From contig NZ_LT627736.1 of the NCBI RefSeq assembly GCF_900102005.1, positions 496,001 through 560,000 on the forward strand: a stretch of DNA of 64,000 nt, read 5' to 3'. The notes beneath the pieces are model-generated. The model was not told the origin of the DNA and ran no database searches. It saw only the letters and a program-made list of their open reading frames with translations. The stretch's first letter is position 1; every line of letters starts with the position of its first letter. Below are positions 1 to 64,000 of the stretch, one piece after another. The DNA is from Microbacterium sp. LKL04. GTDB taxonomy: Bacteria; Actinomycetota; Actinomycetes; Actinomycetales; Microbacteriaceae. Position numbers and translations under genes: made by a program.

Positions 1-26
1 ACATCGCTCTCGTCGCACAGCGAGCC

Positions 27-401
27 GTGCTGCTGTTCACGAGCGGCGACGCCGTGGGCATAGCGATGGGCGTCGCGCTCGTGCTGCTTCCCGTCGTCGC
101 CGTCTGGGCGCTGTGGCGCGAGCTGAGCTTCGGCGCGGGCGCGGAGCGGCTGGGGCGACGGCTCGAGGCGGAGGGCGCCCTGCCCGCCGAAGAGCTCACG
201 CTCCGGCCCAGCGGCAGACCCGTCCAGGCCGAGGCGGACGCCCTCTTCCCCGCGTACCGCGACGCCGTCGAGGCGAACCCGACGGATTGGCGCGCCTGGT
301 ACCGGCTCGGGCTCCTCTACGACGGAGCAGGCGACCGCCGGCGCGCCCGCGGCGCGATCCGCACCGCGATCTCGCACGAGCGCGCCGAACGGCGCCGCTG
401 A
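27..401 (+). CDS. small membrane-anchored protein with one TPR-like helix pair
   Basis: Function unknown. One hydrophobic segment (about residues 12-31) is followed by a charged cytoplasmic-type domain; residues 88-107 (beginning WRAWYRLG) look like a single tetratricopeptide repeat, which normally mediates protein contacts. The GTG at 27 is only one option: the frame stays open to the window edge, so the gene may start upstream, and an in-frame ATG at 66 would begin directly at the membrane helix. It converges on the minus-strand epimerase gene, with 4 bases between the stops. The coding call is good; any role is a guess. Confidence 0.6.
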   Translation: MLLFTSGDAVGIAMGVALVLLPVVAVWALWRELSFGAGAERLGRRLEAEGALPAEELTLRPSGRPVQAEADALFPAYRDAVEANPTDWRAWYRLGLLYDGAGDRRRARGAIRTAISHERAERRR

Positions 402-405
402 GTCC

Positions 406-1296
406 TCAGACCGCCGCGGCCACCGCGTCCTCGACGGTCGGGTGGTGGAACTGGAACCCGGACTCGAGGAGCACCGCGGGCACGACGTGCGAGTCGGTGG
501 CGAGGAGCGCGTCGACGGCATCCTTCCCCAGGACCAGTCGGATGGCCCAGAGGGGCGCCCGGAGCAGGTACGGCCGGTTCAAGCGACGCGCGAGCGCGAA
601 GCCGAGGTCGTTCGCCGTAGCCCGCTCCGGCCCGGTCAGGTTGACGGGTCCCGTGATGCTGTGGTCCATGACGTGACGGATGCCGCGGATCTCGTCATCG
701 AGCGAGATCCACGGCCAGACCTGGGTTCCGCGTCCGAGCGGTCCCGACAGTCCGAGCTTCGTGAGCAGCAGCAGCGGCTTGAGGACGCCGTCGCGGTGCA
801 CGACCGGGGCGGTGCGCAGGAGCGCCGTACGAGCGCCCGACGCGACGGCGGCAGCCTCCCACTCGCCGCAGAGCTCGGAAAGGAATGCGTCGCCGCGCGG
901 ACCGGTCTCGTCGAACGTGCGCCCGTGTCCGTCGGGCGGGTAGTACCCCGACGCCGACGAGCTGACGAACAGAGGCGCATCCTCGCCGAGCTCCCGGAGT
1001 GCGCGGGCGAGCGTCTGCGTCGGGCGCAGGCGCGACCAGACGAGCTGCTTCTTGTACGAGGCCGTCCACGGGAAACGTCCGATGGTCGCGCCGTTGAAGT
1101 TGACGACAGCTTCTGCGCCTGCGAGCACCTGAGGATCGAGCGGCTTCTCACCGGGCGACCAGGTGACCTCGTCGGGGCCCTGGGCCGGGTGGCGGACGAG
1201 CCGCGTGACGGCGTAGCCGTCGGCGACGAGGGAGTCAATGAGGGCGCGTCCGATCAAGCCCGACGCGCCCGAGACGACGACGCGGCGCTCAGGCAA
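406..1296 (-). CDS. TIGR01777-type NAD(P)-dependent epimerase/oxidoreductase
   Basis: A 296-residue Rossmann-fold protein of the extended short-chain dehydrogenase type. The dinucleotide-binding motif GASGLIG is at residues 10-16, the SSSASGYYP active-site region at 112-120, and the C-terminal part matches the DUF1731 tail of the TIGR01777/YfcH family. The natural substrate of this family is not established. The start appears to be TTG at 1296 with GAGG about six bases upstream; it overlaps the end of the OsmC gene by 8 bp, so translation is probably coupled. It is the last gene of the minus-strand redox group. Confidence 0.85.
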   Translation of the reverse strand: MPERRVVVSGASGLIGRALIDSLVADGYAVTRLVRHPAQGPDEVTWSPGEKPLDPQVLAGAEAVVNFNGATIGRFPWTASYKKQLVWSRLRPTQTLARALRELGEDAPLFVSSSASGYYPPDGHGRTFDETGPRGDAFLSELCGEWEAAAVASGARTALLRTAPVVHRDGVLKPLLLLTKLGLSGPLGRGTQVWPWISLDDEIRGIRHVMDHSITGPVNLTGPERATANDLGFALARRLNRPYLLRAPLWAIRLVLGKDAVDALLATDSHVVPAVLLESGFQFHHPTVEDAVAAAV

Positions 1297-1714
1297 GCGT
1301 CGCCTCGAGCGTGATCTCGATGCCCGACAGGGCTGCCGAGACGGGGCATCCGGTCTTCGCCTCGTTCGCGATGCGGTCGAAGTCCTCGGCCGAGAGGCCG
1401 GGGACGGATGCGCTGACGTTCAGGTGCGAGCCCGTGATGCCGGTCCCCGGGATGAAGGTGACGGATGCCGTCGTCTCGACGCTCTCAGGCGGAGTGCCGT
1501 TTTCGGCCAGGGCGTTGGAGAGAGCCATGCTGAAGCACGACGAGTGGGCTGCTGCGATGAGCTCCTCGGGCGTCGTCACCGACGTCGATCCCTCGCTGCG
1601 GGCCTTCCAGTTCACGGGAAGCGGGCCCTGGTTGGAGCTCTCGAGGGCGACCTCGCCCGACCCTTCGAACAGGGTGCCCTTCCAGCTGGTGGTGGCTTCG
1701 CTCGTGACGCTCAT
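1289..1714 (-). CDS. OsmC family organic hydroperoxide reductase
   Basis: A 141-residue OsmC/Ohr-family protein. These are thiol peroxidases that reduce organic hydroperoxides with two reactive cysteines, here Cys60 (in AAHSSCFSMAL) and Cys123 (in KTGCPVSAAL). The ATG at 1714 follows AGGAG at normal spacing. It lies between the DUF4395 gene and the epimerase gene, all on the minus strand, next to a thioredoxin-like gene, which suggests a small oxidative-stress or thiol-redox unit. Sequence supports the OsmC branch (osmotically inducible) at least as well as Ohr; the physiological peroxide is unknown. Confidence 0.9.
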   Translation of the reverse strand: MSVTSEATTSWKGTLFEGSGEVALESSNQGPLPVNWKARSEGSTSVTTPEELIAAAHSSCFSMALSNALAENGTPPESVETTASVTFIPGTGITGSHLNVSASVPGLSAEDFDRIANEAKTGCPVSAALSGIEITLEATLA

Positions 1715-1808
1715 GGTGTCTCCTCTGTCGTGGTCGTGACGAATCGCTGCCGAGCATATGCCTCGCGGATCAGCGGGCGATACGTCTTGACGAGGAGGGG
1801 GAGGGGAC

Positions 1809-2375
1809 TCAGGCGGTGCGGCCGACGAGACCGACGCGCTGCAGGAGGAGCCACAACTGGCATCCGAGGCACAGGCCGAACACTGCGTTGAGGAATGCCG
1901 CCATGAACGCCAACGCCGCCGCGATCGGCAGGGCGAGCGGAACGCCGAGCACGTGGAGCACGAGACCGATGGTCGTGACGAACAGGCCGACGCCCTGCGC
2001 GAAGCGCGGCGGGCGCGGGTCTTCGAGGTCGGTCGGGGGAGCGAGGCGCGGCTGGATCGCACGGCGATAGAGCACGCTCCACGGCGCGGTGCGCGGCGAG
2101 ACGACGCCCCAGAGGAACAGGAGGGCGATGACGAGCACGGCGAGGAAGCCGGGATCCAGGACCCGCATGCCCACGGGGGTGAAGGGAAGCACCCATCCCT
2201 GCATGGGGACGATGAACATGCCGCCGCCGAGCGGGCTCAGCCAGCCGAACCCCGCGTCGGTGTGGGCCGTCGAGCCACCGAGCAGCGCGAGCAGCGTCGC
2301 GATGAGCAGCAGCACAGCGGTGATGGATGCCGCGAAGCGCGGACCCCGGGGATCGATCCCTCGCACATCAGCCAC
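1809..2375 (-). CDS. DUF4395 integral membrane protein with intramembrane CxxC
   Basis: A 188-residue membrane protein with about four hydrophobic segments (about 16-34, 52-66, 76-92 and 127-178). It matches the DUF4395 pattern, including a GLCLGCQ motif with Cys169 and Cys172 inside the last hydrophobic region. DUF4395 genes commonly sit beside thioredoxin-like and OsmC or sulfurtransferase genes in actinobacteria. Its start overlaps the end of the upstream thioredoxin-like gene by 8 bp, so the two are translationally coupled. A role in membrane thiol-disulfide exchange is inference from the CxxC and the neighbours. Confidence 0.75.
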   Translation of the reverse strand: MADVRGIDPRGPRFAASITAVLLLIATLLALLGGSTAHTDAGFGWLSPLGGGMFIVPMQGWVLPFTPVGMRVLDPGFLAVLVIALLFLWGVVSPRTAPWSVLYRRAIQPRLAPPTDLEDPRPPRFAQGVGLFVTTIGLVLHVLGVPLALPIAAALAFMAAFLNAVFGLCLGCQLWLLLQRVGLVGRTA

Positions 2376-2805
2376 GGTCGGCTCCCGTCGTCACGCGGTC
2401 CAATTCCATCTCGACGACCTGGCGACCCGGAACGCCGCCGAACCGGGAACGGACCATGCCGTCCTTGTCGAGGATGAGGGTCGTCGGGGTCTGCAGGACG
2501 TGGAAGTGCTGAGCGATGTCGACGCGGTGCGTGAGATCGACGTTCAGGTGCAGGACGCCGTCGCGGTCGTCGGCGATCTCGCGCAGCGTGCGGTGGACGC
2601 CGGGGCACCGGCTGCACATCTCGGTGCTGAACTGCAGCAGCGTCGCGGTCTCGCCGAGGCGTTCGGCCCCGAGACGGGTGGGTTCGACGATCTCGCGGGG
2701 GTCGAAGGGGCGCGGCCGGTTCTGCCGCCACCGCAGGGTCAGACCGATGCCCACGGTGACCACGAGGAGCGCGGTCAGCACGAGGATGGCGGGAAGGAGA
2801 TCCAT
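2368..2805 (-). CDS. membrane-anchored thioredoxin-like protein
   Basis: A 145-residue protein with one N-terminal membrane helix (about 4-25) and a thioredoxin-like domain. The redox motif is Cys64-Ser-Arg-Cys67, and the family cis-proline is Pro107 in QTPTT. The domain is probably extracytoplasmic or membrane-facing and would act as a thiol-disulfide reductase or partner. I chose ATG 2805 because GGAG lies about 7 bases upstream; a longer reading frame to 2856 exists but puts unlikely residues before the membrane helix. First gene of the minus-strand redox group, divergent from thyX. Confidence 0.8.
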   Translation of the reverse strand: MDLLPAILVLTALLVVTVGIGLTLRWRQNRPRPFDPREIVEPTRLGAERLGETATLLQFSTEMCSRCPGVHRTLREIADDRDGVLHLNVDLTHRVDIAQHFHVLQTPTTLILDKDGMVRSRFGGVPGRQVVEMELDRVTTGADRG

Positions 2806-2888
2806 GACCGCTCCACAGTAGTCCCGCGCGTGGTGTCGCGGCTCGCGCGACGTCATGTGTGACGAGCCCGGCGGGTAGTGTGTGAGCC

Positions 2889-3632
2889 GTGAGTGAGCGC
2901 CCCGAAAGCCCCGAGATCGAGTTCCGCAGCGATGTCACGGTCGAGCTGGTGCGATCGTCCGCCTCCGACAGCGACGTCCTCTTCGCGGCGCGCGTGTCGA
3001 CCCAGGGCGAGCAGACCCTCGCGGCGGCGGCCGACGGCTCCGAGGCGACAGGGCGCGACCGCGGCCTCATCAACTACCTGATGCGCGATCGGCACGGCTC
3101 GCCGTTCGAGCACAACTCGATGACCTTCTACGTGCAGGCGCCGATCTTCGTCTTCCGCGAGTTCATGCGCCACCGGATGGCGTCGTACAACGAGGAGTCG
3201 GGTCGATACCGCGAGCTCCGCCCCGTCTTCTACGTCCCCGCGCCCGAGCGCAACCTCGTGCAGGTCGGCAAGCCCGGCGCGTACAACTTCCTCCCCGGAT
3301 CCGACGAGCAGGTCGAGCTCGTCGCCCGCGAGACGCGCGAGGCATCCGTCGCCGCTTTCGAGAGCTACCAGCGGATGCTGGATTCCGGCATCGCCCGCGA
3401 AGTCGCCCGCATCGTCCTGCCGCTCAACATCATGTCGTCCATGTACGTGACGGTGAACGCGCGGTCGCTCATGAACTTCCTGTCGCTGCGCACGACGCGG
3501 GAGGGCACGCACTTCCCGTCGTTCCCGCAGCGCGAGATCGAGATGTGCGCCGAGAAGATGGAGAACGTCTGGCGGGAGCTCATGCCGCTGACGTACGCGG
3601 CGTTCAACGCGAACGGGCGAGTCGCCCCCTGA
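2889..3632 (+). CDS. thyX: flavin-dependent thymidylate synthase ThyX
   Basis: A 247-residue FAD-dependent thymidylate synthase, which makes dTMP from dUMP with methylenetetrahydrofolate and NADPH. The diagnostic ThyX motif RHRMASYNEESGR is at residues 94-106. Length is normal. The GTG start at 2889 is preceded by TAGTGT at 2876-2881, seven bases before the start, so the transcript is probably leaderless. It stands alone between the divergent redox group and an SDR gene that has its own -10 box. Confidence 0.95.
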   Translation: MSERPESPEIEFRSDVTVELVRSSASDSDVLFAARVSTQGEQTLAAAADGSEATGRDRGLINYLMRDRHGSPFEHNSMTFYVQAPIFVFREFMRHRMASYNEESGRYRELRPVFYVPAPERNLVQVGKPGAYNFLPGSDEQVELVARETREASVAAFESYQRMLDSGIAREVARIVLPLNIMSSMYVTVNARSLMNFLSLRTTREGTHFPSFPQREIEMCAEKMENVWRELMPLTYAAFNANGRVAP

Positions 3633-3659
3633 GCCTCGGCGCGTCCTAGGCTGACGCGC

Positions 3660-4412
3660 ATGAACCGCACCGCACTCGTCACGGGCGCGAGCTCCGGGAT
3701 CGGAGCCGAGTACGCCCGGCAGCTGTCCGCGCGCGGCGCCGACGTCGTCCTCGTCGCGCGCGACCATGCGGCCCTCGAGGCCCTCGCCGCCGAGCTCGAC
3801 GAACGCGGCGGGCATGCCGAGGTCCTCGTCGCGGACCTCCTGGACCCGGGCCAGCGGCACCGTGTCGAACAGCGACTCGAGCAGGGCGTCGACCTCCTCG
3901 TCAACAGCGCTGGGTACGGCCTGTCGCTCGGGTTCGCATCGGGCGACATCGAGGACGAGGCCCGGCACCTCGAGCTGCACGTGGAGGTCACGATGCGGCT
4001 CACCCGGGCCGCGCTCCCGGCGATGCTCGCGCGCGGCCGGGGCCGCATCCTGAACATCGCGTCCGTCGCGGGACTCATCCCGCGGGGGACGTACGGCGCG
4101 GCCAAGGCGTGGGTGGTGAGCTTCAGCCGCTGGGCGAACGCGGTCTACGCACCGACGGGCGTGACGGTGACGGCCGTCTGCCCCGGCTTCGTCCACACGA
4201 ACTTCCACGAGCGGCTCGGGCTCCCTCCGGGGGAGGAGGGCGTCGCACGCTGGATGTGGCTGACCGCCCCGAAGGTGGTCCGCGAATCCCTGAGGGATGC
4301 CGCGCACGGCCGGGCCGTCAGCATCCCGTCCCTCCGTTACAAGGCGCTCGTCGCCGTGTCGCGCCTGCTGCCCGACCGACTCGTGGTCGCCGCCGCCTCC
4401 CGCGGCCGCTGA
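3660..4412 (+). CDS. SDR family NAD(P)-dependent oxidoreductase
   Basis: A 250-residue classical short-chain dehydrogenase. The cofactor motif TGASSGIG is at residues 8-15, NSAG at 82-85, and the catalytic Ser135, Tyr145 and Lys149 (YGAAK) are all present, so it should be active. The substrate cannot be told from sequence. The ATG at 3660 lies 7 bases after TAGGCT (3647-3652), so the gene is probably transcribed leaderless from its own promoter and not as part of thyX. Confidence 0.88.
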   Translation: MNRTALVTGASSGIGAEYARQLSARGADVVLVARDHAALEALAAELDERGGHAEVLVADLLDPGQRHRVEQRLEQGVDLLVNSAGYGLSLGFASGDIEDEARHLELHVEVTMRLTRAALPAMLARGRGRILNIASVAGLIPRGTYGAAKAWVVSFSRWANAVYAPTGVTVTAVCPGFVHTNFHERLGLPPGEEGVARWMWLTAPKVVRESLRDAAHGRAVSIPSLRYKALVAVSRLLPDRLVVAAASRGR

Positions 4413-4415
4413 CGC

Positions 4416-4491
4416 GAAAGACCGGTCCGTCCCGCGACGCCCCGGGGCACAGGGGTATGGCACGGCGCGTCGTGTCCTCCGCCGGTCTTTC
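4416..4491. repeat. inverted repeat GAAAGACCGG / CCGGTCTTTC after the SDR gene
   Basis: A perfect 10-bp inverted repeat with arms at 4416-4425 and 4482-4491, separated by 56 bases, begins just after the SDR stop codon. The 7-base core AAAGACC occurs again at 4766-4772, with its complement GGTCTTT at 4833-4839. The loop is too long for a standard intrinsic terminator. It may be remains of a small repeat element or a transcript-end structure; no transposase or target-site duplication is visible. Confidence 0.4.
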
Positions 4492-4604
4492 CATCCGGGA
4501 TGCCGCACGTCGAGGATCCTCCCCAGTCAGCCGACCTCGGGATCGGTCCACCGGGGAGCCCGTCCGATCATCGCCCTCGGGGGTGGTTCCGCACACTCGA
4601 CCGG

Positions 4605-4750
4605 GTGAGTCGCTCAGCCGTCGATGCCGTCGCGGCGCACGGCGGTGTGGCGCGAACCTCGACTCTTCGGGCCGCCGGAGTGACGGATGCCGCTCTCCGC
4701 GCCGCTGTTCGACGGGTGCTCTCGTTCGCGCGCGTCGGGCGTCCTCCTGA
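4605..4750 (+). pseudogene. frameshifted remnant of an AbiEi-type antitoxin N-terminal domain protein
   Basis: From GTG 4605 the frame encodes a helix-turn-helix-like stretch (SRSAVDAVAAHGGVARTS, then LRAAGVTDAALRAAVRR) typical of the N-terminal winged-helix domain of actinobacterial proteins annotated as AbiEi antitoxin domain or DUF559 proteins. The expected continuation RGALVRxRRG is found in another frame (GALVRARRA), reachable if one base was lost near 4719, and ends at a TGA at 4748. The rest of such proteins (about 200 more residues) is missing. I read this as a decayed gene fragment. Confidence 0.45.
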
Positions 4751-4909
4751 CGCGCCGGAGTCGCAAAAGACCACTCCCGGCCGTTGACACCCCGTTTGGG
4801 CACCGTCGAGGCCGGCGCGTCCAGACCCGATCGGTCTTTCGGCACACGGCACCCACCCCCACCGAACCCCGAGCACGGCCGACGGACGCCGACCGGTACC
4901 CTGGGAACC

Positions 4910-5887
4910 ATGACGCACTCCGCCAATCCGTTCGGTCAGGTGCTCGTCGCGCTCGTCACTCCGATGACGGCCGACGGCGAGGTCGATTGGCCGGCCGTTG
5001 AGAAGCACATCGACGACGTCATCACCGGCGGAGCCGACGGCATCGTCGTGACCGGCACGACCGGTGAGACCAGCACGCTGACGGATGCCGAGAAGCTGAA
5101 GCTCGTCGAGGTCGGCAAGTCCGTCTCCTCGGGCCGCGCGAAGATCATCACGGGCGGCGGTTCCAACGAGACCGCGCACGCGATCGAGCTCTACAAGGCG
5201 AGTGAGAAGGCCGGCGCCGACGGCATCATGATCGTCACGCCGTACTACAACAAGCCGACGCAGGCCGGCATCCTGACGCACTTCCGCCTCGTTGCGGACG
5301 CCACCGATCTGCCGGTGATCCTTTACGACATCCCCGGTCGCACCGGCGTGCCCATCAAGTACGAGACGATCCTCCGCCTCGCCAAGCACCCGAACATCCT
5401 CGCGGTGAAGGACGCCAAGGGCGACTTCAGCGAGGTGAGCCGGGTCCTCAACCAGACGGACCTGCTCTACTTCTCCGGCGACGACGCGAACGTCCTCCCG
5501 CACTTGTCGATCGGGGCCGCCGGTCTCATCGGCGTCACGGCGAATATCACGTCGGCTCCCTATCGGGCCATCGTGGATGCGGTGAACCGGGGAGACCTCA
5601 CGACGGCGACCGCCGCGCACCAGAAGCTCGAACCCCTCGTCCGCGCCGTCATGACGCACGTGCCGGGCACCGTCAGCGCGAAATACATCCTCCACGGCCT
5701 CGGCCGCATCTCCAGCCCCCGCGTGCGCCTGCCGCTCGTGGGCCCGGAGGAGTGGGAAGCCGCCCTCATCGAGGATGAGCTCGATCTCGTGAAGGACATC
5801 CAGGGCGCCGACTTCTCCAATTTCCGACCTGATCGCAATGCCGCTGCCGGCGGCGCCCTTCCGAAGGTGCATGGAACCACTCGATGA
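4910..5887 (+). CDS. dapA: 4-hydroxy-tetrahydrodipicolinate synthase
   Basis: A 325-residue DapA, which condenses pyruvate with aspartate semialdehyde in the diaminopimelate/lysine pathway. Seen: GTTGETSTL at 49-57, the YYNKP tyrosine motif at 112-116, YDIPGRTG at 139-146, and Schiff-base Lys167 in AVKDAKGD. ATG 4910 is chosen because it follows TACCCT (4897-4902) by seven bases, and the preceding in-frame residues do not resemble the family. Its stop overlaps the start of rnj (ATGA), an arrangement common in actinobacteria. Another pathway gene, dapF, lies 15 kb downstream. Confidence 0.96.
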   Translation: MTHSANPFGQVLVALVTPMTADGEVDWPAVEKHIDDVITGGADGIVVTGTTGETSTLTDAEKLKLVEVGKSVSSGRAKIITGGGSNETAHAIELYKASEKAGADGIMIVTPYYNKPTQAGILTHFRLVADATDLPVILYDIPGRTGVPIKYETILRLAKHPNILAVKDAKGDFSEVSRVLNQTDLLYFSGDDANVLPHLSIGAAGLIGVTANITSAPYRAIVDAVNRGDLTTATAAHQKLEPLVRAVMTHVPGTVSAKYILHGLGRISSPRVRLPLVGPEEWEAALIEDELDLVKDIQGADFSNFRPDRNAAAGGALPKVHGTTR

Positions 5888-7560
5888 GCAACCCCGTCTC
5901 CGCCCCGAACCCGCTCGAGCCCGGAACCCTCCGGGTGACCCCCGTCGGCGGGCTCGGTGAGGTCGGTCGCAACATGACCGTCTTCGAGTTCGACGGCAAG
6001 CTGCTGATCGTCGACTGCGGCGTCCTCTTCCCCGAGGAGCACCAGCCCGGCGTCGACCTGATCCTCCCCGACTTCGAAGCCATCCGCGGTCGCCTCGACG
6101 ACATCGTCGGCGTCGTGCTCACGCACGGCCACGAAGACCACATCGGGGCGGTGCCCTACCTCCTCAAGCGCAAGGGCGACATCCCCCTCATCGGCTCGCA
6201 GCTGACTCTCGCTCTCGTCGAGGCGAAGCTCAAGGAGCACCGGATCAAGCCGTACACGCTGACGGTGAAGGAAGGCCAGCGCGAGCAGGTCGGTCCGTTC
6301 GACCTCGAGTTCGTGGCCGTCAACCACTCCATCCCCGACGCACTGGCCGTCGGCATCCGGACCCCCGCGGGCCTCGTGCTGGCGACGGGTGACTTCAAGA
6401 TGGACCAGCTTCCACTCGACGGCCGGCTCACCGACCTCCGCGCGTTCGCCCGCCTCGGCGAGGAGGGGGTCGACCTGTTCCTCGTCGACTCCACGAACGC
6501 CGACGTCCCGGGGTTCACCCCGCTCGAGCGCGCGATCGGGCCGGTGCTCGACCAGGTGATCGGCAAGGCCCCGCGCCGCGTGATCGTCGCGAGCTTCTCG
6601 AGTCACGTGCACCGCGTCCAGCAGGTCATCGACGCCGCTGCTGCGCACGGCCGTCGCGTCGCGTTCCTCGGGCGTTCCATGGTCCGCAACATGACGATCG
6701 CCGAGCAGCTCGGGTACCTGAACGTGCCCGACGGTGTGCTCATCGATTACAAGAAGGCCAAGGACCTCCCCGACGATCGCATCGTCTACATGTCGACCGG
6801 CTCGCAGGGAGAGCCGATGGCGGTCCTGTCGCGCATGGCGAACCTCGACCACGCCATCGAGCCGGGGGAGGGCGACACCGTCATCCTCGCCTCCAGCCTC
6901 ATCCCGGGCAATGAGAACGCGGTCTACCGAGTCATCGACGGGCTGACCAAGCTCGGCGCCAACGTCGTCCACAAGGCCAACGCGAAGGTCCACGTCTCGG
7001 GTCACGCCGCCGCCGGCGAGCTGCTGTACTGCTACAACATCCTGCAGCCGAAGAACGTGCTCCCCGTCCACGGCGAGTACCGCCACCTGATGGCGAATGC
7101 GAAGCTCGCCCAGGACAGCGGCATCCCCGCCGAGAACACGATCATCGCCGAGAACGGCACCGTCATCGATCTCAAGGACGGGGTCGCCAACGTCGTCGGT
7201 CAGCTCGATCTCGGCTTCGTCTACGTCGACGGCTCGTCGGTCGGCGAGATCACGGATGCCGACCTCAAGGACCGTCGGATCCTCGGCGAAGAGGGCTTCA
7301 TCTCCGTCATCGTTGTGGTGGATGCCGCGTCCGGCCGTATCATCACGGGTCCTGAGATCCACGCTCGCGGGTTCGCCGAAGACGATGCCGTGTTCGACTC
7401 GGTCAAACCGAAGATCGCGCAGGCGCTGACCGAGGCGGCCCAGTCGGGGGTCCGCGACCAGCACGCCCTGCAGCAGGTCGTCCGTCGCACGATCGGCCGC
7501 TGGGTGAACCAGTCGCTGCGTCGCCGTCCGATGATCGTGCCGATGGTCATCGAGGCCTGA
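5884..7560 (+). CDS. rnj: ribonuclease J
   Basis: A 558-residue metallo-beta-lactamase/beta-CASP ribonuclease with 5'-3' exonuclease and endonuclease activity in RNA turnover and rRNA maturation. The zinc-binding motif HGHEDH is at residues 81-86, further metal ligands lie in NHSIPD and TGDFK, and the C-terminal domain is complete. Its ATG overlaps the dapA stop by four bases, so it is co-translated with dapA. Length is normal for actinobacterial RNase J. Confidence 0.96.
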   Translation: MSNPVSAPNPLEPGTLRVTPVGGLGEVGRNMTVFEFDGKLLIVDCGVLFPEEHQPGVDLILPDFEAIRGRLDDIVGVVLTHGHEDHIGAVPYLLKRKGDIPLIGSQLTLALVEAKLKEHRIKPYTLTVKEGQREQVGPFDLEFVAVNHSIPDALAVGIRTPAGLVLATGDFKMDQLPLDGRLTDLRAFARLGEEGVDLFLVDSTNADVPGFTPLERAIGPVLDQVIGKAPRRVIVASFSSHVHRVQQVIDAAAAHGRRVAFLGRSMVRNMTIAEQLGYLNVPDGVLIDYKKAKDLPDDRIVYMSTGSQGEPMAVLSRMANLDHAIEPGEGDTVILASSLIPGNENAVYRVIDGLTKLGANVVHKANAKVHVSGHAAAGELLYCYNILQPKNVLPVHGEYRHLMANAKLAQDSGIPAENTIIAENGTVIDLKDGVANVVGQLDLGFVYVDGSSVGEITDADLKDRRILGEEGFISVIVVVDAASGRIITGPEIHARGFAEDDAVFDSVKPKIAQALTEAAQSGVRDQHALQQVVRRTIGRWVNQSLRRRPMIVPMVIEA

Positions 7561-7598
7561 CCCGCTGAAAGGGCTCGCCCGCCCGCTAACATTCGGGC

Positions 7599-8090
7599 AT
7601 GCCCGAGTCCTGGACGCTCCGCTCTGCCTCGCAGGCCGACGGCGTCTTCCTGGGTGAGATGGTCGTCGAGGCCGCGAATTGGCGGCCGGGGCCGCCCCGT
7701 CCGCGCCACGACGTCCTCGCCGATCCGTTCCACCGTCGCTACCTCGCGGGGTGGATGCGTCCCGGGGACGTCGGCTTCGTCGCCGTGGCCGGGGCGGAGG
7801 ACATCGGCGCGGCCTGGTATCGCACGCTGCCGCGCATCGAGTCGGGATTCGGCTATGTCGGGAGCGGCGTGCCGGAGCTCATCATCGGCGTCAAGCCTCT
7901 CTGGCGGTCCCACGGAGTCGGACGAGCGCTGCTGCGCCGATTGTGCGAGACCGCGCGGGCCGAAGGGCGTGCACGGATCAGCCTGTCGGTGGAGCGCGGC
8001 AACTTCGCTCAGGTGCTCTACCGGACCGAGGGTTTCGCGGTGACGCGGAGCGGCATCGGCCGCGACACGATGGTCAAGCGCCTCGGCTGA
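7599..8090 (+). CDS. GNAT family N-acetyltransferase
   Basis: A 163-residue acetyl-CoA-dependent acyltransferase. The acetyl-CoA pyrophosphate-binding loop (R/Q-x-x-G-x-G/A) corresponds to WRSHGVGRALL near residues 105-115, and the C-terminal strand-helix motif (NFAQVLYRTEGF) is also typical. The substrate is not predictable. ATG 7599 follows TAACAT (7587-7592) by six bases, so it is probably leaderless. It is a single gene between rnj and ftsK. Confidence 0.85.
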   Translation: MPESWTLRSASQADGVFLGEMVVEAANWRPGPPRPRHDVLADPFHRRYLAGWMRPGDVGFVAVAGAEDIGAAWYRTLPRIESGFGYVGSGVPELIIGVKPLWRSHGVGRALLRRLCETARAEGRARISLSVERGNFAQVLYRTEGFAVTRSGIGRDTMVKRLG

Positions 8091-8147
8091 CGCCGAAACC
8101 CGCGTCAATCCGGCGACATGTCGGACATGCCGCCTACCGTGGAAGCT

Positions 8148-10856
8148 ATGCCCAGGAGCAGTAGTCCGACCAGCAAACCCCGCGCGACCGCGTCGGGCTC
8201 CTCGGCGCGGGCCAAGAAAGCCGAACCGACCCCGCGGCGCAAGTCAGAGCCGGCCCCGCGCCGCTACGTCGACGACGCCGACCGCCCCCCTGTCATCGTT
8301 CGCGCCTGGCTGGGGCTCGCGCACGTCGCCGGGGGCATGTTCCGCGCGTTCGGATCGGAGTCGCTCGAGAAGGATCAGCGCCGCGACGGGTTCCCCTTCC
8401 TGCTCGTCCTGATGGCCATCGCCGGGGCCGTCGTGGAGTGGTTCCTGATCGGCACCGACGTGGGAACGAACATCAGCGCCTACAGCGTCGGCGCCCTCAT
8501 CGGCCGCGAGGCGTTCGTCTTCCCCGTCATCCTGCTGTTGCTCGCCGGGTGGCTGTTCCGGCATCCGCCGTCCGTGCACGACAACGGTCGCATCGGCATC
8601 GGCGCCGGACTCTTCGTCCTCGTCGTCGCAGGCTTCTGCCACGTCGCCGGGGGGCGCCCGCAGCCCAGCGAGGGTCTCGTCGAGCTCAGCGGCGCCGGCG
8701 GCCTGTTCGGATGGGCGATCGGTGAGCCGCTGACGGTCATGACGGAGATCGGGGCGGGCATCGTCCTCGGTCTCCTGGCGCTTCTGAGCGTCCTGATCCT
8801 CACGAAGACGCCTCCGAACCGCATCGGGCAGCGCCTCGGCGACCTGTACGCCTGGATGTTCGGTGCGGAGCGTCCCGAACGCGACGCGGCGCCGACGAAG
8901 GGCGAGACCGGCCCCACGGTCGCGTTCGACGCCCCCGAGGACGACGGTGACTCCCTGCCGTGGTGGCGCCGCAACAAGTCGGGCCGCGAGGAGGACGCCG
9001 ACGGCGGCCTCGGTGCCGACGACCTCACCGCCCTGCTCGAGGCGAGCGGCGACGGCAGCTTCGACAACCCCGTCACCACTCCGACGCCCGCCGTCATGCC
9101 CGACGCGGTCACCGAGATCATCGCGCCCGCACCCCCGCGCACACCGGGCCGCAAGCGCGACGCCGCGCCCGAGGCCCCGCCCATCCCGCCCGTGCCCGAC
9201 TTCGTCGCCGCTAACCTCGACTCCGTCGACCCGGATGCCGGCGACTACCGCCTTCCGTCCGCCGACGCTCTGGCGGCCGGCACGCCGCACAAAGCCCGTT
9301 CCGAGGCGAACGACGCGATGGTGCGCGCCATCATGGGCGTCTTCGAGCAGTTCTCGATCGACGCGAAGGTGACCGGGTTCTCGCGCGGTCCGACAGTGAC
9401 GCAGTACGAGATCGCGCTCGGTTCCGGGGTCAAGGTCGAGCGGATCACGGCGCTCACCAACAACATCGCCTACGCCGTCGCCTCCAACGAGGTCCGCATC
9501 CTCGCGCCGATCCCCGGCAAGAGCGCGATCGGGGTCGAGATCCCGAACACCGACCGTGAGATCGTCACCCTGGGCGACGTGCTGCGCTCGCCCAACGCCC
9601 AGCAGGCGACGCACCCCATGACGATCGGCATCGGCAAGGACGTCGGTGGCGGGTACGTCGTCGCGAACCTCGCGAAGATGCCCCACCTGCTCGTCGCCGG
9701 TTCGACCGGCTCGGGTAAGTCGAGCTTCGTGAACTCGATGATCACGAGCCTCCTGATGCGCGCGAAGCCGTCGGACGTCCGCATGGTCCTCATCGACCCG
9801 AAGCGCGTCGAGCTCACGTCCTACGCCGGCGTGCCGCACCTCATCACCCCCATCATCACGAACCCGAAGAAGGCGGCCGAGGCGCTGCAGTGGGTCGTGA
9901 AGGAGATGGACATGCGGTACGACGACCTCGCGTCGTTCGGCTTCCGTCACATCGACGACTTCAACCGGGCCGTCGTCGCGAACGAGATCCAGCTCCCCGC
10001 GGGCAGCGAGCGCGTCCTCAAGCCCTACCCGTACCTCCTCGTGGTCGTCGACGAGCTCGCCGACCTCATGATGGTCGCCCCCCGCGACGTCGAGGATTCG
10101 ATCGTCCGCATCACGCAGCTCGCCCGTGCCTCCGGCATCCACCTCGTCCTCGCGACGCAGCGGCCCTCGGTCGACGTCGTCACCGGTCTCATCAAGGCCA
10201 ATGTGCCGTCCCGTCTCGCCTTCGCCGTGACGAGCGTCACCGACTCCCGGGTCATCCTCGATCAGCCCGGTGCCGACCGACTCATCGGTCAGGGCGACGG
10301 TCTGTTCCTCCCGATGGGTGCGTCCAAGGCGGTCCGCGTGCAGGGCGCCTGGGTGGCCGAGAAGGAGATCGAGAAGGTCGTCAACCACGTCAAGAACCAG
10401 GCGCGACCCGAGTACCGCAAGGACGTCGAGGCGATCGTCGAGAAGAAGGAGATCGACGCCGACATCGGTGACGACCTCGAGCTCCTCCTGGCGGCCGCCG
10501 AGCAGATCATCACGACGCAGTTCGGCTCGACCTCGATGCTGCAGCGCAAGCTCCGCGTCGGGTTCGCCAAGGCCGGCCGGCTCATGGACCTGCTCGAGGC
10601 GCGCGAGATCGTCGGCCCGTCCGAGGGGTCGAAGGCTCGCGACGTGCTCGTGACGCCCGACGAACTCCCGGCCGTCCTGGCCCGCCTGCGAGGCGAGGAG
10701 CCGCCCGAGGACGCCGCGCCCGCCGCCGCCCCCGCTGCTGCCGCGCTCGCGACGGATCCCTACGGCCCCGACGCCGTCACGGAGCAGTTCGAGGGCTACG
10801 AGGTCGTCGAGTCCGAGGGTGATGAGGATGCCTGGGGTCTCACCGGTCGCGACTGA
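8148..10856 (+). CDS. ftsK: DNA translocase FtsK
   Basis: A 902-residue FtsK/SpoIIIE translocase that pumps chromosomal DNA through the division septum. Order: basic N-terminal tail, about four membrane helices (roughly residues 85-220), an acidic/proline-rich linker, the RecA-like motor with Walker [10 protein letters not shown] near 518 and Walker [12 protein letters not shown], and a C-terminal gamma winged helix that reads orienting sequences (from about [20 protein letters not shown]). I prefer ATG 8148 over the in-frame ATG at 8118 because TACCGT (8135-8140) is placed for leaderless transcription from 8148. Confidence 0.94.
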
Positions 10857-10887
10857 CGTCGGCTGTGCGGCTCGGTAGGCTCGTCCC

Positions 10888-11454
10888 GTGACGATCCCCC
10901 GGCAGGTGCCCAACGCCATCACGATCGTGCGCATCCTGTGCGCACCTGTGTTCGTGTGGCTCCTCCTGGCCGACGGCGGCACGGACGGCGCCCTGCGGTG
11001 GTGGGCGGGCGCGCTCTTCATCGTCGCGATCGCCACCGACGGAATCGACGGCTACCTCGCCCGCCGCTACGAGATCGTGACCGATCTCGGCAAGCTGCTC
11101 GACCCCATCGCTGACAAGGTCCTCACGGGGTGCGCGTTCGTCGCCCTCTCGATCCTCGGCGAACTGCCCGCCTGGGTCGTGGTGCTGGTCCTCGTGCGCG
11201 AGCTCGGCATCACGATGCACCGTCTCGTGGTGGCCACGGACCACGTCGTCGCCGCGGCGTGGATGGGCAAGCTGAAGACCGTCGCCCAAGCCGTCGCACT
11301 GTCGCTCGCGCTGCTGCCGCTCTGGACGGTGGTGGGGGAGTGGATCCACGTGGTCAACACGGCCGCGATGACGATCGCCGTGCTGCTGACGGTGGCGAGC
11401 GGCGTCGACTACGTCGTGACCGCCTTCCGCTCCCGCCGGGTCCGGAGCGCGTGA
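10888..11454 (+). CDS. pgsA: CDP-diacylglycerol--glycerol-3-phosphate 3-phosphatidyltransferase
   Basis: A 188-residue integral membrane CDP-alcohol phosphatidyltransferase that makes phosphatidylglycerol phosphate. The family motif D-x2-D-G-x2-A-R-x8-G-x3-D-x3-D is seen starting at TDGIDGYLARR and running through GKLLDPIADK. About five membrane segments are present. The GTG at 10888 lies six bases after TAGGCT (10876-10881), which indicates a leaderless transcript. Its stop overlaps the ATG of the cinA-like gene, so the pair is translationally coupled. Confidence 0.93.
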   Translation: MTIPRQVPNAITIVRILCAPVFVWLLLADGGTDGALRWWAGALFIVAIATDGIDGYLARRYEIVTDLGKLLDPIADKVLTGCAFVALSILGELPAWVVVLVLVRELGITMHRLVVATDHVVAAAWMGKLKTVAQAVALSLALLPLWTVVGEWIHVVNTAAMTIAVLLTVASGVDYVVTAFRSRRVRSA

Positions 11455-11990
11455 TGCCCCGGACGCCGAGCGAACTGCCGGACGAGCTCGAGGAGACGGC
11501 CGTCGCCCGCGGTCCCCGGTCCGACTCCGAGCGCCTCGTCGAACGACTCAAAGAACTGGGATGGACGCTCGGGGTGGCCGAGTCGTTGACCGGCGGGCTG
11601 GTGGCGGCATCCGTCGTCTCCGTCTCCGGTGCGTCCGCCGTGTTCAGGGGTGGGATCGTCGCGTACGCAACCGACCTCAAGGCGCGACTGCTGGGCGTCG
11701 ACGACACGCTTCTCGAGGCGCACGGCCCTGTTCATCCGCGCGTCGCGCGCCAAATGGCGGAGGGCGTCCGCCGCGCCGTCGGCGAGGAGGAGCCCGCGGA
11801 CGTGGGAATCGCGACGACGGGGATCGCAGGTCCCCTCTCCTCCGACGGGCAGCCCGTCGGCACCGTCCACATCGCGGTCTCCACTCCGCTCGGTTCGCGC
11901 GTCGAGTCCCTCGCCCTCGACGGAGACCGTGACGAGATCCGCACCGCTGCCGCCGCGCGCGCGATCGCCTTGGCGGTCGACGCGCTCTGA
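11454..11990 (+). CDS. CinA C-terminal domain protein (nicotinamide-nucleotide amidohydrolase family)
   Basis: A 178-residue protein with only the CinA C-terminal domain (PncC type), which deamidates nicotinamide mononucleotide. Motifs: VAESLTGGLVAASVV, SGASAVFRGGIVAY and TTGIAGP. The N-terminal COG1058 domain found in long CinA proteins is absent, which is usual in actinobacteria and not a truncation. The first 20 residues are a low-similarity extension. The start overlaps the pgsA stop by one base (TGATG). The cinA-clgR-recA neighbourhood is widely conserved. Confidence 0.9.
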   Translation: MPRTPSELPDELEETAVARGPRSDSERLVERLKELGWTLGVAESLTGGLVAASVVSVSGASAVFRGGIVAYATDLKARLLGVDDTLLEAHGPVHPRVARQMAEGVRRAVGEEEPADVGIATTGIAGPLSSDGQPVGTVHIAVSTPLGSRVESLALDGDRDEIRTAAAARAIALAVDAL

Positions 11991-12139
11991 CCCGGGAATA
12001 GCGCGTGTTCCGAGCACGTTACGTCTCGGTGATTCCCATCCATTCCCCAGCGCTCGGGGTCTAGGGTGACAGCGAACGTGTTGTACCGTGGTCCTCCCGC
12101 AAGGGCTTCGGTGGATCGCAGCAGAGGGAGGGCCCACGC

Positions 12140-12460
12140 ATGATCCTGGTTCGTCAAGAGATCGGTGACGTGCTCCGCGACTTCCGTCTGCAGAAGGGTC
12201 ACACCCTCCGGCAGGTGTCGGGCAAGGCGAGCGTCGCCCTCGGCTACCTCAGCGAGGTCGAGCGCGGTCAGAAGGAAGCGTCGAGCGAGATCCTCGCTGC
12301 GGTCGCAGAAGCCCTCGATGTGCCGATCTCGGCGATCATGCGCGAGGTCGGAGAGCGCATCTCGGTGCTCGAAGGCCTGCACTCCCTCACCGATGTCGTC
12401 CCGGACGACCTCGCGTCGTTGGGAGACGAGGTCCCCGCTCCCGAGCTGTCGCTGCGCTGA
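12140..12460 (+). CDS. clgR: ClgR-type XRE transcriptional regulator
   Basis: A 106-residue DNA-binding regulator with an XRE helix-turn-helix (about residues 18-60, LRQVSGKASVALGYLSEVERGQ), matching the actinobacterial ClgR/PopR family, which activates clp protease and other proteostasis genes. The position between cinA and recA is the conserved place for clgR. A GAGGGAGG ribosome-binding site precedes ATG 12140, and a TAGGGT -10-like hexamer occurs at 12062-12067. I could not find a convincing ClgR box upstream by eye. Confidence 0.9.
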   Translation: MILVRQEIGDVLRDFRLQKGHTLRQVSGKASVALGYLSEVERGQKEASSEILAAVAEALDVPISAIMREVGERISVLEGLHSLTDVVPDDLASLGDEVPAPELSLR

Positions 12461-12467
12461 CCGCTCG

Positions 12468-12689
12468 ATGCGTCACAGCGAATTCGATCGCGCCGTCGCC
12501 GACGAGTTCGGATCGGGAGGCGCCGCACTCGTCTCCGACCTGGTGTTGACGGACGTCGGCAACCGTACCGCCAGGGAAGCCCTCGCCGCCGGTGTGCCAC
12601 CGCGTGAGGTCTGGTACGCCCTGTGCGCCGAGACCGATGTTCCCGTGGACCGCCGTCACGGCGCCGGAAGGCTCGATCCGCGCCGGTGA
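12468..12689 (+). CDS. DUF3046 domain-containing protein
   Basis: A 73-residue protein conserved in actinobacteria between clgR and recA. It opens with MRHSEFDRAVADEFG and contains LVLTDVGNRTAREALAAG followed by PPREVWYALC, the characteristic DUF3046 pattern. Function is unknown. It starts 7 bases after the clgR stop and lies in the same operon. The next 227 bp before recA hold the recA LexA box and promoter. Confidence 0.88.
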   Translation: MRHSEFDRAVADEFGSGGAALVSDLVLTDVGNRTAREALAAGVPPREVWYALCAETDVPVDRRHGAGRLDPRR

Positions 12690-12703
12690 TCCGGCGTGTC
12701 GTA

Positions 12704-12719
12704 TCGAAGATGCGTTCGA
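12704..12719. promoter_or_regulatory. LexA (SOS) box upstream of recA
   Basis: TCGAAGATGCGTTCGA is a 16-bp inverted repeat (half-sites TCGAA and TTCGA) matching the actinobacterial LexA consensus TCGAAC-N4-GTTCGA at all outer positions. It lies 197 bp before the recA start. TAGTCT at 12728-12733 is a plausible -10 just downstream, so LexA binding would block this promoter and recA would be induced by DNA damage. lexA itself is in this window at 29.2 kb. Confidence 0.85.
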
Positions 12720-12916
12720 TGCGGGCGTAGTCTCCTGCACAACGGGTGTCGTAGACACGTCGTTCACGTCAGGGCCGGATCCGGCAGCGATGTCGGAGCC
12801 CCCTCCTAACGTGAATCTCGTCAGATGACACCCACGCCCTGTCGCAGCATCCGATCCGTCGGTGACGAGCGCGACAGCCTACGGGCGACGGAACCGCGAG
12901 TATCAAGGAGCACGAC

Positions 12917-13972
12917 ATGCCCTCACCTGCAGACCGCGAGAAGGCCCTCGAATCGGCCCTCGCCCAGATCGACCGCCAGTTCGGCAAGGGATCGATCATG
13001 CGACTCGGAAGCGACGAGCGCGCTCCGGTCGAGGTCATCCCAACCGGGTCGATCGCACTCGACGTCGCGCTCGGCATCGGCGGCATCCCCCGCGGCCGCG
13101 TCGTCGAGATCTACGGTCCCGAGTCCTCCGGTAAGACGACGCTCACGCTCCACGCCATTGCGAACACGCAGCGTGCCGGTGGCATCGCCGCCTTCATCGA
13201 CGCCGAGCACGCGCTCGACCCGAGCTACGCCGAGAAGTTGGGTGTCGACATCGACGCACTCCTCGTCTCGCAGCCCGACACCGGTGAGCAGGCGCTCGAG
13301 ATCGCCGACATGCTGATCCGCTCCGGCGCCATCGACCTCGTCGTCATCGACTCCGTCGCGGCCCTCGTCCCCGAGGCCGAGATCAAGGGCGAGATGGGCG
13401 ACTCCCACGTCGGTCTCCAGGCCCGACTGATGTCTCAGGCTCTCCGCAAGATCACCGGTGGCCTGAACCAGACCAAGACCACCGCGATCTTCATCAACCA
13501 GCTCCGCGAGAAGATCGGCGTGTTCTTCGGGTCTCCCGAGACCACCGCCGGCGGTAAGGCGCTCAAGTTCTACGCCTCCGTGCGACTCGACATCCGCCGA
13601 ATCGAGACCCTGAAGGACGGGTCCGAGGCGGTCGGTAACCGTACTCGCGTGAAGGTCGTCAAGAACAAGATGGCCCCGCCCTTCAAGCAGGCGGAGTTCG
13701 ACATCCTCTACGGCGTCGGCATCTCCCGCGAGGGAAGCCTCATCGACTTCGGTGTCGAGCACGGCATCGTGAAGAAGTCGGGTGCGTGGTACACCTACGA
13801 GGGCGAGCAGCTCGGTCAGGGCAAGGAGAACTCCCGCAACTTCCTGCTGAAGAACACCGACGTCGCCGCTGAGATCGAGACGAAGATCAAGCAGAAGCTC
13901 GGCATCGGACAGCCGAAGCAGGCAGAGGATGCCGCGACGCCCGACGAGCTGGCGGCTCGCCGTCCGGCCTGA
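12917..13972 (+). CDS. recA: recombinase RecA
   Basis: A 351-residue RecA, the strand-exchange ATPase and SOS co-protease that stimulates LexA self-cleavage. Walker A GPESSGKT is at residues 67-74, and the L2 region ([20 protein letters not shown]) and the C-terminal domain are intact. AAGGAG precedes the ATG. Transcription is expected from the LexA-controlled promoter near 12704-12733, leaving a leader of about 180 nt. recX follows after two bases. Confidence 0.98.
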
Positions 13973-13974
13973 TC

Positions 13975-14688
13975 ATGACGGACTCGAACGGGGGCGAGCG
14001 CGAGTCGCTCGCCCCCGTCATCCCGCTCTTCGGGCCCCGCGCCGACACCACCGACGCCGCCCGCTCCGACTCCGATGACTCGCAGCCGTGGCACGCGACG
14101 TGGATCGCGGAACGTGCGGCGTCCGAACGGTCCGCAGCGCGCGCTGCACACCCGTCGACCGGCACGGTGCCGGTCGTCGCCCCGGCAGGGGAGGACGCAC
14201 CCGCGGCGGTGGCTGAGCGCGTGTTGCTGCGCAAGCTCCGGACGAGGTCGTTGTCGATTCGCGAGGCCCGGTCGGTGCTCATCGAGCACGACCTCGACGA
14301 GGCCGACCGGGAGGGCATCGTCGAACGGTTCCTGTCGTTGGGATATCTCGATGACGCCGCCCTCGCCGAACAGCTGATCGACAAGGCGACATCCCGCAAG
14401 GCTCAGGGACGCATGGCCATCGCGCAGGGCCTGTCGCAGCGCGGCATCCCTCGCGAGGTCATCGATGAGGCGCTCGACCAGCTCCCCGACGACGAGGCCG
14501 AGCGAGCGCTCGAGTTCGCCCGCTCGAAAGCTCGCGGGCTCGAGGGTCTCGACCGGGACACTGCGCTCCGGCGGCTTGCGGGGCAACTGGCCCGGCGCGG
14601 GTACGGCTCCGTCGCCTTGTCGGTGGCACGTCGCGCGCTCGACGAGGCCAGCGCACCGCCGCGGCATGGGGTTCGCTTCGAACCGTGA
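13975..14688 (+). CDS. recX: regulatory protein RecX
   Basis: A 237-residue RecX, which caps RecA filaments and restrains their activity. The three-helix repeats are visible from about residue 85 onward (for example LRTRSLSIREARSVL, LGYLDDAALAEQLID and GYGSVALSVARRAL). It is longer than most RecX proteins because of an acidic, probably disordered N-terminal extension of about 75 residues. It starts 2 bases after recA, so it is in the same SOS operon. Confidence 0.93.
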   Translation: MTDSNGGERESLAPVIPLFGPRADTTDAARSDSDDSQPWHATWIAERAASERSAARAAHPSTGTVPVVAPAGEDAPAAVAERVLLRKLRTRSLSIREARSVLIEHDLDEADREGIVERFLSLGYLDDAALAEQLIDKATSRKAQGRMAIAQGLSQRGIPREVIDEALDQLPDDEAERALEFARSKARGLEGLDRDTALRRLAGQLARRGYGSVALSVARRALDEASAPPRHGVRFEP

Positions 14689-14753
14689 CCGTGGTCGCGT
14701 ACGTCTGACAGACTCGCCCTACGCGCGCCCCGCGCGGGTGGAGGAGCGTGCGT

Positions 14754-15674
14754 ATGGCGATCGAGGTCGACGGTCTCGTGAAGTCCTACAAGACCGTCAC
14801 TGCCGTCGACGGGGTCTCCTTCGAGGTGCCCGACGGTCAGCTGTTCGCCTTCCTCGGTGCCAACGGTGCGGGGAAGTCCACGACGATCGGATGCCTCACC
14901 ACGCTGCTCCGCGCCGATGCCGGAAGCGTCCGCGTCGCGGGTTACGACGTGTCGGTGCAGAGCGAACGCGTGCGGTCACGGATCGGCGTCGTGTTCCAGC
15001 GATCGCTGCTCGACGACGGCCTCACCGTCCGGGAGAACCTGGCGCTGCGCGCCACGCTCTCTCTCGTCGACCGACACGTCTTCTCAGAGAGGCTCGCCGA
15101 GCTCTCTCTCCTCATCGAACTCGACGAGTTCCTCGACCGCCCGTACGGACGGTTGTCGGGCGGACAGCGGCGCCGCGCCGACATCGCTCGTGCGCTCATG
15201 CACGAGCCGTCGATCCTCTTCCTCGATGAGCCGACCGCCGGTCTCGACCCCGCCAGCCGCGTCGCCGTGTGGGCGGCGATCGATCGGCTCCGCTCCGAGC
15301 GTGGACTCACCGTCTTCCTGACGACCCACTACATGGCCGAGACCGAAGGGGCGGACCAGGTCACCATCATCGACGCCGGTCGCGTCGTCGCGAGCGGGAC
15401 TCCCACGCAGTTGCGGTCGCGCCATAGTCGCAGCGTCCTCACGGTCACGACACGCGATCCCGACGCGCTGTCCGGTCTCGCCATCCGCGGCGGTCTGGGG
15501 GCGAGCCGGGAGGGCGACGTCGTCACGATCGAGGTCCCCGACGCGCGGGCCGCTCGACACCTGCTGGCGGCGCACGGAGAGGACGTTCTGGACTTCGAGT
15601 TCCGGCACGGCCGGATGGACGACGTCTTCCTCGCCCTCACCGGCCGCGGCGAGATGGTCGGAGACGCAGCGTGA
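14754..15674 (+). CDS. ABC-2 exporter ATP-binding protein (DrrA-like)
   Basis: A 306-residue ATPase of an ABC-2 type exporter. Walker A GANGAGKST is at residues 35-43, the signature is LSGGQRRRADIARAL, Walker B is SILFLDEPTAGLD, and a C-terminal extension resembles DrrA-type drug or lipid exporters. ATG 14754 is preferred over GTG 14748 because GGAGGAG is seven bases upstream of the ATG. The permease gene overlaps its stop (GTGA). The cargo is unknown; this pair sits between recX and miaB. Confidence 0.9.
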   Translation: MAIEVDGLVKSYKTVTAVDGVSFEVPDGQLFAFLGANGAGKSTTIGCLTTLLRADAGSVRVAGYDVSVQSERVRSRIGVVFQRSLLDDGLTVRENLALRATLSLVDRHVFSERLAELSLLIELDEFLDRPYGRLSGGQRRRADIARALMHEPSILFLDEPTAGLDPASRVAVWAAIDRLRSERGLTVFLTTHYMAETEGADQVTIIDAGRVVASGTPTQLRSRHSRSVLTVTTRDPDALSGLAIRGGLGASREGDVVTIEVPDARAARHLLAAHGEDVLDFEFRHGRMDDVFLALTGRGEMVGDAA

Positions 15675-16549
15675 GGATCGTCGCGGCGATCGTGCGCCGC
15701 AACCTGACGCTCTTCTTCCGCGATCGGATGAACGTCTTCTTCTCGCTGCTGAGCGGGCTCATCCTCTTCCTCCTCTACACGCTCTTCCTCTCGCGGCTGC
15801 AGGTCGACGGACTGGAGCGCACGCTGCCACGCGCGTCCCGCAGCGACATCGAGGCCTTCGTCGACAGTTGGATGCTGTCGGGCATCGTCCTGCTCACGAC
15901 CGTCACCTCGGGGATCGGCGCCATCTCCGTGTTCGTGGACGATCGCGCGTCGGGCAGGTTCGCCGACTTCCTCGTCGCCCCGATCCGACGATCGCAGCTG
16001 GTCCTCGGTTACCTGGTGTCCTCGGTGTCCGTGGCGATCATCATGTCGAGCGTCATCTTCGTTCTCACCGTCCTCGAACTCGGATTCGTCCGCGACACGT
16101 GGCTGGGTCCGCTTGAGATCCTGAGAGCGATCGGCGCGATGGTGCTCTGCTGCGTCGCCTTCACGTCGCTCGGCGCCTTCGGTGCGTCCTTCCTCAAGAC
16201 GACCGGTGCGTACTCCGCGTTCTCCACCGTGGTCGGTACCGTCCTCGGCTTCGTCGCGGGCTCCTACATCCCGGTCGGGTCGCTGCCCGACGGCGTCGCG
16301 TCGACCATCAACGCCCTGCCCTTCGCGCAGGGCGCGATGCTCCTGCGTCGTCCGTTCACCGATGAGACGCTCGCGTCTCTGGCCGGCGGGGACAGTCGCG
16401 CGATCAGCGACCTGAAGGAGATCTACGGAATCGACCTCTTCGTCGGCTCGGGCCTCGTTCCGGTGTGGCTCGCCGTCACGGTTCTCATCGTCGTCGCCAT
16501 CGCCTTCAGTGCGATGTCGGCTGCCCGCATCCGTTCCCTTCTGCGCTGA
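15671..16549 (+). CDS. ABC-2 exporter permease (DrrB-like)
   Basis: A 292-residue membrane protein with six predicted helices of the ABC2_membrane type, including an N-terminal helix after a basic segment (RRNLTLFFRDRMNVFFS) and the GSYIPVGSLPDGVA segment typical of DrrB-like permeases. It pairs with the upstream ATPase, whose stop overlaps its GTG start. Substrate unknown; export of a hydrophobic compound is inferred from family membership. Confidence 0.87.
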   Translation: MRIVAAIVRRNLTLFFRDRMNVFFSLLSGLILFLLYTLFLSRLQVDGLERTLPRASRSDIEAFVDSWMLSGIVLLTTVTSGIGAISVFVDDRASGRFADFLVAPIRRSQLVLGYLVSSVSVAIIMSSVIFVLTVLELGFVRDTWLGPLEILRAIGAMVLCCVAFTSLGAFGASFLKTTGAYSAFSTVVGTVLGFVAGSYIPVGSLPDGVASTINALPFAQGAMLLRRPFTDETLASLAGGDSRAISDLKEIYGIDLFVGSGLVPVWLAVTVLIVVAIAFSAMSAARIRSLLR

Positions 16550-16598
16550 GACGGTCCGCGGCTTGCCGAGGGAGTGCGGCTCGTAGAATGGCCTGATC

Positions 16599-18155
16599 AT
16601 GACCAGCCCTTCCGCTGCCCCCACTCTCATCGCCCCGTCCGTCGCAGCCGTCGCCGACGACGGCCGCGTCCGCACCTACGAGGTGCGGACCTTCGGGTGT
16701 CAGATGAACGTCCACGACTCCGAGCGTCTGTCCGGTTCCCTCGAGTCGGCGGGCTACGTCCGCGCTGACGCGGGAGTCGAAGCGGACGTCGTCGTCATCA
16801 ACACGTGCGCCGTCCGCGACAACGCTGCGGGCAAGCTCTACGGGACCCTGGGCCACCTGAAGAGCCGCAAGGACAAGCACGACGGCATGCAGATCGCCGT
16901 CGGCGGGTGCCTCGCCCAGATGGACAAGGATGCCGTCCAGCAGAAGGCTCCCTGGGTCGACGTCGTCTTCGGCACCCACAACATGGGATCCCTGCCGAGC
17001 CTGCTCGAGCGCGCGCGTCACAACGGCGAGGCGGAGCTCGAGATCCTCGAGTCGCTCGAGGTGTTCCCCTCGACGCTCCCCACCAAGCGCGACGCGGCCC
17101 ACAGCGGCTGGGTCTCGATCTCGGTCGGGTGCAACAACACCTGCACGTTCTGCATCGTGCCGAGCCTGCGCGGCAAGGAGAAGGACCGCCGGCCCGGCGA
17201 CATCCTGAACGAGATCCGCCTGCTCGTCGACGACGGCGCCGTCGAGGTCACCCTCCTCGGCCAGAACGTCAACAGCTACGGGGTCGAGTTCGGTGACCGC
17301 CAGGCGTTCAGCAAGCTCCTCCGCGCAGCGGGCGAGATCCCGGGGCTCGAGCGCATCCGGTTCACGAGCCCGCACCCGGCAGCCTTCACCGACGACGTCA
17401 TCGACGCGATGGCCGAGACCCCCGCTGTGATGCCGCAGCTGCATATGCCGCTGCAATCGGGGTCGGACCGCATCCTCAAGGCGATGCGACGGTCGTACCG
17501 GAGCGAGCGGTTCCTCGGCATCCTCGACCGCGTGCGCGAGAAGATGCCGGACGCGGCGATCTCCACCGACATCATCGTGGGCTTCCCGGGCGAGACCGAC
17601 GAGGACTTCGAGGACACCATGCGCGTTGTCGAGCAGGCTCGCTTCGCGGGCGCCTTCACGTTCCAGTACTCGATCCGCGAGGGCACACCTGCGGCGACCA
17701 TGCCGGATCAGGTCCCGAAGGAGGTCGTGCAGGAGCGCTACAACCGCCTCGTCGCTCTGCAGGAGCGGATCTCGCTCGAAGAGAACCAGGCGCAGCTCGG
17801 CCGCACCGTCGAGGTCCTCGTCTCTACAGGAGAGGGGAAGAAGGATGCCGCGACCCGCCGCTTGACGGGCCGCGCCGCGGACAATCGCCTGGTCCACTTC
17901 GAGGTTCCCGAGGGCTCTCCGACTCCCCGCCCCGGTGACGTCGTGACGACCGTCATCACGCACGCCGCGCCGTTCCACCTGCTCGCCGACAGTCCGGACG
18001 GAGCTCCGCTGAGCATCCGCCGCACGAAGGCAGGCGACGCGTGGGATCGTGCGCAGGCCGACTCCTGCGGCGTCCCGGCTCCGGCCGGTGACGCGGGTCC
18101 GCGCGCCGTGTCGCTCGGCCTGCCGCTGATCCGTACCGCGACGCCCGGACTCTGA
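16599..18155 (+). CDS. miaB: tRNA (N6-isopentenyl adenosine(37)-C2)-methylthiotransferase
   Basis: A 518-residue radical-SAM enzyme that adds the 2-methylthio group to i6A37 in tRNA. The radical-SAM CxxxCxxC is CNNTCTFC near residues 178-185; the auxiliary-cluster cysteines lie in FGCQMN, NTCAV and GGCLAQ. A TRAM RNA-binding domain follows. TAGAAT (16584-16589) lies nine bases before the ATG. The last 60 or so residues are a variable tail. It is followed after 4 bases by miaA, which makes its substrate. Confidence 0.96.
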
Positions 18156-18159
18156 CCTC

Positions 18160-19080
18160 GTGGGCGCGGAGCGCCTCTGGGCGATCGTCGGGGCGACCGG
18201 GACGGGCAAGACGTCGCTGTCGCTGGACCTCGCCGAGGAGCTCATCCGCAGTGGTCGGCCGGCGGAGATCGTCAACGCCGATGCCATGCAGCTCTATCGC
18301 GGCATGGACATCGGCACAGCGAAGATCCCGGTACCCGAGCGCCGCGGCATCCCGCATCATCTGTTCGACGAGTTCGACGTGACGGAGGACGTCGCCGTCG
18401 CCGTCTACCAGGAGCGGGCGCGCGCGACGATCCGCGACATCTTCGACCGCGGTGCCGATGCGATCCTCGTCGGGGGATCGGGCCTCTACGTCTCGAGCGT
18501 CGTCTTCGACTTCCGCTTCCCGCCCCGCGATTCGGCGCTGCGCGCCCGACTCGAGGCCGACCTCGACGAGCTCGGCGCGAGCGCGTTGATCGAGCGCATC
18601 CGCGCGGTCGATCCCGGCGCGGCCGAGCGCCTCGATCCGCGCAACGGCCGACGGGTCGTCCGCGCTCTCGAAGTGCTCCTCCAGGGGGCGGACACCCACG
18701 GCGCTGCGCTTCCCGAGGCGCCGGTGCTGTGGCATCCCGCCACCGAGCTCGTCGGCGTCCACCTGGACCGCGCAGAGCTCGTCCTGCGCCTCGACGAGCG
18801 GGTCCGGGGGATGTGGCGGGGCGGCCTGCTGGCTGAGGTCGACGCCCTGCGGGCCGGGGGACTCGAGTCCGGTCCCACGGCTCCCCGCGCGATCGGTTAT
18901 GCGCAGGCGCTCGCGCAGCTGGCAGGGCGGATGGACGAGGAGGAGGCCGTCGCCGAGACCCAGGCGCTCACGCGGCGGTACGCGCGGCGCCAGGTCTCGT
19001 GGTTCAAGCGGTATCCCGGTCTTCGCTGGGTGGATGCCGGGACTCCCGGCATCCGTCTGCTCGATCACTTGACAAGCTAA
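18160..19080 (+). CDS. miaA: tRNA dimethylallyltransferase
   Basis: A 306-residue MiaA, which transfers dimethylallyl from DMAPP to A37 of tRNAs that read U-starting codons. The P-loop GATGTGKTS is at about residues 8-16, with NADAMQLYRGMDIGTAK and PHHLFDEFDVTE matching conserved substrate-binding segments. The GTG start lies 4 bases after miaB. Its last bases (19069-19080) also contain the -35 and part of the operator of the following hydrolase-tetR operon. Confidence 0.95.
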   Translation: MGAERLWAIVGATGTGKTSLSLDLAEELIRSGRPAEIVNADAMQLYRGMDIGTAKIPVPERRGIPHHLFDEFDVTEDVAVAVYQERARATIRDIFDRGADAILVGGSGLYVSSVVFDFRFPPRDSALRARLEADLDELGASALIERIRAVDPGAAERLDPRNGRRVVRALEVLLQGADTHGAALPEAPVLWHPATELVGVHLDRAELVLRLDERVRGMWRGGLLAEVDALRAGGLESGPTAPRAIGYAQALAQLAGRMDEEEAVAETQALTRRYARRQVSWFKRYPGLRWVDAGTPGIRLLDHLTS

Positions 19081-19098
19081 AGCTAATAGCCGTAGCTT
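19069..19098 (+). promoter_or_regulatory. promoter with overlapping palindromic operator for the hydrolase-tetR operon
   Basis: TTGACA (19069-19074), an 18-bp spacer and TAGCTT (19093-19098) form a good sigma-A type promoter. A 19-bp palindrome, AAGCTA-N7-TAGCTT at 19080-19098, covers the spacer and -10; an extra copy of AAGCTA sits at 19074-19079. A repressor bound here would block RNA polymerase. The obvious candidate is the TetR protein encoded second in this operon, making it autoregulated. AAGGAG before ATG 19132 gives a leader of roughly 25-30 nt. Confidence 0.7.
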
Positions 19099-19131
19099 CT
19101 TCGTATCGGACACGATGCGAAGGAGACGGCG

Positions 19132-19986
19132 ATGGTCGAGAAACTGCAGGTCGAGGGCGGCGAGATCGCGTTCGACGTGGTCGGGCGGGGGCCGCTCGTG
19201 GTCCTGGCGCACGGAATGGGGGACACCCGTCACTCCTACCGCTTCGTCGTGCCGGCTCTGGTTGCGGCGGGGTTCCGCGTGGCCAACGTCGACATCCGCG
19301 GATGCGGCGAGTCGAGCGCCACGTGGGCGAGCTACAGTCGCGGCGATATCGCCGGCGACCTCCTCGCCGTCATCCGTCACCTCGGCGGCCCCGCGGTCGT
19401 CATCGGCCAGTCGATCAGCGGAGGAGCTGCGACCGTCGCCGCAGCGCGCGCCCCGCAGGACGTGGTGGGTGCCATCGAGCTGGCGCCGTTCACCCGCGCG
19501 CAGCGGTTCGACCTGTTGGGCATGCTTCGGCACGCCCGGCACCGGAAGGGCATGACGCACCTGGCGACCATGATGCTCCGCGGGAGCGTCCCCGCGTGGC
19601 TCCGCTACCTCGACCTCGCCATCCCGCAGAAGCCCGCCGACTGGCCGCAGGAGTGGGCCCGCATCGCCGGTCACCTCGGTGACCCTGCGCGCATGGCGGC
19701 GCTCCGGGCCATGGGGCAGACGAGTCCCGCCGATGCGGGAGAGCAGCTTCCACACGTGACCGTACCGGTCCTCGTGGTGATGGGCACCGCCGACCCGGAC
19801 TGGGCGGACCCCCGGGCCGAGGGCGAAGGCGTCATCGCCGCGCTCCGACCCGGCATCGGCCGACTGGCGATCATCGACGGCGCGGGACACTACCCGCACG
19901 TCGAACGCCCCGGCGAGGTCGTCGAGCTCGCGGTCCCGTTCCTGCGATCGGTCTTCTCGACCCGGACGGGACCGGCGGATGCCTAG
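19132..19986 (+). CDS. alpha/beta hydrolase
   Basis: A 284-residue alpha/beta-fold hydrolase. The oxyanion region is LAHGMGDTRHSYR (about 24-36), the nucleophile elbow is GQSISGG with Ser at about 90, the acid lies in MGTADPDW, and the histidine is in GAGHYPHVE near the C terminus. The substrate is unknown. It is the first gene of a two-gene operon with a TetR repressor that overlaps it by 8 bp, so it probably acts on a compound that is also the inducer or is chemically related to it. Confidence 0.87.
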   Translation: MVEKLQVEGGEIAFDVVGRGPLVVLAHGMGDTRHSYRFVVPALVAAGFRVANVDIRGCGESSATWASYSRGDIAGDLLAVIRHLGGPAVVIGQSISGGAATVAAARAPQDVVGAIELAPFTRAQRFDLLGMLRHARHRKGMTHLATMMLRGSVPAWLRYLDLAIPQKPADWPQEWARIAGHLGDPARMAALRAMGQTSPADAGEQLPHVTVPVLVVMGTADPDWADPRAEGEGVIAALRPGIGRLAIIDGAGHYPHVERPGEVVELAVPFLRSVFSTRTGPADA

Positions 19987-20557
19987 GGCGGGGCTCGATG
20001 TCGATGCCGTGACGCGTGCGGCGGCAGAGCTCATCGATGAACAGGGTCTCGCCGCACTGACGATGACGGCCCTGGCGGAGCGGGTCGGCGTCCGTCCCCC
20101 CTCGCTCTACAAGCACGTCCCGGGCGGACTCGTCGAGCTCACCCACCGGGTGGCGACCCTCGCGGCGCAGGAGCTCGCGGAGCTGTTCCGCGGGACGCGA
20201 TCGGACCAGGGCGGTGCGCCGGCGCTCACGGACGTCGCAGGGAGGTTCCGGCGGTACGTCGTCAATCATCCGGGTCGGTACGCAGCCACCGCCGCTGCGG
20301 AACCGGCGGATGCGGACGATCCGCTCGCGATCGCGCTCCGCGACAGTCTCGACGCCCTGGGCGAGGTGTTCGCCCGCTACGGTCTGCCGCAGCAGGAGCA
20401 TGTCCACGCCATCCGGATGCTGCGCAGTGTCCTCCACGGTTTCGCCGTCCTGGACGCCGCGCGCGGCTTCCGGATCGACGTCGACGTCGACGCGAGCGTC
20501 GCATGGTCGCTCGAAGTGATGGACGCCGGACTGCGCGCGGGGCGGCACTCGCCGTGA
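19979..20557 (+). CDS. TetR family transcriptional regulator
   Basis: A 192-residue TetR-type regulator. The N-terminal helix-turn-helix spans about residues 10-50 (LTMTALAERVGVRPPSLYKHV). The C-terminal half (LHGFAVLDAARGF) resembles the TetR C-terminal ligand-binding domain of the WHG type. It overlaps the hydrolase gene and probably represses its own operon through the palindrome at 19080-19098. The ligand is unknown. Confidence 0.9.
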   Translation: MPRAGLDVDAVTRAAAELIDEQGLAALTMTALAERVGVRPPSLYKHVPGGLVELTHRVATLAAQELAELFRGTRSDQGGAPALTDVAGRFRRYVVNHPGRYAATAAAEPADADDPLAIALRDSLDALGEVFARYGLPQQEHVHAIRMLRSVLHGFAVLDAARGFRIDVDVDASVAWSLEVMDAGLRAGRHSP

Positions 20558-20595
20558 CCGGCGAAGCGGCGTCCGCCCCCGCCTAGACTGGGCGG

Positions 20596-21462
20596 GTGTC
20601 GACGATCGCATTCACGAAGGGCCACGGGACGGGCAACGATTTCGTCGTGGTCGCCGACCCCGACGGCTCGCTCCACTTGACCGGCGAGCAGATCGCCGCG
20701 CTGACCGACCGGCGCTTCGGGATCGGAGCCGACGGGCTGCTGCGCGTCGTGCGCTCGGCCGCCATCGACGCGGGCGCCGACACCCCCGACGCCGAGTGGT
20801 TCATGGACTACCGCAACGCCGACGGCTCCGTCGCCGAGATGTGCGGCAACGGCGTCCGCGTCTTCGTGAAGTACCTCCTGAGCGCGGGATATGCGACGCT
20901 GGGCGCCGGCGAGACCCTGCGCATCGGCACGCGAGCGGGAACGAAGACCGTCACGCTCGCCGACAACGGCTTCGAAGTCGACCTCGGTCTGTGGCGTCCG
21001 ACCTCCGACGAGGTCCTCGTACGCGCCCACGGTCTGAAGATCGCGCGCCCGGGCCTCGGCATCGACGTCGGGAACCCCCACGTCGTCGTCGCCCTCTCGA
21101 GCATCGCCGAACTCGACGGGCTCGATCTGACCGTTCAGCCCATCCTCGACCCCGTACCGACGGCCGGCGCGAACGTCGAGTTCGTCGTGCCCGAGGAGCC
21201 GCTCGTCACCGACGGCGTCGGTGCGATCCGGATGCGCGTGTTCGAGCGCGGCGTCGGCGAAACGCTCTCGTGCGGGACCGGGGTCGCGGCATCCGCTCTG
21301 GCCGTCCGGCACTGGGCGGGCGCGGGAGCACCGGACCGGTGGACGGTGGACGTCCCCGGCGGGCGCCTCGGCGTGCGCGTCGTCCGGACGGATGCCGGGG
21401 AGCGGGTTCTGCTCTCGGGGCCCGCCACGCTCGTCTTCTCGGGCGAGATCGCGCTGGCCTGA
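20596..21462 (+). CDS. dapF: diaminopimelate epimerase
   Basis: A 288-residue DapF that converts LL- to meso-diaminopimelate for lysine and peptidoglycan. The two catalytic cysteines are Cys83 (EMCGNGVR) and Cys226 ([10 protein letters not shown]). The GTG at 20596 lies six bases after TAGACT (20584-20589), so the mRNA is probably leaderless. It converges with the methyltransferase gene. It belongs to the same pathway as dapA at 4.9 kb but is transcribed separately. Confidence 0.96.
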
Positions 21463-21467
21463 CCGGG

Positions 21468-22109
21468 TCAGGGAACGGGGATCGTCCCCGTCGCGGGTGT
21501 GCCGTGCCGGCGCACCTTCAGGACGCGGAAACCGCGCCCCGTCGCTGCGCGGCTGACGGAGTAGCCGCGGTCGAGGGATGCCGCCAGCCACCGTTGCAGG
21601 GAGTCCGAGCCGAGGTTCCGCTGCACGACGAGCCAGGCGTCGCTGCGCTCGGCGAGTCGGGGGATCCACGTCTCGAGCAGCCCGTGCAGCACGTCCTTGC
21701 CGACGCGGATCGGCGGATTGGACCGGATCGTGCGGAAGGCGATGTCTGCCGGAACATCCTCGGGCAGTACGGCGTTGACGTTATCGAGGCCGAGTTCCGC
21801 GGCGTTGCGGCGGACGAGGTCGAGTGCTCGCTCGTTGACGTCGACGGCCCAGATCGTCGCGTGAGGGGCGTCGATGGCGAGCGACAGTGCGATGGGGCCC
21901 CAGCCGCATCCGAGATCCAGCAGATGACCGCCCACCGGGGGCGGGGGAGTGTTCGCCAGAAGCACCGCCGTCCCGCCGTCCACGTGGTCGGGACTGAACA
22001 CCCCGCCCGCCGTCATCACCTCGACGTCGCGACCGGCGAGGGACACACGGATGCGGCGGAGGTTCTCAGAGCTGGACGGGGACGCGCTGAAGTAGTGGTC
22101 GCTCCCCAT
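21468..22109 (-). CDS. class I SAM-dependent methyltransferase (RsmC/RlmG-like)
   Basis: A 213-residue methyltransferase of the small-domain (MTS) family. The SAM-binding motif LDLGCGWGP is at residues 64-72, acidic motif II is WAVDVNERAL, and the catalytic NPP is at 131-133, as in guanine-N2 rRNA methyltransferases of the RsmC/RlmG group. It lacks the N-terminal pseudo-domain of E. coli RsmC, so the target base is uncertain. ATG 22109 is preceded on its own strand by TACGCT (22116-22121) with six bases between, consistent with a leaderless transcript; it is divergent from hflX. Confidence 0.85.
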   Translation of the reverse strand: MGSDHYFSASPSSSENLRRIRVSLAGRDVEVMTAGGVFSPDHVDGGTAVLLANTPPPPVGGHLLDLGCGWGPIALSLAIDAPHATIWAVDVNERALDLVRRNAAELGLDNVNAVLPEDVPADIAFRTIRSNPPIRVGKDVLHGLLETWIPRLAERSDAWLVVQRNLGSDSLQRWLAASLDRGYSVSRAATGRGFRVLKVRRHGTPATGTIPVP

Positions 22110-22187
22110 GCGACGAGCGTAGCGGAGGCGGTGCGAGCCGCGGGAAGCTAGAGTGCACGGATGGCCGCGAGGCCGCGAAAGGAACAC

Positions 22188-23702
22188 ATGACAGACACCA
22201 CCACCCCTGCCACGACGGACGAGCCGGTGGACCCGGTCGACCGCGTGCTCGCGCGAGCGGAGTCGCGTTCGGGGGTGCGCGTGTTCGGCGCCGCACAGGC
22301 GTTGCAAGACGAGAGCACCGTCGCTTACGGCGACACGGACGGCGATCAGTGGGATCGTGAGGAGCGCGCGGCGCTGCGCCGCGTCCCCGGACTGTCCACC
22401 GAGCTCGAAGACGTCACCGAGGTCGAGTACCGCCAGCTGCGGCTGGAGAATGTCGTCCTCGTGGGCGTGTATCCGCAGGGATCGACGGAGGATGCCGAGA
22501 ACTCGCTGCGCGAGCTTGCGGCGCTCGCCGAGACCGCGGGTGCCGTCGTCCTCGACGGCGTGCTGCAGCGGCGCCCCCACCCCGACCCCGCCACGTACAT
22601 CGGCCGCGGCAAGGCGGCCGAGCTCCGCGACCTGGTCGTCGCCGTGGGCGCCGACACGGTCATCGCCGACACCGAGCTCGCGCCCAGCCAGCGGCGTGCC
22701 CTCGAGGACGTCGTCAAGGTCAAGGTGATCGACCGCACCACCGTCATCCTCGACATCTTCAGCCAGCACGCGAAGAGTCGTGAGGGCAAGGCTCAGGTCG
22801 AGCTCGCCCAGCTCGAGTACCTCCTCCCGCGCCTGCGCGGTTGGGGTGACTCGATGAGTCGCCAGGCCGGTGGCCAGGTCGGTGCCGGTGGCGCCGGCAT
22901 GGGGTCCCGCGGTCCCGGTGAGACGAAGATCGAGCTGGATCGCCGCCGCATCCGTACCCGGATGGCGATGCTGCGACGTCAGATCCGCGACTACAAGCCC
23001 GCCCGTGAGGCGAAGCGGGCCGAGCGCAAGCGCAACACGATTCCGTCGGTGGCGATCGCCGGGTACACGAACGCCGGCAAGTCGAGCCTGCTCAACAAGC
23101 TGACCAGCGCAGGAGTGCTCGTCGAGAACGCCCTGTTCGCGACGCTGGACGCCACGGTACGCCGCGCCCAGGCGGCCGACGGACGCGTCTACACGCTGAC
23201 CGACACCGTGGGCTTCGTCCGGAACCTCCCGCACCAGCTCGTCGAGGCGTTCCGTTCGACCCTCGAGGAAGTCGGCGACGCGGACGTCATCGTCCACGTG
23301 GTCGATGGATCGCATCCCGACCCGGCGGCCCAGCTGGCCACCGTCCGCGATGTCATGGGTGATGTCGGAGCGCGCTCGACGAACGAGATCGTCGTGTTCA
23401 ACAAGGCCGACCTCATCGATCCGGACACGCGTCTGGTCCTTCGGGGTCTCGAGCCGAAGGCGCACTTCGTCTCGTCCCGCACCGGCGAGGGCATCGTGGA
23501 GCTCCGCGCCACGATCGAGGACGCGCTGCCGCTCCCGGCGGTCGAGGTTCACGCTCTCGTTCCGTACGACCGCGGCGACCTCGTCAACGCGGTCCACGAG
23601 TCGGGCCACATCCTGTCCACTCAGCACGAGGAGGGCGGGACCGCCGTCCACGCGCATGTGTCCGAGCGACTGGCGGCGGAGCTGGCACCGTACGCCCGGT
23701 GA
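22188..23702 (+). CDS. hflX: ribosome-associated GTPase HflX
   Basis: A 504-residue HflX, a GTPase that splits stalled ribosomes. Domains: N-terminal HflX domain, a glycine-rich linker (GGQVGAGGAGMGSRGPGE), then a G domain with Walker A GYTNAGKSS near residue 291, G3 DTVGF and G4 NKAD. ATG 22188 has GAAAGGA upstream. An alternative in-frame ATG at 22161 lies exactly six bases after TAGAGT (22149-22154) and could be a leaderless start adding nine residues; the two could both be used. Confidence 0.94.
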   Translation: MTDTTTPATTDEPVDPVDRVLARAESRSGVRVFGAAQALQDESTVAYGDTDGDQWDREERAALRRVPGLSTELEDVTEVEYRQLRLENVVLVGVYPQGSTEDAENSLRELAALAETAGAVVLDGVLQRRPHPDPATYIGRGKAAELRDLVVAVGADTVIADTELAPSQRRALEDVVKVKVIDRTTVILDIFSQHAKSREGKAQVELAQLEYLLPRLRGWGDSMSRQAGGQVGAGGAGMGSRGPGETKIELDRRRIRTRMAMLRRQIRDYKPAREAKRAERKRNTIPSVAIAGYTNAGKSSLLNKLTSAGVLVENALFATLDATVRRAQAADGRVYTLTDTVGFVRNLPHQLVEAFRSTLEEVGDADVIVHVVDGSHPDPAAQLATVRDVMGDVGARSTNEIVVFNKADLIDPDTRLVLRGLEPKAHFVSSRTGEGIVELRATIEDALPLPAVEVHALVPYDRGDLVNAVHESGHILSTQHEEGGTAVHAHVSERLAAELAPYAR

Positions 23703-23707
23703 CGATG

Positions 23708-23742
23708 GCCCGCCTCGACCTCAGTCGAGGGTGAGGGCGGGC
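23708..23742. terminator. bidirectional hairpin terminator between hflX and the S9 peptidase gene
   Basis: GCCCGCC (23708-23714) pairs with GGCGGGC (23736-23742), and TCGAC/GTCGA pairs inside it around a CTCA loop. It covers the stop codon of the minus-strand peptidase gene and begins 6 bases after hflX. There is no clear T tract, as is common for actinobacterial convergent terminators. Confidence 0.6.
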
Positions 23743-25616
23743 ACTCCCGGCGTATCGAACCCGAAGACCCGACCGAGGAACGCGAGTTCGGTCTCGAGCG
23801 CGTGGATGACGGTCTCCGCACGCCGGAAGCCGTGCCCCTCGCCGTCGTACAGCACGTAGGCGTGGGGCACGCCGCGTTCGGTGAGGGCGTCGCGGATAGC
23901 TTGAGCCTGCGTGGGCGGGACGACCGCATCCTCCGCGCCCTGGAGGAGCAGCACGGGGACACGGAAGCCGTCGGTGTGTCCGAGCGGTGAGCGCTCGAGG
24001 TACAGCGCCTCGGCCTCGGGGAGCGGTCCGATCAGACCGTCGAGGTAGCGCGCCTCGAAGTCATGGGTGTCCGTGGCGAGCAGACGTGCATCACCGACGC
24101 CGTACCGCGAGATCCCCGCGCCGAACACGTCGGTGCTGGCGAGGGCCGTCAGCACCGTCCAGCCGCCCGCGGAACCGCCGGCGATGCCGAGACGCGCGGC
24201 ATCCGCTCGTCCGTCGGCGGCGAGCCCGGACGCGGCTGCGGCCACGTCGTCTCGGTCCACGATGCCCCACTGTCCCCGCAGACGCTCACGGTAGGCGCGG
24301 CCGTAGCCCGTCGAGCCGCCGTAGTTGACCTCGAGGATGCCGATGCCCCGGCTCGTGAAGAACGTGATCCGGCTGTCGGGGACGCCGCCCGTGTGCGCGG
24401 TCGGACCGCCGTGGACGTAGACGACGTACGGCGGGAGCTCGCTATCGGGCGCGGCGAAATCCGGGTTGGTAGGCGGGTAGTCGAAGGCGTGCACCTCGCC
24501 GTGCAGCCCGGGCACGGTGAACGGCCGCGCCGCCGGGATCCACGCGTCGTCGAGGCGGGAGCGCGTCCCGACCGCGAGCGAGCTCGACCCGTCGGCCGCG
24601 ATCTCCCAGATGCCCGTCGTCCCGGGCGCGGCGCCGGACACCAGCACCCGCGAACCCTGCACGTCCTCGACGACCGCGCGCGAACGTGCGGGGACATCGG
24701 TGGCGCGAACGGACCCGTCTGCGTCGATGCGGACCACCTCGTCCGACCCGTTCGTCCGGACCGCGATGATGCCGCCGTCCTCGAGCAGTGCGTACCACCG
24801 GACGCCGAGGACCCACAGTCCGCCGCCGGTGTCGGCGTCGGCCGGGGCGATGAGCTCGGCGGGACGATCGGATGCCGCATCCCGCCGCCGGATGTTCCAC
24901 CGCCCGGTCGCGTCGTCGACGTAGAAGAGGCGGCCCGCGGCATCCCACTCGGGCTGGAGGGCCGCTGTGTCTCCAGAGGTGACGGCGCGCCAGGTCGTGA
25001 CGATACCGTCCTCGAGGTCGCCGACGCGGATCTCGGTGCGGTCCCACGGCATGTCGGGGTGGTCCCACGCCACCCACGCGAGCCGACGCCCGTCGGGGGA
25101 GAGCGCGGGCTGGGCGAGGAAGTCGCTCCCGGCCACCAGTTCACGCACCTCCGTGCCGTCGAGGGAGATCGACACCACGGAGCGGCGAGGTACGGGAGCG
25201 TCGTCGTGGACTTCGCGGACGGCCAGCAGCGTCCCGTTCTGCCATCGGAGACCGCCGTGCCGCGCCCCTGGGTCCTCGGGGGTGAGCGGGACGGGCTGCT
25301 CGCCCGGCCGCATCGTCCACACCCGCTGATCGGTCTTCTCCACGAAGAACAGTCGCCCATCGTCGTCCGCCGTCCACGAGCCGCCGCCGTACTCGTGCAC
25401 CCGGGACCGGGCGCTCCAGGGTGCCGGGAGCACGTCCTCGACCGCCTCGCCGATCGCACGGCGCACGGAGGATCGGCCCGCCTCGTCGGGCAGGGTCTCT
25501 CCCCACCACACCTCAGCGCCGACGAAGCGCGCCCCGTCGTAGCGCGCGGCCGCGGCTGAGGCGTCCGCGGCCGACAGGGGCGAGATCCAGGAACCGAACG
25601 GGGCGATCGTCGTCAT
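23721..25616 (-). CDS. S9 family prolyl-oligopeptidase-type peptidase
   Basis: A 631-residue serine peptidase of family S9. The N-terminal two thirds resemble a WD/beta-propeller (TolB-like, repeated segments such as ALSPDGRRLAWVAWD), and the C-terminal third is an alpha/beta hydrolase with the GxSxGG nucleophile in GGSAGGW near residue 480, Asp in GAEDAVVP and His in GEGHGF. No signal peptide is seen, so it is probably cytoplasmic. ATG 25616 is preceded on its strand by TAGCGT (23-28 of the 25600s) with six bases between, consistent with a leaderless transcript. The peptide substrate is unknown. Confidence 0.9.
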   Translation of the reverse strand: MTTIAPFGSWISPLSAADASAAAARYDGARFVGAEVWWGETLPDEAGRSSVRRAIGEAVEDVLPAPWSARSRVHEYGGGSWTADDDGRLFFVEKTDQRVWTMRPGEQPVPLTPEDPGARHGGLRWQNGTLLAVREVHDDAPVPRRSVVSISLDGTEVRELVAGSDFLAQPALSPDGRRLAWVAWDHPDMPWDRTEIRVGDLEDGIVTTWRAVTSGDTAALQPEWDAAGRLFYVDDATGRWNIRRRDAASDRPAELIAPADADTGGGLWVLGVRWYALLEDGGIIAVRTNGSDEVVRIDADGSVRATDVPARSRAVVEDVQGSRVLVSGAAPGTTGIWEIAADGSSSLAVGTRSRLDDAWIPAARPFTVPGLHGEVHAFDYPPTNPDFAAPDSELPPYVVYVHGGPTAHTGGVPDSRITFFTSRGIGILEVNYGGSTGYGRAYRERLRGQWGIVDRDDVAAAASGLAADGRADAARLGIAGGSAGGWTVLTALASTDVFGAGISRYGVGDARLLATDTHDFEARYLDGLIGPLPEAEALYLERSPLGHTDGFRVPVLLLQGAEDAVVPPTQAQAIRDALTERGVPHAYVLYDGEGHGFRRAETVIHALETELAFLGRVFGFDTPGVPALTLD

Positions 25617-25728
25617 GCATCCACGCTACGCGGCGTCACTCCGCGACGCCGAGGTCGCCGGAGGTCATCTCGTGACACGCACCGACACGGAGCGTCACAG
25701 TCCTGTCGGAGCCGCCGGGCGCGTGGCT

Positions 25729-25862
25729 AGCATGACCGCATCAGTGGCCCGGAGACCCCGGGTCCGGAGCGACAGCCGAGCCCGGCACCCGCCCGCGAGG
25801 TCCCCGCACGAGTGCGTGAGGTCCGCGGCCGCCAGGCCATCCGACTCGTCCACGGAGCCCAC
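25729..25862 (+). promoter_or_regulatory. metF-metE promoter and structured GC-rich 5' leader
   Basis: TAGCAT at 25729-25734 is a good -10 hexamer, placing transcription start near 25741 and leaving about 120 untranslated bases before metF. The leader has no ribosome-binding site until its end, contains short hairpins (CCCGG/CCGGG just after the start; CGCA/UGCG around 25806-25820) and a repeated GAGGTCC. Methionine genes often carry SAM- or SAH-sensing RNAs, but I cannot match this to a named riboswitch class, so it is listed only as a candidate cis-regulatory leader. Confidence 0.4.
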
Positions 25863-26819
25863 ATGTCGATCATTCAGACCCCGTCCGTCACCACCGTGCC
25901 GGTCTCCTTCGAGGTCTACCCGCCGCGCAGCGACGCGTCCGACGCGGCGTTGCACCGGACGATCGCGCGTCTCGCCGAGGTCGAGCCGTCGTTCATCTCG
26001 GTCACCTACGGCGCGGGGGGCTCGACGGCAGGGCGCTCGCTCGAGGTGCTCCGACACATCCGCCGCGAGACGCGCGTCGAGCCTCTCGCCCATCTCACCT
26101 GCGTCGGCAACTCCTACCGCGAGGCGACCGCGCTCATCCGCGAGTTCCTGGATGCCGGCATCCGCTCGTTCCTGGCGCTTCGCGGCGATGCGCCGCAGGG
26201 TGCCCCCGAGGACCCCGACGGGGCGGGAGACCTCGAAAGCGCCGCGCAACTCGTGCAGCTCATCGACCGCGTTCAGGCCGAATGCTCTCCGTATACGGAG
26301 GAACCGATTCCCGGGGTCCCGGGAGCCGCGCGGGTCGAACGGCGCCGACACGTCGACATCGCCGTCGCCGCGTTCCCGAACGGGCATCCGCGATCGCGGT
26401 ACCCCGCCGAGCACATCGACGCACTGCTCGCCAAGCAGGCCGCGGGCGCGACCCTCGCCATCACCCAGCTGTTCTTCCACGCCGACGACTACCTCGCCTT
26501 CGTGTCCCGTGCCCGCGCAGCGGGGGTCGTCATACCGATCCTCCCCGGCATCATGCCGATCACCTCGCCCTCGCGGTTGGCCCGGATCGTCGAGCTCACC
26601 GGCCAGCCCGTCCCCGGCGCGCTCGCCGTCGACCTCGACGTGGAGCCCACCGCCGAGGGGAGACGCGAGGTCGGCGTCCGCTACGCCGCCGGACTCTGCC
26701 GCGCCGTCCTCGAGGGCGGAGCACCCGGCATTCACCTGTACGCCTTCAACCACCACCGCACCGTCCTCGCCACCCTGGCCGAGGCGGGCGTCATCACCCC
26801 GACAGAGGAGACATCATGA
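25863..26819 (+). CDS. metF: methylenetetrahydrofolate reductase
   Basis: A 318-residue MetF that reduces methylenetetrahydrofolate to methyl-tetrahydrofolate, the methyl donor for MetE next door. Seen: SFEVYPPRS near the N terminus with the catalytic Glu, TYGAGGST, the substrate segment FLALRGDAP, and the C-terminal [14 protein letters not shown] and LPGIMPI motifs. ATG 25863 is chosen because upstream in-frame residues look like leader RNA. The stop overlaps the metE start (ATGA), so the two enzymes are co-translated. Confidence 0.93.
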
Positions 26820-29137
26820 CCGAACTCGCCGCCGGAACGATCCTCGGCTACCCGCGCATCGGCCGACGCCGCGAGCTCAAGCGCGCGGTAGAGGCGCATT
26901 GGCGCGGAGAGCTCGAGGAGACGGCGCTCGAACGGGTCGCCGCCGACCTGCGCCGAGACACGCGGCACCGGCTCGCCGATCTCGGCCTCGGACGCGCGGA
27001 TTCGGCCATCCCCGAATCGTTCTCCTTCTACGACCAGGTGCTCGACGTCGCCGCGGCGGTCGGTGCGCTCCCCGAACGCTTCGCGCACCTGCGCCGCGCG
27101 GACGGGACCATCCCGCTGGCCGCGTACTTCACGGCCGCCCGGGGCGAGGGCGACGCGGCGCCGCTGGAGATGACGAAATGGTTCGACACGAACTACCACT
27201 ACCTCGTTCCGGAGATCGGTCCCGAGACGCACTTCACCCTGTCGAGCGATCGCTTCGCGCGCCAGGTCGCGGAGGCCGTCGCCGACGGATTCACGACCCG
27301 CCCCGTGCTCGTCGGTCCGGTGACCTTCCTGGCCCTGTCGAAGACGACCGATGCTGCTCCCGCCGCGCGTCCCCTCGACCGTCTCGACGACCTCCTCCCG
27401 GTGTACGTCGATCTTCTCGCGGCCCTCCGCGACGCGGGCGCGGAATGGGTCCAGCTCGACGAGCCCGCACTCGTGAGCCAGTCGCTCGGCTACACGGACG
27501 ACGAGCTCGCCGCCGCAGCGGCACGAGCGGCCGAGGTGCTCGCCTCGGCCGAACGACGACCCGCGATCCTCGTGGCCGCCGGGTACGGCCAGCTGTCGGC
27601 GGCGGCATGGCGTGCACTCGCGGCATCACCCGTCGACGCGATCGCGGTCGATCTGATCCGCGGATCGATCCCGGCCCCGACGGCAGGCCTGGCGTCGAAG
27701 GTCCTCGTCGCCGGCGTCATCGACGGCCGGAACGTGTGGCGGGGTGACCTCGCCTCCGCCGCCGACGCGGTCGATCAGGTGGCGCGCCTGGGGGCTGCGG
27801 CGACCGTGGCGGGCACGTCGACGTCGCTCCAACACGTGCCGTACGACCTCGACGACGAGACGGAACTCGATCCGCGGCTGGTCTCGTGGCTCGCATTCGC
27901 CGACCAGAAGGTCCGACAGATCGCGACGCTCGCTCGAGGTCTCCGCGACGGACGCGAGGCGATCGCCGACGAGGTGGATGCCGCGACCGCCGCGCTCGCC
28001 GATCGCCGTCACGCCGCGGGCGTGCGCGACGGGGCCGTGCGCGACCGCATCGCCGCCCTGACCCCCGCTGACCGGATCCGGACGCCGTACGAGGTGCGCG
28101 CCGCCGTGCAGGGCGCCGCCCTCGGCCTGCCGGTGCTCCCGACCACCACCATCGGCTCGTTCCCGCAGACCGGCGAGATCCGCCGAGCACGCGCTCGGTT
28201 CGGTCGCGGCGAGATCGACGCGGACGCGTACGAGGGCTTCCTCCGCGACGAGATCGCGCGCGTCGTGGAGCTGCAGAACGAGATCGGGCTGGACGTGCTC
28301 GTCCACGGCGAGGCCGAGCGCAACGACATGGTCCAGTACTTCGCCGAGAACCTCGATGGGTTCGCCGTCACGCGCAACGGATGGGTGCAGTCGTACGGCT
28401 CGCGCGCGACGCGACCGTCGATCCTGTGGGGCGACGTGTCACGTCCGACACCCATCACCGTGAGGTGGTCGGCGTACGCGCAGTCGCTGTCGACGTCGCC
28501 GGTGAAGGGGATGCTCACCGGTCCCGTGACGATCCTCGCGTGGTCGTTCGTGCGGGACGACCAACCGCTCAGCGAGACGGCTGATCAGGTCGCCCTCGCC
28601 CTGCGCGACGAGATCGCCGACCTCGAGGGCGCCGGCATCGCCATCGTGCAGGTGGACGAACCCGCGCTACGTGAGCTCCTGCCGTTGACCGCAGCGGACC
28701 AGCCCGCGTACCTCGCCTGGTCGGTGGCGTCCTTCCGCCTCGCGACCGCCGGTGCCGCCGACGCGACGCAGATCCACACGCACCTCTGCTACTCCGAGTT
28801 CGGCGTGGTCATCGGTGCGATCGCGGCCCTGGATGCCGACGTGACGTCCATCGAGGCAGCCCGGAGCCGGGGAGAGGTGATCTCGGATGTCGCGGCATCC
28901 GGTTTCGATCATGGAATCGGGCCCGGCGTGTACGACATCCACTCGCCGCGAATCCCTTCGCACGCGGAGGTCACCGCCCTCCTCGAGCGAGCTGCCGCCG
29001 AGCTCGACGTCCGGCGGCTGTGGGTGAACCCGGACTGCGGGCTGAAGACCCGGGGATACGTGGAGACGTCAGCCTCGCTCCGGAACATCGTCGCCGCGGC
29101 TCGGAGCGTGCGCGCACGGACGACCGCAGACGTCTGA
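26816..29137 (+). CDS. metE: cobalamin-independent methionine synthase
   Basis: A 773-residue MetE, 5-methyltetrahydropteroyltriglutamate-homocysteine methyltransferase. It has two barrel domains; the C-terminal zinc site has His and Cys in HTHLCYSEF (near 655) and Cys in NPDCGLKTR (near 738). Substrate segments [10 protein letters not shown] and [10 protein letters not shown] are present. It is full length, directly follows metF, and ends at the palindromic terminator shared with lexA. The MetE type means methionine synthesis here does not need B12 for this step. Confidence 0.96.
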
Positions 29138-29145
29138 CCTCGAGA

Positions 29146-29185
29146 ACGTCGAAGGGGGATGCCGCGCGGCATCCCCCTTCGACGT
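29146..29185. terminator. 40-bp perfect palindrome, bidirectional terminator metE/lexA
   Basis: A perfect 40-bp palindrome (arms 29146-29165 and 29166-29185) lies between the convergent metE and lexA genes. It reads as a very strong hairpin on both strands, with the core GGGGGATGCCGC and its complement. A near-identical core occurs in the palindrome at 34516-34557 between two other convergent genes. Confidence 0.85.
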
Positions 29186-29194
29186 ATCCGGTTC

Positions 29195-29860
29195 TCACAC
29201 GGCGCGGAGCACGGCGACCACCTTGCCGAGGACGACCGCATCGTCGCCCAGAATGGGCTCGAACGCCGAGTTCCGCGGCAGGAGCCAGGTGTGTCCGTCG
29301 CGCTGGCGGAAGGTCTTCACCGTCGCTTCGCCGTCGAGCATGGCCGCAACGATCTCGCCGTTGGACGCATCCGCCTGCGAACGCACGACGACCCAGTCTC
29401 CGTCGCAGATCGCCGCGTCGATCATGGAGTCGCCCGACACCTTCAGCATGAACAGCTCGCCCTTGCCGACGAGCTGACGGGGGAGCGGGAAGATCTCCTC
29501 CACCTGCTGCTCGGCGGTGATCGGGACGCCCGCGGCGATGCGTCCGACCAAGGGGACCATGGCGGCGTCGCCCACAGCGGGCGCGGCGTCCGCGGGATTC
29601 TCGCCGGCTGCGCCCGGCAGGTCGATCAGCACCTCCATGGCGCGGGTCTTGCCGGGGTCACGACGAAGGTAGCCGCTCAACTCGAGCTGGTTCAGCTGAT
29701 GGGTCACGCTCGAGAGCGACTTCAAGCCGACCGCGTCCCCGATCTCTCGCATGCTCGGCGGATACCCGTACCGAGCGATGGACCTCTGGATCACCTCGAG
29801 GATCGCGAGCTGCTTGTCGCTCAGGCTCTTACGCCGACGCGTCTGCGGCTTGTCGCTCAT
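29195..29860 (-). CDS. lexA: LexA repressor
   Basis: A 221-residue SOS repressor with RecA-stimulated self-cleavage. The N-terminal winged helix (residues 12-75, with [16 protein letters not shown]) binds SOS boxes. The autocleavage bond is Ala110-Gly111, and the Ser/Lys dyad is Ser145 (GDSM) and Lys182 (ATVKTF). AAAGGA precedes ATG 29860. It is divergent from the LysM gene, with a LexA box at 30064-30079 between them, as in mycobacteria and corynebacteria. Confidence 0.97.
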
Positions 29861-29961
29861 GTCGTTCCTTTCACGGCCCGCGTCCCCGCCGATTTCCCGG
29901 CCTAGAACGTCGAGCCGGGGGCACTCGCCTTCGAATGTCGGAGGTCGGTGATGGGCTCTGG

Positions 29962-29989
29962 TCATCGAAACCGTATCCGGTGTCGATGA
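29962..29989. repeat. 28-bp imperfect palindrome upstream of lexA
   Basis: Arms TCATCGA (29962-29968) and TCGATGA (29983-29989) plus ACCG/CGGT inside, around TATC, with a single mismatched pair. It lies 102 bp upstream of the lexA start and would form a hairpin in a lexA transcript that starts near the LexA box. It may be an operator or an RNA element; it does not match the LexA consensus. Confidence 0.5.
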
Positions 29990-30046
29990 GATCGTGCCGC
30001 AGCCGACCGCGTGTCGTCTTCGATCGATCTGCGGATAACCGCTCCC

Positions 30047-30079
30047 TTGACAGTGTACGAATATCGAAGATAGATTCGG
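30047..30079. promoter_or_regulatory. SOS promoter of the LysM gene with overlapping LexA box
   Basis: TTGACA (30047-30052), an 18-bp spacer and TAGATT (30071-30076) form a plus-strand promoter for the LysM gene. The LexA box TCGAAGATAGATTCGG (30064-30079) covers the -10 and differs from the perfect inverted repeat at one end base. TACACT on the minus strand (30052-30057) could be the -10 of lexA, so a single LexA site would control both divergent genes. Confidence 0.75.
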
Positions 30080-30086
30080 AAGAGAA

Positions 30087-30126
30087 CTTCGCACCCGCTC
30101 GTCCCGGCCGACGGGCGGGGGCGAAG
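30087..30126 (+). promoter_or_regulatory. 40-nt hairpin in the 5' leader of the SOS LysM gene
   Basis: CTTCGC (30087-30092) to GCGAAG (30121-30126) bound a long stem: roughly 17 pairs with one G-U and one mismatch around a CCGGC loop. It begins right after the expected transcription start (about 30083) and ends 37 bases before ATG 30163. It may stabilise the mRNA or attenuate transcription or translation of a toxic division inhibitor. Confidence 0.5.
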
Positions 30127-30162
30127 ATCTCATCTGACCGGGGTCGCCCCGAGGAGGACACC

Positions 30163-30540
30163 ATGAACTCGATCACCACCATCACCCCCGCTCCCACCCG
30201 TCCCGTCGTCCGCACGCGGCTGCGTCTCACGACGCGTGGTCGTCGCGTCGTCGCGACGCTCGCAGCGCTGCCGGCGGTCGTGGCATTGGGGATCGGCATC
30301 CTCTCCAGCGGTGGCGCACTCGCCAGCGGTGACGCAGGCTCGGCGGCGGGGACGTTCAAGACGGTGACGGTCCACCCCGGTGACTCGCTCTGGACGATCG
30401 CTCAGGACGTCGCGCCCGACAGCGACCCCCGCGACGTGATCGACGACATCGTCCGGCTGAACGCGCTGCCGTCGTCTGTCGTCGACGCGGGTCAGTCGCT
30501 GGCGATCCCCACGGCCTACACGGCTCAGGCGGCCGAGTAG
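30163..30540 (+). CDS. LysM protein, SOS-regulated cell-division inhibitor type
   Basis: A 125-residue protein: basic N-terminal tail, one membrane helix (about 29-50), then a LysM peptidoglycan-binding domain (about 66-116, [15 protein letters not shown] through AGQSLAIP). Membrane-anchored LysM proteins divergent from lexA (DivS/ChiZ-like in actinobacteria, YneA in Bacillus) halt division during the SOS response. The LexA box over its promoter and the lexA neighbour support that role here. GAGGAGG precedes ATG 30163; the frame stays open further upstream but that part is leader. Confidence 0.82.
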
Positions 30541-30567
30541 ACCGGCGCGACGTCCTACGATGGCGGG

Positions 30568-31641
30568 GTGAGTGCGAGTCTCGACGACCTACCCCTCCGC
30601 GACGATCTGCGGGGACAGATCCCTTACGGCGCCCCGCAGGCGTCGCTCCCGGTGACGCTGAACGTCAACGAGAACACCCACCCCGTCCCCGAGGATGTGG
30701 CGGACGACATCCTCGATGCGATCGCGCAGGCGCTCCGCGACATCAATCGGTACCCCGACAGGGAGTTCACCGGACTTCGCGAAGGATTCGCGGACTACTT
30801 GGGGCACGGCCTCCAGGCGGAACAGATCTGGGCGGGGAACGGGTCGAACGAGGTGCTGCACCACCTCCTCCAGGCCTTCGCCGGCCCGGGACGCACGGCT
30901 TTCGGCTTCACCCCCACCTATTCGATGTACCCGCTCCTCACCGGGGCGACCGGCGCCACGTACGTCAGCGGCACTCGTGGCGAGGATTTCACGCTGACGG
31001 CTTCGGATGCCGCGGAGCAGATCGATCGCGCACAGCCCGACGTCGTCTTCCTCTGCGCGCCGAACAACCCGACGGGCACTCCTCTCCGGCTCGACGTGAT
31101 CGAGGCCGTCTACGAAGCCTCGAGAGGCATCGTCATCGTCGACGAGGCGTACCAGGAGTTCGCGCCACGTGACGAGCCGTCAGCACTCACGCTCCTTCCC
31201 GGACGCGAGCGTCTGGTCGTGTCGCGGACGATGAGCAAGGCGTTCGCGTTCGCCGGCGCCCGCGTCGGCTACCTCGCCGCCGACCCGGCGGTCATCGACG
31301 CCCTCAGGCTCGTTCGTCTGCCGTACCACCTGAGCGCGCTCACCCAGGCTGCGGCGACCGCTGCCCTGCGGCACGCGCCGACCATGCTCGGGATGGTGGA
31401 CGACATCGTCGCTCAGCGTGATCGCATCTCTGCGACGCTGTCCGCCCTCGGCTACTCGCCTTACGAGAGCTGGTCGAACTTCGTCCTCTTCGGCGGGGTG
31501 AAGGACCCTCAGGCGACGTGGCGGGGTCTGTACGACCGCGGCATCCTCGTCCGCGATGTCGGGCTGCCGCACACGCTGCGCGTCTCGGCCGGCAGCGAGG
31601 ACGAGTCCACGGCGTTCCTCGAGGCGCTCGCCTCGCTCTGA
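30568..31641 (+). CDS. hisC: histidinol-phosphate aminotransferase
   Basis: A 357-residue PLP-dependent class I/II aminotransferase converting imidazole acetol phosphate to histidinol phosphate. PLP Lys224 lies in SRTMSKAFAFAGARVG; CAPNNPTG and VDEAYQEF match the cofactor site. TACGAT (30556-30561) is six bases before the GTG start, so it is probably leaderless. hisB follows after 57 bp with its own -10. hisD is not in the window. Confidence 0.95.
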   Translation: MSASLDDLPLRDDLRGQIPYGAPQASLPVTLNVNENTHPVPEDVADDILDAIAQALRDINRYPDREFTGLREGFADYLGHGLQAEQIWAGNGSNEVLHHLLQAFAGPGRTAFGFTPTYSMYPLLTGATGATYVSGTRGEDFTLTASDAAEQIDRAQPDVVFLCAPNNPTGTPLRLDVIEAVYEASRGIVIVDEAYQEFAPRDEPSALTLLPGRERLVVSRTMSKAFAFAGARVGYLAADPAVIDALRLVRLPYHLSALTQAAATAALRHAPTMLGMVDDIVAQRDRISATLSALGYSPYESWSNFVLFGGVKDPQATWRGLYDRGILVRDVGLPHTLRVSAGSEDESTAFLEALASL

Positions 31642-31698
31642 GTCCCGCGGCGTCGTCACGAGGGCAGGGCGGATGCCGCGCGTCGATAGACTCGACGC

Positions 31699-32310
31699 AT
31701 GAGCATCCCCGCGTCCCGCACCGCCTCCGTTCGGCGTGCGACAAGCGAGTCGACCATCGAGCTCGAGCTCGATCTCGACGGAACCGGTCAGAGCACGATC
31801 GAGACGACGGTCCCGTTCTTCGACCACCTGCTCACCGCCTTCGCGAAGCACTCGCTCGTCGACCTCACCGTCCGCGCGAGCGGGGACACCCACATCGACG
31901 CTCACCACACCGTCGAGGACACGGCGATCGTGTTGGGTCAGGCCATCCGGCAGGCGCTCGGCGACAAGGCCGGCATCTCGCGCTACGGCGACGCGCTGGT
32001 CCCGCTGGATGAGGCGCTCGCTCAGGCGGTCGTCGACATCAGTGGTCGTCCCTACCTCGTCCACTCGGGCGAACCCGAGGGCTACGAGTTCCACCTCATC
32101 GGCGGCCACTTCACCGGGTCGCTCGTGCGTCACACGTTCGAGGCCATCGCCTTCCACGCCGGCCTGACCGTTCACGTCACTCTGGTCGCCGGCCGCGACC
32201 CCCACCACATCGCCGAAGCGGAGTACAAGGCGTTCGCCCGCGCGTTCCGGCAGGCCAAGGCGCTCGACCCGCTCGTCCAGGGCATCCCGAGCACGAAGGG
32301 CGCCCTGTGA
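31699..32310 (+). CDS. hisB: imidazoleglycerol-phosphate dehydratase
   Basis: A 203-residue HisB dehydratase without a phosphatase domain, the usual actinobacterial form. Metal-binding motifs are [17 protein letters not shown] ([13 protein letters not shown], about residues 68-80) and [14 protein letters not shown] near the C terminus. ATG 31699 lies six bases after TAGACT (31687-31692). Its end overlaps hisH by 4 bases, so hisB, hisH and priA form one unit. Confidence 0.95.
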
Positions 32311-32954
32311 CGACACCGCCGCTGGTCGCGGTCCTCGACTACGGATCGGGCAACGTCCACTCCGCCGTCAAGGCGCTCATCGAGGCGGGGGCCGACGCGC
32401 GTCTCACGAAGGACCGCGGGCTGATCGCGGATGCCGCCGGGCTCCTCGTCCCGGGAGTCGGCGCCTTCTCCGCCGTCATGTCGGCTCTGCGCGCCAGTCG
32501 TGGAGACGAACTCATCGGTCGCCGCCTGGCGGGAGGGATGCCGGTCCTCGGCATCTGTGTCGGGATGCAGGTCATGTTCGAACTCGGTGTCGAGCGCGGC
32601 GTCGACACGCAGGGTCTGGGGGAGTGGCCGGGGTCGGTCACCGAGCTCGAGGCGCCGGTCCTGCCTCACATGGGCTGGAACACGGTCCGCGCCGGCGAAG
32701 GATCGACGCTGTTCGCGGGCCTCGAGGAGGAGCGGTTCTACTTCGTCCACTCCTACGGGGCGCAGGACTGGACTCTCGACGTCATCAAGCCGTTCCGCGA
32801 GCCGGTGCTGACGTGGTGCGACTACGGCAGGCCGTTCCTCGCCGCTGTCGAGAACGGCCCGTTGTCGGCGACGCAGTTCCACCCCGAGAAGTCGGGAGCG
32901 GCCGGCATCCGCCTGCTCTCGAACTGGATCTCCTCGCTGCCTGCGTCGGAGTAA
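32307..32954 (+). CDS. hisH: imidazole glycerol phosphate synthase, glutaminase subunit
   Basis: A 215-residue class I glutamine amidotransferase that feeds ammonia to HisF. The catalytic cysteine is Cys84 in LGICVGMQ, with the His-Glu pair in QFHPEKSG near the C terminus. The start overlaps hisB (GTGA). The partner hisF is not in this window: the usual hisF position after priA is taken here by an sseB-like gene. Confidence 0.94.
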
Positions 32955-33004
32955 CCTGTCCCCTTGTGCGCGCGCCCGGCGTGCACACCGTCCCACCCGG
33001 AGCC

Positions 33005-33751
33005 ATGAACGAATTCGCATCCACGCCCGAACTGACCCTGCTGCCCGCTGTGGACGTCGCCGACGGCAAGGCCGTCCGACTGACGCAGGGCGAGGCCGGC
33101 ACCGAGACCAGCTACGGCGATCCCGTCGACGCCGCGCAGGAGTGGGCGAGGCAGGGCGCGGAGTGGATCCACCTCGTCGACCTGGACGCCGCATTCGGGC
33201 GCGGCTCGAACGCAGCGCTCATGCGCAAGGTGATCAAGTCCCTTCGCGGCGTGAAGGTCGAGCTCTCCGGCGGCATCCGCGATGACGAGTCCCTCGACGC
33301 AGCGCTCGACTCCGGTGCGACCCGCATCAACCTCGGCACCGCCGCGCTCGAGAACCCCGAGTGGGCCGCCGATGTGATCCTCCGCTACGGCGAGGCCATC
33401 GCCGTCGGTCTGGACGTGCGCGGCACGACGCTCGCCGCACGGGGCTGGACGCGCGACGGCGGCGACCTCTGGCAGGTCCTGGACCGTCTCGAGGATGCCG
33501 GCTGCAGCCGCTACGTGCTCACCGACGTGACGAAGGACGGCACGTTGCAGGGGCCGAACATCGAGCTTCTGCGCGAGGTCGCCGTCCGCACCGACAAGCC
33601 GGTCGTCGCATCCGGCGGCATCTCGAGCCTCGACGACATCGCGGCGCTTCGCGAACTCGTGCCGCTGGGTGTCGAGGGTGCGATCGTCGGAAAGGCCCTG
33701 TACGCCGGCGCGTTCACGCTGGCCGAGGCGCTGGATGTCGCCGGACACTGA
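33005..33751 (+). CDS. priA: PriA/HisA, phosphoribosyl isomerase
   Basis: A 248-residue TIM-barrel isomerase of histidine synthesis (HisA reaction); in many actinobacteria the same protein also performs the TrpF step, hence PriA. Seen: [15 protein letters not shown] at the N terminus, the phosphate loops [14 protein letters not shown] and [10 protein letters not shown], and Asp in [10 protein letters not shown] use ATG 33005 after CCCGGAG; a GTG at 32966 in frame, eight bases after TAACCT (32952-32957), is a possible leaderless start. Dual activity cannot be proved from sequence. Confidence 0.9.
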
Positions 33752-34514
33752 CCCGCACTCGGGTCACGCGGCTGACTCGGCGGGCGTCCCCTGGGAGGGG
33801 CGGAGCTTCCAAGCGAATCCGCACAGCGGCGACGACGGCAGCGCCGACCCGGCGCTGCTCGCGGCGCTGACCGCGTTCCACGCGGGGGAGGGGCCGGCGA
33901 CCGCCGTGGTCGACGCCTACCGAGCTGCTCGCCTCCTCATCCCCCTGGTCGCCGAGAAGGGCGATGAAGGCCTCGGTCCGACGGGCCTGACCGTCGATAA
34001 GACGCAGGAGCTGTCGATCGTGACGGTCGCCGCGCCGGACGGGCGGCGTGTGCTCCCTGTCTTCACCTCGGTCACGACCATGTCGCGATGGGATGCCGCT
34101 GCGCGCCCCGTACCCGCGGAAGGCGTCCGGACGGCACTGTCGGCCGCGGCCGACGACACCGAGCTCATCGTCATCGACCCGGGCAGCGACACGGAGTTCG
34201 TCCTCCGCCGCCCCGCCGTCTGGGCGATCGGGCAGGGTCAGGCGTGGGAGCCGCCGCATGTCTCGCCGGCCGTCTTCGCCGGCCTTCAGGAGTCGATCGG
34301 CACAGAACTCGGCGTCCTGGATCTCTCCGTCGCGGCGGGCGATCCTCATTCGCGTCTGCGCGGACCCGAACTCGTCGTGAGCCTGCACCTCGTCGACGGC
34401 CTCGACCAGGCGGCTCTCGATGCCATCCTGCAGCGACTGGCGTCGAGGTGGGCGGCGGACGACCGCGTCGCCGTCCTCGTTGACTCGTTGACGGTCAAGC
34501 TCGTCCGCGCCTGA
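33735..34514 (+). CDS. SseB family protein
   Basis: A 259-residue protein matching the SseB N-terminal domain family ([12 protein letters not shown], then [22 protein letters not shown] and LIVIDPGSD). The family's molecular role is unclear; in actinobacteria it is a frequent neighbour of priA. It overlaps the end of priA by 17 bp, so it is co-translated with the histidine genes. It ends 2 bases before a strong palindromic terminator. Confidence 0.83.
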
Positions 34515-34515
34515 C

Positions 34516-34557
34516 ACGCTGAAGGGGGGATGCCGCGCGGCATCCCCCCTTCAGCGT
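34516..34557. terminator. 42-bp perfect palindrome, bidirectional terminator sseB/DUF1844
   Basis: A perfect 42-bp palindrome (34516-34536 / 34537-34557) between convergent genes, the second stop following 2 bases later. The core is the same GGGGGATGCCGC half-site as in the metE-lexA terminator, while the outermost bases differ. Confidence 0.85.
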
Positions 34558-34558
34558 C

Positions 34559-34957
34559 TCAGTTGACCGGGCCGGTCCACTTCTCGCCGGGACCCTTGCC
34601 GATGGGGTCGGGGATGGACGACGCCTCGCGGAAGGCGAGCTGCAGAGTGCGCAGCCCGTCGCGGAGCGAGCGCGCGTGCATATCGCTCACCTCGGGGGCG
34701 GCGGCGGTGATGAGGCCGGCGAGGGCGTTGATGAGCTTGCGGGCCTCGTCGAGGTCCTTCTGCTGGTCGGGGTCGTCTGCCAGGCCGAGTTTGACGGCGG
34801 CGGCGCTCATCAGGTGGACCGATGTCGTCGTGATCACCTCGACCGCGGGGACGTCCGCGATGTCTCGGGTGGCGGACTGCGCGACCCGTTCCTGTTCCTC
34901 CCAGCGCAAGAGGCGCTCGGGGTCGTGATCGCTGTGGTCGGCCGGAATAGTACTCAC
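34559..34957 (-). CDS. DUF1844 domain-containing protein
   Basis: A 132-residue protein of the DUF1844 family, conserved in actinobacteria and normally located divergent from infC. The central part ([21 protein letters not shown] and [16 protein letters not shown]) is the conserved helical core. Function unknown. The start is GTG 34957 on the minus strand; only about 15 bp separate it from the infC -10 box, so the two promoters overlap. Confidence 0.85.
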
Positions 34958-34971
34958 GTGCTGCTCTCTGC

Positions 34972-35206
34972 TAGACTTCTGCGGGCACCGGAGTGTTCTG
35001 CTCCGTGTCGAAAGAGGATCACATCCCACCCGCGCTTGCCGCTCCAGGCTACCGGGTCTCGCACTCCGCCTCGCTCGTCGAGGTTGTCCAGGGTGCAGAA
35101 CAGAACGCCGATGCATGCATCGTGCGGGGTGGACGTGACGATCTTCCGCCCGGCGACACATTTCCGTGTCACCGGAGGCCGTCCACCGCACGAAGAGGAG
35201 TTCCGC
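34972..35206 (+). promoter_or_regulatory. infC promoter and structured 5' leader
   Basis: TAGACT (34972-34977) is the likely -10, giving a leader of about 220 nt before infC. It contains CGGAG/CTCCG near its start, the 12-bp palindrome GATGCATGCATC (35110-35121), and an 8-bp stem 35128-35135/35180-35187 enclosing a second stem (GACAC/GTGTC, 35155-35170). The structure ends 7 bases before the GAGGAG of infC. Together with the non-AUG start this suggests autogenous control of the IF3-L35-L20 operon. Confidence 0.6.
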
Positions 35207-35830
35207 ATCAGCGATCCCCGCACCAATGACCGCATCCGCGTTCCCGAGGTCCGCCTCGTCGGACCCGCGGGTGAGCAGGTCGGCGTCGTCCGCATCGAGG
35301 TGGCCATGCGCCTGGCCCAGGAGGCCGACCTCGATCTCGTCGAGGTAGCCCCGAACTCGAAGCCCCCCGTGGTCAAGATCATGGATTACGGCAAGTTCAA
35401 GTACGAGGCTGCGCAGAAGGCCAAGGAAGCGCGGCGCAATCAGGCGAACACCGTCCTCAAGGAGGTCCGGTTCCGTCTGAAGATCGAGGCGCACGACTAC
35501 ATAACCAAGCTCAAGCGCGCCGAGGGCTTCCTCCAGGCGGGCGACAAGGTGAAGGCGATGATCCTCTTCCGCGGGCGCGAGCAGTCGCGTCCCGAGCAGG
35601 GTGTCCGCCTCCTCCGCAAGTTCGCCGAGGATGTCGCCGAGTTCGGCACCGTGGAGTCCAATCCCACGATCGACGGCCGCAACATGGTGATGGTGGTGGC
35701 CCCTCACAAGAACAAGTCCGAGGTCAAGACGGAGCAGAACGCGGCCCGCGCCGCGACGAAGCAGGCTGCGCGTGATGCGCGCGGTCAGGCCGACGACGAA
35801 CAGACCCCCGCTTCCGCTCCGGCGGAGTAA
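35207..35830 (+). CDS. infC: translation initiation factor IF-3, ATC start codon
   Basis: A 207-residue IF-3: N-terminal domain beginning [14 protein letters not shown], linker helix rich in Lys/Arg ([12 protein letters not shown]), C-terminal ribosome-binding domain ([13 protein letters not shown] through ILFRGREQ), then a charged tail. No ATG, GTG or TTG lies at the expected start; ATC 35207 is 6 bases after GAGGAG and aligns with the family N terminus. Non-AUG starts (ATT in E. coli) let IF-3 discriminate against its own mRNA. The in-frame upstream sequence is leader, not protein. Confidence 0.9.
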
Positions 35831-35877
35831 GCGCACCACAGACTCCCGTCCGCGGGATCCCCAACGAAGGAAGAGAT

Positions 35878-36072
35878 ATGCCGAAGCAGAAGACCCACTC
35901 GGGTGCCAAGAAGCGTTTCAAGGTCACCGGCAGCGGCAAGCTGATGAAGCAGCAGGCCAACCTGCGCCACAACCTCGAGGGCAAGGCGACCCGTCGTACC
36001 CGTCGCCTCGACCAGGAGCAGGTCCTGGCCAAGGGTGACGCCAAGGTCGCCAAGAAGCTCCTCGGCATCTGA
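35878..36072 (+). CDS. rpmI: 50S ribosomal protein L35
   Basis: A 64-residue basic ribosomal protein with the L35 signature [30 protein letters not shown] precedes the ATG. It lies 47 bp after infC and 30 bp before rplT in the standard infC-rpmI-rplT operon, so it is expressed from the infC promoter. Confidence 0.97.
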
Positions 36073-36102
36073 TCGCCGACGCAGATTTAGGAAGTAGAAG
36101 AA

Positions 36103-36483
36103 ATGGCTAGAGTCAAGCGGGCTGTCAACGCCCACAAGAAGCGTCGCGTCATCCTCGAGCGCGCCTCCGGTTACCGCGGACAGCGTTCGCGCCTGTACCG
36201 CAAGGCGAAGGAGCAGGTCACCCACTCGCTCGTCTACGCGTACCGCGACCGCCGCAAGCGCAAGGGCGACTTCCGTCGCCTCTGGATCCAGCGCATCAAC
36301 GCCGCTGCCCGCCAGAACGGCATCACGTACAACCGCTTCATCCAGGGCCTCGGCCTCGCGGGTGTCCAGGTCGACCGACGCATGCTCGCCGAGCTCGCGG
36401 TCAACGAGCCCGCCGTCTTCGCGTCGCTCGTCGCGACCGCCAAGGCTGCGCTGCCGGCTGACGTCAACGCCCCCAAGGCCTGA
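36103..36483 (+). CDS. rplT: 50S ribosomal protein L20
   Basis: A 126-residue L20, a 23S rRNA-binding assembly protein ([15 protein letters not shown] at the N terminus; [20 protein letters not shown] in the C-terminal domain). Last gene of the infC operon. In several bacteria L20 or IF-3 represses this operon through the leader. A clear intrinsic terminator follows at 36503-36530. Confidence 0.97.
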
Positions 36484-36502
36484 TCGCGTCACCTTCTGAG
36501 AT

Positions 36503-36530
36503 AGGGCGTCCTCTTTGGAGGGCGCCCTTT
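36503..36530 (+). terminator. intrinsic terminator after rplT
   Basis: An 11-pair stem (AGGGCGTCCTC with GAGGGCGCCCT, one G-T pair) around TTTG, followed by TT. It begins 19 bases after the rplT stop and ends the infC-rpmI-rplT transcript, 24 bases before the -10 of the next gene. Confidence 0.85.
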
Positions 36531-36566
36531 CGCATGCCCGCTGCACCCGCGCCCTACACTGAGAAC

Positions 36567-37367
36567 GTGCTCGAGAACCCCCGATCGCCGCGTGTCCGCG
36601 CCGTTGCGAAGCTGACCAAGCGCGCAGCCCGGCAAGAGACCGGGCTGTACCTCCTCGAAGGTCCGCAGGCTGCGCGAGAGGCCCTCGTGTGGCGGCCCGA
36701 CACGCTCATCGAGCTGTATGCGACTCCTTCGGCATGGGAGAAGCACCAGGACATTCGCGATGCGGCATCCGACGCGGACGTCGAGGTCGAGTTCGCGAGT
36801 GAGGCCGTCATCGAGGCGATGGCCGACACGGTCACCCCGCAGGGGATCATCGCGGTGGCGCGTCAGGTGCCGACATCGGTGCGCGACATCTTCGCCGACG
36901 ACCCGAAGCTCATCGTGATCTGCGAGGAGGTGCGGGACCCCGGCAATCTCGGCACCATCATCCGTGCAGCGGATGCCGTCGGTGCCGACGCTGTCGTCCT
37001 CACCGGCCGGACGGTCGATCCTTTCAACCCCAAGGTCGTCCGCGCGACGACCGGGTCGCTGTTCCACCTTCCCGTCGCCGTCGGGGTGGATCTCGCGGAC
37101 GCCGCGGGCCGCGCCCGGTCGGCGGGGCTCCGGATCGTCGCCGCCGACGTCGGGGGAGAGGACTTCGTCGATCACCGTGCGACGCTCGCCGAACCGACCG
37201 CGTGGGTCTTCGGCAACGAGGCACGCGGGCTCGACGACGAGGCACTGTCGCTCGTCGACCTTTCGCTCCGTCTCCCGATCTACGGTCGGGCCGAGTCGCT
37301 GAACCTGGCGACCGCGGCGAGCGTGTGCCTGTACGAATCGGCGTTCGCGCAGCGTTCGGCCGGCTGA
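36567..37367 (+). CDS. TrmH/SpoU family RNA methyltransferase
   Basis: A 266-residue SPOUT-class 2'-O-methyltransferase, with an N-terminal substrate-binding domain ([13 protein letters not shown]) and a C-terminal knotted domain with motifs 1-3: [21 protein letters not shown] and [13 protein letters not shown]. Target probably 23S rRNA or tRNA; the specific site is unknown. The start is GTG 36567, six bases after TACACT (36555-36560); an in-frame ATG at 36534 lies upstream of that promoter and is therefore rejected. Confidence 0.9.
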
Positions 37368-37444
37368 GGTCGAATCATTACGGAACTGTAAACCCCGCGC
37401 CACCAGAAGGGTTATGGGCCACCCCGCCCAATAGGGTCGGATAC

Positions 37445-38239
37445 ATGACCACTCCTGCTGCCGACCCTGCGCCGCGTACGTCGAACATCGACGTCCGCCG
37501 AGGCGAGCCGCTCGTCGTCCTGACGAACGTGCAGAAGCACTACGGCGACTTCCAGGCCCTCACCGACATCGACCTGTCGGTCAACCGCGGCGAGGTCGTC
37601 GTCGTGGTCGGTCCGTCCGGGTCCGGCAAGTCGACCCTGTGCCGCACGATCAACCGTCTCGAGACGATCACGAGCGGCTCGATCACGATCGACGGCGCCG
37701 ATCTTCCGGCCGAGGGCAAAGCGCTCGCGGCGCTCCGTGCCGATGTCGGCATGGTCTTCCAGTCCTTCAACCTGTTCTCGCATCTGACGATCCTCGAGAA
37801 CGTCACGCTCGGTCCGATCAAGGTCAAGGGCATGAAGAAGGCGGATGCCGAGAAGCTCGCCCGTGAGCTGCTCGACCGTGTGGGCGTCGGCCACCAGGCC
37901 GACAAGCTCCCGGCCCAGCTCTCGGGTGGTCAGCAGCAGCGTGTCGCGATCGCCCGCGCTCTTGCGATGAAGCCGAAGGTCATGCTCTTCGACGAGCCGA
38001 CCTCCGCGCTCGACCCCGAGATGATCAACGAGGTCCTCGACGTCATGGTCGGCCTCGCGCAGGACGGGATGACGATGATCGTCGTCACCCACGAGATGGG
38101 CTTCGCCCGGAAGGCTGCGGATCGCGTGGTCTTCATGGCCGATGGACAGATCGTCGAGCAGGCCGCTCCGCAGGAGTTCTTCACGAACCCGAAGAGCGAC
38201 CGCGCGAAGGACTTCCTGTCCAAGCTCATCACCCATTGA
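37445..38239 (+). CDS. gluA: glutamate/polar amino acid ABC transporter ATP-binding protein
   Basis: A 264-residue ATPase of the HisP/GlnQ (PAAT) family: Walker [11 protein letters not shown]-loop VFQSFNLF, signature [15 protein letters not shown], Walker [16 protein letters not shown] 37445 lies 7 bases after TAGGGT (37432-37437), so it is leaderless. The gene order ATPase-binding protein-two permeases equals gluABCD of Corynebacterium, hence the name; substrate specificity (glutamate or glutamine/aspartate) is inferred. Confidence 0.9.
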
Positions 38240-38299
38240 GACGTCCGCGCCCTGCACCGGCGCGACGAACGACGAACGACACGAAACCAGGAGGATCAC

Positions 38300-39196
38300 A
38301 TGCGTAAGACACGACTCGCCGGCGCCTTCGCCGGCATCGCGATCGCGGCACTCGCACTCGCAGGCTGCAACAGCGGCAGCCCCACCGCACCCGGCGGCGC
38401 TGCCGGCGGTGACGACGACACGGAGGGCCTCTGGGAGGTCGCGAGTGACGTGACTCTCGACGGCAGCCCGACGTTCGACCGTGCGTCGAAGGCCGACAAG
38501 ATCGTCGTCGGTGTCAAGAGCGACCAGCCCGGCCTCGGCTACGAAGACGCCGTCTCGGGTGAGCGCACCGGCTTCGACGTCGACATCGCTCGGTGGATCG
38601 CGGCATCCCTCGGCTTCGACGAGGATCAGATCGACTTCCAGACGATCCCGTCGGCGAACCGCGAGCAGGAGATCGTCAACGGCAACATCGACTACTACGT
38701 CGGCACGTACTCGATGACGGACGCGCGCGACGAGGTCATCGACTTCGCGGGACCGTACTTCATCACGGGTCAGGGCCTCCTGGTCGCCGCGGATGACGAC
38801 TCGATCAGCGGTCCCGACGACCTCCAGGACAAGGTCACGTGTTCGGTGACGGGTTCCACCCCGCTGCAGCGCATCCGTGACGAGTACAACGGCGAGGTCA
38901 CCGAGCGTCAGACGTACTCCGAGTGCGTCGAGCAGCTGCTGAACGGTCAGGTCGACGCCATCACGACGGATGAGGCGATTCTCGCCGGCTACGTCGCGGA
39001 GGACCCGGACAACCTGAAGCTCGCTGGCAGCCCCTTCAGCGAGGAGCGCTACGGCGTCGGCCTCGCGGACGGCGACACCGTCCTCAAGGACCACATCAAC
39101 ACTCTGTTCACGGACGGCGGCGACGTCTGGACCGCGCTGTACGAGAAGTACCTCGAGCCGGCCGGCGTCAAGGCCACGCAGCCCCAGGTCGACTGA
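38300..39196 (+). CDS. gluB: glutamate ABC transporter substrate-binding lipoprotein
   Basis: A 298-residue periplasmic-type binding protein of family 3 (SBP_bac_3), anchored as a lipoprotein: the signal peptide ends in the lipobox LALAGC with Cys23. The mature part has the ligand-binding pattern GFDVDIARWIA and YVGTYSMTDARDEVIDFAGPY, close to GluB proteins. CCAGGAGG precedes the ATG, 60 bp after gluA. A strong hairpin follows it at 39203, which should make it more abundant than the permeases. Confidence 0.92.
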   Translation: MRKTRLAGAFAGIAIAALALAGCNSGSPTAPGGAAGGDDDTEGLWEVASDVTLDGSPTFDRASKADKIVVGVKSDQPGLGYEDAVSGERTGFDVDIARWIAASLGFDEDQIDFQTIPSANREQEIVNGNIDYYVGTYSMTDARDEVIDFAGPYFITGQGLLVAADDDSISGPDDLQDKVTCSVTGSTPLQRIRDEYNGEVTERQTYSECVEQLLNGQVDAITTDEAILAGYVAEDPDNLKLAGSPFSEERYGVGLADGDTVLKDHINTLFTDGGDVWTALYEKYLEPAGVKATQPQVD

Positions 39197-39202
39197 CCTC
39201 TC

Positions 39203-39236
39203 ACCCCGGGGACACGTGATCGTGTCCCCGGGGTTT
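39203..39236 (+). terminator. intercistronic hairpin between gluB and gluC
   Basis: A perfect 14-bp stem (39203-39216 / 39221-39234) with a TGAT loop and a short T run after it, lying inside the operon. It can act as a partial terminator or as a 3' stabiliser of the upstream mRNA, giving more binding protein than permease, which is a common need in ABC importers. Confidence 0.75.
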
Positions 39237-39266
39237 CTCCTCTCTTGAGACGTTCGAAAGGACCCC

Positions 39267-39923
39267 ATGGGCGTCATCACCGACAACCTCGACTTCTGGG
39301 GTGAAGCGCTCCTCGGCACGCTCGTCCTCTTCTTCGGGGGTGGGCTGATCGCCCTGATCCTCGGAATCATCGTCGGCGCGATGCGCGTCTCGCCGGTGCC
39401 GATCGCCCGCGCCGTGGGCACGTTCTACGTCAACACGATCCGCAACACACCGCTGACCCTCGTCTTCTTCGGATTCGCCTTCACCCTGCCGCCTCTTCTC
39501 GAAGTTCGGGCGAGTGGTGGCGTCCAGGTGATCTTCGCCGTGGCAGCCCTCGGTATCTACACCGCCACGTACGTCGCCGAGACGGTGCGGTCGGGAATCA
39601 ACACCGTCCCGGTCGGCCAAGCCGAGGCTGCGCGAGCACTCGGCCTGACCTTCGGGCAGGTGATGTCGCTCGTGGTCCTCCCGCAGGCGTTCCGTTCCGT
39701 CATCCCGCCGATGATGAGCGTCTTCATCGCCCTTCTGAAGAACACGACCGTCGCCGCCGGATTCTCGGTCATGAACCTCGGATCCGCCCGCGACTGGTTG
39801 AGCGAACGAGGCGAGAACCAGCTCGTGGTCATCATCTGCGTCATGGTCATCTTCGTCGCTCTTGTCCTGCTTCTCTCGTGGGGTCAACGGACACTCGAGA
39901 ACCGATGGAAGGTGGCGCGATGA
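39267..39923 (+). CDS. gluC: glutamate ABC transporter permease
   Basis: A 218-residue permease with about five membrane helices of the HisM/GlnP (His/Glu/Gln/Arg/opine) type. The EAA loop that contacts the ATPase is GQAEAARALGLTFGQVMSLVVLP. GAAAGGA precedes ATG 39267. Its stop overlaps the ATG of the second permease, so both halves of the channel are made together. Confidence 0.9.
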   Translation: MGVITDNLDFWGEALLGTLVLFFGGGLIALILGIIVGAMRVSPVPIARAVGTFYVNTIRNTPLTLVFFGFAFTLPPLLEVRASGGVQVIFAVAALGIYTATYVAETVRSGINTVPVGQAEAARALGLTFGQVMSLVVLPQAFRSVIPPMMSVFIALLKNTTVAAGFSVMNLGSARDWLSERGENQLVVIICVMVIFVALVLLLSWGQRTLENRWKVAR

Positions 39924-40840
39924 GCAGCAGCGTCCTCTACGACGTCCCCGGCCCGCGGGCGATCGCACGCAACCGCATCATCGGTGTGGTCGTCGTCCTC
40001 GTGGTGGCGGCCGTCATCGGCTTCCTGGTCTGGCGCCTCGCCGTGACCGGACAGTTCTCGGCGGAGAAGTGGAACGCTTTCACCTACACCCGCATCTGGG
40101 AGCAGTTCCTGATGGCCGCGGGCCGGACGCTGGCGGCCTTCGCCGTCGCAGCGGTCGGCGCGCTCGCCCTCGGCTTCATCCTCGCGATCGGCCGTCTGTC
40201 GGATCACGCGTGGGTGCGCGTCCCGGTCGCCGCCGTCGTCGAATTCCTGCGCGCGGTGCCCGTGCTCGTGACGATGTTCCTCCTCTACTACGGGATGCCG
40301 GTGCTCGGCGTTCGGATCGAGGGGTACTGGGTCGTCGTCATCGCCCTCATCGTCTACAACGGTTCGGTGCTCGCCGAGGTGATCCGCGCAGGGGTCGAAT
40401 CGCTCCCGCGCGGACAGTCCGAGGCTGGCTATGCCCTCGGCCTCGGCAAGTCGGGCGTCATGCGCCTCGTCCTCCTGCCGCAGGCGATCCGGGCCATGAT
40501 GCCGGTGATCATCGCTCAGCTCGTGGTGACGCTGAAGGACACCGCTCTCGGCTTCATCATCACGTACGAGGAACTCCTCTTCTACGCAAAGTACCTCGGC
40601 TCGCAGAACTCGCTCGACCGACCCATCGTGCAGGCGACGATCGTCGCAGGCATCATCTACATCGGTCTGTGTCTGGCACTGTCCGGTGTCGCGAAGCTGG
40701 TCGAGAAGCGCCTCAGCCGCAATCCCGGCACTCCCGGCGCGGCTCCGGCCCGGCCTCTTCAGGAGACCACCGACACCGAGCTCATCGCCACTCAGGTGAG
40801 GGCGAGTTCGAAGGACTCGGGTACCGGCCGGGGGGTCTGA
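39920..40840 (+). CDS. gluD: glutamate ABC transporter permease
   Basis: A 306-residue permease, the partner of gluC, with about five to six membrane helices and the EAA loop GQSEAGYALGLGKSGVMRLVLLP. It has longer cytoplasmic tails than gluC (the last 60 residues are polar). ATG 39920 overlaps the gluC stop (ATGA). The operon ends at a hairpin that begins 5 bases after its stop. Confidence 0.9.
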   Translation: MSSSVLYDVPGPRAIARNRIIGVVVVLVVAAVIGFLVWRLAVTGQFSAEKWNAFTYTRIWEQFLMAAGRTLAAFAVAAVGALALGFILAIGRLSDHAWVRVPVAAVVEFLRAVPVLVTMFLLYYGMPVLGVRIEGYWVVVIALIVYNGSVLAEVIRAGVESLPRGQSEAGYALGLGKSGVMRLVLLPQAIRAMMPVIIAQLVVTLKDTALGFIITYEELLFYAKYLGSQNSLDRPIVQATIVAGIIYIGLCLALSGVAKLVEKRLSRNPGTPGAAPARPLQETTDTELIATQVRASSKDSGTGRGV

Positions 40841-40844
40841 CGTC

Positions 40845-40877
40845 CTACCGGCGGGCCGCACTCCGGCCCGCCGGTAG
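40845..40877 (+). terminator. terminator of gluABCD overlapping the pheS promoter
   Basis: A perfect 13-bp stem (CTACCGGCGGGCC, 40845-40857, with 40865-40877) and a 7-base loop. Its right arm contains the first bases of TAGACT (40875-40880), the -10 of pheS, so termination and the next initiation share sequence. Confidence 0.8.
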
Positions 40878-40888
40878 ACTCGTCTCTC

Positions 40889-41929
40889 GTGTCCGACGCA
40901 CCCGAGATCACCCCCGAGGCGGTGGATGCCGCCGTCGCCGAGGCGCTGGCCGCCTTCGCCGCCGCCCCCGACACCGCCGCGCTGAAAACCGCCCGTTCGG
41001 CCCACACCGCGGAGGGGTCATCCCTCGCGCGGCTCAACGCGCAGATGCGAAATGTGCCGAATGACCAGAAGGCCGCGGCGGGCAAGCTCGTCGGCCAGGC
41101 TCGCGGTCGCGTCAATCAGGCGCTCGCGGCTCGCGAGGCCGAACTCGCCGCCGCCGAGACCGCCGCGAAACTCGAAGCCGAGCGGGTCGACATCACGGCG
41201 ATCGCCCCGCGCGGGCGGGTCGGGGCGCGGCATCCCATCTCTCTCCTCCAGGAGGAGATCGCCGACCTCTTCGTCGGCATGGGGTGGGAGATCGCGGAGG
41301 GACCCGAACTCGAGCACGAGTGGTTCAACTTCGACGCCCTCAACTTCGCGCCCGATCACCCGGCCCGCCAGATGCAGGACACGTTCTTCGTCGACCCGGT
41401 CGCCCGCCACCTCGTCATGCGCACGCACACGAGCCCGGTGCAGGTCCGCTCGATGCTCGAGCGCGAGGTCCCGATCTACATCCTCTGCCCGGGCCGCGTG
41501 TACCGTACCGACGAGTTCGACGCGACGCACCTGCCTGCCTTCACGCAGTTCGAGGGGCTTGTGATCGACAAGGGCATCACGATGGCGCACCTCAAGGGCA
41601 CGCTCGATCATGCCGCGAAGGTCCTTTTCGGAGCCGAGGCGAAGACCCGGTTCCGCACCAACTACTTCCCGTTCACGGAGCCGTCCGCCGAGCTCGACCT
41701 GTGGCACCCCACCTTCCCCGGTGGCGCGCGATGGATCGAGTGGGGCGGATGCGGGATGGTGAACCCCAATGTCCTCCGCGCCGCCGGCATCGACCCCGAG
41801 GTCTACTCGGGCTTCGCCTTCGGCATGGGCATCGAGCGGACCCTGATGTTCCGCAGCGATGTGCAGGACATGCGTGACATGGCCGAGGGCGATGTCCGCT
41901 TCAGCGAGCAGTTCGGAATGGTGGTCTGA
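40889..41929 (+). CDS. pheS: phenylalanine--tRNA ligase alpha subunit
   Basis: A 346-residue class II synthetase subunit. An N-terminal coiled coil (about 1-90, binds tRNA) precedes the catalytic core with motif 1 GARHPISLLQEEI, motif 2 region (FRTNYFPFTEPSAELD) and motif 3 (GFAFGMGIERTLMFR). GTG 40889 lies 8 bases after TAGACT; no RBS is seen, so a near-leaderless start is likely. The stop overlaps the pheT start. No phenylalanine leader peptide is seen upstream. Confidence 0.95.
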   Translation: MSDAPEITPEAVDAAVAEALAAFAAAPDTAALKTARSAHTAEGSSLARLNAQMRNVPNDQKAAAGKLVGQARGRVNQALAAREAELAAAETAAKLEAERVDITAIAPRGRVGARHPISLLQEEIADLFVGMGWEIAEGPELEHEWFNFDALNFAPDHPARQMQDTFFVDPVARHLVMRTHTSPVQVRSMLEREVPIYILCPGRVYRTDEFDATHLPAFTQFEGLVIDKGITMAHLKGTLDHAAKVLFGAEAKTRFRTNYFPFTEPSAELDLWHPTFPGGARWIEWGGCGMVNPNVLRAAGIDPEVYSGFAFGMGIERTLMFRSDVQDMRDMAEGDVRFSEQFGMVV

Positions 41930-44439
41930 TGCGCGTCCCGCTCTCTTGGCTCGGCGAGTACGTCGATGTAGCCGAAGGCACGACCCCCGAGGACGTCCTG
42001 GCCTCCTTCGTCTCCGTCGGATTCGAAGAGGAGGACGTGCACGCGTTCGACCTCACGGGCCCGATCGTCGTCGGACGTGTCGTCTCGTTCGAGGCCGAGC
42101 CGCAGTCCAACGGCAAGACCATCCGGTGGTGCCAGGTCGACGTCGGCGAGGCGAACGGCGGCGTCCGCGGCATCGTCTGCGGCGCCGGCAACTTCTTCGA
42201 AGGCGACAAGGTCGTCGTGACGCTGCCGGGAGCGGTCCTCCCCGGCCCGTTCCCGATCGCTGCGCGCAAGACGTACGGCCATGTCTCGGACGGCATGATC
42301 GCCTCCGCCAAGGAACTCGGCCTGGGGGAGGAGCACTCCGGCATCCTCCGCCTGACGGAACTGGGCCTCGACCCCGAGGTCGGGACCGACGCGATCGCTC
42401 TCCTCGGTCTCGACGACGCCGCCGTCGACATCAACGTCACGCCCGACCGCGGATACGCCCTCTCGATCCGGGGTGCGGCGCGCGAGTACGCGCACGCGAC
42501 CCGTGCCGCCTTCACCGACCCCGGCCTGCGCCCCTTCGAGGAGCTCGAGCAGCCCACCGGCGGGTTCGACATCACCGTCGACGACGGTGCACCCATCCAC
42601 GGCAAGCCGGGTGCGAGCGAGTTCGTCGTGCGCATCGTGCGCGACGTCGACCCCTCGCGGCCGACGCCGCCCTGGATGACCGCGCGCCTGTCGCTCGCCG
42701 GCATCCGCTCCCTCGGCATCCTGATCGATATCACCAACTACGTGATGCTCGAACTCGGCAACCCGATCCACGGCTACGACCTCGACGCGCTCACCGGCGG
42801 CATCACCGTGCGCCGCGCGTCGGTGGGGGAGAAGCTCACGACCCTCGACGGCAAGGAGCGCACGCTCGACGCCGAGGACCTGCTCATCACCGACGAGTCC
42901 GGCCCCATCGGCCTGGCGGGCGTCATGGGCGGCGGCAAGACCGAGATGGGGGATGCCACACGCAACGTCCTCATCGAGGCGGCCATCTTCGACCCCGTGT
43001 CGATCGCCCGCACGGCGCGCCGGCACAAGCTTCCCAGCGAGGCGTCCCGGCGCTTCGAGCGCGGCGTCGACCCGCTCATCCCGTTCGTCGCGGCACGCCG
43101 CGTCGCCGACCTCATGGTCGAACTCGCCGGCGGCACGCTCGACACGACCACGGGCGGCGCGCTCTTCGCCGAGGTGTTCGTCCCGTCGGTCGAGCTCCCC
43201 GAGTCGTTCGTCGGCGGCTTGATCGGCGTCGACTACACGCCCGACGAGATCGTCGGCGCGCTCGAGACCATCGGGTGCGAGGTCATCGACGGCGACGGCG
43301 GCTGGGAGGTCATCCCGCCCTCCTGGCGCCCCGATCTCACGGACCGGTGGACGCTGGCTGAAGAGGTCGCGCGACTGCACGGGCTCGACCGGATCCCCTC
43401 GATCCTCCCGACGCCTCCCTCCGGCCGCGGGCTCACGGCAGCGCAGCGCGGGCGCCGTCGCGTCGCCAACGCGTTGGCTGCGGCCGGTCACGTCGAGGTC
43501 GTCGCGTTCCCGTTCACGACCGAGGAACAGAACGACCTGCACGGTTCGGCGACGGGGGAGCACGTGCCCTCCATCCGGCTCGCCAACCCGCTCGACGGTC
43601 AGGCGCCGTTCCTGCGGCGCTCGCTGCTCCCGGGACTCCTGCAGATCGCGCACCGGAACGTGTCCCGAGGCTTCACCGACGTGGCCCTCTTCGAGACCGG
43701 CACGGTGTTCGCACCCGTCGAGGGCGTCGAGTACGGCACCACAACCGTGCCGCCGCTCGCGCAGCTGCCCGATGAGGCGACGCTCGCGGCACTGCACGCG
43801 TCGATCCCGCCGCAGCCCCGGCACGTCGCCGTCCTGCTGCACGGCAACGCGCTGGCGAAGCGACCCGGCCAGCCGGCCGTCGCCTTCGACCTCGCCGATG
43901 CGCTCGGTGCGATCCAGACGATCGCCGCGGCCGCAGGTGTGGAGATCGAAGTCCGGCAGGACCAGCGCGCCGCGCTCCACCCGGGCCGCGCCGGTTCGCT
44001 CTTCGTCGGGGACGCCGAAGTCGGCTACGTCGGCGAGCTGCTCCCGGCCGTGGCAGAGGCGGCAGACCTGCAGGGGCGGGTCTTCGTCGCCGAACTCGAC
44101 CTCGACGCCGTCCTCGCCCTCACACCCGCACCGGATGCCGCGCCGTCACTCGCGACGTACCCCGCGGCGACGCAGGACGTGTCGCTCGTCGTCGCAGCCG
44201 ACCTCGCCGCCGGCGAGGTGCGGGATGCGCTCGCCGACGGCGCAGGTCCTCTGCTGGAGGACCTCCGTCTCGTCGACGACTACCGCGGCGCCGGGGTCCC
44301 CGAGGGAGCCAAGAGCCTCACGTTCGCCCTGCGCTTCCGCGCTGACGACCGCACGCTGACGGCGACGGAGGCGACCGAGGCGAAGCTCGCCGGTGTGGCT
44401 GTCGCCGCCGAGCGTCACGGAGCGGCGATCCGCGACTGA
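41929..44439 (+). CDS. pheT: phenylalanine--tRNA ligase beta subunit
   Basis: An 836-residue PheT. Order: N-terminal EMAP/tRNA-binding domain (about 40-155), B3/B4 editing domain (about 210-370), B5 domain, catalytic-like core, and C-terminal FDX-ACB anticodon-binding domain (from about SLATYPAATQDVSLVV). It forms the alpha2-beta2 enzyme with PheS and hydrolyses mischarged Tyr-tRNA. It overlaps pheS by one base. Confidence 0.96.
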   Translation: MRVPLSWLGEYVDVAEGTTPEDVLASFVSVGFEEEDVHAFDLTGPIVVGRVVSFEAEPQSNGKTIRWCQVDVGEANGGVRGIVCGAGNFFEGDKVVVTLPGAVLPGPFPIAARKTYGHVSDGMIASAKELGLGEEHSGILRLTELGLDPEVGTDAIALLGLDDAAVDINVTPDRGYALSIRGAAREYAHATRAAFTDPGLRPFEELEQPTGGFDITVDDGAPIHGKPGASEFVVRIVRDVDPSRPTPPWMTARLSLAGIRSLGILIDITNYVMLELGNPIHGYDLDALTGGITVRRASVGEKLTTLDGKERTLDAEDLLITDESGPIGLAGVMGGGKTEMGDATRNVLIEAAIFDPVSIARTARRHKLPSEASRRFERGVDPLIPFVAARRVADLMVELAGGTLDTTTGGALFAEVFVPSVELPESFVGGLIGVDYTPDEIVGALETIGCEVIDGDGGWEVIPPSWRPDLTDRWTLAEEVARLHGLDRIPSILPTPPSGRGLTAAQRGRRRVANALAAAGHVEVVAFPFTTEEQNDLHGSATGEHVPSIRLANPLDGQAPFLRRSLLPGLLQIAHRNVSRGFTDVALFETGTVFAPVEGVEYGTTTVPPLAQLPDEATLAALHASIPPQPRHVAVLLHGNALAKRPGQPAVAFDLADALGAIQTIAAAAGVEIEVRQDQRAALHPGRAGSLFVGDAEVGYVGELLPAVAEAADLQGRVFVAELDLDAVLALTPAPDAAPSLATYPAATQDVSLVVAADLAAGEVRDALADGAGPLLEDLRLVDDYRGAGVPEGAKSLTFALRFRADDRTLTATEATEAKLAGVAVAAERHGAAIRD

Positions 44440-44446
44440 ACCGCTG

Positions 44447-44486
44447 TCCTCCGAATGGCCGACTGCACAGCCGGTCGTTCGGAGGA
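44447..44486 (+). terminator. hairpin after pheT, abutting the next promoter
   Basis: Arms TCCTCCGAA (44447-44455) and TTCGGAGGA (44478-44486) form a 9-bp stem with weaker pairing inside. It starts 7 bases after the pheT stop and ends where the next -10, TACCGT (44487-44492), begins. Confidence 0.65.
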
Positions 44487-44498
44487 TACCGTTCGCGT

Positions 44499-44897
44499 AT
44501 GGCGACCGCGTCCGAAGCCCCGGCATCCGCCGTTCCGCACGGGGGTGCGGCGGAACGCATGCCGAGAGCGGGCAGGATCATCCGGTTCCTCGCCGCTGTC
44601 AACGTCGCGACGGTGGCGGCGAGCCTGGTGTCGTACTCCCTCGGGTGGCAGTACGGGATGCTGCTCTTCCCCCAGGCGTCCGTCTTCTTCCCGGCGGCAT
44701 GGACCGGCCCCGTCGTGAGCGGCGTCCTGTGGTTCGTCGCCGTCGCGATCGCGGCAGCCACGGCGGCCTTCGGCGCCCTCCGGTCTCCCGCCGGCCACCG
44801 AGGCTACGGAGCGTTCCGCGCGATCACGATCTGCGGTGCGGTCGTCGCCGGCATCATCCTGGTCCTGGTGCTGGGTTCGTCGTTCGTCGTCCTCTGA
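44499..44897 (+). CDS. hypothetical small membrane protein
   Basis: A 132-residue protein with three hydrophobic helices (roughly residues 28-62, 70-93 and 105-131) and a polar N-terminal tail. I do not recognise a family. TACCGT (44487-44492) is six bases before ATG 44499, the same leaderless arrangement as known genes in the window, which supports it being real. It converges with the ATPase gene, stops 2 bases apart. Confidence 0.65.
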   Translation: MATASEAPASAVPHGGAAERMPRAGRIIRFLAAVNVATVAASLVSYSLGWQYGMLLFPQASVFFPAAWTGPVVSGVLWFVAVAIAAATAAFGALRSPAGHRGYGAFRAITICGAVVAGIILVLVLGSSFVVL

Positions 44898-44899
44898 CC

Positions 44900-46024
44900 T
44901 CAGCGCGTGCCCCAGTTCCAGGGCGGAGCATCGAGCAGTCCCTGACCCTCGACCACTGTGCCGTCGATGCGACGCTGCAGCGAGATGCGGTGCGCATCAG
45001 GAATGGCGTCGATGAGTCCCGGTGCGTGCGAGACCAGCAGCACTTGCGTCTGCGCGGCCGCCGCCCGCACGAGGTTCGCGAGCGGCGCCAGCAGGCTCGC
45101 GTGAAGGCTGGACTCGGGCTCGTTCAGGACGGTGAGCGGCGCCGGACGTGCAGGAAGGAGTGCGGCGCACAGGAGGAGGTAGCGGAGGGTTCCGTCCGAG
45201 AGTTCTGCTGCGTCCAGCGGCCGCAGGAGGCCCGGCTGGCTCAGGGTCAGACGCAGGTTCCCGTCGGATGCCTCCACCCTCACCCGGCTGCCGGGGAAGG
45301 CCTCGTCGACGGCGCTGTCCAGCAGGTGCCCGAATCCCGCGTCGTGGACGGTGGCCCACACCGCGGCGAGGTTCGATCCGTCGTGGGCGAGGAGGGGTGA
45401 GCGGGTGCCGACCTGCGGACGACGGGCGGGGGCGTCGGCGTCCACGCGGAAGTGGTCATAGAAGCGCCAGCCGTTCATGATCCGCCGGAGACCGAGCAGC
45501 TCCGGGGCCGTGTCGCCGTCGGCGAGGTCCGTGACGATGCTCTCGAAAGCCGCGAGCTTCTGATCGAGGGACACCCACGCGCCGTCACGGACGCGCGTCT
45601 GCGCCCGGAGCCGGTCGATCAGCAGGGTCGCCGGCTTCGCGAGTCTGCCGGCGAAGACCTGCTCCCGCTTGATCTCGGGGTCGCGGGCGAAGACGCTGTT
45701 CTGCGACGCCTGGGGGATGCCGAGGTCCACGAGGTACCCGAGCTCGTCCGATGCGAAGCCGAGCTGCACTGCGATCGGGTTGCGTCGGACGGTGCCCTGC
45801 CCGCCGCCGTCCTCCGAGCCGGCCCACAGGAGCGACGGCAGCCCGCCCTCCCGCGCGACGGCACCGACGAGATCACCGCGCGCGGCGGAAGTCAGCAGGC
45901 GCAGTGCGCGGTACAGGTTGGACTTGCCCGACCCGTTCGCGCCGGTCACGACGGTGAGCTCCTCGAGCGGGAGCACGACATCGCGGAGAGAGCGGTAGCC
46001 GGAGACGGCGAGCGTGCGCAGCAT
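44900..46024 (-). CDS. AAA family ATPase (OLD/RecF-like, ABC-ATPase fold)
   Basis: A 374-residue single-domain ATPase of the SMC/RecF/OLD type: Walker A GANGSGKSN at 28-36, signature-like LSDGTLRYLLL, Walker B-like VLNEPESSLH near 300 and a distal LLVSHAPGLIDA (switch) segment. It has no TOPRIM nuclease domain as in OLD proteins, and no visible nuclease, helicase or toxin partner next door. Such orphan ATPases are common in actinobacteria, with unknown function; a DNA-repair or defence role is only possible. It is divergent from an ABC transporter gene. Confidence 0.75.
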   Translation of the reverse strand: MLRTLAVSGYRSLRDVVLPLEELTVVTGANGSGKSNLYRALRLLTSAARGDLVGAVAREGGLPSLLWAGSEDGGGQGTVRRNPIAVQLGFASDELGYLVDLGIPQASQNSVFARDPEIKREQVFAGRLAKPATLLIDRLRAQTRVRDGAWVSLDQKLAAFESIVTDLADGDTAPELLGLRRIMNGWRFYDHFRVDADAPARRPQVGTRSPLLAHDGSNLAAVWATVHDAGFGHLLDSAVDEAFPGSRVRVEASDGNLRLTLSQPGLLRPLDAAELSDGTLRYLLLCAALLPARPAPLTVLNEPESSLHASLLAPLANLVRAAAAQTQVLLVSHAPGLIDAIPDAHRISLQRRIDGTVVEGQGLLDAPPWNWGTR

Positions 46025-46083
46025 CCCCCCACTGTGCCAGGTGGAGTGGACATCGCGACGAGGCCGTTCGCTAGGCTCGCCGG

Positions 46084-46854
46084 GTGAGCGAGCACCAGAT
46101 CGTCCCCGCCCTCCATCTCTCCGGCCTCGTCAAGCACTTCGGGTCGACCCCGGCGGTCGCCGGTATCGACCTGATCGTGCCGTCCGGCTCGTTCTACGGC
46201 CTCGTGGGCCCGAACGGCGCCGGCAAGACCACCACGCTGTCGATGGCGACGGGCCTTCTGCGTCCCGACGCGGGCGGCGCCTGGGTGCACGGGATCGACG
46301 TGTGGCGGGACCCGGTGGCCGCCAAACGCGTCATCGGCAACCTGTCCGACGGCATCCGACTCTTCGACCGCCTCACCGGCGAGCAGCTCATCACCTACAC
46401 GGCCATGATGTTCGGGCTGGCGCGCGCCGAGATCGCGCCGCGCGTCTCGGATCTCCTGGATCTCATGGATCTTCGCCCCGCCGCGGGGACGATCGTCGCC
46501 GACTACTCCGCGGGTATGACCAAGAAGGTCGCGCTCGCGTGCGCGCTGGTGCACGCACCCCGTCTCCTCGTCCTCGACGAGCCGTTCGAATCGGTCGATC
46601 CCGTCTCGGCGGCGAACATCGAGGACGTCCTGCGCAGCTACACCGCGTCGGGCGGATCGGTCATCGTCTCGAGCCATTCGATGGACCTCGTGCAGCGCAT
46701 GTGCGATCACGTCGCCATCATCGCGGCGGGGCGGGTCCTCTCGTCCGGCACGATCGACGAGGTTCGCGCCGGGCAGAGTCTGCAGGACCGCTTCGTCGAT
46801 CTCGTCGGCGGGCGTCACACGAGTGAGGGGCCGCAGTGGTTGCGACAGTCCTGA
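46084..46854 (+). CDS. ABC transporter ATP-binding protein
   Basis: A 256-residue ABC ATPase: Walker A GPNGAGKTT at 42-50, Walker B LLVLDEPFESVD, switch His in VSSHSMDLV. The signature is degenerate (YSAGMTKKV instead of LSGGQ), as in several ABC-2 exporters. GTG 46084 lies six bases after TAGGCT (46072-46077). It overlaps the permease gene by 19 bp. Substrate unknown. Confidence 0.87.
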   Translation: MSEHQIVPALHLSGLVKHFGSTPAVAGIDLIVPSGSFYGLVGPNGAGKTTTLSMATGLLRPDAGGAWVHGIDVWRDPVAAKRVIGNLSDGIRLFDRLTGEQLITYTAMMFGLARAEIAPRVSDLLDLMDLRPAAGTIVADYSAGMTKKVALACALVHAPRLLVLDEPFESVDPVSAANIEDVLRSYTASGGSVIVSSHSMDLVQRMCDHVAIIAAGRVLSSGTIDEVRAGQSLQDRFVDLVGGRHTSEGPQWLRQS

Positions 46855-48419
46855 AGCTCCGGTACCGCGCGCTCTTCAACACTCTCGCCCGTCGACCCTG
46901 GCAGCTCGTCGGCTTCATCGCCGGCGCGCTGTGGGGAATCGGCATCCTGATCTCCGTCACCGCCGGCATCATCTCGCTGAGCCTGGCCGGATCGCTCGAC
47001 GCCTCGGCCGCCGTGAGCATCATCGGCGGCAGCGCGCTCGTGCTCGGGTGGGTCGTGGGGCCGATCGTCGTGGCGGGGATGGACACGGCGATCGACGCGC
47101 GTCGCCTCGCGCCGTACCCGTTCAGCCGTCGTCAGACGATGCTCGCGCTCGCCGGGACGGGCGCGACCGGGATCCCGGGCGTCGTGTCGACCCTGGTGGC
47201 GCTCATCTCCGTCATCCTGTGGGCGCGATGGCCGCTCGCGGCGCTCGCGGGAATCCCCGCGGCCCTGGTCGGCGTGGCGATCTGCGTCGTCGCCTCCCGG
47301 CTCGTCGCCGAGCTCTCCGGTGGCGTCGGCGGCAATCGCCGCGGCCGCGAGCTGATCGGGACGCTCGTGCTGGTCGTCGTGATGCTCGCGGGACCGATCA
47401 CCACGGGCATCCTCAGCCTGTTGGACGGGGGCGACGGATCGCTCGGCGAGAGGCTCGGCGCCGCGGCGGCGATCTTGCCGTGGACGCCGCTCGGAGCCGC
47501 GTGGGCGGTGGCGCCGGCCCTCGCCGCCGGGGAGGGCCTGCTCGCTCTTGCGCGCCTCGCGATCGCCCTCGCCGCTCTCGCCGCGCTCTGGTGGGCGTGG
47601 TCGCGCGCCATCGCCGGGGCGACGGCGTCTCCGGCCCGGCAGTCCAGCCGGCAGGTCGCCGCGGGCAAGCTCGGGCTGTTCGGGGTCATGCCGACCGGCG
47701 GAGTCGGTGCGACCTGGGCACGCTCGCTCAACGCCTGGCTGCGCGATCCGCGGTATCTCCGCCAGCTTCTCGTGGTGCCGATCTTCCCGATCCTGTTCGC
47801 CTTCGTGAGCGGCGTCGACGGCTTCCTGTTCGCGGCGTCGCCGGTCCTCGTGGCGTTCGTGCTGGCCATCGCCTGCTACAGCGACATCTCCTACGACGGC
47901 ACGGCGTACGCCACGGTGCTCGCAACGGGCGTGCGGGGCCGCGACGACCGTCTCGGGCGGCTCCTGGGAGCGGCGTGTCTCGGCATCCCCCTTGTCGTCG
48001 TCCTCACGGTCGCGACCAGCGTCCTGAGTGCGGATGCCGGGCGTCTCCCGCTCGTTCTCGGCACCGCCCTGGGGGTCCTCCTCACCGGGTACGGGGTGTC
48101 GGCCGTGACGTCCGCCATGATCATCTCGCCCGTCGCCGCGCCGGGGGACAGCCCGTTCAAGAGCGTCCCCGGTCAGACCTTCGTGGGCGGTCTTCTGGTG
48201 TTCGTCGTCTGGGCCGTCATCGCGGTGCTCTCGCTGCCCGTCCTCGCCCTCGCGGTCACGGGGATGGTTCAGGGACCTGCGGCGTGGGGCCTGCCGACGC
48301 TCGCCATGGGAGTCGTCGTCGGCGGCGGCATCGCCGCGCTGGGTGTTCACCTCGGCGGGCGGACCTTCGACCGGTCCGGTCCGGAACTGCTCGAGCGCAT
48401 CCGGGCGCTGCCGTCATGA
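46836..48419 (+). CDS. large ABC transporter permease
   Basis: A 527-residue polytopic protein with about 12-14 hydrophobic segments; it starts RYRALFNTLARRPWQLVGF and is arranged as two similar halves, which suggests one chain supplies both transmembrane halves for the upstream ATPase. The permease family is seen in actinobacteria, but its cargo is not known. GTG 46836 follows GAGGGG. The stop overlaps the start of the epimerase gene (ATGA). Confidence 0.8.
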   Translation: MVATVLKLRYRALFNTLARRPWQLVGFIAGALWGIGILISVTAGIISLSLAGSLDASAAVSIIGGSALVLGWVVGPIVVAGMDTAIDARRLAPYPFSRRQTMLALAGTGATGIPGVVSTLVALISVILWARWPLAALAGIPAALVGVAICVVASRLVAELSGGVGGNRRGRELIGTLVLVVVMLAGPITTGILSLLDGGDGSLGERLGAAAAILPWTPLGAAWAVAPALAAGEGLLALARLAIALAALAALWWAWSRAIAGATASPARQSSRQVAAGKLGLFGVMPTGGVGATWARSLNAWLRDPRYLRQLLVVPIFPILFAFVSGVDGFLFAASPVLVAFVLAIACYSDISYDGTAYATVLATGVRGRDDRLGRLLGAACLGIPLVVVLTVATSVLSADAGRLPLVLGTALGVLLTGYGVSAVTSAMIISPVAAPGDSPFKSVPGQTFVGGLLVFVVWAVIAVLSLPVLALAVTGMVQGPAAWGLPTLAMGVVVGGGIAALGVHLGGRTFDRSGPELLERIRALPS

Positions 48420-49402
48420 CCGACCGCATCCTCGTCCTGGGCGGCACCGGGTGGGTGGGTCGCCGCGTCGCCGAGGCATGGCTCGAGCGCGGCGCCCGCG
48501 TGAGTGTGACGGCGCGCGGCGGTCGCGCTGCCCCCGCGGGCGCGGATCTCGTCGTCACCGACCGAGACCTGCCAGAGGCCTACGATGCGCTGGCCGCGAC
48601 CGAATGGGACGAGATCGTCGACGTCTCCTCGGTTCCCGCACACGTCGCGCAGGCGGCATCCGCTCTCGGTGATCGCGCGGCGCACGCCACGTACATCTCG
48701 AGCGTGTCGGTCTACGCCGACGCGACCCGGGTAGGCGCCGACGAGCGGGCGGCGATCGTCGAGCCCCTGGGCGAGGCGGATGCCTACGACTACGCGCGAG
48801 CCAAAGTCGCCGCCGAGGGTGAGTCGGCGGCTCTCGGCGCCCGCGTCTCAGTGATCCGACCAGGGTTGATCGTCGGCCCGGGGGACCCGACGGACCGCTT
48901 CGGCTACTGGCCGGCCCGGTTCTCAGCCGCGGGCGCAGAGGCGGTCCTCGTTCCCGAAGCGACGGATCTCCGCGCACAGGTGATCGACGTGGATGACCTG
49001 GTGTCCTTCGTCGTCGCCTCGGGGGCACGCGGATTCGACGGCCTGGTCGATGTGGTTGGCCCCTCCCACCCGTTGGCGGAGGTCGTCACCGTCGCGCGGG
49101 ATGCCGCGGGCCACACCGGCGAGGTGCACACCGCTCCCGCCGACTGGCTCGAGCGTCACGGGATCGCGCATTGGGCGGGACCGAGATCGCTCCCGCTGTG
49201 GCTGCCGGCCGACATGCCGGGCTTCGCATCGCGAAGCGGTGCGGCCTACCGGGCGGCGGGGGGCAGAACCCGTCCGCTCGCCGAGACGGTCGCCCGCGTC
49301 CTCGAGGACGAACGCGAGCGCGGTGTCGCGCGCTCCAGGACGTCGGGGCTCGAGCGCGCCGAGGAACTCGCGCTCATCGAGGCGCTGCACGCCGAGCGCT
49401 GA
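48416..49402 (+). CDS. NAD(P)-dependent epimerase/reductase
   Basis: A 328-residue extended SDR. The nucleotide motif GGTGWVG is at about residues 9-15, SVSVYAD gives the catalytic Ser-Tyr region, and YDYARAKVAAE holds the Tyr-x3-Lys-like active-site helix. Substrate unknown; related proteins are annotated as UDP-sugar epimerases or isoflavone-reductase-like. It is translationally coupled to the ABC permease, and a membrane-lipid or glycoside export link is only speculation. Confidence 0.78.
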   Translation: MTDRILVLGGTGWVGRRVAEAWLERGARVSVTARGGRAAPAGADLVVTDRDLPEAYDALAATEWDEIVDVSSVPAHVAQAASALGDRAAHATYISSVSVYADATRVGADERAAIVEPLGEADAYDYARAKVAAEGESAALGARVSVIRPGLIVGPGDPTDRFGYWPARFSAAGAEAVLVPEATDLRAQVIDVDDLVSFVVASGARGFDGLVDVVGPSHPLAEVVTVARDAAGHTGEVHTAPADWLERHGIAHWAGPRSLPLWLPADMPGFASRSGAAYRAAGGRTRPLAETVARVLEDERERGVARSRTSGLERAEELALIEALHAER

Positions 49403-49445
49403 CCTCGATTTGCGGCAACGGATGCCGCGGCGATACCGTCGCGGT

Positions 49446-49520
49446 ATGTCCTCGCCCGCGACCCTCACCGTCTCGACGGTGGTCCGCGCGCGTCGACGTC
49501 TGGGCGACCGCCGACGCTAG
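49446..49520 (+). CDS. arginine-rich 24-residue leader peptide upstream of argC
   Basis: A 24-codon ORF (MSSPATLTVSTVV then RARRRLGDRRR) ends 90 bp before argC. TACCGT (49434-49439) is six bases before its ATG, exactly as for other leaderless genes in the window. Seven of its last 11 codons are arginine (CGC, CGT, CGA, CGT, CGC, CGA, CGC). This is the design of an attenuator leader peptide: when charged Arg-tRNA is scarce, the ribosome stalls in the arginine run and changes RNA folding ahead of the arginine genes. Too short for routine gene calling; expression is inferred. Confidence 0.6.
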   Translation: MSSPATLTVSTVVRARRRLGDRRR

Positions 49521-49579
49521 GCGACCCCTCCCGCTCTCCGTGCACGACGGATCGAGCCGCAGGTGTCGCCGTCTTCGGC
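49466..49579 (+). promoter_or_regulatory. candidate arginine attenuator RNA structures before argC
   Basis: Within and after the leader ORF, CACCGT/ACGGTG (49466-49481, loop CTCG) folds just before the Arg codons; GGTCCGC/GCGACC (49481-49509) spans them; GGCGAC occurs twice (49503-49508 inside the Arg run, 49520-49525 at the stop codon) and both copies can pair with the single GTCGCC at 49565-49570; GCCG-TCTT-CGGC (49568-49579) uses the same bases. These pairings exclude one another, so ribosome position could select between them. Confidence 0.5.
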
Positions 49580-49597
49580 CCCGCTCACTCCAGACAA

Positions 49598-49603
49598 TAA
49601 GGT
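49598..49603 (+). promoter_or_regulatory. argC-proximal -10 box
   Basis: TAAGGT lies 7 bases before the argC ATG (49611), matching the leaderless promoter pattern. argC may thus have two transcripts: one from the leader-peptide promoter (-10 at 49434) and one leaderless. No clear -35 or ArgR-type palindrome is seen. Confidence 0.55.
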
Positions 49604-49610
49604 TGAATCC

Positions 49611-50660
49611 ATGACCTTCTCGGTCGCCGTCTCCGGCGCTTCCGGCTATGCGGGTGGAGAGATCCTCCGCCTCCTCGCGTCGCATCCCGACGTCGAGATC
49701 CGCACCGTCACGGCCCACTCCAACGCCGGACAGCCGCTCATCGACCACCAGCCGCACCTGCGGTCCCTCGCGCACCTGACGCTGCAGGACACGACTCCCG
49801 AGGTCCTCTCGGGGCACGACGTCGTCTTCCTCGCCCTGCCGCACGGCCAGTCCGCGCAGTACACCGAGATGCTGGAGGACGTTCCGCTCGTCATCGACGC
49901 CGGCGCGGACCATCGCCTCACCGACCCGTCCGCGTGGAACGCGTTCTACGGGGGAGCGTTCTCCGAGCCGTGGGCGTACGGGGTTCCGGAGCTCCCCGTC
50001 GGAAGCGCGAAGCAACGGGGCGCCCTCGTCGGCGCGCGGCGCGTCGCGGCCCCCGGCTGCAACGCCTCCACCGTCTCGTTGAGCCTCGCGCCCGGCGTCG
50101 CCGCCGGCGTCATCGATCCGGGTGACATCGTCACCGTGCTCGCCGTCGGACCCTCCGGGGCGGGCAAGAGCCTCAAGACGAACCTCCTGGCGTCGGAGAT
50201 CCTCGGCACCGCCAACCCGTACGCGGTCGGCGGCACGCACCGGCACATCCCCGAGATCCGGCAGGCGCTCGCCGCGGCTGCGCCGACCGAGGTGGACATC
50301 CGCATCTCGTTCACCCCGGTGCTCGTCCCCATGGCGCGCGGCATCCTCGCCACCTCGACCGCCCCCATCGCGCACGGTGTCACCGACGCGCAGATCCGGG
50401 GCGCGTGGGAGTCCGCGTACGCCGACGAGCCGTTCGTGCACCTCCTGCCCGAGGGCTCGTTCCCACGGACGGCCGACGTGCTGGGCGCGAACACGGCCCT
50501 CCTCGGACTCGCGATCGATCGGGCGGCAGGTCGCGTCGTCGTGGTCGCCGCCGTCGACAACCTCGTCAAGGGCACCGCCGGTGCCGCGATCCAATCGATG
50601 AACATCGCCCTCGGTCTCACCGAGACGACGGGCCTGAGCGTGAACGGGGTGGCACCGTGA
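49611..50660 (+). CDS. argC: N-acetyl-gamma-glutamyl-phosphate reductase
   Basis: A 349-residue ArgC, third step of arginine synthesis (NADPH-dependent reduction of N-acetylglutamyl phosphate). NADP motif [10 protein letters not shown] at 8-17; catalytic Cys150 in [11 protein letters not shown] 49611 is chosen over an upstream in-frame ATG (49563) because of family length and the -10 box at 49598. First gene of argCJBDF; its stop overlaps argJ (GTGA). Confidence 0.95.
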
Positions 50661-51814
50661 GCGTCACGGCAGCACAGGGATTCGAGGCGGCCGGCGTCGC
50701 CGTCGGATTGAAGTCGACCGGGGCGAACGACGTCGCCGTCGTCGTGAACCGCGGGCCCAAGAAGGTCGGTGCGGCCGTCTTCACGACCAACCGCGCCAAG
50801 GCCAACCCGATCCTGTGGTCGCAGCAGGTCATCGGGGACGGCGTCGTCGAGGCGATCGTCCTGAACTCCGGGGGAGCGAACTGCTTCACCGGCACGTTCG
50901 GATTCCAGACCACGCACCAGACCGCCGAGAGGGCCGCCGAGCTCCTCGGCATCGGCGCCGGGGACGTGCTCGTCTGCTCGACCGGTCTCATCGGCACCGG
51001 TGACGAGGTCTTCCGCGGCAAGGTCCTCGACGGCGTCGAGAAGGGGGTCGCCGCCCTCTCAGCCGACGGGGGAGAGGCGGCATCCCTCGCCATCATGACC
51101 ACCGACTCCCGTCCCAAGCGCGCCGTCGTCTCGCAGGACGGCTGGACCATCGGCGGCATGGCCAAGGGCGCCGGCATGCTCGCTCCGGGCCTCGCGACGA
51201 TGCTCGTCGTCATCACGACCGACGCCGACCTGGATGCCGCGGCCGCCGACGCCGCGCTCCGCGAGGCCACACGGGTCAGCTTCGACCGGCTCGACTCCGA
51301 CGGCTGCATGTCGACGAACGACCAGGTGACGCTCCTCGCGAGCGGGGCCAGCGGCATCCGTCCGGAGCCCGCCGCCTTCGCGCTCGCACTCGCCGAGCTC
51401 TGCCTGGACCTCGCCGCGCAGCTGCAGGGGGATGCCGAGGGCGCCAGCCACGACATCACGATCGAGATCGTCGGCGCCGAGAACGAGGCGGACGCCGTCA
51501 CGGTGGGCCGCTCGATCGCGCGCAACAACCTCTTCAAGGCCGCCATCTTCGGCAACGACCCGAACTGGGGTCGCGTCCTCGCGGCGATCGGCACGACGGA
51601 TGCCGCCTTCGACCCGTACGACGTCGACGTGTCGTTCAACGGGGTCCGGGTCTGCACCGCCGGGGGACCCGACCGCCCCCGCGAGGAGGTCGACCTGACT
51701 CCCCGCGCGACGCACATCCTCGTCGACCTGCGCGTCGGTCAGGCGGCGGCGACGATCCTCACCAACGACCTGACGCACGACTACGTCCACGAGAACAGCG
51801 CCTATTCGTCATGA
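50657..51814 (+). CDS. argJ: bifunctional glutamate N-acetyltransferase / amino-acid acetyltransferase
   Basis: A 385-residue ArgJ, which recycles the acetyl group from N-acetylornithine to glutamate and may also use acetyl-CoA. It is made as one chain and self-cleaves; the cleavage site is Ala180-Thr181 in PGLATMLVV, with Thr181 becoming the nucleophile. The start is GTG 50657 overlapping the argC stop. The presence of argJ means the cyclic acetyl pathway is used and argE is not needed. Confidence 0.95.
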
Positions 51815-52710
51815 CCGACATCCAGCAGACCACGCCCGAAGAGGCCGCCGGCAAGGCCGCGGTCCTCGTCGAATCCCTGCCCTGGCTCCAGCGCTTCCGC
51901 GATCAGATCGTCGTCATCAAGTACGGCGGCAACGCGATGGTCAGCGAGGAGCTGCAGGCCGCCTTCGCCGAGGACATCGCCTACCTGCACCACGTCGGGG
52001 TGAAACCCGTCGTCGTGCACGGCGGCGGACCGCAGATCTCGACCATGCTCGACCGCCTCGACATCCCCAGCGAGTTCAAGGGCGGCTACCGCGTCACGAG
52101 CACCGAGGCGATCGGGGTCGTCCGCATGGTGCTCGCCGGGCAGATCAACCCCCAGCTCGTGTCGCGCATCAACGCGCACGGATCGTTCGCCACCGGGATG
52201 TCGGGGGAGGACGCCGGACTCTTCCAAGGACGCCGTCGCGGTGTCGTGGTCGACGGAGCCGAACACGACCTCGGGCACGTGGGCGACGTCGTCGGCGTCG
52301 ACCCGACGGCCATCCTCGACCACCTCGCCGCCGACCGGGTGCCGGTCGTCTCGTCGATCGCGCCGGACGTCGACGCACCGGGCAGCTCCTTGAACGTCAA
52401 CGCGGATGCCGCGGCCGCGGCGCTCGCCGTCGCTCTCGGCGCGGTCAAGCTCGTCATCCTCACCGACGTCGCCGGCCTCTACGCCGATTGGCCCAACCGC
52501 GACTCCCTCGTCTCGCACCTGACGGCGACGGAGCTGCGCGCCCTGGTACCGAGCCTCGAGTCGGGGATGATCCCGAAGATGCAGGCCTGCCTCGACGCGG
52601 TCGACGGCGGCGTCGATCGCGCGGCGATCATCGATGGACGCCAGCCGCATTCGGTGCTCGTCGAACTCTTCACACAACGCGGAATCGGAACAGAGGTGGT
52701 GGCGGGATGA
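51811..52710 (+). CDS. argB: acetylglutamate kinase
   Basis: A 299-residue amino acid kinase, second step and usual feedback-control point of the pathway. ATP-binding KYGGNAM is near residue 33, the VHGGGPQIS substrate loop near 70, and LTDVAGLY follows. The N-terminal helix (about 1-25) found in arginine-inhibitable hexameric enzymes is present, which suggests feedback inhibition by arginine. It overlaps both neighbours by 4 bases. Confidence 0.95.
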
Positions 52711-53951
52711 CCGCGCAGACGACGGTGAGCTGGAAGGACGACGCAGCGCGCGACCTCGTCCTCAACTCGGGGGACCGGTTCGCTCTGCTCGTGCGCGGCG
52801 AAGGCGCGCACCTGTGGGACGACGAAGGCACCCGATACCTCGACTTCCTCGGCGGCATCGCCGTGATCTCCCTGGGTCACGCGCACCCCGTGTTCGTGCA
52901 GGCCGTCGCCGAGCAGGCCGCGACGCTCGGGCACGTCTCGAACTACTTCGCCACGCCGCCGCAGCTCGGTCTCGCCGCTCGGCTGAAGCGGCTCGCCGGC
53001 ACAGGGGACTCCGGCCGGGTCTACTTCGGCAACTCCGGCGCGGAGGCCAACGAGGCCGCCTTCAAGCTCGCGCGCCTCCACGGCGGCACAGACCGCCCCC
53101 GCATCCTCGCGCTCAAGAATGCCTTCCACGGTCGCACGATGGGGACGCTCGCCCTCACCGGCAAGCCCGCCATGCAGCAGCCGTTCGAGCCCATGGTCCC
53201 GGGAGTCGAGTTCCTCGACTCCACGATCGAGGCTCTCGAAGAGGCCATCGACGACCGCGTCGCGGCGCTGTTCGTCGAGCCGATCAAGGGCGAGGCGGGG
53301 GTGCTCGATCTCCCCGAGGGCTACCTCGCGGCCGCGCGGGAGATCACCCGTCGCCATGGCGCGCTGCTGATCATCGACGAGATCCAGACCGGAGCGGGGC
53401 GCACCGGCGCATGGTTCGCGTTCCAGCACACCGGCATCACCCCGGATGCCATCACCGTCGCCAAGGGCATCGGCAACGGCATCCCGATCGGCGCCCTCAT
53501 CACCTTCGGTGCTGCGAGCGAGCTCTTCTACCCCGGCACCCACGGATCCACCTTCGGCGGCAATCCGCTCGCGACCGCTGTGGCGTCCGCGGTCCTCGAT
53601 GAGATCGAGAACGCCGGCCTCGTCGAGGCGGCGGCAGAGCGCGGCCGCCAGGTCCGCGAGGCCGTCGACGCGATCGGCTCGGCTTTGGTGGAGGGGTGCC
53701 GCGGCCAGGGGCTGCTGATCGGCGTCGCCCTCCGGCATCCCGTCGCCGGCGCCGTGGTCGCCGCTGCCCAGCAGCACGGCCTGATCATCAACGCCGCCAA
53801 CGACTCGACGATCCGTCTCGCCCCGGCGCTCACGATCGGCGACGTCGAGATCGACGAGTTCCAGACCCTGTTCGCCCGCTCCCTCGCGACCGTCGAGGAC
53901 GCCCTCATGCTCGACGACACGACCCACGACACTTCGGAGGCCTCCGCATGA
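52707..53951 (+). CDS. argD: acetylornithine transaminase
   Basis: A 414-residue class III PLP aminotransferase. The [16 protein letters not shown] phosphate-binding segment is at 108-123, [12 protein letters not shown] at 223-234 and PLP Lys253 in TVAKGIGNG. Fourth step, N-acetylornithine formation. It overlaps argB and argF by 4 bases each, so the five genes argCJBDF form one tightly coupled unit. Confidence 0.95.
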
Positions 53952-54849
53952 CCCGCCACCTGCTGCGCGACGACGACCTGACCCCGGCCGAGCAGGCCGA
54001 GATCCTCGACCTGGCCGTCGAGCTGAAGGCCGACCGCTGGAAGGAGAAGCCGCTCGCCGGTCCGCAGACGGTCGCCGTCATCTTCGACAAGTCGTCGACC
54101 CGTACGCGGGTGTCGTTCGCCGTCGGCATCGCCGACCTCGGCGGATCGCCGCTCATCATCTCGACGGCGAACAGCCAGCTCGGCGGCAAGGAGACACCCT
54201 CCGACACCGCGCGCGTGCTGGAGCGGCAGGTCGCCGCGATCGTCTGGCGCACGTACGCGCAGGCAGGTCTCGAGGAGATGGCGAAGGACACGCGCGTCCC
54301 CGTCGTCAACGCCCTGAGTGACGACTTCCACCCCTGTCAGCTGCTCGCCGACCTGCTCACGATCCGCGAGCACAAGGGCGAGCTGAAGGGTCTCACCCTC
54401 GCTTTCTTCGGTGACGGGCTCTCCAACATGGCGCACTCCTACGCGCTTGCAGGTGTCACGGCCGGCATGCACGTGCGCATCGCCTCGCCGGAGGACTACG
54501 CACCCCGTGAGGACGTCGTCGCCGACGCCGACCGCCGCGCCGCCGAAACCGGCGGATCCCTCACCCTCTACACCGACCCGAACGAGGCCGCCGCCGGTGC
54601 GGATGTCATCGTGACCGACACGTGGGTGTCGATGGGCAAGGAAGAGGAGAAGATCGCGCGCCTGCGGGATCTCGGCTCCTACAAGGTGACGCAGGAGACG
54701 ATGGCGCTCGCTCAGGACGACGCCGTCTTCATCCACTGCCTCCCCGCCGACCGCGGGTACGAGGTGGACGCCGACGTCATCGACGGACCGCAGAGCGTCG
54801 TCTGGGATGAGGCGGAGAACCGCCTGCACGCGCAGAAGGCGCTGCTGGT

Positions 54850-54871
<22 letters not shown>
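53948..54871 (+). CDS. argF: ornithine carbamoyltransferase
   Basis: A 307-residue OTCase making citrulline from ornithine and carbamoyl phosphate. The carbamoyl-phosphate motif SSTRTR is at 49-54, HPCQ lies in DDFHPCQLLAD, and the ornithine-side motif HCLPA is near residue 263. ATG 53948 overlaps argD. argG and argR, often next to argF, are absent; a membrane protein gene overlaps its last 22 bp instead. Confidence 0.95.
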
Positions 54872-57404
<2,533 letters not shown>

Positions 57405-57426
57405 TCTCACTTATACCGAGAAGAAA

Positions 57427-57471
57427 ATAAGCAATAAGCTTATTGCACTGCGATGATAAGCGCCGTAGCAT
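57427..57471 (+). promoter_or_regulatory. satD promoter with overlapping 16-bp palindromic operator
   Basis: TTGCAC (57443-57448), a 17-bp spacer and TAGCAT (57466-57471) form the promoter; ATG 57478 is six bases on. A perfect palindrome GCAATAAGCTTATTGC (57431-57446) covers the -35, and ATAAGC occurs three times (57427, 57434, 57456). The stretch is strikingly AT-rich in this genome. It is probably the binding site of a regulator, perhaps the SatD protein itself, whose C-terminal end is HTH-like. Confidence 0.7.
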
Positions 57472-57477
57472 GCCGAC

Positions 57478-58119
57478 ATGCCCTCTCACGTCGCCGTGAT
57501 CGCCGACATCGTCGGGTCCCGCACCCTGACCGATCGCGCCGGAGCCCAGCGCGCGATCATCGCTTCGTCGCATCAGGTACATGCGGATTACCCGGTCTCC
57601 GTCTCCCCGCTCGCCGCCACGGTCGGTGACGAATTCCAGGCGGTGTACCCCGACCTGCCCGCGGCGCTCGCCTCGCTGCTGCTCCTGCAGCTCCACCTCC
57701 CGGAGGGCATCCAGCTCAGGTTCGGACTCGGAGTAGGTGCGGTCGATCGCGTCGACGACGGCATCACCGATGGGCCCGGCTGGTGGGCCGCGCGTGCTGC
57801 GATCGAGCATGCTCATCGACTGCAGGACCGCGCCGTGCCGCACGCGCGCACGCGCATCGCGACGGAACAGGGACAGGATGCCGTCATGACCGAACGCATC
57901 GCCTATGCCAACGCGTACGTTCTGGCGCGCGACGAGCTCGTGTCGGCCATGAGCGGGCGCACCCGCCGACTCACGTACGGCCGGTGCCTCGGACGCACGC
58001 AGCGGGAGTTGGCGGAGGCGGAAGGGATCACCCAGCCCGCCGTCTCGCAAGCTCTCTCCGCTGCGGGTTCCGCCGCCCTCGTTGCGGGTTTCACCGATCT
58101 GTCGACGGACCCGTCGTGA
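57478..58119 (+). CDS. SatD family protein
   Basis: A 213-residue protein of the SatD family (named after the satCDE acid-tolerance locus of Streptococcus mutans). The N-terminal part (VAVIADIVGSRTLTDR, GDEFQAVYPD, LRFGLGVGAV) has the look of a nucleotide-cyclase-like ferredoxin fold; the C-terminal 45 residues (GRTQRELAEAEGITQPAVSQALSAAG) form a helix-turn-helix. It probably controls its own operon through the palindrome upstream. It overlaps the membrane-protein gene (GTGA). Confidence 0.85.
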   Translation: MPSHVAVIADIVGSRTLTDRAGAQRAIIASSHQVHADYPVSVSPLAATVGDEFQAVYPDLPAALASLLLLQLHLPEGIQLRFGLGVGAVDRVDDGITDGPGWWAARAAIEHAHRLQDRAVPHARTRIATEQGQDAVMTERIAYANAYVLARDELVSAMSGRTRRLTYGRCLGRTQRELAEAEGITQPAVSQALSAAGSAALVAGFTDLSTDPS

Positions 58120-58811
58120 TCGGCGCCGGCATCGTCCTGCTCGGGGTCGGTCTCGCGGACCTCATCCGTCGTCATGCGCCCGCGCGGCTGAGAGCGCTGC
58201 TCTACATCGTGGCGTTCCTCCTCGTCCTCGTCGGCGCCTCCGGAGCGGATGCCGCGGTCTGGGCATTCGCCGCGACCGGCGTCGCCTCGATGTGGGTGGT
58301 CACGACGCCCGGTTCGACAGGAGGTCGGGCCGGCCTCTGGCCCCTGATCGTCGTCGCGCTGGTCGCACTGGTTGCGGTCGCCGTCATGGGCGTCCGTGAC
58401 GATCAGGGTCCGCTCGGAGCGATCTGGCCGACCGGCTCCCCGCTCGGCGCGGTGAGTCTCGACGTCGGCGTCTTCGTGATCGGTGCCCTCGCGTTCCTCA
58501 CCGAGTCGGGCAACGTCATCGTCCGGGCGGCACTGCGCGGTGGCGAGGTCGCGTCCGACGCCCCGACGATCCTCAAGGGCGGGCGCCTGATCGGCCCGCT
58601 CGAGCGCGTCCTGGTGTTCGCGCTGACGGTGACCGGCGCATTCACGCTCCTCGCCGCCGTGCTCGCCGCGAAGGGGATCGTGCGCTTCCCCGAGATCTCG
58701 CGCGACACCGACCTCGGTACGCGCGCGGAGTACTTCCTGATCGGCAGCCTCGTCAGCTGGGTGACCGCGCTCGGAGCGGCGTTCCTCCTGTGGTGGGGCA
58801 CCGCCGCCTGA
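58116..58811 (+). CDS. membrane protein partner of SatD
   Basis: A 231-residue protein with about six membrane helices. The C-terminal half (GRLIGPLERVLVF, AAKGIVRFPEIS, AEYFLIGSLVSW) resembles the second half of DUF3307 proteins, which are usual SatD partners in other phyla; the typical N-terminal DUF3307 half is not recognisable. Co-translated with satD from the operator-controlled promoter. A two-component sensor/effector relation is inferred from pairing only. The exact start is uncertain. Confidence 0.75.
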   Translation: MIGAGIVLLGVGLADLIRRHAPARLRALLYIVAFLLVLVGASGADAAVWAFAATGVASMWVVTTPGSTGGRAGLWPLIVVALVALVAVAVMGVRDDQGPLGAIWPTGSPLGAVSLDVGVFVIGALAFLTESGNVIVRAALRGGEVASDAPTILKGGRLIGPLERVLVFALTVTGAFTLLAAVLAAKGIVRFPEISRDTDLGTRAEYFLIGSLVSWVTALGAAFLLWWGTAA

Positions 58812-58816
58812 CCCTT

Positions 58817-59009
58817 GTCGCGGAAGCCGGGGTCTGCTTGCCTCATCCCACCGTCGACCGCATCGAAGACACGGTCGCTCTCGCGGTCGCCGCGGGTGGG
58901 GGAGCAGATGGGCGAGATCCAGCTCTTCGACGAAGGCTCGCGCCGGGTCTACCTGCGCGACTCCGAGGGGAACGTCATCGGCCTGTACGACGAGGTGGCG
59001 GCGGACTGA
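58817..59009 (+). pseudogene. frameshifted C-terminal fragment of a VOC family protein
   Basis: Two adjacent frames together resemble the C-terminal third of a glyoxalase/bleomycin-resistance (VOC) protein: VDRIEDTVALAVAAGG in one frame (about 58853-58900), then GEIQLFDEGSRRVYLRDSEG and NVIGLYDEV in the next, ending at the TGA at 59007. A one-base change in the GGGGG run near 58900 accounts for the shift. The N-terminal two thirds and a start are missing. A 33-residue ORF from ATG 58908 could still be translated, but I favour a decayed gene. Confidence 0.5.
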
Positions 59010-59041
59010 TCAGCCGTGGCCCCGCTGATAGCCTGGAAGAC

Positions 59042-60355
59042 GTGTCTGAATCCGTATCGAGCGCCGATCTGACGGCGCTCGCGCCCGCCAACGACCCGTC
59101 TTTCGCCAACGTGTGGGACGAGATCGTCTGGCGCGGCCTCGTGCACGTGTCGACCGACGAAGCGTCGCTTCGCGACCTCCTCTCCGGAGCGCCGATCACG
59201 TACTACTGCGGCTTCGACCCGACCGCGCCGAGCCTGCATCTCGGCAACCTCGTGCAGCTCCTCCTCCTGCGGCGTCTGCAGCTCGCCGGGCACCAGCCGC
59301 TCGGACTGGTGGGTGGATCGACCGGTCTCATCGGCGATCCGCGGCCCACGGCGGAGCGGACGCTCAACACCCGCGAGACCGTCACGGAGTGGGTGGAGCG
59401 TCTGCGCGGGCAGGTCGAACGGTTCCTGAGCTTCGAGGGCGAGAACGCGGCCCGGCTGGTGAACAACCTCGACTGGACTGCGCCGATGAGTGCGATCGAC
59501 TTCCTCCGCGAGATCGGCAAGCACTACCGGGTCGGCACGATGCTGAAGAAGGATGCCGTCGCCGCCCGCCTCAACTCCGACGCGGGCATCAGCTACACCG
59601 AGTTCAGCTACCAGATCCTGCAGGGGATGGACTACCTCGAGCTGTACCGCCAGTACGACTGCGTCCTGCAGACGGGTGGCAGCGACCAGTGGGGGAACCT
59701 GACGAGTGGGACGGATCTGATCCACCGCGTCGAGGGGACGTCCGTGCATGCCATCGGCACGCCGCTGATCACCAACAGCGACGGGACGAAGTTCGGCAAG
59801 AGCGAGGGCAATGCCGTCTGGCTGGATGCCGACATGTGCAGCCCGTACCGGATGTACCAGTTCTGGCTCAACACCGATGATGCCGACGTCGTCGCTCGCC
59901 TGAAGGTGTTCACGTTCCTGACGCGCGCCGACATCGAGGAGTACGAGCGGCTGGTCGCCGACGAGCCCTTCCGGCGTGCGGCGCAGCGCCGTCTCGCGAT
60001 GGAGGTCACGACGACGGTGCATGGAGCGGATGCCGCGACCGCGGTCGCCGCCGCGTCCGACGCACTCTTCGGGCAGGGGGATCTCACCGCCCTCGACGCC
60101 CCCACGCTCCGCTCTGCGCTCGAGGAGCTGCCACACGTGGCGACGGCCGGGGAGATCCCGGTCGTACAGGCGCTCCTGGACACCGGCTTGGTTTCCAGTG
60201 CGAGCGAGGCGCGACGCGCGATCTCGCAGGGAGGTGTCTCCGTCGACGGTGTGAAGGTCGTCGACGAGGGGCAGGTCATCACGGGTTCGCTCCCCGGTGG
60301 CGTCTCCGTGCTCCGGCGGGGCAAGAAGACGATGGCCGGCGTGTTCGTGTCCTGA
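59042..60355 (+). CDS. tyrS: tyrosine--tRNA ligase
   Basis: A 437-residue class I TyrRS. The HIGH-type motif is in CGFDPTAPSLHLGN (56-69), KMSKS-type KFGKS at 250-254, tyrosine-site motifs YQILQGMDY and GGSDQWGN, and a C-terminal S4 RNA-binding domain. GTG 59042 lies 7 bases after TAGCCT (59029-59034), so it is leaderless and there is no T-box. A strong terminator follows. Confidence 0.96.
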   Translation: MSESVSSADLTALAPANDPSFANVWDEIVWRGLVHVSTDEASLRDLLSGAPITYYCGFDPTAPSLHLGNLVQLLLLRRLQLAGHQPLGLVGGSTGLIGDPRPTAERTLNTRETVTEWVERLRGQVERFLSFEGENAARLVNNLDWTAPMSAIDFLREIGKHYRVGTMLKKDAVAARLNSDAGISYTEFSYQILQGMDYLELYRQYDCVLQTGGSDQWGNLTSGTDLIHRVEGTSVHAIGTPLITNSDGTKFGKSEGNAVWLDADMCSPYRMYQFWLNTDDADVVARLKVFTFLTRADIEEYERLVADEPFRRAAQRRLAMEVTTTVHGADAATAVAAASDALFGQGDLTALDAPTLRSALEELPHVATAGEIPVVQALLDTGLVSSASEARRAISQGGVSVDGVKVVDEGQVITGSLPGGVSVLRRGKKTMAGVFVS

Positions 60356-60370
60356 CGAATGGCCCTCTCC

Positions 60371-60418
60371 GAGGCCGCTCTTCCCGATCCGTCGGGGGAG
60401 CGGCCTCTGTTGTTTGGG
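60371..60418 (+). terminator. intrinsic terminator after tyrS
   Basis: GAGGCCGCTC (60371-60380) pairs perfectly with GAGCGGCCTC (60398-60407), with further inner pairs around TCCG, followed by a T-rich tail (TGTTGTTTGGG). It is the clearest T-tailed terminator in the window and insulates the rRNA operon. Confidence 0.9.
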
Positions 60419-60457
60419 CTCCTGATCAGCGCGACACGCCCGGGATGCGGGCGTGAT

Positions 60458-60486
60458 TTGCCGGACCTGCGGGAGCCGCGTAACTT
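60458..60486 (+). promoter_or_regulatory. rRNA operon promoter
   Basis: TTGCCG (60458-60463), a 17-bp spacer and TAACTT (60481-60486) form a sigma-A type promoter 40 bp after the tyrS terminator and about 450 bp before the 16S gene. I see no second equally good promoter closer to 16S, though hexamers near 60770-60800 could contribute. Confidence 0.6.
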
Positions 60487-60489
60487 ATT

Positions 60490-60938
60490 ACTTGTTCGCC
60501 CCACAGGGAAGAGCGAGAGACCGAAAGGCCTCCGGCCCCCTCAAGCGGAGAACCACATCCATCCCAAACCTCTCCTAGAGAGAACAAGACCTTGTGGTCT
60601 AGGATGGGGACTCCACCTCGAAGCCCCGTGGTGATGAGCCCGACACGATCTCTTGATCGTTGCGTGCCGTCTCGTTCGGGAGTCGAGCGAAGAGTGTGAC
60701 GTTGCCTCACTACGAAGCCCTGCGGGGTGGTGTGGGAGCATCCGATCCTTGAGAACTCAACAGCGTGCACTTGTCAAATGCCAAATAACCTCGATCTCAG
60801 CTTTGGCTGAGGTGAGATTCCTTTGGATCAAAGTCCGGCACTTCGGTGTCGGCAACGGATAGTCAGCAATGATTTATCTCTTTGGTCAGTTCAAACTCGC
60901 TGCTTCGGCCTATTCCGGTCGTTGTCAGTATTTTTCTT
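60490..60938 (+). other. rRNA leader with hairpins and NusA-type antitermination site
   Basis: About 450 bp without a gene. It holds several inverted repeats (for example CGATC-TCTT-GATCG near 60650 and CTCAGC-TTTG-GCTGAG near 60800) and the motif GAGAACTCAACAG at 60751-60763, close to the RNA site bound by mycobacterial NusA in rrn leaders. A related GAACTACACAG recurs in the 16S-23S spacer. The bases just before 16S are AT-rich and likely pair with spacer sequence for RNase III processing. Confidence 0.65.

Positions 60939-64000
<3,062 letters not shown>

Follow-up and report, generated by a model that had tools for sequence, protein, structure and literature searches.

The window analysed here is a 64,000-nucleotide stretch of DNA from Microbacterium sp. 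LKL04, and contains an arginine biosynthesis operon. Pfam domains and gene order give the operon as argC-argJ-argB-argD-argF-DUF418-argH, with no argR among its genes. In many actinobacteria argR occupies the place between argF and argH. The gene found between argF and argH here (54850-55977) encodes a DUF418/HGSNAT-like membrane protein. The features of the operon and of the region upstream of argC are listed in Table 1.

Table 1. Features of the argC upstream region and the arginine operon, with positions in the window.
Feature	Position	Strand	Basis
-10-like box TACCGT (TANNNT), 6 bases 5' of the leader ATG	49434..49439	+	sequence
Leader ORF, 24 codons and TAG, MSSPATLTVSTVVRARRRLGDRRR	49446..49520	+	ORF reading, conservation, frame test
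Hairpin CACCGT-CTCG-ACGGTG, 5' of the Arg run	49466..49481	+	sequence
Arg run, 7 Arg in 11 codons, in two groups (R-A-RRR, RRR)	49485..49517	+	sequence
GTCTGG in the Arg run, can pair with CCAGAC (49590-49595)	49498..49503	+	minimum-energy fold
P3 hairpin, GGCGAC (49520-49525) with GTCGCC (49565-49570)	49520..49570	+	minimum-energy fold, z-scores, compensatory changes
AAGG, probable argC Shine-Dalgarno, also within the -10-like hexamer TAAGGT (49598-49603)	49599..49602	+	sequence
argC, first gene of the operon	49611..50660	+	Pfam, gene order
argJ, argB, argD, argF, DUF418 membrane protein gene, argH, mostly overlapping	50657..57404	+	Pfam, order

The ORF preceding argC starts at the ATG at 49446 and ends with a TAG at 49518-49520, leaving 90 nt between its stop and the argC ATG (49611). 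The position of the TACCGT box implies a putative leaderless transcript starting near 49446. A preliminary description of this DNA had noted the box, the Arg-rich 24-codon ORF with 7 Arg in its last 11 codons and the 90-nt gap, all of which were reproduced. It had also noted a hairpin before the Arg run and two copies of GGCGAC, an inner one in the run (49503-49508) and a stop-proximal one, together with a single GTCGCC, and these are present in the window where it had placed them. The leader motif CGNCGNNNCTAGGCGAC has an exact match in its own genome only at this locus; with up to one mismatch allowed there are 16 matches, and the same pattern reversed, as a control, gives 39.

The hairpin before the Arg run has a mean folding z of -1.71 in Microbacterium, beside -1.23 for a control stretch of argC, and of -0.05 in the other genera. 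It is at most confined to Microbacterium, not being seen in the other genera as a group, and a pausing role for it is a guess. A T-box or other known RNA family was rejected, because no covariance model reaches its cut-off: an Rfam search of the window found no family at its gathering score here (only rRNA elsewhere in the window), and the best match at the leader region was RT-15 (E 0.43; score 13.5 bits, with the cut-off at 82). No tRNA was detected within the window.

The upstream regions of argC were compared across the family Microbacteriaceae. A leader was called where an ORF of 10-60 codons starts with ATG or GTG with a TANNNT hexamer 5-8 nt upstream, holds at least 5 Arg in a 14-residue stretch near its end, and stops no more than 170 nt from argC. 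ArgC was found in 96 of 99 Microbacterium genomes, 190 of 199 genomes of the family and 142 of 149 genomes of the order; 84 other genera of the family were drawn, of which 69 were sampled. Identical upstream regions were counted once, giving 103 rows for Microbacterium, 89 for other genera of the family and 40 outgroup rows from other families of the same order. The Microbacterium rows include the best 80 of 514 ArgC loci, some titled only Actinomycetota or Microbacteriaceae; the named relatives among these 80 have 77-86% ArgC identity and are mostly Microbacterium.

A leader ORF, TANNNT hexamer included, is present in 101 of the 103 distinct Microbacterium loci and in 52 of the 89 from other genera of the family, and in 0 of the 40 from other families of the order. 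Mononucleotide shuffles of the upstream regions pass at rates of 0.0008 for Microbacterium, 0.0029 for the other genera of the family and 0.002 for the other families. The Arg-rich ORF before argC is far from chance. The two misses within Microbacterium are L078, which has no leader, and L149, which has no ORF. By genus, and leaving aside that of the window, 35 of 69 have a leader, 5 are near-threshold and 29 lack it, each sampled genus being uniform in this respect. At one locus, L216, the call is wrong, the supposed leader being the tail of pheT; this locus is among the 57 other-genus leaders in the folding, covariation and argC-start analyses, and was left out of the one-per-genus P3 test and of the inner-GGCGAC and footprint counts (157 leaders).

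The constant part of the leader is the Arg run, and the first half of the peptide drifts, as illustrated by MLSVRRTPLALAIVAVPALRRRRGDRRI (L122), MDIRTTRQSALRRRVRRARRS (L225) and MGQRITVESVQLRRVRRVRRISATSQR (L221). The short ORF with its Arg run persists among relatives despite strong drift, which is the pattern that the preliminary description had named as support for its reading.

Some variants are worth recording. L093 and L096 carry an extra stretch in the leader ORF (RFLSERSESKG and RFLSERSETKG), which resembles an inserted repeat and keeps the frame. The TAG is replaced by a sense codon (TCG type) in L024, L026, L095, L100, L106, L107, L110, L126, L197 and L221; in these the ORF continues past GGCGAC to a later stop, with the Arg run and GGCGAC kept. 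No similar Arg leader was seen by eye before argG in 23 Microbacterium loci (L255-L277, the own genome being L269), where the argG start lies close behind TAGACT/TAGAAT-like hexamers and is probably leaderless.

A frame test for which the frame need not be open was run from an ATG with TANNNT six bases upstream to the TAG of TAGGCGNC. The distance is divisible by 3 in 101 of 101 distinct cases, over 63-111 nt; these sequences are related to each other, yet comprise 14 different lengths. The distance from leader stop to argC, for which no frame is expected, splits 49/52/58 over the three frames. Codon usage within the leaders is also distinctive: CGA makes up 307 of the 1096 Arg codons in 159 leaders (one of these being the mis-called L216), and 2 of 67 in argC, argB and argH of the window, an approximately ninefold enrichment in the leaders. 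Comparison thus supports the view that the leader frame is translated, as judged from sequence.

The second conserved element is the P3 hairpin, which spans the leader stop: in TAG-type leaders the first G of its 5' arm is the last base of the stop codon. Its mean folding z is -3.12 in 99 Microbacterium leaders and -3.59 in 36 others, scored in 135 of 159 leaders, the remaining 24 being left out where the arm was not found by motif. For comparison, the stretch after P3 gives -0.50 (Microbacterium) and -0.08 (other), and the first 40 nt of argC -1.23 and -1.28. With one locus per genus (39 genera), P3 halves fold at -27.4 kcal/mol with their own partner versus -21.8 when swapped, and 0 of 300 permutations are as low; the hairpin fails to close in 2 of these 39 folds, L196 and L219, the latter with mis-picked arms. 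In the same 39 genera, 8.51 of 10 arm positions are paired versus 8.09 when permuted (1 of 5000 permutations). Arms slid by 3 bases still give 6.3-6.7 pairs of 10, and arms slid by 1-2 bases 2.6-4.6. Pair 5 does not covary, and 14 of 44 distinct arm pairs have A-C there. Arm duplex energies give a z of -4.0 outside Microbacterium and -2.8 within. The pairing between stop-proximal GGCGAC and GTCGCC, for which covariation had been predicted, therefore stands across genera, but within Microbacterium alone permuting the arms gives no significant result (318 of 2000), while the half-swap is clear there (-32.4 own versus -28.5 swapped). From GTCGCC to the argC ATG there are 42-49 nt in 29 of the 36 leaders of other genera, and 43-81 nt in the sampled list for Microbacterium, which is biased because the GTCGCC arm was picked as the one nearest 45 nt before argC.

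The preliminary description had proposed that the two GGCGAC copies compete for the one GTCGCC. The inner copy is retained in 19 of 101 Microbacterium and 4 of 56 other leaders (23 of 157), and was rejected as a conserved competitor. Other pairings of the Arg run were also considered. An RNAalifold consensus of 38 Microbacterium leaders pairs the Arg run with GGYGTCGCC, with P3 absent and a covariation term of only -0.39; outside Microbacterium the pairing of the run with GTCGCC shows no covariation (z 0.9). The GTCTGG of the run can pair with CCAGAC, which lies directly 5' of the argC ribosome-binding site (RBS). Covariation between run and RBS has a z of -8.2 in Microbacterium and is not significant outside it (z -1.5). 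The Microbacterium signal shrinks to -3.2 or -1.6 when permuted within 27 or 41 clusters, and the first part of the leader ORF also covaries with the RBS there (z -5.0), which points to shared ancestry as a source of the run:RBS signal. These data are suggestive of a pairing between run and RBS in Microbacterium, with a signal that depends on clade.

We now consider the start of argC itself. An SD-like motif (AAGG, GAGG, AGGA or GGAG) is found in 144 of 147 distinct leader-bearing argC starts, and 13 of the 144 (12 without the mis-called L216) have no TANNNT hexamer. Given that the SD is constant in these loci, argC with a leader is probably read from the leader mRNA. A leaderless argC start at 49611, raised in the preliminary description, is unlikely, since argC usually has a Shine-Dalgarno sequence. 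Where no leader was called (33 distinct family loci), TANNNT occurs without an SD in 21, an SD without TANNNT in 10 (including L190 and L206, which are near-threshold leaders), both in one and neither in one; to judge by these motifs, argC without a leader would often be leaderless in the family. Leaderless-type argC starts with TAGATT-type hexamers before the ATG are frequent in the leader-less genera, for example L180, L200, L201, L205 and L213.

Arginine biosynthesis is a textbook case of control by a repressor, ArgR. The search for ArgR used a single model, PF02863 (the ArgR C-terminal domain), which has no match in the one own genome, in 99 Microbacterium genomes or in 199 genomes of the family (85 genera). 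The model is positive in 8 of 14 control genomes, C. glutamicum included. In a draw from the order it matches 138 of 149 genomes, the 11 without a match being all 10 members of the family and one genome of 0.8 Mb; outside the family it matches 138 of 139. The lack of ArgR in the family adds weight to the reading of the leader as an attenuator. Neither a leader nor a PF02863 match was found in 29 of the 69 sampled genera, among them those of L180, L200, L201, L205 and L213. In two loci from other families of the order, L236 and L251, a very long inverted repeat with TGATCATGCACG lies between pheT and argC, and could be a terminator or a regulator site.

The evolutionary distribution of the leader was examined with a quick tree of ArgC and ArgJ (105 rows, SH-aLRT support only). 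Rows with a leader or near-leader (63 of the 95 from the family) need 11 state changes. A clade with support 93 takes in 92 of the family rows and leaves out three that have no leader, L195, L198 and L216. The gene immediately upstream of argC in these three rows is pheT, whose last codons form a P3-like hairpin that includes the stop codon, with a 3' arm of GTCGCC or GCCGCC located 43-51 nt before argC. A pheT end was found by regular expression within 350 nt upstream of argC in 14 of 53 leader loci. It may be that P3 at the pheT stop is older than the leader, and the leader end may derive from the pheT end, though sequence support for this derivation is weak: leader ends have a mean identity to 37 pheT ends of 0.448 for 20 extended-type leaders (sorted with a permissive pattern, which admitted L216 as well) and 0.394 for 37 others, the same sets score 0.378 and 0.309 against 22 control gene ends, and the control ends themselves score 0.349. 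We tentatively suggest, as a scenario with slightly less than an even chance, that the family lost ArgR and that about half or more of its genera gained a leaderless leader with Arg codons and a hairpin derived from the pheT 3' end, so that a ribosome at the pheT stop beside argC was made into an arginine sensor. If this holds true, bacterial arginine biosynthesis would have its first known operon under a leader-peptide attenuator.

The effect of ribosome position was modelled. According to a simple footprint model, a ribosome that has the first Arg of the run in its A site does not cover the P3 5' arm in any of the 157 leaders, and the same holds for about two thirds of all Arg codons of the run. 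The number of expected P3 pairs is 3.6 (Microbacterium) or 5.3 (other) with the ribosome on the Arg run, and 0.00 or 0.03 with the ribosome at the stop. The modelled arrangement has the geometry of a switch set by ribosome position. For the free RNA, the Arg run is expected to form about 5.5 pairs with the 32 nt preceding argC (5.64 outside Microbacterium), and with the ribosome at the stop 0.97 (Microbacterium) or 1.36 (other) run:RBS pairs remain. With the ribosome at the second Arg of the run, 1.3 remain in Microbacterium.

On the basis of these observations, we consider it very probable that the argCJBDF..H operon has here an attenuator that is read by the ribosome and senses arginine, taken as a class that is not tied to a single output. 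Comparison of sequences supports its likely components (a translated frame that holds the Arg run, a start of leaderless type, P3 and an SD before argC), together with the lack of ArgR. Ribosome stalling, its sign (starvation being on) and its output are what we infer from them. A leaderless transcript would begin at the ATG of the Arg-rich ORF. When Arg-tRNA is plentiful, the ribosome would reach the stop, cover the 5' arm of P3 and then leave, and the strand with the Arg codons would be free to pair next to the argC RBS, giving low expression. When Arg-tRNA is scarce, the ribosome would stall on the first Arg codons and hold the Arg strand, so that P3 could form ahead of it and argC would be expressed. 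In the other genera more run:RBS pairs remain in the stalled state (4.07, at the second Arg of the run) than with the ribosome at the stop, which is a misfit with the proposed release. The attenuator proposed in the preliminary description is thus partly supported, through the conserved Arg-run ORF and P3 covariation across genera, but not in its competition of two GGCGAC copies; the terminator of classical transcription attenuation is lacking.

Several forms of output can be weighed against these results. We favour control of argC translation, tentatively and at somewhat less than even probability, with Rho-dependent or U-less termination a close second that is quite possible; an effect on mRNA stability is improbable, and some other step is unlikely, if a little less so. 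Sequestration of the SD by equilibrium folding at three ribosome positions was found unsupported, the predicted accessibility hardly shifting: for the argC SD and start it is 0.52/0.55/0.57 (free/stalled/at-stop) in Microbacterium and 0.48/0.52/0.55 elsewhere, and for the SD alone 0.53/0.47/0.47 and 0.49/0.51/0.53. An intrinsic terminator was rejected: the window region has no terminator-like site, and only 3 of 159 leaders carry a U-rich tract (5 T in 8) downstream of P3 and ahead of argC. Transcription attenuation in a different form is a rather unlikely reading, but has points in its favour. It holds that when arginine is plentiful the polymerase would be stopped before argC, either by Rho, acting at the C-rich stretch after P3, or by a hairpin lacking U residues, and that at low arginine stalling on the Arg codons would let P3 form and protect elongation. 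The stretch from P3 to the SD is indeed C-rich (45% C and 26% G in Microbacterium, 44% and 21% elsewhere), so that Rho action is conceivable, and has the low folding bias given above; in the predictions P3 forms only while no ribosome occupies the stop; and in the Salmonella speF leader, according to the available text of PMC6386406, leader translation governs Rho termination. Against it, besides the scarcity of U-rich tracts and terminator-like sites, no conserved partner was seen that would draw the 3' arm of P3 into a terminator, and the tight spacing of P3 and argC outside Microbacterium is more natural for control at the RBS.

The remaining explanations dispense with sensing or with the leader altogether. 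The ORF might be translated constitutively, with P3 as the means by which it sets a basal level of argC expression. GC-rich DNA is generally rich in Arg codons, and L195, L198 and L216 have P3 without the ORF, the pheT 3' end being in its place; but the Arg run is constant while the first half of the peptide drifts, shuffled sequences pass at only 0.08-0.29%, CGA is strongly enriched, and the ORF is absent from the 40 loci of other families, which together make this very improbable. It is hardly more likely that argC has its own leaderless promoter (TAAGGT) and that the leader is a separate small transcript. Of 147 distinct leader-bearing argC starts, 134 have a suitably spaced TANNNT hexamer, and argC without a leader is often of this type in the family, but it is the SD that is the constant part, including in the starts that have no such hexamer. 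Least likely of all, and highly improbable, is a protein regulator (a divergent ArgR or another) that binds the DNA here, with the ORF incidental. The conservation of TCAATAAGGT before argC in many loci, and the use of the C-terminal model alone in the ArgR search, would allow for it; against it stand the lack of PF02863 throughout the family with working controls, and the nature of the conserved features, which include codons, a frame and paired RNA arms. The attenuator reading is of wider interest: an apparent ribosome-based sensor is carried by Microbacterium and 35 of 69 sampled further genera, in a family in which no ArgR was found. The leader is also a defined and easily mutated element for studying how leaderless leader peptides act where there is no intrinsic terminator, and an obvious candidate for a switch that responds to arginine.

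It is useful to compare the leader with known systems. Control of argC by ArgR and ARG boxes has the same target operon and signal, and differs in that the sampled family has no ArgR_C match. Among the matches listed for the open literature (titles and the starts of abstracts, most subscription papers being outside), no report of a leader peptide for arginine biosynthesis was found, and the preliminary description likewise knew of no established one of this type in this group. The available text of Seliverstov et al. (2005; PMC1262725), which covers actinobacteria including Leifsonia xyli, gives no conserved RNA structure upstream of arginine operons, and that of PMC8632094 and PMC10117765 mentions no arginine-biosynthesis leader ORF.

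Classical attenuators are described for Mycobacterium ilvB1 and for trp of Corynebacterium and Streptomyces in the available text of PMC13236596 and PMC1262725. The leader described here resembles these trp and ilv attenuators in having a peptide rich in the product amino acid, and in that stalled and at-stop ribosomes give different RNA structures (here in a model), but unlike them it has no U-tract terminator hairpin before argC. In the speF leader of Salmonella, two sensing Arg codons of orf34 alter the folding of the downstream mRNA, according to the available text of PMC6386406. The Arg codons of a leader ORF are likewise the proposed arginine sensor here, with the folding of the downstream mRNA predicted to change; the Salmonella case differs in having two sensing codons, a target that encodes ornithine decarboxylase (speF, with its start 516 nt into the mRNA), and a gammaproteobacterial host. 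Together with the speF leader, the nearest functional relatives are the polycysteine leaderless ORFs of mycobacteria. These are reportedly leaderless short-ORF attenuators, attributed to Canestrari and colleagues in 2020, in which an RNA structure is said to sequester the downstream RBS and to be relieved by stalling. For such sequestration, the present case offers a pairing signal in Microbacterium only, which is clade-dependent, and an SD accessibility that hardly changes. Candidate leaderless polycysteine ORFs in mycobacteria are given in the available text of Shell et al. (2015; PMC4633059). The likeness is considerable: both are actinobacterial and leaderless, the present one as judged by sequence, with a run of codons for one amino acid near the end of the ORF, before the genes of its pathway. 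The differences are that here the amino acid is arginine, the family is another one, and a conserved hairpin extends across the stop of the uORF.
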